Virus record (IMG/VR): IMGVR_UViG_3300020021_000044
Coordinates: 1-26,872 of that record
Origin: a virus
Strand: one strand, 5' to 3'
DNA length: 26,872 nucleotides
A model generated the notes under the pieces. It saw nothing but the letters and a program-made list of their open reading frames with translations, was not told the DNA's origin and searched no databases. Below are positions 1 to 26,872 of the stretch, one piece after another (the first letter of the stretch is position 1; every line of letters starts with the position of its first letter). The position numbers were made by a program, and so were the translations under genes.

Positions 1-293
1 CGAGATCGACTTTCAATGAACCGGCGGATCAACAGAGTGGCCTGCGCATAATCAAGGCCATCGGGTAGACAGTAGGTCTTTCCGTCCGCGATCGACATTT
101 TTCCATATGCCAGACCAGCAATTAAGCCGCTAATATATGCTCTACACAGTATTTCGTCTGTCTCATTCAACAGCAAAACCGGGCAGCGCTGGTAGAAAAA
201 ACCCGTGGTCATTTCGGCCTGGGCTTGTAGCGCATAGCTGCTCAAAAACAGGCATGCCATGAATAGAATTGGTCGCCGAACTCTGATCTGCAT
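1..293 (-). CDS. Exported Rap1a/Tai-like protein, partial (C-terminus beyond the left edge)
   Basis: This leftward gene is cut by the window edge after 97 codons. It begins with a Sec-type signal peptide: basic start (RVRR), hydrophobic core around residues 9-22, and probable cleavage after QAQA near residue 26. The mature part has cysteines at 37, 50 and 75 in the order C...CRAYISGLIAGL...YCLPDG followed by a helix (ATLLIRRFIE). This matches my memory of the Rap1a/Tai immunity family, small periplasmic disulfide proteins that neutralise type VI amidase effectors or occur as orphan exported proteins. The gene lies 65 bases downstream of the repressor on the same strand, so it is probably expressed in the lysogen. 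Its role in a phage is unknown; superinfection exclusion or host-fitness conversion is inference. The start at 293 is preferred because a later ATG would remove the basic part of the signal peptide. Confidence 0.72.
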   Translation of the reverse strand, partial: MQIRVRRPILFMACLFLSSYALQAQAEMTTGFFYQRCPVLLLNETDEILCRAYISGLIAGLAYGKMSIADGKTYCLPDGLDYAQATLLIRRFIESRS

Positions 294-358
294 GGGCGCG
301 ATGCTGCTGTTGGTGATGGTCTGGGCGTTGCTAGGACGCTGGATTTAGACCGGTCTCG

Positions 359-703
359 TTATGCGGCCTCGGTTTCTTTTTCGCCGAGGTTCCTGAGGAA
401 CTCTAACGCCGCGGGAATCAGCCTGGGGTCCAGCGAATCAATCGTTGCGGCGATCTGATCCTTGGGAATGACCGGAACAACCTCCTCGGGGCCCTCACCG
501 CGCAACAACCATTCCTGAGTTGTGCACAGAGCTTTCGCGGCCTCCAGCAAGACCCGGGGCCGCTTGGCCTTGCCGGTCTCCCAACCGCCGATGGTCTGTT
601 GCGGAATATCTAGAATTTTCGCGAGCTTAGGCTGACTCAAGCCGAGCTTGAGGCGCCGCGCGCGGATCCGGTTCCCGATGCCTTTAGGCGAGGTATCAGC
701 CAT
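359..703 (-). CDS. XRE-family phage repressor (CI-like, short form)
   Basis: A 114-residue protein with a classic XRE helix-turn-helix at about residues 10-65 (GLSQPKLAKILDIPQQTIGG, then WETGK). It has a short C-terminal tail and no room for a LexA/S24-type peptidase domain, so RecA-stimulated self-cleavage is unlikely and induction must work another way (inference). It is divergent from the YdaS/Cro-like gene, the standard immunity-switch arrangement. The start at 703 gives an 85-base divergent control region. A longer reading from the ATG at 790 would cover that whole region and is less likely. The operator-like inverted repeat at 763-778 is the candidate binding site. Confidence 0.88.
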   Translation of the reverse strand: MADTSPKGIGNRIRARRLKLGLSQPKLAKILDIPQQTIGGWETGKAKRPRVLLEAAKALCTTQEWLLRGEGPEEVVPVIPKDQIAATIDSLDPRLIPAALEFLRNLGEKETEAA

Positions 704-762
704 GCCGGCGAATCTACCGAATTCTAGGTTCCGGGTCGCCGACAGAGTTTTCGGTTGAAACG

Positions 763-778
763 TACTTAAAAATGAGTA
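763..778. promoter_or_regulatory. Operator-like inverted repeat in the immunity control region
   Basis: Half-sites TACTTA and TGAGTA are separated by AAAA and are reverse complements at 5 of 6 positions. They sit in the A/T-rich middle of the 85-base divergent interval, 10 bases before the start codon of the rightward gene. A TTGAAA at 755-760 could be part of a promoter, but no convincing -10 box was found. Binding by the repressor or the YdaS/Cro-like protein is inferred from position. Confidence 0.45.
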
Positions 779-788
779 AGGTGATTCC

Positions 789-1016
789 ATGTCGAATGAG
801 GCACTCAAGCGGGCATGCACGTTAGCCGGGGGGCAAAAGTCCTTGGCGCGCCGCATTGGCACGACGCAACAGCAAGTCTGGTACTGGATCGAACGCTCCA
901 AGCGGGGCGCGAAGGCTGAATTCGTGCTGCCGATCGAAAGGGAAACCGGCGTTTCCCGACATGAACTTCGCCCTGATCTGTGGCCCGTCGAAGTTGCCGA
1001 AGAGGCCCGCGCATGA
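789..1016 (+). CDS. YdaS/Cro-like helix-turn-helix regulator
   Basis: A 75-residue protein. Residues 5-60 read as the YdaS antitoxin/Cro-type fold: ALKRACTLAGGQKSLARRIG is followed by TTQQQVWYWIE and ends with a conserved ETGVSRHELRPDLWP block. This family is the usual first rightward gene of lambdoid-like switches, where it acts as Cro. AAGGTG at 778-783 is a good ribosome binding site 5 bases before the ATG, and it overlaps the end of the operator-like repeat. Cro-like repression of the leftward repressor promoter is the expected job, inferred from family and position. Confidence 0.87.
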   Translation: MSNEALKRACTLAGGQKSLARRIGTTQQQVWYWIERSKRGAKAEFVLPIERETGVSRHELRPDLWPVEVAEEARA

Positions 1017-1209
1017 CGCCGCAGCGGGAAGCGAACAACCTTGCCCATGAGGGGTATTCCCGGTCCCAACGAGGGACAGCCATTCTGCGCCTGTCGTCTG
1101 CCGGACACAACCGGATTCAACGGGGCGTCGCGGATTTGTGTTCCCTCTACCTGAAGGTGTGTCCGGAAAGTTGTCGTGCATCGGTTTTGCGTGTGGGGGT
1201 TGAGTTGCC
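1017..1209 (+). other. 193-base gap without a convincing gene
   Basis: No reading frame here has recognisable protein character. A frame opening at the ATG at 1013 overlaps the stop of the previous gene (ATGA) and stays open to 1447. However, from 1210 on it runs out of frame through a clear helix-turn-helix gene, and its sequence is Ser/Arg-rich like a shadow. No strong hairpin or promoter was seen. Confidence 0.4.
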
Positions 1210-1431
1210 ATGTCCGAATCAAGCCAGCGCGTCGCGCGGCGGTCAAAGCCTTTCGAAGAACAACCGTGCAAATTTGGAACAGTTGTTCGCGCGCTGTGGC
1301 CGGACAAGCCGGCGCTCAACCTGGCGCAACGCGCCGGCATCTCCGAGCGCGGCGCGCAATATCTCATCGACGGCAAGCGCAAGCCGAACGCGCGCGCGGC
1401 GCTCGTCGTCTATGCGGAAATTATCGGGTGA
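1210..1431 (+). CDS. Small helix-turn-helix phage protein
   Basis: A 73-residue protein. After a basic N-terminus it reads GTVVRALWPDKPALNLAQRA, then GISERGAQYLIDGKRKPNAR, then AALVVYAEIIG. This is a helix-turn-helix of the kind found in rhizobial phage early regions: LAQRAGISERGAQYLI forms the two helices and the GKRKP turn is typical of Cro-like folds. It is too short for an extra domain, so it is probably a DNA-binding regulator. No strong ribosome binding site precedes the ATG. Only 12 bases separate its stop from the next start. Confidence 0.72.
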   Translation: MSESSQRVARRSKPFEEQPCKFGTVVRALWPDKPALNLAQRAGISERGAQYLIDGKRKPNARAALVVYAEIIG

Positions 1432-1443
1432 GGGGAGGGCGGC

Positions 1444-2472
1444 ATGATGTCTGAACTCCGCAAACCGATCGAAATCAGAATTCACGATGCCAGCATCGGC
1501 ATTTGGCAGGACGACGCGCGGGACGCCTCGTTCCGGTCCGATGTTTATGCCGTGCTGATCCGGAAGATGCGTGCGCGCGGCTGGTCGATCAAGCGGGACC
1601 GGCACGTGCACCGGCATCATCGCTGCATAAGCCCGGATCATCGCATGGGCGCGCGGGGCACGCTCTGCTGCAGCATCGAAATCACCGGCCGGGTGGTGAA
1701 GGTCGAATTCTGGTCGATCACCGCGCCACAGTCCAACAGAAACGGGCGGCGCTTCGACTTCGACAAGATGTCGCGCATGCATCACCTCGATTGTCTTCGC
1801 GTCGAATTGGAATTTCGGCGCATTATCCGCTGGCTCGAGGCATTGGCGCCGGTCAAGGTCTCGCGGTCGCTTGATCGCGATATTCCCGCGCTACAGATTA
1901 TCCAGGCTGGCTACGCTGAAAGCTGGCACAAGGACAAAGACCTGGGGCGCCCGAACTACACTTACGATTCGCAGCGATCATCCAAGGACGGCGCGCTTCT
2001 GGAGCACGGCCAAACCGTTTGGCTTGCTGACCGAAAGGGCCGGATCGTTCGCGGAGCGGCTTACTACAACATCAATAACATGTGGTGGGTTGTCGCTGGC
2101 GGGAAGCTGTTCAACGAAGGCAGCCACTCGATTTATGCCAAACAGCCTGCCGATCTTCGCGCCAAACAGAACGCGCGCGCGCGCAGAAATCGCCTCGAAA
2201 AGGAATTGTCCATCTCTGTTGAGCGTATGGACTTCCGGCGGGCTGAAATATTGAAGCGAATTCTATTCGGCAGCGAGCAGACATTCCAGATCTGGGCGCG
2301 CGACCACGCGGCTTATTACCGCGCGCAGTACGCCGGCTACACGTCCGACCGCATCAACGCCGGGAAATACACGCGCGCGGAAGCTGAAGCCGAATGCCGG
2401 CGTGTCCCCCATGAACTTGAGATGGTCTGCCCAGACGGCAGCCACATCCGCTTTGATCGGAAGGCCGCATGA
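1444..2472 (+). CDS. Phage protein of unknown function with a UVR-like helical hairpin
   Basis: A 342-residue protein with no overall family I recognise. Residues 1-180 are rich in Arg and His. Around residues 245-275 the stretch RLEKELSISVERMDFRRAEI resembles the UVR motif (paired helices with the DFxxAxxL signature) that mediates UvrB-UvrC contact. The C-terminus contains AGYTSDRINAGKYTRAEAEA, a block I associate with small phage proteins of Rhizobiales. There is no signal peptide or membrane segment. It follows the small helix-turn-helix gene closely and is the last gene before a 209-base gap, so it closes the first early transcription unit. A DNA-repair link through the UVR-like segment is speculative. 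Confidence 0.75.
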   Translation: MMSELRKPIEIRIHDASIGIWQDDARDASFRSDVYAVLIRKMRARGWSIKRDRHVHRHHRCISPDHRMGARGTLCCSIEITGRVVKVEFWSITAPQSNRNGRRFDFDKMSRMHHLDCLRVELEFRRIIRWLEALAPVKVSRSLDRDIPALQIIQAGYAESWHKDKDLGRPNYTYDSQRSSKDGALLEHGQTVWLADRKGRIVRGAAYYNINNMWWVVAGGKLFNEGSHSIYAKQPADLRAKQNARARRNRLEKELSISVERMDFRRAEILKRILFGSEQTFQIWARDHAAYYRAQYAGYTSDRINAGKYTRAEAEAECRRVPHELEMVCPDGSHIRFDRKAA

Positions 2473-2681
2473 ACCTCTCGCAGCGAGGGCAGTCGAAAAT
2501 AACCTGACAGGGGCCGCATCACACACACCTGGCCATTGTCCAAGACCTTAAACTTCGTTTCCCGCGCGTTCCCGCGTTTAGTTGCTTATCCCGCAAAATG
2601 TACCTGCTCGTCCCCTCGCGTCGCTGCCTCGTTTCGTAGCGTGAGCCCTGCTGTCTGTCAAAAATCGAAAGCGTTCCTCCC
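2473..2681. other. Intergenic region holding a conserved hairpin element
   Basis: These 209 bases carry no convincing gene. The left part holds the repeated hairpin described at 2497-2541. The right part has a pyrimidine-rich stretch with a tandem CGTTtCCCGCG / CGTTCCCGCG near 2556-2578 and no clear -35/-10 pair. A promoter for the long early operon starting at 2682 is expected here, but I cannot point to it. Confidence 0.4.
2497..2541. repeat. Dispersed hairpin element, copy A
   Basis: This is one of two copies of a 45-46 base element (the other is at 11122-11167). Both open with AAATAACCTGACAGG and end with CATTGTCC. Arms 2506-2515 and 2531-2540 pair at nine of ten positions (one a G-U) around a 15-base loop. 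There is no T-run after it, so it is not a standard intrinsic terminator. Both copies sit just after the end of one coupled gene block and before the next. Confidence 0.6.
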
Positions 2682-2921
2682 ATGTCTGTCGACGGAACCC
2701 TGATCTATCTCTCGATCGGCGAAGTGATCTGGCTGTTGCTGGATCGTCTCGGCTTGATCGAAAAGAGCCGCGAGCAGCTGCGCGCCCGGGGCGTGGCATC
2801 GTCTGGGCCGATCATCGTGACCTCGACCATGATGTCGATCGTGCTGTGGCCGGGCTACCCGATCGTGTTTGTGCTGGGGTTTTTGTTCGGGATTATCCAG
2901 GCGGTGCGGGGGCTGCGATGA
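2682..2921 (+). CDS. Small membrane protein, first gene of the long early operon
   Basis: A 79-residue protein. An N-terminal amphipathic or membrane helix (about 6-22) is followed by a basic stretch (residues 28-38) and a hydrophobic C-terminal half (about 43-75, IVTSTMMSIVLWPGYPIVFV and onward) that can form one or two membrane spans. Family not recognised. The ribosome binding site is weak. It overlaps the next gene by 4 bases (ATGA at 2918). Membrane location is well supported, role unknown. Confidence 0.65.
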   Translation: MSVDGTLIYLSIGEVIWLLLDRLGLIEKSREQLRARGVASSGPIIVTSTMMSIVLWPGYPIVFVLGFLFGIIQAVRGLR

Positions 2922-4390
2922 CGCTCAACATCCAGCCCGGCGGAATCCTGCAGCCTGGCGAGCCTCGCTATGAAAGCCTCGCCGCCGAATTCGCCTCCGA
3001 GGAATTTACCGACATGGTCGCAGGCCGCCTGGCGCTGCGACATCCGTTCTCGTTTATTCATCCGTTCGCTAACCTGCTGCCCATGATTCCGGAGCAACAG
3101 CGCGAGGCGCTGCGGGATTCGCTTTCCGAGGGACAGAACCATCCAGTCGTGTTTTATGTCGGCAAGCTGGTCGACGGACGCAACCGGGTGCGCGAGCTGC
3201 TCGAACTTCGCAAACCCATCAGCTTCATCGTGTTCGATGGCACGCCCGGGCAATTGTTCAAGTTTGTCGATGATGAGAATTTCAAGCGTCGTCATCTCAC
3301 GTTCAATGAGCGGCTGGAATATGCGGCCCGCGTCGCACGGCTGCCGCTTGGTGTGAACCGCCATACACTAGATAGCTCACGTGAGCTATCTACATCATCT
3401 TCCTTGCCTTTTACCGATCAGCCTGCCTCGGAAGTGCCAGCCGAACCGCTGATGACGCAGAAGGAGGCTTCCGAGAAATACGACGTCAGCGTTGCATCGA
3501 TCAAACGCTACAACACCGTGCTTGATCAGGGCACGCCCGAATTGCGGCAAGCCGTGCGGCAGGGCGATGTGACGGTCAACGACGCGGTCAAGCTCGCGGC
3601 ACTGCCCGCGACCGAACAAAAGCCAATCCTCGATGCGCTGCCGCGCGACGCCGCCGGCAAGCTGACGCCGGAAGCGAAAAAAGAAGTCCGAAAGGTTGCG
3701 AAGGAAGTCCGCTCCGAAGACCAGACCGAAAAAAAGCGCAAGCGCGACGAGAAGGAAAAACAACTCGGCGCCAAAATCCGCGCGCTGCCCGACGTCAGGG
3801 CCGGGCTGATCCTGTCCGACTTCGAATGGCACTTCAAGGTGCGCTCGGAAGAAACCGGCATGGACCGGCACGCCTCCAACCACTACGTCACGGCAAAAGA
3901 AGCCTCCACGCCGGAAGCGATCGTCGAGCGGCAGCGCGAGCGCATGGGAATCGCGGCGGATGACTGTATCCATCTGATGTGGTGCCCGGCCTCGTTCAAC
4001 GCCGTCGCATTGAAGGTGATGGAGCTGCAGGGTTTTACCTACGTCTCGCAGCTGGTCTGGATCAAGCCCGGCATCGGCACCGGTTTCTGGATCCGCGACA
4101 AGCACGAACTCTTGCTGATCGGCGTCAAGGGCAAGATCCCGTGCCCGGCGATGGGCGATCAATTCGACTCAGCGATCGAGGCGCCGAAGGGCGAACATTC
4201 GAAGAAGCCGGATTTCGCGCACCTGTTCGCCGAAACGTTTTTCCCCAGCCTGCCCAAGGTCGAATTGAACGCGCGGCATCACCGCGAGGGCTGGCTGCAA
4301 TGGGGCAACGAGGCGCCGGAGACCGAACAACAATCACTCGACATCGACCCGGCTTCGCCTGGCGAAGCCGGCAGCGAGGAGGCGGCATGA
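2918..4390 (+). CDS. ParB-like nuclease domain fused to an MT-A70 adenine methyltransferase-like domain
   Basis: A 490-residue fusion. Residues about 35-150 match the ParB/Srx-like fold: HPVVFYVGKLVDGRNRVREL is the GRxR signature, followed by FVDDENFKRRHLT. Residues 179-235 form a ParB-type helix-turn-helix (MTQKEASEKYDVSVASIKRY). After a Lys/Glu-rich linker, residues about 290-470 are MT-A70-like: LIWCP-type strand HLMWCP, GFTYVSQLVWIKPGIGTGFW, KHELLLIGVKGKIPC, GEHSKKPD, and a terminal HREGWLQWGNE. MT-A70 enzymes methylate adenine N6 through a DPPW motif. Here the equivalent strand reads SDFEW (D301-F302-E303-W304), so both prolines are missing and activity is uncertain. The start at 2918 overlaps the previous stop (ATGA). 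The gene contains a perfect palindrome at 3369-3392 and a strong hairpin near its end. Confidence 0.86.
   Translation: MTLNIQPGGILQPGEPRYESLAAEFASEEFTDMVAGRLALRHPFSFIHPFANLLPMIPEQQREALRDSLSEGQNHPVVFYVGKLVDGRNRVRELLELRKPISFIVFDGTPGQLFKFVDDENFKRRHLTFNERLEYAARVARLPLGVNRHTLDSSRELSTSSSLPFTDQPASEVPAEPLMTQKEASEKYDVSVASIKRYNTVLDQGTPELRQAVRQGDVTVNDAVKLAALPATEQKPILDALPRDAAGKLTPEAKKEVRKVAKEVRSEDQTEKKRKRDEKEKQLGAKIRALPDVRAGLILSDFEWHFKVRSEETGMDRHASNHYVTAKEASTPEAIVERQRERMGIAADDCIHLMWCPASFNAVALKVMELQGFTYVSQLVWIKPGIGTGFWIRDKHELLLIGVKGKIPCPAMGDQFDSAIEAPKGEHSKKPDFAHLFAETFFPSLPKVELNARHHREGWLQWGNEAPETEQQSLDIDPASPGEAGSEEAA
3369..3392. repeat. 24-base perfect palindrome inside the ParB/MT-A70 gene
   Basis: The half-site TAGATAGCTCAC is followed directly by its exact reverse complement. 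The centre is CACGTG within GCTCACGTGAGC, the same core as chromosomal parS sites recognised by ParB. It lies in the linker between the ParB-like domain and the helix-turn-helix. A perfect 24-base palindrome in coding sequence is improbable by chance. Binding by the encoded protein is a guess based on the core and position. Confidence 0.6.
4349..4371. repeat. Strong intragenic hairpin just before the next gene
   Basis: CCGGCTTCGC and GCGAAGCCGG form a perfect 10-base stem with a 3-base loop within the last 15 codons of the ParB/MT-A70 gene. It ends 15 bases before the start codon at 4387. There is no T-run, so an mRNA-stability or translation-coupling role is more likely than termination (inference). 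Confidence 0.5.
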
Positions 4391-4815
4391 AACAGTCCCG
4401 CCTGATGTCGATGCTGGAAACAGCCCTCTCCACCGCCGCGGGCTTCGGGCTGTCGCTGTTCCTGCAATGGCTGATCCTGCCCGTGCTGCTCGGGGTGCCG
4501 GTGCCGCTTTCGACCAATCTCGCCTTCGCCGCGATCATGACGGTTGCCTCGCTGGCGCGCGGTTTTGTCTTACGGCGTCTTTTCGAAGCGCTGCATATCC
4601 GCAGGCCATTGTCGGCCTTCGTGCAGGCGGTGATCGCGGAGCGCGGTTACCCGGATGTCAAAGACAAGCGTTTTTTCATTCCGAATTTCTGGCCGTGGCA
4701 TCCGGACTGGTGGAAACCCGCCGGCTTTCGCCGCGATCTCGTGAAAGCCGCCGCCCTCATCATCGCCGAGGGCGAGAAGTTCGACCGCAACCGCAAGCGC
4801 AAGGGACCCGTCTGA
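4387..4815 (+). CDS. Two-span membrane protein, DUF7220-like
   Basis: A 142-residue protein. It starts MKQSRLMSMLETALSTAAGF and has two hydrophobic spans (about 11-36 and 42-58) followed by SLARGFVLRRLFE. I recognise this pattern from a short phage family (DUF7220-like: N-terminal SRxMSxxE, two spans, SLxRxYxLRRLFE). The cytoplasmic tail (residues 65-142) adds a Trp-rich PNFWPWHPDWWKPAGF segment and a basic C-terminus, longer than the usual members. Function unknown; holin activity cannot be excluded, but the early-operon position argues against lysis. It overlaps the genes on both sides (ATGA at 4387, TGATG at 4813-4817). Confidence 0.7.
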   Translation: MKQSRLMSMLETALSTAAGFGLSLFLQWLILPVLLGVPVPLSTNLAFAAIMTVASLARGFVLRRLFEALHIRRPLSAFVQAVIAERGYPDVKDKRFFIPNFWPWHPDWWKPAGFRRDLVKAAALIIAEGEKFDRNRKRKGPV

Positions 4816-5009
4816 TGTCCCTTTCCCTCTCGCTGTTCGACCTCGACGGCTTCGACGGACTGATCGAACAATCGATGCCGTGGTTCGCGCTGTGGCTGTT
4901 TGCGGTCGCGCTCGCTCTGGTTTGCGTCGTGACCTTCCGATGCGTGGAGCGGGTGCGGCATCGCTCGCCGGTGGACCGGCTGTTGCGGCAGGGGAGGCGG
5001 GTAGGGTGA
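4815..5009 (+). CDS. Small single-span membrane protein
   Basis: A 64-residue protein with an acidic N-terminus (residues 9-19), one clear membrane helix (residues 22-42, WFALWLFAVALALVCVVTF) and a strongly basic tail (RCVERVRHRSPVDRLLRQGR), which predicts the tail in the cytoplasm. No family recognised. The ATG shares its A with the previous TGA. The GGGGAGG near its end (4991-4997) serves as the ribosome binding site of the next gene. Confidence 0.6.
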   Translation: MSLSLSLFDLDGFDGLIEQSMPWFALWLFAVALALVCVVTFRCVERVRHRSPVDRLLRQGRRVG

Positions 5010-5920
5010 AACCGCAAAAGCAACTGTTCCGACACCGGCCGAACGAGGGGACCTACGGCGACTGTCACCGCACAGCAATCGCGTGCGTGCTCGATATGGA
5101 CGCCAACGAGGTGCCGCATTTCATGGATGGAGGCGCGGCGGAAGATGCACACGACCGCTTCGAACGATGGCTCAACGATCGCGGCATCGCGACAATCAAC
5201 GTCGTCTTTCCTGGCAAGACGCCTCTGTACGACGTCCTTCAAACCGTTGCCGTTACAAATTCCCGGACTCACCCTGTTTTCATCCTGGGTGGACAGAGCC
5301 GCACCGGCTGCAACCACAGTGTTGTCTGCTGTGATGGTGAGATCGTCTGTGATCCGAGCCAAGATGATTCCGGCATTGTCGGCCCGTGTGACGACGGCAT
5401 GTACTGGCTGACATTCTTTGGGGCTCTGCATGCGACGACGCTACCGATGCGTAAAGCGCTGGAGGGAGGCCCGACCGACTACAAGATCGCCAGCGATCAA
5501 GCGGGAAGACTGGAGCATCCGCAAGATCGCCGGGGAGTGGCTGCATTGTTGCGGGAAATGCGGGGAGCCGACGTGAGCGAAACCCGCACCATCCATGATC
5601 CTTTCCTCAACAAGGATGTCGAGATCAGCGACCGCCTGGTCGATCGGCTGCGCGGCAAATACGCGACTGGTCCGATCCTTCCAAACGGCGAGCCGGAGTT
5701 CGGCTGGCATCAGTTTCCAGTGCCACCGATCCAGCAACAGGCGGCGGATGAAATCGAGCGGTTGCGCACGGCCCTGCAAGGCATGGTCGGTAACTTCAAG
5801 CCGTTCACGATGAAGCCAGTCGGGGCTCCCAATAGCTCGGTACGAGCTGAGCAAGATTCACAGATCAAGGCGCATGTGGCTGCGGTCGCTGTGCTGGCTG
5901 GCGGGGATATTTCCGCATGA
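5006..5920 (+). CDS. Papain-fold-like (cysteine peptidase-like) phage protein with a C-terminal extension
   Basis: A 304-residue protein starting at GTG 5006, supported by GGGGAGG at 4991-4997 and the 4-base overlap. Residues 12-150 look like a papain/C39-type fold. C20 lies in GTYGDCHRTAIACVL at the start of a helix, H104 in GCNHSVVCCDG and D116 in IVCDPSQDD, giving a Cys-His-Asp order with the expected strand context. Phage versions of this fold are common but uncharacterised; peptidase, deamidase or acyltransferase activity are all possible. Residues about 190-304 are a separate part beginning near ETRTIHDPFLNKDVEISDRL and ending in DEIERLRTAL plus a tail. I associate this with stand-alone small phage proteins, so the gene may be a fusion. 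The next gene starts inside its stop codon. Confidence 0.68.
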   Translation: MKPQKQLFRHRPNEGTYGDCHRTAIACVLDMDANEVPHFMDGGAAEDAHDRFERWLNDRGIATINVVFPGKTPLYDVLQTVAVTNSRTHPVFILGGQSRTGCNHSVVCCDGEIVCDPSQDDSGIVGPCDDGMYWLTFFGALHATTLPMRKALEGGPTDYKIASDQAGRLEHPQDRRGVAALLREMRGADVSETRTIHDPFLNKDVEISDRLVDRLRGKYATGPILPNGEPEFGWHQFPVPPIQQQAADEIERLRTALQGMVGNFKPFTMKPVGAPNSSVRAEQDSQIKAHVAAVAVLAGGDISA

Positions 5921-8900
5921 CCGCCGCCGCCCTTAAAACCCCCGCCGTCATCCTGCGCACCGCCTCAGGCGAGCCGCCGCTTGGCCCTTCGGACCTCGCA
6001 TTCCGCGACGACCAGGGCGAAATCTTCCTGCACGACAACGAGCGCTACCGCACACCAGCGACGCGGCTCGGCGTGCTGGAGCTGGAAAGCGGCCACTGGC
6101 TGGCGCTGCCGCCGGGGTTTCATATCGACGCGCCACGTTTTGAAGGCCGCAACGCTGCGCTGCGCACGGGAATAGCCCGGCTGATCCGAAAAGCCCGCCG
6201 CTATGCGCGGGCGAAAGACGGCGAGGGCACGCATTGGACGGAAGGGTTTTCCGGGCGCGTGATCGAATGGGCGTTGTCGTTGAAGGCGGAAAAGGATCTG
6301 GATCACCTCGCCCGCGAGAGTGACGCGGCACCTATCGGTCACCCCGGCCCTGAGAAGCCTAACCCGTACATGGTTCAAGGCCCAGCGCTGATCTCGTTCA
6401 GCGGCGGCCGGACATCGGCCTATATGCTGCAACAGATTTTGCAAGCGCATGGCGGGAAACTGCCGGAGGATGTGCACGTCACGTTCACAAACACGGGCAG
6501 AGAACTCGAAAAGACCCTCCGGTTCATCCACAACTGCGAAGCGAATTTTGGGGTGAAGGTGCATTGGCTTGAGCGAACTCCTGATGGCGGATTTGTTGAA
6601 GTTGGCTACAACTCGGCATCCCGATCGGGCGAGCCGTTCGCTGCCTTAATTGCAAAGAAGCAATATACGCCAAATGCGGTAACGCGGTTCTGCACGGTTG
6701 AATTGAAAATTCGCGTCATGCGCGATTTCGCGCGGTCGCTCGGATGGGAGCGCTGGAACAATCTCGTCGGCCTTCGCTATGATGAAGGTCATCGCGTTCT
6801 GAAGGCGCTTGAACGCAATGATCGCGGCAAAGAGCGGTTCAAGGCCGTGATGCCGTTGTCAAAGGCAAAGGTCACCAAGCGTGACGTGATGCAGTTCTGG
6901 TTGGGCGACAATGCCGATCCAGTGAATCTCACTCATCCGCTGCCACAAGGTTTTGACTTGGGCCTGCGCGACTATGAGGGCAATTGCGATCTCTGCTTCC
7001 TTAAGTCACGGGCCAAGCTTGAGGCCATCATTCGCGAAAACCCCGGCGCAGAACAATGGTGGGTTGAACAAGAGAAGATCGGGAAGGGCCGTTTTGTTAC
7101 TGAGTACAGCTATTCCGATCTCAAAAACCATGTGGGCCGATCTCCACTGCTCTTTGATGATCAAGAACACGATGTCGAGTGCGGACTGTCATGCGCGCCG
7201 ATCGTTGAGGACGATACCGAAGCCGGGGTGACCGATGACAAGAGCGGCGTGCGCAGTGGCGAGGTGAAACAAACTACTACCGACGCTACCGGCGAGCCGC
7301 CGGGACAAACGGGTCTCGGCAATGCTGAGCCTGATCCTGTCCGTGAGGCTGGATTACACGGCGGCTCACCGGTGGCGTTGAGCGACCCCATCGATCGCTC
7401 TCTCTGCGAAGCCCATCGCGCCCGCAAAATCTATCCCGCCGGCCACTCCTTCGCGATGACCAACCCGGTGCTCGCCGGCACCGTCAAGACCGTCGGCACC
7501 TGCACCTGCGGCCATATCTTCGTGTTCCCCGGCGGCGATTACGAACGGATGGACGCCGCGATCGAAGCCCATTGGCAGAAATTCGACACCTCTCCCGACA
7601 AAGTCGACGGGCGGGGCCACCCAATCGAGGCGGGAGATGGGGCCGTCGATCCCAAAAAGGGGGCGCGACGCGCTCCGGGAAAACGACGGGCGTCACCCAA
7701 GAAAGGCGACAATCCGGAACTCGCCGAAACCGCCTCGCCAGAGCCGGCGCTCATGATGCCTTGTGCGAACAGTGCCGGCTCGCCCCTTTCCCAACCCGGC
7801 GCTGGAGGGCAATCTTCTGCGCCGATTGTCGCGGACGCGCTCCAGTCGTCACGACAAGAGCCCGCGCCTGTTGCGCCCCCCTCCGGCGCGGGCTCGCTTG
7901 TTCAGGCTGCGCCAATTGGCGCACCCGTCGAAAAGGTCATTACGTCGCCTGATGACGTAAACGATTTACCAAACGGAGACACCGCAAGCCCACCTCGGCA
8001 CCTTGCCGATGTGGGGACGGATGGAGCGGCGAGCGCGAGCGCTTCCCAACCGTCGTATTTACTCGCGCCAGCCGACCCGGCGACTGATGAGGGGGCGAGC
8101 GGGGACGCTCGTTCGCACGCACCTCCGGCGTTTCTTTCCGCACCCGACTTCGCCACCACCATGGCCGCCGAACCGTCCGACGACTGGCCGGAACTGTTCA
8201 AGGCCGCGCATGATCTGGCCTGGCGCGAGCCGGTCAAGGTGACGGGCTCGCTCGCGGCGCTACTGGATTTCAGCAAGGTCTATGCGGCTGGCGGTGGAAA
8301 GGCCGAACGCCCGGTCTTGCGCTGGCACGGCGGCAAATGGCTGCTGGCGCCCTGGATCATGTCACACTTCCCGCCGCATCAGGTTTACGTCGAACCGTTC
8401 GGAGGTGCTGCGAGCGTGCTGCTGCGCAAGCCACGGGCTGCAGCTGAGGTCTATAACGATCTTGATCATGACGTCGTCAATCTGTTCCGGGTGCTGCAGG
8501 ACGAAGCGAAAGCGGCGCGACTTCGCGAGCTATTGATACTGACGCCATTCGCGCGTGAGGAATTTGATCTGTCTTATGCGCCGACGGACGATGACGTCGA
8601 AACCGCCCGACGGCTGATCATCCGGTCCTTCATGGGGTTCGGATCGAATGCTCACGCGACCGCAAAGACGGGCCGCGCGCAGACCGGATTCAGGGCGAAC
8701 TCCAACCGCGCGGGCACCACACCGGCGCGGGATTGGCAGAATTATCCAGACTGTCTTATCGGCACTGTCGAACGAATGCGCGGCGTCATCATTGAAAGCC
8801 GCGACGCGCTGACGGTTGCTGCATCGCACGACGGCGAAGAGACGCTGTTCTATTTCGATCCACCCTACCAGCTCGAGCTGCGCAATCCCGGCAATCCCTA

Positions 8901-9213
8901 CGACCGCAAGCACATGTACCGCCATGAACTCGATCGGGAAGGTCACATTGCGCTCTTGGAGGCGCTGAAAACCTTGCGCGGCATGGTGGTGTTGTCGGGT
9001 TATCCCGATCCGCTTTACGACGACGCGCTGCCCGACTGGCGCCGCGTCGAAATCGATGCTTTCGCCGACGGCGCGCGAGCGCGCACCGAAGTGCTGTGGC
9101 TCAATCCGGCCTGCGTGGCAGCACTCGATGCCCAGCATCCGCAGCTGTTCGATCTGGCAAGCTTCGATGCCGTCAATACCCCCCCCTCGGACGTGATGGA
9201 GGTTGAGGCGTGA
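5917..9213 (+). CDS. PAPS-reductase-like PP-loop enzyme fused to a D12-class DNA adenine methyltransferase
   Basis: A 1098-residue protein. Residues 1-140 are an unassigned N-terminal domain. Residues 155-425 are a PAPS-reductase/PP-loop ATPase domain with SFSGGRTSAYML (PP-loop S162-S167), TRFCTVELKIRVMRDF (C259) and GNCDLCFLKSRAKL (C357, C360). Together with C207 these cysteines could bind an Fe-S cluster, as in DndC-type proteins. Residues 490-560 form a small metal-binding-like module (C497, H500, C529, C531, H552). Residues about 570-755 are a Pro/Ala/Ser-rich linker. Residues 800-1085 are a Dam-like D12 methyltransferase: RWHGGKW (802-808), YVEPFGGAAS (824-833) and the catalytic DPPY at 981-984, all intact. 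It would methylate adenine N6 in phage DNA; the PP-loop part suggests sulfur or nucleotide transfer chemistry. An internal ATG at 8161 could yield the methyltransferase alone. GTGA overlaps the next gene. Confidence 0.88.
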   Translation: MTAAALKTPAVILRTASGEPPLGPSDLAFRDDQGEIFLHDNERYRTPATRLGVLELESGHWLALPPGFHIDAPRFEGRNAALRTGIARLIRKARRYARAKDGEGTHWTEGFSGRVIEWALSLKAEKDLDHLARESDAAPIGHPGPEKPNPYMVQGPALISFSGGRTSAYMLQQILQAHGGKLPEDVHVTFTNTGRELEKTLRFIHNCEANFGVKVHWLERTPDGGFVEVGYNSASRSGEPFAALIAKKQYTPNAVTRFCTVELKIRVMRDFARSLGWERWNNLVGLRYDEGHRVLKALERNDRGKERFKAVMPLSKAKVTKRDVMQFWLGDNADPVNLTHPLPQGFDLGLRDYEGNCDLCFLKSRAKLEAIIRENPGAEQWWVEQEKIGKGRFVTEYSYSDLKNHVGRSPLLFDDQEHDVECGLSCAPIVEDDTEAGVTDDKSGVRSGEVKQTTTDATGEPPGQTGLGNAEPDPVREAGLHGGSPVALSDPIDRSLCEAHRARKIYPAGHSFAMTNPVLAGTVKTVGTCTCGHIFVFPGGDYERMDAAIEAHWQKFDTSPDKVDGRGHPIEAGDGAVDPKKGARRAPGKRRASPKKGDNPELAETASPEPALMMPCANSAGSPLSQPGAGGQSSAPIVADALQSSRQEPAPVAPPSGAGSLVQAAPIGAPVEKVITSPDDVNDLPNGDTASPPRHLADVGTDGAASASASQPSYLLAPADPATDEGASGDARSHAPPAFLSAPDFATTMAAEPSDDWPELFKAAHDLAWREPVKVTGSLAALLDFSKVYAAGGGKAERPVLRWHGGKWLLAPWIMSHFPPHQVYVEPFGGAASVLLRKPRAAAEVYNDLDHDVVNLFRVLQDEAKAARLRELLILTPFAREEFDLSYAPTDDDVETARRLIIRSFMGFGSNAHATAKTGRAQTGFRANSNRAGTTPARDWQNYPDCLIGTVERMRGVIIESRDALTVAASHDGEETLFYFDPPYQLELRNPGNPYDRKHMYRHELDREGHIALLEALKTLRGMVVLSGYPDPLYDDALPDWRRVEIDAFADGARARTEVLWLNPACVAALDAQHPQLFDLASFDAVNTPPSDVMEVEA
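7858..8111. repeat. Cluster of inverted repeats in the fusion-protein linker
   Basis: Five inverted repeats follow one another: GAGCCCGCGCC (7858-7868) with its complement at 7885-7895; the palindrome at 7908-7923; TTACGTC/GACGTAA (7940-7960); CCACCTCGGCA/TGCCGATGTGG (7990-8014, one mismatch, 3-base loop); CGAGCG/CGCTCG (8096-8111). The first resembles an intrinsic terminator stem followed by GCTTGTT. They lie where the encoded protein is low-complexity. Confidence 0.5.
7908..7923. repeat. 16-base palindrome, copy 1 of 2
   Basis: TGCGCCAATTGGCGCA is a perfect palindrome, also present at 24122-24137. In both genes it is read in the same frame and encodes API-G-A. It could be a binding site, a restriction-type target or a codon-level coincidence. 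Confidence 0.5.
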
Positions 9214-9611
9214 ACAGTGGAATTTACGTGGCCTTGCGCGTGAGGTGGGCGGCCAAGTGGCGCAATTTGCGCGATGTCGGCGGCTATCCGATCACTTCGA
9301 CGTGGATCGATGAAGCCGGCGAGGGAGAGACGAAGGATCTCGGGGAATTGTGGGCGCGCGTCCTCAGTGAAGTTACCTCGTGTACCGGCATCGTCGTCTA
9401 TGCCGAACCTGGAGACTTTCCGCTCAAAGGCGCACTTGTCGAAGCGGGCATCGCGCTTGGAGCAGCGCGGACGATTATCGTCTGTCTGCCGGACGTCAAA
9501 CTGGAGGAACGCAGCTGCCGGCCGATCGGATCTTGGATCAATCATCCAGCCGTAGTGCGGAATGACTTCGTGATATCTGCGCTGATGCAAGCGAGCAGGG
9601 GGCAGCGATGA
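9210..9611 (+). CDS. Nucleoside 2-deoxyribosyltransferase-like phage protein
   Basis: A 133-residue protein starting at GTG 9210 (4-base overlap with the previous stop). It reads YVALRVRWAAKWRNLRDVGG, then ITSTWIDEAGEGE, ELWARVLSEVTSCTGIVVYA, EPGDFPLKGALVEAGIALGA and a terminal strand RTIIVCLP. The small Rossmann-like fold, the acidic GDF-P-L-K-G-A-x-x-E helix start (putative catalytic Glu) and the N-terminal YVAxRVRxAxxW strand fit the nucleoside 2-deoxyribosyltransferase/DUF4406-like group. Such enzymes exchange bases on deoxynucleosides. Its place right before a hypermodification-family gene suggests work on modified nucleotides (inference). Confidence 0.72.
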   Translation: MNSGIYVALRVRWAAKWRNLRDVGGYPITSTWIDEAGEGETKDLGELWARVLSEVTSCTGIVVYAEPGDFPLKGALVEAGIALGAARTIIVCLPDVKLEERSCRPIGSWINHPAVVRNDFVISALMQASRGQR

Positions 9612-10474
9612 TCCCCGACTACACCCCGCTGTTCTATTGGGTCCGCGAGCGCGAGCAAATCCGGCTGCGCAAGGAAATGCAGCTGGACCGTGCGTCCTGG
9701 ACGGTCGATCCGATCCTGTCGACCTATCGTTTCTGCAACGTGCGGCGCGAGGATGATCGTGGCACGATCTGGATTCGCGAAAACATCCGCGACCGGTTCG
9801 CCGGGCATCCGCATCTATGGCTGATGCTGTGCATCGGCCGGCAGATCAACTGGCCGGACACGCTCGCGGACATGATCGGCATGGGGGCATGGCCGGACCG
9901 TCCGGCATTTTCGCCCGACCGGATCACCGAAGTCCTCAACCGACGCAAGGAAGAGGGCAAGAAAATCTACACCGGCGCCTACATGATCTCGGCGCCTTCG
10001 ACCAAGGGCGCGGACAAGCAGACGTATATCGCTGAAACCGTGATCGGCGCGCTGTGGTCCCGCCGCGACGTCTTCGCAAAACACTTCGCTGGCATGCCGA
10101 CGCTGCAGCGCACGCATGAATTGATCACACGCTCGAACGGCTGGGGTCCGTTCATGGCCTACCAAGCCGTGGTCGACATGAGGTTCACGGGGCTGTTGAG
10201 CGGAGCTTGCGACATAGCGTATTGGGCGGCGGCCGGCCCCGGCACGCTGCGCGGGCTGAACAGGCTGCACGGCCGGCCCGTCGATGCCGGGCTCGGCCAA
10301 GCCCAAGCTCTATCGGAGATGCGCGCGATCTATGAGGTGGTCGAAACTGAGACCCGCGTCGCGATGGATTTTTCCGACGTGCCCAACATCCTCTGTGAGA
10401 CCGACAAGTATTTGCGCGTCAAGAACGGCGAGGGCAAGCCCCGCGCGCTCTATGTGCCGGGGAGGGGTTCATGA
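9608..10474 (+). CDS. Putative DNA base hypermodification protein (thymine pyrophosphorylase / 5-hmdU kinase / amino acid:DNA transferase group)
   Basis: A 288-residue protein. The opening LFYWVREREQIRLRKEMQLD is followed by DPILSTYRFCNVRREDDRGT and IWIRENIRD. This R-F-x-N-x-R-R-E-D-D block is the signature I associate with the alpha-glutamyl/putrescinyl thymine pyrophosphorylase, 5-hmdU DNA kinase helical domain and ADDT group, described computationally for phage thymine hypermodification. The C-terminal half has GWGPFMAYQAVVDMRFTGLL, the family's second conserved block, and then FSDVPNILCETDKYLR. Proteins of this group act on 5-hydroxymethyluracil or its pyrophosphate in phage DNA. No hydroxymethylase (thymidylate-synthase-like) gene is in the window, so the precursor source is unknown. 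Genes on both sides overlap it by 4 bases. Confidence 0.78.
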   Translation: MIPDYTPLFYWVREREQIRLRKEMQLDRASWTVDPILSTYRFCNVRREDDRGTIWIRENIRDRFAGHPHLWLMLCIGRQINWPDTLADMIGMGAWPDRPAFSPDRITEVLNRRKEEGKKIYTGAYMISAPSTKGADKQTYIAETVIGALWSRRDVFAKHFAGMPTLQRTHELITRSNGWGPFMAYQAVVDMRFTGLLSGACDIAYWAAAGPGTLRGLNRLHGRPVDAGLGQAQALSEMRAIYEVVETETRVAMDFSDVPNILCETDKYLRVKNGEGKPRALYVPGRGS

Positions 10475-10695
10475 AAAAGAACCGCCCCCGGCCGCCTCTG
10501 GTCATCGACCTGCTCGCAACCACCCTGCGCAAGCCGACGGCGCGCCCGCTGGTAGAGCCCGCCGAAGCGGTTGCGATCGCACTGTCGATGCTGCCGGCGA
10601 AGTCGACCGGGCAGCTCTGCACCCCGGATTGTGCGGCCGTCCGGCATGTGTTGCTGGCGCTGCAGATGGCGGGATGGAAGTTGGAACCGCGATGA
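10471..10695 (+). CDS. Small basic phage protein, unknown
   Basis: A 74-residue protein with a basic Pro-rich start (MKKNRPRPP). Two predicted helices follow (VEPAEAVAIALSMLP and CAAVRHVLLALQMAGWKLEP) with a C-x3-C pair between them (CTPDC). No family recognised. It overlaps both neighbours by 4 bases (ATGA at 10471 and at 10692), so it is translationally coupled to the hypermodification-family gene. Confidence 0.6.
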   Translation: MKKNRPRPPLVIDLLATTLRKPTARPLVEPAEAVAIALSMLPAKSTGQLCTPDCAAVRHVLLALQMAGWKLEPR

Positions 10696-10709
10696 AGGAA
10701 GGGAAGAAT

Positions 10710-11132
10710 ATGGCTCACCGCACCAGTGAAGGCGCGTCGGCAGTCATCGGTCAGGCGGCAGCGCAGGGCGTTTCACCGGACCCGCGCCCGTGGAAAATTC
10801 ACCGCAACAAGCGCGGATGGCCGCGCTGGTATCAGCGCCTCGTTGAAGCATGGTGGATTTTGACCGGTCGATGGTCGCTGCACGGTGCTTGGCAGAATGG
10901 GTTAGATCACGGCAGTGCCGTGACCTACCAACGGATCATCGTCAACGGCGGCGACCTCATGCCGATCATCGACGCCGCGATTATCGCGGCGTTTGCTAGC
11001 CTGCCCAACGGATCGTTGCCTTCAGAAGATAGATTACGAAGGCTCCGTAGAGACGCATGGGACAGGTACAAAACGGGCCGCCAATCTGCCGGGCTCCGCT
11101 TCTTTCCAAATAAAGACAGCCAAATAACCTGA
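10710..11132 (+). CDS. Phage protein of unknown function (Trp-rich)
   Basis: A 140-residue protein if started at 10710, where AAGGAAGGG (10695-10703) is a strong ribosome binding site 6 bases upstream. The ATG at 10692 (ATGA overlap with the previous stop) would add six residues and is the alternative. The N-terminal half has the motif PRPWKIHRNKRGWPRWYQRL then VEAWWILTGRWSLHGAWQNG; the second half has a hydrophobic segment (MPIIDAAIIAAFASLP). No family recognised. Its last codons and stop fall inside the 5' part of hairpin element copy B. Confidence 0.62.
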   Translation: MAHRTSEGASAVIGQAAAQGVSPDPRPWKIHRNKRGWPRWYQRLVEAWWILTGRWSLHGAWQNGLDHGSAVTYQRIIVNGGDLMPIIDAAIIAAFASLPNGSLPSEDRLRRLRRDAWDRYKTGRQSAGLRFFPNKDSQIT

Positions 11133-11167
11133 CAGGTGACCGCAGCACACCCCGCCGGTCATTGTCC
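11122..11167. repeat. Dispersed hairpin element, copy B
   Basis: This is the second copy of the element at 2497-2541. Arms 11131-11141 and 11157-11166 pair with one bulged G around a 15-base loop. Compared with copy A, the third base pair from the loop changes from G-C to A-T on both sides, a compensatory change that supports a real structure. The stop codon of the preceding gene lies in the conserved 5' part. Confidence 0.6.
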
Positions 11168-11189
11168 CCCAAAACGAAAGTAGCTCCAG

Positions 11190-11450
11190 ATGGCCCGGCG
11201 AGAAGACGTCCCTGCAGCGCGCGTCCTGTTCGGCAAAGGGCCCGGACAGGCCCTTTCGATCCACGGCTTTCCCGCGAGCGAAATGGGAATACCGACCGTC
11301 GAATGCAGCGGCGATCTCGACGGCCTGCGCTTCATGACGCCGGAGACCGCCGAACAGCTCGCCGACGGTCTCAGACTTGCCGCCCGTATCGCGCGCGGCG
11401 AGGTGCTGCCGACGCCACTGGATCAGTTTCTGGAAAAGAACAAGACATGA
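11190..11450 (+). CDS. Small phage protein, unknown
   Basis: An 86-residue protein, MARREDVPAARVLFGKGPGQ followed by a short beta-rich part and a C-terminal helix (TPETAEQLADGLRLAARIAR). No family recognised. No clear ribosome binding site; the start lies 22 bases after hairpin element copy B, which may influence its translation. It overlaps the next gene by 4 bases (ATGA at 11447). Confidence 0.6.
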   Translation: MARREDVPAARVLFGKGPGQALSIHGFPASEMGIPTVECSGDLDGLRFMTPETAEQLADGLRLAARIARGEVLPTPLDQFLEKNKT

Positions 11451-11602
11451 CCCCCGACCAACTCCAGCAATTGCGCCAGCGCCTCGCCGAAGGCCGCCAG
11501 CCGGTCTATCGCGGCGAACAGTACAGCCACCCGCGCGGCTGGAACGATGCGTTGGATTTTGTCGAGCGGGTGATCAGGGAAGTTGTGGGGGAAACGGCGT
11601 GA
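11447..11602 (+). CDS. Very small phage protein (51 residues)
   Basis: It reads MTPDQLQQLRQRLAEGRQPV and ends in a helix (WNDALDFVERVIREVVGE). Two helices flank a Tyr/Gly/His loop (YRGEQYSHPRGW). No family recognised. It is supported by 4-base overlaps at both ends (ATGA at 11447, GTGA at 11599) and by coding character. Confidence 0.58.
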   Translation: MTPDQLQQLRQRLAEGRQPVYRGEQYSHPRGWNDALDFVERVIREVVGETA

Positions 11603-11949
11603 ATTTATCCGCTCGCATCATAGAGATGTTGACCACGCACCAACTGCCGCTGTCGGACGAAAAGCAGCTGCAGGCCGCGATCTCCGATGTGCTCGAGGCC
11701 GCCTCGCTCGATTTTGAACGCGAGGTCCACCTTGGCCCGCGCGACATCGTCGATTTCATGGTCGAAGGCGTGGCGATCGAGGTCAAGATCAAGGGCGGTC
11801 GACGCGACATCTACCGCCAGCTTGAGCGCTACTGCGGCTATGACGCGGTCACGGCAATTGTGCTCGCGACAAACGTGCCGATGGGCCTGCCGTCCCTGAT
11901 CTGCGGCAAGCCGACGTCGATTGCTGCCCTGGGGCGAGGCTGGCTGTGA
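11599..11949 (+). CDS. PD-(D/E)XK nuclease-like protein
   Basis: A 116-residue protein starting at GTG 11599. After a helical N-terminus (E21 in LSDEKQLQAAISDVL) come the strand FEREVHLG, then RDIVDFMVEGVAIEVKIKGG with D52 and E61-V-K63. This is the D...ExK pattern of the PD-(D/E)XK fold, as in VRR-NUC-like and Holliday-junction-resolvase-like proteins. YRQLERYCGYDAVTAIVLAT completes the core helix and strand. The size fits a minimal single-domain nuclease. It lies directly upstream of an SF2 helicase with a 4-base overlap, suggesting joint action on DNA ends or forks. Confidence 0.76.
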   Translation: MNLSARIIEMLTTHQLPLSDEKQLQAAISDVLEAASLDFEREVHLGPRDIVDFMVEGVAIEVKIKGGRRDIYRQLERYCGYDAVTAIVLATNVPMGLPSLICGKPTSIAALGRGWL

Positions 11950-13673
11950 ACATGGTTCTGCAGGGTGACGATCTTCTGGAAGCGGCCTCGCGCCTCGCCT
12001 GGCGCGATGATGAGGTCCCTGCGCGCACCTATGGCGCGCTCACCTATCACGACGCCGCGCGGCGCTGGAGCATCACCGGGCTGGAGCCGCAGGTGGCAAT
12101 CCGGATCAAGCGGATTTTTCCGCGCATCTCGGCAACCCAAGTCGGCTCGTTCACCTTTACCGACAGCGACGAGAGCCGCGCCGAACTGGAATGGTTTCTG
12201 GAGCGCTACCCTCTTGTGGTCTCGGCGGCCGATCGCGCGCGGTTAACCGACGGCAAAATCCGGTTCGAGCGGCTGCGCGCCGATATCGAACAGGTGCTGC
12301 GGACCGACTGGAAACCCTCCGCGACGCCAAAACGCCTGCGCGAGGGCGTCGTGCTGCGGCCGAACCAGGCGCGCGCGGTCGAAGTGGCGCAACGACTGGG
12401 GCGGCTGATCGTCGCCGACGATGTCGGGCTCGGCAAGACCCATGCGGCGCTGGCCGCCGTGATGGACGAACGCTATCTGCCCGCCGCGGTGATTGCGGAA
12501 GCCCATGTCGCGACGCAGTGGCAGAAGGATTTTATCGAGCCGTTCACGACGCTGTCCTCTCACGTGATCCAGGGCACCCAAGCCTACCCCCTGCCCGACG
12601 TCGATTGCTACATCTTCAAATATTCCAACGCGTTCGGGTGGGTGGACCTTGCAGCCACGGGACAATTTCGTTCCGTCATTTTCGACGAAATCCAGAACCT
12701 GCGCCACGGCATCGGTACCTTGAAGGGCGGCTCGGCAAAAGTATTCGCCGACAATGCCGCGTTGCGGATCGGGCTGTCGGCCACGCCAATCTTCGGCTAC
12801 GGCGGCGAGATCTTCAACATCATCGACATCGTCGAACCCGGCATTTTGGGCTCTAGGGAAGAATTCATCCGCGAGTGGTGCACCTCCGACGACGGCAAGA
12901 TGATCGTCAAGGACGCCGCAGCACTCGGCGCGCACCTGCGCGATCTCAACCTGATGCTGCGCGAGATCGGGCAGGGGCCGCCAGCCAACCGCATCATTCA
13001 CGATGTGCCTTATGACGAAGATGTCGCCGCGGCGGATGAGGCCTTTGCCCGCAAGCTGGCGCTCAAGGTGCTGGAGGGCTCGTTCTCCGAACGCGGGCAG
13101 GCCGCGCGCGAACTCGACATGTTCGCCCGAAGGGTGACGGGTGTTGCAAAAGCCCGCCACGTCGCGGCCTTCGTCAAGATCCTGCTGGAAGCCAAGACGC
13201 CGATCATCCTCGGCGGCTGGCACCGCGACGTCTACGACATCTGGCTGGAGGAACTGAAGGCCTTCAACCCTATCCTCTACACCGGCTCGGAAACCCCGAA
13301 GGAAAAAGACGCGGCCAAGCGCGCCTTCATGAATGGCGACACCGATTGCCTGATCATGAGCTTGCGCTCCGGCGCCGGGCTCGACGGGCTGCAGCACCGC
13401 TGCTCCACCGTGGTGCATGGCGAGCTCGACTGGTCGCGCGAGGTCCACAAGCAGCTGGCAGGCCGTTTGCGGCCGCATTCGCGGCCCGACCCGATCACGG
13501 AAATCTACATCATCGCCGACGGCGGCTCTGACCCCTGCGTCGCTGCGGTGCAGGGCCTCAAAGCCTCGCAAGCCCGCGGCATCGTCGACCCCAAGCGCGG
13601 GGTGGAAGCGGTCGCGACCGACGAATCCCGCATCAAGGCGCTGGCGCGGATGTATCTGGAGCGACGGACATGA
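11946..13673 (+). CDS. SF2/SNF2-like DNA helicase or translocase
   Basis: A 575-residue protein if started at GTG 11946 (an ATG follows at 11952). The helicase core starts at LRPNQARAVEVAQRLGRLIV (Q-motif-like). Walker A is GLGKT (161-165), Walker B DEIQ (247-250), motif III SATP (278-281). The second RecA-like lobe has SLRSGAGLDGLQ and the motif VI segment VHKQLAGRLRPHSR. DEIQ instead of DEAH is unusual but occurs in phage relatives. The N-terminal 115 residues are an additional domain, probably substrate binding. It likely remodels or unwinds DNA during replication or recombination together with the adjacent nuclease-like protein. No DnaB-type helicase is in the window, so it may be the main phage helicase. 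Confidence 0.88.
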   Translation: MNMVLQGDDLLEAASRLAWRDDEVPARTYGALTYHDAARRWSITGLEPQVAIRIKRIFPRISATQVGSFTFTDSDESRAELEWFLERYPLVVSAADRARLTDGKIRFERLRADIEQVLRTDWKPSATPKRLREGVVLRPNQARAVEVAQRLGRLIVADDVGLGKTHAALAAVMDERYLPAAVIAEAHVATQWQKDFIEPFTTLSSHVIQGTQAYPLPDVDCYIFKYSNAFGWVDLAATGQFRSVIFDEIQNLRHGIGTLKGGSAKVFADNAALRIGLSATPIFGYGGEIFNIIDIVEPGILGSREEFIREWCTSDDGKMIVKDAAALGAHLRDLNLMLREIGQGPPANRIIHDVPYDEDVAAADEAFARKLALKVLEGSFSERGQAARELDMFARRVTGVAKARHVAAFVKILLEAKTPIILGGWHRDVYDIWLEELKAFNPILYTGSETPKEKDAAKRAFMNGDTDCLIMSLRSGAGLDGLQHRCSTVVHGELDWSREVHKQLAGRLRPHSRPDPITEIYIIADGGSDPCVAAVQGLKASQARGIVDPKRGVEAVATDESRIKALARMYLERRT

Positions 13674-14206
13674 CCGATCAACCCGCTACAAAACTCCACT
13701 GCCCGAAATGGTGGACCGTCGAACAGAAACAGCTTCTGGAACAGCTCCGCGCCGACAACGTCGACTGGTCCGAAGTCGCTGTCCGCTGCGGCCACACCAT
13801 CGGCTCTTGCCGCACCACACTGACCAATATCAAGGCCCGGCGCATGGTGCGGGAGGATGCCGCCCCGAAGAAAGCCAGACGGCTTCCCTGGAGCATGGAA
13901 GAGGTTGCCGAACTCGTTCGCTTGCGCGAGATGGCAGGTCTGAACTTCAACGCGATCGACAAAATACTCAATCGCCGCAGAGGTTCGGCCGTCGTCAAAT
14001 ACCAGACGTTGCAGCTCGGTCCAGACCCGCAGCATGTCTCCGAAACCGGCGGGCGAGTGCATGTCACGCCAAAAGAGCAAGCGGAGTTCAAAGCCCTCAA
14101 GCTGGCGCAAAACCGCCAGAGCGACATTTCCCGCCTGCTCGGCGAGCCGCCGCCGGGCTATTCGGCGCTGGATCAAAAGCGCGCCAGCGGAGAGGCCCCG
14201 CGATGA
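13670..14206 (+). CDS. Tandem Myb/SANT-like DNA-binding protein
   Basis: A 178-residue protein with two Trp-based helical repeats. The first (about 14-58) reads WWTVEQKQLLEQLRADNVDW then SEVAVRCGHTIGSCRTTLTN; the second (about 73-115) reads PWSMEEVAELVRLREMAGLN then FNAIDKILNRRRGSAVVKY. Both follow the W-T/S-x-E-E...L...G...W/F..I...L.R...S pattern of Myb/SANT-like phage regulators. The basic C-terminus contains NRQSDISRLLGEPPPGYSAL. Role not known; DNA binding within the replication block is likely. It overlaps the helicase stop and the next gene by 4 bases. Confidence 0.74.
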   Translation: MTDQPATKLHCPKWWTVEQKQLLEQLRADNVDWSEVAVRCGHTIGSCRTTLTNIKARRMVREDAAPKKARRLPWSMEEVAELVRLREMAGLNFNAIDKILNRRRGSAVVKYQTLQLGPDPQHVSETGGRVHVTPKEQAEFKALKLAQNRQSDISRLLGEPPPGYSALDQKRASGEAPR

Positions 14207-14481
14207 CCGACGCCCTCGCCAACGTCCCCGACGGCTACGTCGTCCATTTGCCGCCGCCCGCGAAACCCTCGCGGGTGCCGCATGTGCTGGGCCCTACCTC
14301 GATTGTGAAGCCGGAGAAGTCCGTCAGCGGCTTCGAACAGCACGAACGCACCTGCCAAAACTGTCCTGCCGTCAAGATCACCATCATCGGGGAGGGTGAC
14401 AATCACCGCGCCTGGCGGAAGTCTGCCACCGCCGAACAGATCGAGACCTATGTCGAGCCGCCCTGCGGGGTAGCGCCGTGA
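14203..14481 (+). CDS. Small cysteine-containing phage protein
   Basis: A 92-residue protein. The N-terminal half is Pro-rich (YVVHLPPPAKPSRVPHVLG); the second half contains HERTCQNCPAVKITIIGEGD and a late EPPC, so a single metal site of type H/C-x2-C...C is possible. No family recognised. Coupled by 4-base overlaps to the Myb/SANT-like gene and to the next gene (GTGA at 14478). Confidence 0.6.
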   Translation: MTDALANVPDGYVVHLPPPAKPSRVPHVLGPTSIVKPEKSVSGFEQHERTCQNCPAVKITIIGEGDNHRAWRKSATAEQIETYVEPPCGVAP

Positions 14482-14678
14482 AACACCGCTGGGGCGAAAA
14501 GGCCGTCATCTCCGCGCATAAAACCGAGCAGGAATGCATAAACGGCTGCGGCATCGTCAAGGTCAGGCGCCACGAGCCGCAGAACTTCCCGCCGCACTGG
14601 ACCGAATTCTGGCGCGGGCTCGATCGGATCGAATGCAAGGGCACGCCGGCTTGTGAAGCCGTAAGCGCGGACGCATGA
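14478..14678 (+). CDS. Small phage protein with four cysteines
   Basis: A 66-residue protein starting at GTG 14478. It reads KTEQECINGCGIVKVRRHEP, then FPPHWTEFWRGLDRIECKGT and PACEA. The C-x3-C...C-x4-C arrangement suggests a small zinc-binding fold, similar to short zinc-ribbon proteins in phage replication blocks. No named family. It overlaps the next small gene by ATGA at 14675. Confidence 0.58.
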   Translation: MKHRWGEKAVISAHKTEQECINGCGIVKVRRHEPQNFPPHWTEFWRGLDRIECKGTPACEAVSADA

Positions 14679-14791
14679 GCCGTCAGTCTTCCACCATCGC
14701 ATGCTGGCACGTGGGGGCGATGTCGTCGCCCCGCGAGGCCATGATTGCGGGCGTTTGTCCCCGTTTTACCAGTTATCCACAGGTCGTATGA
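14675..14791 (+). CDS. Candidate 38-residue coupling gene
   Basis: An open frame from ATG 14675 to TGA 14789-14791, starting MSRQSSTIACWHVGAMSSPR. It is supported only by context: 4-base ATGA overlaps at both ends, with the previous gene's stop and with the initiator's start at 14788, exactly as for its neighbours. The sequence itself matches nothing I know and has little structure. It may exist to carry ribosomes into the initiator gene. The DnaA box at 14773 lies inside it. Confidence 0.4.
   Translation: MSRQSSTIACWHVGAMSSPREAMIAGVCPRFTSYPQVV
14773..14781 (+). promoter_or_regulatory. DnaA box
   Basis: TTATCCACA is a perfect match to the DnaA box consensus and lies 7 bases before the initiator start codon. 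It is the only perfect match I noticed in the window. The location fits an origin or DnaA-sensitive control of the initiator; a single box is weak evidence alone. Confidence 0.5.
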
Positions 14792-15933
14792 GCAACCCCC
14801 GTTTTTCGATCATCCCGGCCGGAGCGGTTACCGACCGCTCGCTGGAGCCGCGAGACCTGCAGGTGCTCTGCCTGCTCGGCCGGCACACCGACAAGGCCGG
14901 CTGGTGCGTGCGCAGTCAGGTCAAGATGGCGCAGGAGATCGACTGCGGCCGTGGTTCCGTGCAGCGCTCGCTGACGAGGCTATGCGAGGCCGGATGGGTG
15001 GAAACCAAACGCCGCGACACCAAGGTCGAGGCTGAAAACGGGCGTCCCTCTGCATCCCATGCATATCGCGTCAAGCTCGATCGCGACGATTTTGCCTTCG
15101 AAAGCATCACAAACGACGCCGAAGGCGAAGCCGAGGAGAGCTATGCGGAAACTGCATCCGATGGCCCTGAACAGGGGGGGGTGCCCACGGATGGGCACCC
15201 GGGTGCCCAGCCAAGGATGGGCACGGGTGCCCACGTAGAGATGGGCACCAAGAACGTCCCTTCTGAACAGTCCCCTCTTGAACGTGAGAGAGATGCGCGC
15301 GCGAGGGATCGGAAGGCAAGGTTCCTCGTCGACTTCGAAGCGAGGTGGCCAACGGCTGCCGCTGACAACCGCCAGCGAACCGCGTATGCCGCAGGCGAAC
15401 TCGACGAAGCCGAGGAAGCGGCCGCATTGGCCGGCATCGCGCCCTTCCTCGAAAACCAGAAGCGTCTTGGCAGGAAAAATGTTCCGGCCGGCTGGCGCTA
15501 CCTCGAAGAAAAACGCTGGACCCTGCTGGAACAGCCCAGCGCCACACCGGCAACGACATCCTGGCCGCGCGACAGCGTCGAAGCCAAGGCGCTGGCCGTG
15601 CTGCATGACCTCGCAGGCGTCGGGGAGTTCTTCCGGAAGGTCCACCGCCGCACCGACGGCACGGTCGACTATCGCAAGCCGGTGACCGCGAGGCTCCTCG
15701 CGCTGGCGCAAGCCCCGCAGCCTTCCGACTACGCCACGCTCGACCACAAGCAGGCCGGCGCATGGGAAGGGCTCTTGCGCGAATTTGTCACCGTGCAGGT
15801 GCGCAAGCACCTTGTGGCCGGCGATCGCGCGCCCTGGCCTTGGCCGCCGTCCAGCGATGGCAAAATCTATACCAGCGCCACCGGCCCGCCGGAGGTGACG
15901 ATGACGGAACAGGATTTTGCGGAATTCAAGTGA
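14788..15933 (+). CDS. Phage replication initiator, helix-turn-helix, lambda O-like arrangement
   Basis: A 381-residue protein from ATG 14788. The N-terminal 95 residues are a winged helix-turn-helix typical of phage replication proteins: RFSIIPAGAVTDRSLEPRDL, VLCLLGRHTDKAGWCVRSQV, KMAQEIDCGRGSVQRSLTRL, CEAGWVETKRRD. Residues about 110-170 form a Gly/Glu-rich linker whose DNA carries three iterons (15179-15249). The C-terminal half has a helix-rich segment (ARFLVDFEARWPTAAADNRQ, AGWRYLEEKRWTLLEQ) often seen in such replication proteins, probably for helicase or loader contact. A frame starting upstream at 14701 is also open but lacks support. Replication-initiator function is inferred from the HTH, location at the end of the early operon and embedded repeats. 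Confidence 0.76.
   Translation: MSNPRFSIIPAGAVTDRSLEPRDLQVLCLLGRHTDKAGWCVRSQVKMAQEIDCGRGSVQRSLTRLCEAGWVETKRRDTKVEAENGRPSASHAYRVKLDRDDFAFESITNDAEGEAEESYAETASDGPEQGGVPTDGHPGAQPRMGTGAHVEMGTKNVPSEQSPLERERDARARDRKARFLVDFEARWPTAAADNRQRTAYAAGELDEAEEAAALAGIAPFLENQKRLGRKNVPAGWRYLEEKRWTLLEQPSATPATTSWPRDSVEAKALAVLHDLAGVGEFFRKVHRRTDGTVDYRKPVTARLLALAQAPQPSDYATLDHKQAGAWEGLLREFVTVQVRKHLVAGDRAPWPWPPSSDGKIYTSATGPPEVTMTEQDFAEFK
15179..15249. repeat. Three dyad-symmetric iterons (candidate replication origin)
   Basis: Three tandem units each carry GGGTGCCCA (15179, 15201, 15225) followed by TGGGCAC (15192, 15218, 15242). Arms are 9, 7 and 8 paired bases with spacers of 4, 8 and 8. Unit period is 22-24 bases. 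The array lies within the linker of the initiator gene, as in lambda O where the origin iterons are inside the gene. Confidence 0.62.
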
Positions 15934-15957
15934 GGCAACGGGAAGGCGAGGCGGAAC

Positions 15958-16896
15958 ATGCAGCCGGCGACCAAGCCAAAAGAAAAGATCAATCTTGACA
16001 TCGAACTGTTGTTGCGTTGGGCCTATGTCGATGAACTGTCAAAACGGCAATCGTCCGCCGCTGAAGGCATCTGGGACCGCATTCTGGATTATTCCAATCA
16101 CGGCGGCGTCGACAGCGGCCGGGGTGCCGCACAACGCTACGCGCATTTCGGGCTTCCGGACCCGGACGCCGAACGGGTGGAGCTGGCGGTATCAGCGTTA
16201 GGTGACACAGTGATCGATTGGGGTGTCCATTTCGAGGAAATCGCTGGCGATCTCGCCGGGCTCGTCTCGATCAACGATCTGTCGCCGCGGCACGAAGGGC
16301 GCGCGGCACCAAGGGGCAATTGGGGTGCGGCCGGACGGCGCGCCTTGAAGGGATTTTTCGGAGAAAATGGCACTCAACCCGCCCATGACCGGCCGCGCGA
16401 TGTTCTGATGATGGGAGGCGTGAAAACCCGGGTGCTCGTCACCAGCCATGCCGTCAAAGGGACACGGCCCGGCTGGCGCGATGAGCAGCCTTATCCGACG
16501 ATGACTATCGATCCCCAAGGCAGGAATATGGTGGTCGGGGAATGCCGCGGCAAAAACCTGTACACGACGGGCTCGCACTGTCCGCTCACCTGGTCACCGT
16601 CACCTTTGACCATCATTATGGGCCGGGCTGACTATTTTGCTTGGTATCAAGGGCTTCTTACGCTTTGTGCCACGATGGAACTGGAAAAGTTTAGCCCACT
16701 TCTGCCGAATGCGCCGCGATTGCCGTGGATCGACGATGAGGAAGCCAGATCACGCATCATCCCCGTGATGCCGACAGGCCGTAACGATGTCCGCGACTGG
16801 GGAGTACTGCCATTGGTGCCACCGCGCCCGCGCGCCGGCGCGCCACGCCGTCGTCAGAACGATCCGGGGACGAGTATTACTGATCCTTTTGTGTAG
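15958..16896 (+). CDS. Phage protein of unknown function at the end of the early region
   Basis: A 312-residue protein with a good ribosome binding region (GGAAGGCGAGGCGG at 15940-15953). Residues 1-60 read as helices (INLDIELLLRWAYVDELSKR); 130-250 is beta-rich with TRVLVTSHAVKGTRPGWRDE, PLTWSPSPLTIIMGRADYFA and WYQGLLTLCATMELEKF; the C-terminus is Pro/Arg-rich (LPLVPPRPRAGAPRRR). No signal peptide or membrane span. I recall similar proteins just before terminase genes in Rhizobiales phages but know no function. It is the last gene before the hairpins at 16968-17088. Confidence 0.66.
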   Translation: MQPATKPKEKINLDIELLLRWAYVDELSKRQSSAAEGIWDRILDYSNHGGVDSGRGAAQRYAHFGLPDPDAERVELAVSALGDTVIDWGVHFEEIAGDLAGLVSINDLSPRHEGRAAPRGNWGAAGRRALKGFFGENGTQPAHDRPRDVLMMGGVKTRVLVTSHAVKGTRPGWRDEQPYPTMTIDPQGRNMVVGECRGKNLYTTGSHCPLTWSPSPLTIIMGRADYFAWYQGLLTLCATMELEKFSPLLPNAPRLPWIDDEEARSRIIPVMPTGRNDVRDWGVLPLVPPRPRAGAPRRRQNDPGTSITDPFV

Positions 16897-16932
16897 ACCA
16901 CCGATTTCGGGCTTGTGTTCGGGGTCGAATCA

Positions 16933-16960
16933 TTGACATAAGGGCAACCATCGGAACTGT
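16933..16960 (+). promoter_or_regulatory. Weak promoter candidate before the late genes
   Basis: TTGACA (16933-16938) is a perfect -35 hexamer. The best -10 at 16-base spacing is AACTGT, poor against TATAAT. Alphaproteobacterial promoters often have weak -10 boxes. Any transcript would meet the two hairpins at once. Confidence 0.3.
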
Positions 16961-16967
16961 GTTTAAC

Positions 16968-16998
16968 GAGCCCGCCCGGCACCCGCCGCGGCGGGCTC
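16968..16998 (+). terminator. GC-rich hairpin, possible terminator or antitermination target
   Basis: GAGCCCGCC (16968-16976) pairs perfectly with GGCGGGCTC (16990-16998) around a 13-base loop. It is followed by TCGCGTTATT, not a proper T-run. Confidence 0.5.
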
Positions 16999-17045
16999 TC
17001 GCGTTATTGGTTTCGAGCCCATCTCGGGCGTTTCCTCCCAGACTT

Positions 17046-17088
17046 AGGGCCGCTCGCGTCGGTGTTGTTGCCCTCCGCGAGCGGCCCT
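17046..17088 (+). terminator. Strong 13-base-pair hairpin, probable terminator
   Basis: AGGGCCGCTCGCG (17046-17058) is exactly complementary to 17076-17088, with a 17-base loop and then CTTTCG. It closes the early region and lies 52 bases before the terminase small subunit. The short T-run makes efficiency uncertain. Confidence 0.6.
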
Positions 17089-17139
17089 CTTTCGCCCGCA
17101 GGACTCAACGGGAATCAGGATTGGGAATCAGGAATCACG

Positions 17140-17646
17140 ATGCCGGCGCTATCGGACCCCAAGCTTGAAGCGTTCACCCAGGCGCTGCTCCTGAATATCG
17201 CCAATGGCATGCCGCGCAGCAAGGCTGCGGAGGCAGCCGGCAAACAGGCAGGCTATCGCGGGTCCTCACTGGGTCCGAATGCGCGCAAGCGCGCCAACCG
17301 CGCCGATGTCAAGGCGCGCATGATCGAACTCGCCGCGCCGCAGCTGGCGGCGGTGGAAGCCGAGATCGCGGTCGACGTGGCCAAGGCAAAAATGCGTCTC
17401 GGAGAGATTATCATGGCCAACGTCAATTGGGCCGAAACCGTGATGCCGAAAGACGTCATCAACGCTGTCCGGCAACTCGCCGCGATCGAAGGTTGGAACG
17501 CGCCGACAACGGTGAATCTGAACAAAAATGTATCCACTGACTGGAGCACAGACGAACTGGTCGCCTTCGTCGCTAACGCCGCAGCACGCCTTGATCGAGG
17601 TGAGGCGGCGGATCGAAGCGAAGCAGAGCCTGATCGGGTTCACTGA
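17140..17646 (+). CDS. terS: Terminase small subunit
   Basis: A 168-residue protein. The N-terminal helix-turn-helix part reads EAFTQALLLNIANGMPRSKA, AEAAGKQAGYRGSSLGPNAR, ANRADVKARMIELAAPQLAA, the layout of small terminase subunits that recognise packaging DNA. The middle (VAKAKMRLGEIIMANVNWAE) and INAVRQLAAIEGWNAPTTVN are also typical. AGGA at 17130-17133 is the ribosome binding site, 6-7 bases before ATG 17140; an upstream in-frame ATG at 17062 would fall within the hairpin and is rejected. The gene is directly followed by, and overlaps, the large subunit. Assignment rests on both motif pattern and position. Confidence 0.82.
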   Translation: MPALSDPKLEAFTQALLLNIANGMPRSKAAEAAGKQAGYRGSSLGPNARKRANRADVKARMIELAAPQLAAVEAEIAVDVAKAKMRLGEIIMANVNWAETVMPKDVINAVRQLAAIEGWNAPTTVNLNKNVSTDWSTDELVAFVANAAARLDRGEAADRSEAEPDRVH

Positions 17647-19015
17647 GTTTACCAATCCGCGCTACAAGACAGCTCATATTCACCGCGAGATCGCGCAGCA
17701 GCTGGAACGGGTCGAGCGCGGAGAGATCGACCGTCTGATGCTCCTGGTGCCGCCGCGGCACGGCAAGTCGGAACTGGCATCGCGACGTTTCCCCGCACGG
17801 TACCTTGGGCGGTTTCCGCATCGACAGTTCATCTCGTCATCGGCAACCGGATCGTTGGCTGAAGATTTCGGGCGCGATGTCCGCAACATCATAGGTAGCG
17901 CCGAATACAAGGTTCTGTTCGAAACGCGCCTTGCCGAAGACAGCCGGGCCAAAGGCCGGTGGAGCACGAACGAAGGCGGCTCGTATTACGCGATTGGTGT
18001 CGGCGCGGCTGTGATGGGCCGCGGTGCTCACGTCTTTATGATTGACGATCCGTTCGGAACGATGGCCGAAGCGCGCAACGAAACGCAGCGCAAAAACGTC
18101 TGGGACTGGTACACCGGCACGGTCTACAACCGGTTGGAAGAAAACGGCGCCATCGTTCTCATCAATCATCGGATGCATGAGGACGACCTCACGGGAATGC
18201 TGCGGGCGCAACAGGCTGCCGGCGGCGATCGATGGGAGGTCGTCGAACTGAAACCGGATATGGAATCCGGTACCGCACTTTGGCCGGAGAAGTATCCGAT
18301 CGAGGCGCTGGAGCGGATCAGGCGCAACACCACGGCACAGGATTGGTCGGCGCTTTACCTGCAAAACCCGACGCCCGACGAAGGGGTGTATTTCAAGGCC
18401 GACTGGCTGCGGCCTTACGATAAACCGCCGGCCCGCGCCACGCTGATGGTCTACGGCGGATCCGACTATGCCGTGACCGACGATGGCGGCGACTACACCG
18501 TTCATGTCGTCGTCGGCATGGATCCAGAAGAGAGGATGTATCTTCTGGATTTATGGCGCGGCCAGAAGCAGGGCGATGTCTGGATCGATGCTTTCTGCGA
18601 CCTTGTGCTTGAGTGGAAACCGATGGGGTGGGCCGAAGAAACCGGCCAGATCAAATCGGCGATCGGTCCGTTTCTTAATCGACGGATGAATGAGCGAAAA
18701 GCCTATGTCTCTCGCGAGCAGTTCTCGACGCGGACGGGAAATAAGGCAGTCCGCGCTCAATCGATTCGCGGCCGCATGGCGCTCAACGGTTTGTACGTCC
18801 CGTTTTCGGCGCCATGGTATCCCGCCTTGCGCAGCGAACTATTGAGCTTTCCGTCCGGGAAGCATGACGACCAGGTCGATGCGCTGGGGCTTGTTGGCCA
18901 ACTGCTCGATCAGATGATAGCCGGCCTTAAACCGCAAAAACCTGACGTCGACAAGCGCGACGCCTACCGCGACTCTAGCGACGACCGCTATTCGGACTCA
19001 ACCGCGACGCTGTGA
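17528..19015 (+). CDS. terL: Terminase large subunit (ATPase and nuclease)
   Basis: The DNA packaging motor. It is 495 residues if started at ATG 17528. Walker A is PPRHGKS (75-81); Walker B IDDP (172-175); coupling region NHRMHEDDLTGML. The RNase H-like nuclease domain starts at GGSDYAVTDDGGDYT (D313) and ends with KHDDQVDALG (D447, D448, D451), so the catalytic acids are present. LYLQNPTPDEGVYFKADWLR is the typical bridge. The 17528 start overlaps terS by 119 bases; GTG 17600 or TTG 17591, just before RRRIEAKQSLIGFTEFTNP where homologs I remember begin, may be the real start. Closest in style to Terminase_6/P22-like headful enzymes. Confidence 0.94.
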   Translation: MYPLTGAQTNWSPSSLTPQHALIEVRRRIEAKQSLIGFTEFTNPRYKTAHIHREIAQQLERVERGEIDRLMLLVPPRHGKSELASRRFPARYLGRFPHRQFISSSATGSLAEDFGRDVRNIIGSAEYKVLFETRLAEDSRAKGRWSTNEGGSYYAIGVGAAVMGRGAHVFMIDDPFGTMAEARNETQRKNVWDWYTGTVYNRLEENGAIVLINHRMHEDDLTGMLRAQQAAGGDRWEVVELKPDMESGTALWPEKYPIEALERIRRNTTAQDWSALYLQNPTPDEGVYFKADWLRPYDKPPARATLMVYGGSDYAVTDDGGDYTVHVVVGMDPEERMYLLDLWRGQKQGDVWIDAFCDLVLEWKPMGWAEETGQIKSAIGPFLNRRMNERKAYVSREQFSTRTGNKAVRAQSIRGRMALNGLYVPFSAPWYPALRSELLSFPSGKHDDQVDALGLVGQLLDQMIAGLKPQKPDVDKRDAYRDSSDDRYSDSTATL

Positions 19016-19037
19016 CGGACAACCAACGGAGAGAGCC

Positions 19038-19235
19038 ATGACGAACGACGAAGTGACCGCCAAGATTGCAGGAACCGCGCCGATCGAGGCGGCGCCAGCT
19101 GGAGCGGAAGCCGAGCCCAGCGTGCACGACCGCGCCCATGCCCTGGTCGCGGAGTTCGAACACGCCATGGCCAACAACGCGCCGGTGACGCTGCCGATGA
19201 TCCGGGAGTTGAAGGCGCTGCTAGACGTCGCGTGA
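19038..19235 (+). CDS. Small phage protein, unknown
   Basis: A 65-residue protein with a low-complexity Ala/Glu N-terminal half and a helical C-terminus (ALVAEFEHAMANNAPVTLPM, IRELKALLDVA). The ribosome binding site GGAGAGAG lies just before the ATG. No family recognised. It sits between terL and a set of small genes and overlaps the next by GTGA. Confidence 0.62.
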   Translation: MTNDEVTAKIAGTAPIEAAPAGAEAEPSVHDRAHALVAEFEHAMANNAPVTLPMIRELKALLDVA

Positions 19236-19561
19236 CGCGGCACATGCCGGAAGACGACCACGGCGAACTGCCGGTCTGTGACCCGCTTCTCGAACCCGAC
19301 AACCGGACGAGTGGCGCGACGTTTGCGACGACCCAACCGATGATCCGCACAGCGAGGATGATGATGGCTGAAACCCCCGTCGCCCCCAACAACAAGGAAG
19401 TGGATTTCAAGGCCAAGCCGGTCAGTGAGCCTTCCACCGTCACCAGTGCCGCGCCGGTCAAGTCGCTGTCGCCACGCGGTCGCAAGAAGGCAAAGCGCGC
19501 GATCAAGCGCGGCATGATCTCGGAGAAGGCGGCCAAGAAGCATTTCGGGGACGGCTACTGA
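19232..19561 (+). CDS. Small basic-tailed phage protein, unknown
   Basis: A 109-residue reading from GTG 19232 (4-base overlap). A start at ATG 19363 (MAETPVAPNNKEVDFKAKP), with AGGA shortly upstream, would give about 66 residues and cannot be excluded. The C-terminus is strongly basic (SPRGRKKAKRAIKRGMISEK then AAKKHFGDGY), suggesting nucleic-acid contact or packaging into the head. No family recognised. Confidence 0.55.
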   Translation: MTRHMPEDDHGELPVCDPLLEPDNRTSGATFATTQPMIRTARMMMAETPVAPNNKEVDFKAKPVSEPSTVTSAAPVKSLSPRGRKKAKRAIKRGMISEKAAKKHFGDGY

Positions 19562-19562
19562 G

Positions 19563-19937
19563 ATGGTGACCGAACCGCCGCTCGGCAGCCGCATGCATGC
19601 CTACGGCGTGGTGCTCAAGGGCGCGCTGAGCGGCACGCGCTGGATCGAATTCCTCCAGGCGGTAGCGCAAGCCATCGGCATGAATGCGGTCGCGGAGCCC
19701 GCGGTGTGGACCTATCCGGTCGAAGGCAAGGGCGGCACCGGGCAGACCATCGTGCTGCCGATCACCGAATCCTTCCTCGCGCTCGACACATGGGCCGATC
19801 ATGACGGCGCGTATCTGTTGGTGTGTTCGTGCCGGGAGTATTTTTCCGCCGACATCGACAAGGTCACAATCGCGTTCGGGCTGAAAGCGGAGATTGTGAC
19901 TGGCCGGCGCTTTTACGCGGAGCTAAATCTAAAATGA
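19563..19937 (+). CDS. SpeD-like protein (S-adenosylmethionine decarboxylase fold), divergent active site
   Basis: A 124-residue protein whose length and motif spacing match class-1 prokaryotic AdoMet decarboxylase (SpeD). The core reads LPITESFLALDTWADHDGAY then LLVCSCREYF. In SpeD the ESH segment self-cleaves at the serine to form the pyruvoyl cofactor, with a catalytic His 5 residues and a catalytic Cys 20 residues after the serine. Here S70 is kept and C90 is at +20, W77 aligns, but the +1 His is Phe and the +5 His is Asp75. The N-terminal MHAYGVVLKGA matches the first SpeD strand. It may be a decarboxylase for another amino acid, as reported for SpeD paralogs, or an inactive relative. 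It overlaps the next gene by ATGA. Confidence 0.65.
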   Translation: MVTEPPLGSRMHAYGVVLKGALSGTRWIEFLQAVAQAIGMNAVAEPAVWTYPVEGKGGTGQTIVLPITESFLALDTWADHDGAYLLVCSCREYFSADIDKVTIAFGLKAEIVTGRRFYAELNLK

Positions 19938-20299
19938 AAATCATAATTGAGAGCATTCCGCACGGTGATCATCGCTATTCGACACTCGGCGACTATTGGC
20001 GTGATGATGCCGGTGTTTTGCAAATCCGTGTCAGTGAGATGAGTGACCCTCGCGATATGGTTCTTTGCGCGCTGCATGAGTTGGTCGAAGTTCTGATCTG
20101 CGAACATAGGAGTATCAGCGAGCCTGACATCATGGCCTTCGACGTCGCACATCCCGACGCTGAAGAGCCCGGCGAACTGAAGGATGCGCCCTATCACAAA
20201 GAACATGTGTTCGCCGAAACGATAGAGCGGCTGACGGCGCTCCAGCTTGATCGCGACTGGAACGACTATACCTACGCCGTCGCATCGCTGCCGTGGTGA
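19934..20299 (+). CDS. Phage protein with HExxE motif
   Basis: A 121-residue protein. It opens with MKIIIESIPHGDHRYSTLGD and carries MVLCALHELVEVLICEHRSI in the middle. HELVE is an HExxE motif in a helix, as in some zincin-like metal proteins (HExxH families with a substituted third ligand). SEPDIMAFDVAHP downstream may supply another acidic ligand. The C-terminal third has YHKEHVFAETIERLTALQL. It lies between the SpeD-like and ATP-grasp genes, overlapping the first and 10 bases from the second, so a shared process is likely. Protease activity is not established. Confidence 0.62.
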   Translation: MKIIIESIPHGDHRYSTLGDYWRDDAGVLQIRVSEMSDPRDMVLCALHELVEVLICEHRSISEPDIMAFDVAHPDAEEPGELKDAPYHKEHVFAETIERLTALQLDRDWNDYTYAVASLPW

Positions 20300-20309
20300 A
20301 ATAGGCCGG

Positions 20310-21653
20310 ATGTCCGAAAACCTGAAATCCAAATGCTGCTTGGTCTGGGACAACGGCATCTTTACCGAAATCGCCGTGACGCTCGCAAAAGACTTCGGCC
20401 GCGTGCTGTACTACGTGCCCTGGACCTCCGGCATGCCGAAGTCGAACGCGCTTCTGATCGGCCACGGCGTCGAAGGGATCGAGCGGATCTCCTCGCCCTG
20501 GCCGTATTACGACGAGATCGACCTTTGGGTGTTTCCCGACGTCTATGAAGGTGAGTTGCAGGACTGGCTGGTATCGCAGAAAAAGCGGGTCTGGGGCTGC
20601 CGGATGGGCGCCGAACTCGAGCTGGACCGGCCCAAGTCGAAGGAAGCCTCAAAGAAGCTCGGCATCGATATCGGACCCTACAAAGTCATCACCGGGCTCG
20701 CGGCGCTGCGGACCTACCTGAAGAACAACGACGACCAATGGGTCAAGATTTCGTCCACCCGCGGCGACATGGAAACCTTTGGCGCCAAGTCTTACGAGAA
20801 GGTCGAACCCCGGCTTGACGAACTCGAACACAATCTCGGCGCCAAAAAGAAGATCATGGAATTCACCGTCGAAGCCGGCATCAACGATGCGGTCGAGACC
20901 GGTTACGACGGCTACTGCATCGACGGCAAGTTTCCAAAGGGCGCGATGACCGGGGTGGAGGTCAAGGACGAAGCCTATCTGATGAAGACGGTGAGCTGGC
21001 GCGAGCTTCCCGATCAGGTGCGCAGCGTCAACGCCAAGCTTGCGCCGGCCTTGAAGAAATACGGCTACCGCGGCTTTATCTCGACCGAGGTCCGCTGCAC
21101 CGAAGACGGCAAGGCCTACCTGATTGACCCTTGCTGCCGCGCCGGCTCGCCGCCGAACGAACTCTACCAGGTCATGATGGCCAACCTCGCCGACGCGATC
21201 TGGTACGGCGCCCAAGGCATCGTGATCGAGCCGGAATTCAAAGCCAGATGGGGTGCGGAAGTCTTGCTGATCTCCGAATGGGCGGATCAGAACTGGATGC
21301 AGGTTTCGTTTCCGGCAAAAGTCCGCGACAACGTCAAGCTGCGCAACTTCTGCCGGATCGAGGATCAGTACTACGTCATTCCGCAATGGACCGGGTCAGC
21401 CGAAATCGGCGCCGTGGTCGCGCTCGGCGATACGCCTGATCAGGCGATTGCCGAATGCAAGCGCATCTGCGAGCTGGTCGAAGGCCATCTGTTGTCAAAG
21501 CCGGTCGATGCGCTCGACATCGCCCGCGAGCAGCTGGACGAAATCCTGGGCCCGGACAAGCCGAAGTCGAAGACCGAAAAACAGGCCGAAGCGCTGCACG
21601 CCAAGGGAAGCATCTCGGACAAGCAGTTCGAGAAGATGGTTGCAAAGGATTGA
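20310..21653 (+). CDS. ATP-grasp ligase
   Basis: A 447-residue protein. ATP-grasp features: the ATP-binding strand DQWVKISSTRGDMETFGAKS; the central EFTVEAGINDAVETGYDGYC with IDGKFP; the C-terminal catalytic part ALKKYGYRGFISTEVRCTED, GKAYLIDPCCRAGSPPNELY with the acidic metal ligands (STE and ID273) and R277. Such enzymes join a carboxylate to an amine or thiol through an acyl-phosphate. The N-terminal 90 residues form a Rossmann-like pre-ATP-grasp domain (CCLVWDNGIFTEIAVTLAKD). The helical C-terminus ends in KQAEALHAKGSISDKQFEKM. Substrate unknown. It sits in the late operon next to the SpeD-like gene, before the portal. Confidence 0.8.
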   Translation: MSENLKSKCCLVWDNGIFTEIAVTLAKDFGRVLYYVPWTSGMPKSNALLIGHGVEGIERISSPWPYYDEIDLWVFPDVYEGELQDWLVSQKKRVWGCRMGAELELDRPKSKEASKKLGIDIGPYKVITGLAALRTYLKNNDDQWVKISSTRGDMETFGAKSYEKVEPRLDELEHNLGAKKKIMEFTVEAGINDAVETGYDGYCIDGKFPKGAMTGVEVKDEAYLMKTVSWRELPDQVRSVNAKLAPALKKYGYRGFISTEVRCTEDGKAYLIDPCCRAGSPPNELYQVMMANLADAIWYGAQGIVIEPEFKARWGAEVLLISEWADQNWMQVSFPAKVRDNVKLRNFCRIEDQYYVIPQWTGSAEIGAVVALGDTPDQAIAECKRICELVEGHLLSKPVDALDIAREQLDEILGPDKPKSKTEKQAEALHAKGSISDKQFEKMVAKD

Positions 21654-21655
21654 CC

Positions 21656-21844
21656 ATGCACAGCTACCGCAGCGCGCTTTGGTACCACCGCGCGGGGTTT
21701 GTCATGTTCGAAATGTTGCGCTTGAACGGATATAGCCGCTTCGAAGCTTTTGTCTGCCTCCTGGCACATCGCGTGTGCGAGACGCCGATCTATTGGCATC
21801 CCAAGCGCGAGCGGGAACGCCTTCGTGCTGCGCGCCACGCATAA
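21656..21844 (+). CDS. Small phage protein, unknown
   Basis: A 62-residue protein starting two bases after the ATP-grasp stop (TGACCATG). It reads MHSYRSALWYHRAGFVMFEM then LRLNGYSRFEAFVCLLAHRV and ends in a basic tail (HPKRERERLRAARHA). Amphipathic helices with a Tyr/Trp-rich start; no family recognised. Confidence 0.58.
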   Translation: MHSYRSALWYHRAGFVMFEMLRLNGYSRFEAFVCLLAHRVCETPIYWHPKRERERLRAARHA

Positions 21845-21898
21845 CCTGTCGCGCTCCGAACTACGGCGATTGAGACGTTTGCGAGGGATGTTCTAACC

Positions 21899-22162
21899 AT
21901 GGCTGAAGGCAAGGGCATGACGAAATCGTCTCCGAAGGGCAGCAAGAAAACGGAAGGCCCGGACCCATGGGAAGTCCGCGACGCCATGCACACCTTGCTG
22001 CGCGCCGGCGAGATCGTGAAGGACAAGAAGATGCTGGCGCTGGTCCGACAGGAAGCCAAGAGCCACGCCAGCAAGATGCGTGACGTCGCGGACCAGGCTG
22101 GCCAGCTTGCGATGATGGGCCGCATCTCGCCGAAGCAGATGGCGAAGCTGGGCTCCCGCTGA
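21899..22162 (+). CDS. Small helical phage protein before the portal
   Basis: An 87-residue protein with a basic disordered start (GMTKSSPKGSKKTEGPDPWE) and a helical remainder: VRDAMHTLLRAGEIVKDKKM, LALVRQEAKSHASKMRDVAD, MMGRISPKQMAKL. Its stop is followed by the portal start after a single base, so the two are coupled. A head-assembly role is suggested by position only. Confidence 0.63.
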   Translation: MAEGKGMTKSSPKGSKKTEGPDPWEVRDAMHTLLRAGEIVKDKKMLALVRQEAKSHASKMRDVADQAGQLAMMGRISPKQMAKLGSR

Positions 22163-22163
22163 C

Positions 22164-24146
22164 ATGCCGCAAGCCTCCGCCCAGTTCCAACGCGACAACG
22201 CGCGCCGCGGTCAACAGGACAACAACCCTGTTGAGGACAAGCGCGACCGCGCCCGCAATTTCGACGACGAAAGCGATATGTTTCTTTCTGTCCGCACGCT
22301 GCGGACGCAGTACCTCGATTATCTCGACAGCAAGGTCGACGAAATCGAGGAGCAGAAGGATTCAAGGCGGTACTTCCACGGCGCGCAACTGACAGCCGAG
22401 CAGCTCCGGGTGCTGCAACGCCGTCACCAGCCGGTCCAGATCTGGAACGAGGTCGGGCGCAAGATCAACGGCATCGTAGGTCTGGTCGAGCGGATGCGCT
22501 GCGATCCGAAGGCGGAAGGGCGCAACCCGAAGAGCGAAGAAGGCGCCCAGATCGCAACGGAGTCGATCCGCAGCGTGCTGGATGGCAGCCAGTTCAAGAC
22601 ATCAACCGGCTACTGGTGTCTGTTGCAGACGGCAATCGATGCCATCGGCGGGGTGCAGCTTGTTTTGCAGAAGGGTGACAAGGGCGACCCGGACGTCGGC
22701 GTGCACTGGGTGATAGGCGACGAATATTTCTATGATCCGCGCTCGTACCAGTTCAACTTCAAGGACGTGCGTTACGAGGGCATCGCAAAGTGGCTCGATC
22801 TGGATTCCGCGATCGAGATCTTTCCCGAGAAGGAAGACGAACTCGAAGGCCTGTTCGCCGGTGACAGCGATCTCACCACCAATTCCGATCGCGAGATCAA
22901 GTGGATCATCTCGACCACCAAACGGCTGCGGATGGTCGAACACTGGTACAAGTACAAGGGCCGCTGGTGCTGGGCGTTCTATGTCGCCAACACGCTGCTC
23001 GACCAGGGCGTCTCTCCGTTTTTCGACGAGAGGGGCAACAGCGCGTCCTCGTTCGAAATGTTCTGCGCCGCGATCGACCATGACGGCGACCGCTATTCGT
23101 TCGTGCGCACCTTCAAGGGACCGCAGGACGCGCTGAACCAGGGCAAGTCCAAGACGCTGGCGCTGGCGAATTCGCGCCGGATCAAGATGGAAAAAGGCGC
23201 GGTCGACGATGTCGAGATCGCCCGTCGCGAAGCGGCACGACATGACGGCGTTCTGGAGGTCAACCCGAACAAGATGTTCGAGATCCAGGATACCCATCCG
23301 GACATCGCGACGTTCTCCGCGTTCACTGATTCCGCCAAGACCTGGCTGGATGGGTTTGCCAATTCCAATATGGCAGCCGCCGCGGGCGTGGGCCTCACGA
23401 ACCTTTCCGGCAAGGCGCTGGAACTGTTGCGCCAGCCGGGCATGGCCGAACTCGGCCCGTTCGTGATGGCGCACCGGATGTTCAAGATCGGTCTCTACCG
23501 GAAAATCTGGACTGCCGTGCAGCGGCACTGGAAAGCCGATCGCTGGATCCGGGTCAACTCGAACGAGAAGCTGGCGCAGTTCATTCAGTTGAACGGGCTC
23601 GACGTCGACGAATGGGGCCGGCCCACCATCATCAACGCCGTCGGCGCGCTCGACGTCAACATTGCACTCGACGAAGGTCCGGACATCATGTCGATGATGC
23701 AGGAAACCTACGAAATGTTGAAGGGCTATCCGCCCGGAACATTCCCGCCGCAGGTCCTGATCGAGATGAACCCGAACATCCCGCGCAGCGAAAAGGACCG
23801 GCTGTTGAAGATGATGGCCCCGCAACAGAAACCGCCGGACCCGATCGCGGAGATGGCCAAGCGCCTGCATCTGGAATCCCTCGCCGGCAAGAACGCCAAG
23901 ACCGCGGCAGAGACGCAAAAGACGCTGGCGGGAGCAGACCAATCGGCCGCAACTGCGGAAGAAAAGCGCGCCGGCATCGGCCATCGCGAAGCGGGGCTGC
24001 ATCTGGGCGCTGCCGAGTTTGTGCGGGATTCGATGTTCGAAGCCCACAAGGTGATGGCGCCGTTTTTGGCGCAGCAAGGACAGCCGGGGCCGGGCGCACC
24101 GATGCAGCCACAACCACAGCCTGCGCCAATTGGCGCAGGCGTCTGA
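22164..24146 (+). CDS. Portal protein, P22 gp1-like
   Basis: A 660-residue protein, close to the size of P22-type portals. Signs are the N-terminal RTQYLDYLDSKVDEIEEQKD, FHGAQLTAEQLRVLQRRHQP, QIWNEVGRKINGIVGLVERM, the central DEYFYDPRSYQFNFKDVRYE, and TFSAFTDSAKTWLDGFANSN followed by SGKALELLRQPGMAELGPF. This is the ring through which DNA enters the head. The tail (about 585-660) is a helical barrel-like stretch (AETQKTLAGADQSAATAEEK) followed by a Pro/Gln-rich end; the last codons contain the palindrome at 24119-24140. P22-type portal plus separate scaffold and capsid suggests a short-tailed phage (inference). Confidence 0.87.
   Translation: MPQASAQFQRDNARRGQQDNNPVEDKRDRARNFDDESDMFLSVRTLRTQYLDYLDSKVDEIEEQKDSRRYFHGAQLTAEQLRVLQRRHQPVQIWNEVGRKINGIVGLVERMRCDPKAEGRNPKSEEGAQIATESIRSVLDGSQFKTSTGYWCLLQTAIDAIGGVQLVLQKGDKGDPDVGVHWVIGDEYFYDPRSYQFNFKDVRYEGIAKWLDLDSAIEIFPEKEDELEGLFAGDSDLTTNSDREIKWIISTTKRLRMVEHWYKYKGRWCWAFYVANTLLDQGVSPFFDERGNSASSFEMFCAAIDHDGDRYSFVRTFKGPQDALNQGKSKTLALANSRRIKMEKGAVDDVEIARREAARHDGVLEVNPNKMFEIQDTHPDIATFSAFTDSAKTWLDGFANSNMAAAAGVGLTNLSGKALELLRQPGMAELGPFVMAHRMFKIGLYRKIWTAVQRHWKADRWIRVNSNEKLAQFIQLNGLDVDEWGRPTIINAVGALDVNIALDEGPDIMSMMQETYEMLKGYPPGTFPPQVLIEMNPNIPRSEKDRLLKMMAPQQKPPDPIAEMAKRLHLESLAGKNAKTAAETQKTLAGADQSAATAEEKRAGIGHREAGLHLGAAEFVRDSMFEAHKVMAPFLAQQGQPGPGAPMQPQPQPAPIGAGV
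24119..24140. repeat. 22-base palindrome with the recurring 16-base core, copy 2 of 2
   Basis: The core TGCGCCAATTGGCGCA (24122-24137) is the same as at 7908-7923 and is extended by three matching base pairs on each side. It lies in the last codons of the portal gene, about 20 bases before the next gene, where it could act as an mRNA hairpin or protein-binding site. Confidence 0.55.
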
Positions 24147-24160
24147 TCAAGGAGAACGTG

Positions 24161-24583
24161 ATGCGAAAGATGCTGCTGGCGCTTGCCGCGCTGCTATGCC
24201 TGCAGGCCCTGCCGGCGTTGGCGCAGTCGCTGCAGCCGATACCGGTGTCCTACCTGTCAGCGGCAACGACCAATTCGACCCTCATTTCAGGCGCCGGGCA
24301 GAACGTTTTGAAGTGGCTCGTTGCTGGCAATACGACGGCCGTCGTCTATTACCTCAAGGTTTACGACAAGGCGACGGCGCCTGTCTGCGGCACCGATATT
24401 CCGATCCTGCGCATTCCGGTTCCGCCGAGCACGGCCACCAACGGCGGCGTGACGGCGCTGAGCTTCGATGACACGCGCTTTACACGCGGCATCGGGTTCT
24501 GTCTCACCGCGGCTCTGGCGGACAACGATACAGGGGTCGCCGCGGTCGGTGTCGCCCTGAACTTCGGCTACCTCTGGCAATAA
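24161..24583 (+). CDS. Secreted or envelope-targeted phage protein
   Basis: A 140-residue protein with a very good ribosome binding site (AAGGAGA before ATG 24161) and a Sec signal peptide: MRKMLLALAALLCLQALPAL followed by AQS (cleavage near residue 22). The mature part is beta-rich: LKWLVAGNTTAVVYYLKVYD, CGTDIPILRIPVPPS, FDDTRFTRGIGFCLTAALAD, GVALNFGYLW. Two cysteines could form a disulfide. No family recognised, although small beta-sandwich proteins of this kind occur near phage head genes. A signal peptide on a protein between portal and scaffold is unusual. Confidence 0.68.
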   Translation: MRKMLLALAALLCLQALPALAQSLQPIPVSYLSAATTNSTLISGAGQNVLKWLVAGNTTAVVYYLKVYDKATAPVCGTDIPILRIPVPPSTATNGGVTALSFDDTRFTRGIGFCLTAALADNDTGVAAVGVALNFGYLWQ

Positions 24584-24584
24584 T

Positions 24585-24866
24585 ATGTCCCTCAAAGTCA
24601 AAGGTCCGCCCGCGCCGCTGCCGATGCTGAAGAACGCCGGCAACGCGCCGCTGGTCTATTTCGACAGCGTTCCGGCCTATGGCACCTGGGGCGGTAACGT
24701 CGAAGTTGAACTCGCCGCGCGCATGCTGATGCCAAAGCCGGACGGCAGCGTGATGGTGGACATGGCCTGCACGTCGCATCTTCGCTGTTCCCCAGCCGCT
24801 GCCATCGTGCTGATCGACGCGCTGACAAAAGCGCTCGACATGCTGTCCAAGGTACAGAGCGAGTAG
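24585..24866 (+). CDS. Small phage protein, beta-rich, unknown
   Basis: A 93-residue protein starting one base after the previous stop. It reads LVYFDSVPAYGTWGGNVEVE, LAARMLMPKPDGSVMVDMAC, TSHLRCSPAAAIVLIDALTK, ALDML. Two strands and a C-terminal helix of the sort seen in DUF3467-like short phage proteins; this similarity is weak. No ribosome binding site of its own, so translation is probably coupled. Confidence 0.6.
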   Translation: MSLKVKGPPAPLPMLKNAGNAPLVYFDSVPAYGTWGGNVEVELAARMLMPKPDGSVMVDMACTSHLRCSPAAAIVLIDALTKALDMLSKVQSE

Positions 24867-25082
24867 AGCAAGACGCTCGCGAATTAAGGTTCGGTCAGCG
24901 CCACCAGACGGCGCGCGGCATTTCGGGTTTTGCCGGCTTTTCAAAACCCTGCGGCAGGCGTCCTCCATACGGCGCAACGCTTTCATTCCGGTCCAGGCGT
25001 TGCGCTTCGCAAAGTCGTTTTGCGGAGCGTGAAGTGGGCTGCGGTAGGCGCCACCATACGGCGAAAACGTAAAGGCATCATC
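24867..25082. other. Intergenic region with hairpins and a direct repeat, upstream of the scaffold gene
   Basis: 216 bases without a gene. GGGTTTTG (24925-24932) pairs with CAAAACCC (24942-24949); GCGCAACGC (24972-24980) pairs with GCGTTGCGC (24997-25005). A 30-base imperfect direct repeat, each copy containing CCATACGGCG, lies at 24950-24979 and 25040-25069. The first hairpin could be an attenuator or mRNA processing site that raises scaffold and capsid expression over the portal (inference). Confidence 0.5.
24950..25069. repeat. Pair of 30-base imperfect direct repeats
   Basis: Copies at 24950-24979 and 25040-25069 share TGCGG-AGGCG and CCATACGGCG with a few mismatches between. They are 90 bases apart, just before the scaffold start at 25083. 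Confidence 0.5.
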
Positions 25083-26141
25083 ATGGCTAAGATCAGGGAA
25101 GTCGACGCTATCTCCGATGCGATCATCGAAACGGAACGAGAGATCGCCGGCGAAGCGTGGGGCGAGGAAGAGACCGAACGCGACGACAGCGGGCGCTCAT
25201 TGGAGGAAATGGGCGAGGGTCTGGAAGGGCAGCACGAAGCGGAGGATGACGACGAGCTCGACGGCGAGGAGCCCGAAGGCGACGAGGAATCCGAAGGCGA
25301 GGGCGAGAAAAAGTCGGAGCCGATCGCTGCCAAGGATGGCAAGGGCGAGCCGAAACCGGGTGCTCAGGAGCAACCGGAAGGCGGGCGTGTGCCTTCGGGC
25401 GAGTACCGCAAGGTAGCCGAGCGCGCACGCGCCGCGGAAGCCGAACGCGATGCGTTGAGAGAGCAGATTGCAAAGTCAAACGGCGACAAGTCGCTGGCCG
25501 ATCGGCTCGATCTGGCGATGCGGGAGATCAACGATCTCAAGCGTGCGCCCCGCGAAGCACCAAAGCCTGCCGATCCGCCCAAGGTCGAAACCGTTCCGGA
25601 TATCTTCGAAGACCCGAAGGGGTTTGTCGAGCATTTGACCAAAGGGTTTCAGACCCAACTCAACCAGCGCGACGCGAAACTAGAGGAAAACCGCGTCGAA
25701 ACCTCCATGGCGATTGCGCACGCGTTCCATAAGGACACCTTCGAAGGTGCCTTCAGGGCGCTGAGCACCCTTCCGATCAACCCTGAAAATTCCTCGGTCG
25801 TGCAACGGATCTATCGCTCGCCCAATCCGGGCGAAGCGCTGATCGCGTGGCACAGGCGGAACGAAACTCTCGCGCGCGTCGGCGATGACCCGGCGAAGTA
25901 CGAAGAGAATATCCGCAGGGCCGAACGTGAAGCCCTGATGAAAGACCCCGAGTTCAAAAAGCAGCTGATCGCCGAATTTCGCGGCGACGCTGAAAGGGGT
26001 GACAACGGCCAACCGCGTACCACCACCCGCCTGCCGCGAACGTTGAACGGCGCCTCCGGCTCCAATCTCGGAGTCGATCGAGGAGACCCGCACCAACATG
26101 AGGATTCCGAGCAGGCGATCGCTGAATCAGTCTGGCGCTAA
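25083..26141 (+). CDS. Scaffolding protein
   Basis: A 352-residue, very charged protein. The N-terminal 100 residues are extremely acidic (EDDDELDGEEPEGDEESEGE), followed by a coiled-coil-like segment (YRKVAERARAAEAERDALRE), then a helical C-terminal half (DIFEDPKGFVEHLTKGFQTQ). This architecture and its place directly upstream of the capsid gene are typical of phage scaffolds, which line the inside of the procapsid and are lost before DNA entry. No peptidase motif seen, so removal is probably by exit rather than cleavage (inference). Confidence 0.76.
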   Translation: MAKIREVDAISDAIIETEREIAGEAWGEEETERDDSGRSLEEMGEGLEGQHEAEDDDELDGEEPEGDEESEGEGEKKSEPIAAKDGKGEPKPGAQEQPEGGRVPSGEYRKVAERARAAEAERDALREQIAKSNGDKSLADRLDLAMREINDLKRAPREAPKPADPPKVETVPDIFEDPKGFVEHLTKGFQTQLNQRDAKLEENRVETSMAIAHAFHKDTFEGAFRALSTLPINPENSSVVQRIYRSPNPGEALIAWHRRNETLARVGDDPAKYEENIRRAEREALMKDPEFKKQLIAEFRGDAERGDNGQPRTTTRLPRTLNGASGSNLGVDRGDPHQHEDSEQAIAESVWR

Positions 26142-26256
26142 GACTTAAGCGATTTTCCAAAATGTCGATGCCTGCGCGTCGCTTGAAGTGACGCAGCAAG
26201 GCCGGTTTGCAATCTAACGCCGTCTTGGCGCGGGCCTTAACAAAAGGACCGCCACC

Positions 26257-26872
26257 ATGGCGCTCACGACAACTGCTGCGAACAACAAATTCATCAAGTT
26301 CCGAAAGGAAATGTACCGGGAGTACGTCCGGGAGAATCTCTATTCCGCCTATATGGGCACGGCGATGAATTCGATCATTCGGATCATCACCGATCTCGAC
26401 AAGGGCGGCAAGAACGGCGGCGAGCAGATCAATATTCCGCTGCGCGCCCGCCTCAACGGCCAGGGCGTCGGCTCCGGCACGCTGCGCGGCAGCGAGGAAG
26501 CGCTCGACAACCAGGGCACGCGGTTTTTCGTCGACTGGACCCGCAACGCCGTCACCATCAACAACGCCGACGAGCAGAAATCCTCCGTCGACCTCTACGC
26601 CGAAATCAAGCCGGCGCTGGTCGACTGGGGACAGGAAAAGCAGCGCGACGAAATCGTCGACGGTTTCTATGCGCTGCCCTCGCAGGCGGCGCCCGCAGGT
26701 CTTGGTTCTGCCGCCGGCCAGCGCGTCAACGGCATCCTGATGGATGCGGCGACGGCTGCCCAACGCAACACCTGGATCACCGACAACGCCGATCGCATCC
26801 TGATCGGTTCGGGCAATACCGCGAACCTGACACCGGGTAACTTCGCAGCCTCTATGGGTGCCATCACCGCCG
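26257..26872 (+). CDS. Major capsid protein, DUF4043/N4 gp56-like (partial, runs off the right edge)
   Basis: 205 complete codons visible. AAAAGGA precedes ATG 26257. Signs: an N-terminal arm (FIKFRKEMYREYVRENLYSA), MGTAMNSIIRIITDLDKGGK, GGEQINIPLRARLNGQGVGS, GTLRGSEEALDNQGTRFFVD and WTRNAVTINN. The I-x-I-P-L-R-A-x-L-N-G-x-G-V-x-G-S-x-x-L-x-G-x-E-E block is the mark of the DUF4043/N4-gp56-like HK97-fold capsid group. It directly follows the scaffold. Family choice is from memory of the motif; capsid function is well supported by context. Confidence 0.82.
   Translation, partial: MALTTTAANNKFIKFRKEMYREYVRENLYSAYMGTAMNSIIRIITDLDKGGKNGGEQINIPLRARLNGQGVGSGTLRGSEEALDNQGTRFFVDWTRNAVTINNADEQKSSVDLYAEIKPALVDWGQEKQRDEIVDGFYALPSQAAPAGLGSAAGQRVNGILMDAATAAQRNTWITDNADRILIGSGNTANLTPGNFAASMGAITA

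Follow-up and report, generated by a model that had tools for sequence, protein, structure and literature searches.

A SpeD-like protein and a PurD-like ATP-grasp ligase paired among phage virion genes: a candidate amine-conjugation module

The closest described relatives of the SpeD-like protein analysed here are class 1B SpeD (Thermotoga maritima TM0655, structures 1tlu/1vr7) and its SpeDA/SpeDC offshoots. Residues S63, H68 and C83 are the essential set of SpeD (PMC10407285). In T. maritima, Glu62 can activate Ser63 as a base, and Ser55 is positioned to assist, although an S55A mutant was nonetheless activated; for human AdoMetDC, roles have been given for Ser68, Ser229 is required and His243 is needed in the second step (PMC3975893). 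Unlike in SpeD, SpeDA and SpeDC systems, the partner of the phage protein is an ATP-grasp ligase and not spermidine synthase or agmatinase. The nearest published pairing is that of an AdoMet decarboxylase with a glutathionylspermidine-synthetase-like ATP-grasp ligase in bacterial operons, noted in PMC11237479 (with Li 2019 cited there). Those operons share with our locus the idea of a SpeD adjoining an ATP-grasp amide ligase, but they are bacterial, use another ATP-grasp family and have membrane-stress genes around them, whereas the pair reported here lies among phage late genes and includes a PurD-like ligase. A literature search, mostly outside subscription papers, returned no published description of a phage SpeD-ligase pair.

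The window, that is, the whole stretch of DNA analysed, is a complete IMG/VR virus record of 26,872 bases from a soil phage whose host is probably a Bradyrhizobium-type bacterium. A ligase relative with 77% identity lies on a contig of Bradyrhizobium sp. YR681, which in our genome scan matched an IMG/VR virus record. Seven small to medium genes, all on the plus strand, occupy the interval between TerL and portal, and the three enzyme-like genes of the original prediction are indeed among them:

17528-19015, plus strand: terminase large subunit TerL, for context (phrog_38, E 2.3e-104)
19038-19235, plus strand: small conserved operon protein without a family, 65 aa (HMM match in 14 loci)
19232-19561, plus strand: small basic protein, 109 aa, C-terminus RGMISEKAAKKHFGDGY, with the same motif as the ligase (motif scan, homologue tails)
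19563-19937, plus strand: SpeD-like protein with a predicted AdoMet decarboxylase fold, 124 aa (PF02675, profile matches, AF2 model, VIA, residue table)
19934-20299, plus strand: HxxxE protein, originally called HExxE, 121 aa (11-member alignment)
20310-21653, plus strand: predicted PurD-like ATP-grasp ligase, 447 aa, with a SHOCT-like tail at about 420-447 (AF2, Foldseek, VIA, profiles)
21656-21844, plus strand: small operon protein, rarely conserved, 62 aa (found in 2 loci)
21899-22162, plus strand: small protein, 87 aa, C-terminus MGRISPKQMAKLGSR, with the same motif as the ligase (motif scan, homologue tails)
22164-24146, plus strand: P22-type portal protein, for context (PF16510, E 4.6e-69)

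With its true start at 19934, the HxxxE gene overlaps the SpeD stop codon in an ATGA. Both SpeD and the ligase are under purifying selection, with dN/dS values of 0.17-0.40 and 0.08-0.23, respectively.

The resemblance of 19563-19937 to SpeD proved to be above chance. Pfam AdoMet_dc (PF02675) matched the window protein with an E of 2.1e-5 and 25.2 bits, just passing the cut-off of 25. A single-sequence PDB search was empty and a profile was needed for matches, that of 18 relatives retrieving Aquifex SpeD 2iii (E 8e-4) and Thermotoga SpeD 1tlu/1vr7 (E 0.02). In the profile alignment, S70, W77 and C90 correspond to Ser63, Trp70 and Cys83 of T. maritima, and Phe and Asp stand at two His positions (F71 for His64, D75 for His68), exactly as had been proposed. 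With the AlphaFold (AF2) model (pLDDT 92.5), the top four Foldseek matches were SpeD, and VIA-align gave a Z of 12.8 over 107-109 residues for T. maritima SpeD (1vr7/1tlu), 11.6 for the Aquifex protein and 9.2 or lower for all others. In this model, S70 starts the strand that follows a two-residue tight turn (strands 56-67 and 70-77), in agreement with the self-cleavage turn foreseen for it, and would thus occupy the expected place for self-cleavage. Compared with the T. maritima enzyme, the protein would share the fold, the cleavage Ser, the preceding Glu, a Ser/Thr at Ser55, the catalytic Cys and a length of about 124 aa; it differs in having Asp for His68 and Phe for His64, with 14-17% identity in the structural alignment. 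By profile and model, 19563-19937 is predicted to be a divergent SpeD.

Among 48 distinct SpeD sequences adjoining the ligase, S70 is present in all (48/48), as is C90 (47/47), while E/D at position 69 and T/S at position 62 each occur in 46/48. Position 75, equivalent to His68, is occupied by D in 40 sequences, by H in 6 and by E and L in one each, so that most members have the Asp form; the SpeD of locus L040 is mixed, with His at the F71 position and Asp at 75. The His-type relatives score 49-59 bits with Pfam AdoMet_dc and, by sequence, look like unmistakable, plain SpeDs. Ser70 is predicted to be the pyruvoyl-forming residue, and Cys90, Thr62 and Glu69 are further predicted functional residues. 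We do not claim a bona fide AdoMet decarboxylase, because His68 is not kept (D75 in the window) and because spermidine synthase (speE) was found in none of 21 records, possibly fragments, in a search that was positive in control genomes. The same absence would argue against ordinary spermidine synthesis.

Catalytically dead SpeD paralogues are known from trypanosomes, and the loss of His68 in most members could be taken to mean that the Asp-type SpeD is likewise a non-catalytic partner that regulates or completes the ligase through its fold only, like the trypanosome AdoMetDC prozyme. Such a role is made improbable by the retention of the cleavage Ser, the Cys and the residues at positions 69 and 62 at the frequencies just given, and by the occupation of the same slot by His-type SpeDs with the full set of residues.

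The window ligase matched no Pfam family at E 1, GARS models included, and no significant PHROG, and a single-sequence PDB search was uninformative; a profile of 21 relatives retrieved PurD (2yw2/1vkz) with an E of 0.001-0.002. Its AF2 model (pLDDT 86) matched PurD over residues 1-417 in Foldseek (E 4e-20), and in VIA ranks 1-13 were all PurD (Z 25.9-29.7), followed by PurT, PurK and biotin carboxylases (Z 21-24). The originally predicted ligase fold was therefore upheld, with Z values of 21-30 to many ATP-grasp enzymes; matches among viral structures were much weaker ATP-grasp proteins, the best with an E of 1.6e-9. An alignment of 23 sequences contains 100 invariant columns, and K146, E188, E196, E260, D273 and R277 are invariant in the ligase. 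The modelled fold, together with the conserved Lys and acidic metal ligands (K146, E260, D273), would place the protein in the ATP-grasp superfamily, and we interpret it as PurD-like. It resembles PurD/GARS (phosphoribosylamine-glycine ligase) in the whole-chain fold (Z 29.7), in the N-terminal domain and in an R-x-G-x-P segment (D-P-C-C-R-A-G-S-P in the ligase, E-F-N-V-R-L-G-D-P in PurD). It differs from PurD in lacking a Pfam GARS match, in an identity of about 15%, in its extra SHOCT-like tail, in the absence of a purine gene context and in the ExN metal motif, where E-F-N has become D-P-C and the metal site may therefore differ.

In IMG/VR, we found 159 ligase relatives, of which 80 were kept, and a scan of 84,980 genomes yielded three loci, one of them the YR681 contig that matches a virus record, which left no bacterial pathway context to draw on. 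The family was found almost solely in viral contigs. Searches with two members found no ligase in 50,697 annotated phage records, and neither two Asp-type SpeDs nor the HxxxE protein had a match in annotated phages, leaving no cultured phage model for any of the three. The ligase family is conserved, without a description and absent from current libraries.

To count the pairing from the ligase side, we took the 67 loci with at least 1.5 kb of upstream sequence. SpeD lies directly upstream of the ligase in 47 of them, always on the same strand, and a separate scan begun from SpeD found the ligase at 43 of the 44 SpeD loci with room. SpeD identities among the reciprocal pairs range from 31 to 74%, and at many junctions the stop and start codons overlap or no more than 20 bases lie between the genes, indicating that the two genes are often translationally coupled. 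Because this pairing is so consistent, the ligase can be used as a marker for finding and assaying such systems. About 30% of the ligase loci have no neighbouring SpeD. In 21 ligase records of this kind, which may be fragments, no SpeD was found elsewhere in the record, suggesting that SpeD is dispensable in some lineages. The sole exception to the pairing from the SpeD side is locus L130 (3989-4372), a divergent Asp-type SpeD among virion genes with no ligase nearby.

We compared the type of SpeD with the phylogeny of the ligases. When 73 ligases on a tree are labelled by their SpeD (Asp type, His type or none), the label switches 11 times; three changes are required for the His type, at least two of them forced by strong branches, and the ligase of L014 (His) groups with those of L012 and L013 (Asp). 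This swapping of Asp and His SpeDs beside the same ligase suggests a ligase in need of what the decarboxylase makes, and an Asp form that still works; from the sequences, a shared product appears to be its best explanation.

Joint occurrence of all three genes had been expected. SpeD and ligase do occur together across distant phages, but the HxxxE gene adjoins the ligase in only 10 of the 67 loci, and it does so together with SpeD in five, the window being the sixth. It stands before SpeD in L071, L072, L077, L022 and L073, between SpeD and the ligase in the window, before the ligase without SpeD in L023, L059, L061 and L084, and after the ligase in L081. The gene is thus an optional third member or accessory, and not a fixed part. 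The proposed HExxE motif is present in the window (HELVE, H48-E52), but E49 is Ala in two relatives and only H48 and E52 of the motif are invariant, together with R14, D20 and D70 in an 11-member alignment that was too divergent for a scan of the collection. No Pfam or PHROG family matched the protein, which is possibly metal-binding. We rejected an HExxH-type zinc peptidase, given the HELVE motif and the Ala after the His in two relatives, and the metal-binding domain of iron-dependent repressors, matched by one member at 19.6 bits against a cut-off of 27.

The pair was found among virion genes in every context examined, and these amount to at least four different virion-gene contexts. In the relatives of the window, it lies between TerL and portal. 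At more distant loci, its neighbour is a tail protein in L066, and in L077 tail-fibre-like genes flank it on one side and TerL/portal on the other. It lies upstream of tail-fibre-like and virion genes in L084 and of a tail gene in L075, and in L020 and L056 it follows large proteins that resemble minor head and other virion proteins; virion neighbours in other contexts include tail protein, TerL, portal and tail tube. The large proteins of L020 (1855-4746) and L056 (97-3423) match minor head protein and DarB-like antirestriction families. The position of the pair varies while its virion surroundings are constant, which favours expression late in infection and lends plausibility to a role in particle assembly. 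The two genes could instead be independent accessory genes that share a permissive site between virion genes by chance, as the many small variable genes of the terminase-portal gap and the non-universality of the pair would allow; reciprocal pairing at 43 of 44 loci, over SpeD identities of 31-74% and at least four virion-gene contexts, brings this explanation close to refutation.

A pattern at the C-terminus, G-x-[IVL]-[ST]-x-[KR]-[AQ], occurs in exactly three window proteins, the 109-aa protein, the ligase and the 87-aa protein. These three unrelated late proteins (19232-19561, 20310-21653 and 21899-22162) carry the shared tail motif as RGMISEKAAKKH, KGSISDKQFEKM and MGRISPKQMAKL, respectively. 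Across all loci, the pattern lies near the end of 146 plus-strand and 2 minus-strand open frames, related copies counted, and shuffles gave an expectation of approximately 3-4 pattern-bearing frames per strand. A looser form of the tail is present in 42/42 distinct ligase copies from portal-bearing contigs and in 0/26 complete copies from other contexts, the other three negatives being incomplete copies; five further tail-positive copies come from contigs without a detected portal. For the window ligase tail, SHOCT (PF09851) was the sole Pfam match, at an E of 0.014 and 15.6 bits, below the cut-off of 27. The likeness lies in a C-terminal helical hairpin of about 28 residues with a G-x-IS/IT turn (PMC3581485), and the differences in the sub-threshold score and in the lack of a SHOCT match for the other tails tested against Pfam. 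SHOCT itself gave a negative result when tested for oligomerisation, and has been proposed to act in localisation (PMC3581485). We read the phage version as a putative lineage-specific docking tail. What is new is that the ligase in terminase-portal phages has a SHOCT-like tail common to two other proteins of the operon.

We propose, with a probability of roughly 0.4, that SpeD and the ligase are the two enzymes of an amine-conjugation module whose expression coincides with that of the late (virion) genes. In a first step, which we infer from residues and fold, the SpeD paralogue would cleave itself between E69 and S70, converting S70 into the pyruvoyl cofactor; T62 and E69 would help, C90 would protonate, and D75 would replace the His that normally completes processing. 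The enzyme would then form a primary amine by decarboxylating an amino-acid-type substrate, for which a basic amino acid is more likely than AdoMet. In a second step, which we infer from the fold, the PurD-like ATP-grasp enzyme would activate a carboxylate as an acyl phosphate and couple the amine to it, the HxxxE protein, where present, being an accessory. In the third and weakest step, the product or the ligase would act while particles are assembled, a late protein or packaged material being possible targets; this is probable because the pair lies among virion genes and because the ligase tail of terminase-portal phages is common to two late proteins. The original idea of making an amine and then ligating it thus stands as the best reading, in keeping with the SpeD fold, the processing residues, the ligase fold and the co-occurrence. 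Retention of the pair as a unit in many different phages suggests that the amine is made and attached during particle building, and the proven action of phage SpeDs on arginine or ornithine (PMC9992855) makes an amine-producing role realistic.

Several observations count against a conjugation module: His68 appears as Asp in most members, the ligase seems able to do without a phage SpeD at about 30% of loci (possibly fragments), L130 has a SpeD without a ligase, the PurD ExN metal motif reads D-P-C in the ligase, and the late region is also home to many unrelated accessory genes. A narrower version, a protein-modification system in which an Asp-type pyruvoyl enzyme and a tail-recruited PurD-like ligase place an amine onto carboxylates of late proteins during assembly, possibly those that share the tail, is doubtful.

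Alternatively, the pair could serve polyamine metabolism and leave the virion unmodified: a pyruvoyl arginine or ornithine decarboxylase would raise the level of agmatine or putrescine available for DNA packaging, while the ligase, in the manner of glutathionylspermidine synthetase, would store or tune the polyamine by conjugating it to a small carboxylate. Some phage SpeD homologues are proven decarboxylases of arginine or ornithine (PMC9992855, PMC10407285), phages can pair homospermidine synthase with a glutathionylspermidine synthetase homologue (PMC9992855), and AdoMet decarboxylase and ATP-grasp ligase are linked in the bacterial operons cited above. Yet no polyamine pathway gene accompanies the pair (speE in 0 of 21 records, possibly fragments) and the ligase is PurD-like rather than of the glutathionylspermidine type, so that we regard this auxiliary role as somewhat unlikely.

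The pair had also been linked to a thymine-hypermodification-type gene elsewhere in the window:

9608-10474: HMUDK_hel protein (5-hmdU DNA kinase helical domain; E 6.5e-45)

Phage phiW-14 has a putrescinyl-thymine system, and pair and HMUDK_hel protein could jointly serve thymine hypermodification of the phage DNA. The link was not supported: HMUDK_hel was found in 0 of the 31 other ligase records, possibly incomplete, by the same search that was positive in the window, and in the window it belongs to a different gene block, 9 kb from the pair. Thymine hypermodification was accordingly rejected as a general partner, and a joint role in the window is very unlikely. Equally hard to credit is that the SpeD paralogue depletes AdoMet in order to weaken restriction-modification by the host, with the ligase as unrelated cargo. 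Anti-restriction genes are usually early, and the late-region location, the near-obligate pairing with the ligase and the loss of His68 all oppose it, despite the existence of phage AdoMet-degrading enzymes (T3 SAM lyase; PMC7877911).

If the amine-conjugation reading is right, the decarboxylase-ligase pair would be a new entry among the few phage chemistries for decorating carboxylates of virions or small molecules, and the Asp and His SpeDs would offer a natural test of whether Asp can replace His in pyruvoyl self-processing.

Three further loci deserve mention. Microcystis phage MaAM05 (MW495066.1, 244225-252578; our L091) has an operon in which speE and speB come after two neighbouring SpeD genes; one SpeD looks canonical, and the other may be neofunctionalised. 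In the window, 5917-9213 encodes a protein of 1098 aa that combines a PAPS-reductase-like domain in its N-terminal part with a D12 (Dam-type) adenine methyltransferase domain in its C-terminal part, and the 514-aa open reading frame at 2846-4390 has an MT-A70 methyltransferase domain at its C-terminus (E 2.5e-11) and an N-terminal part that looks ParB-like by eye.
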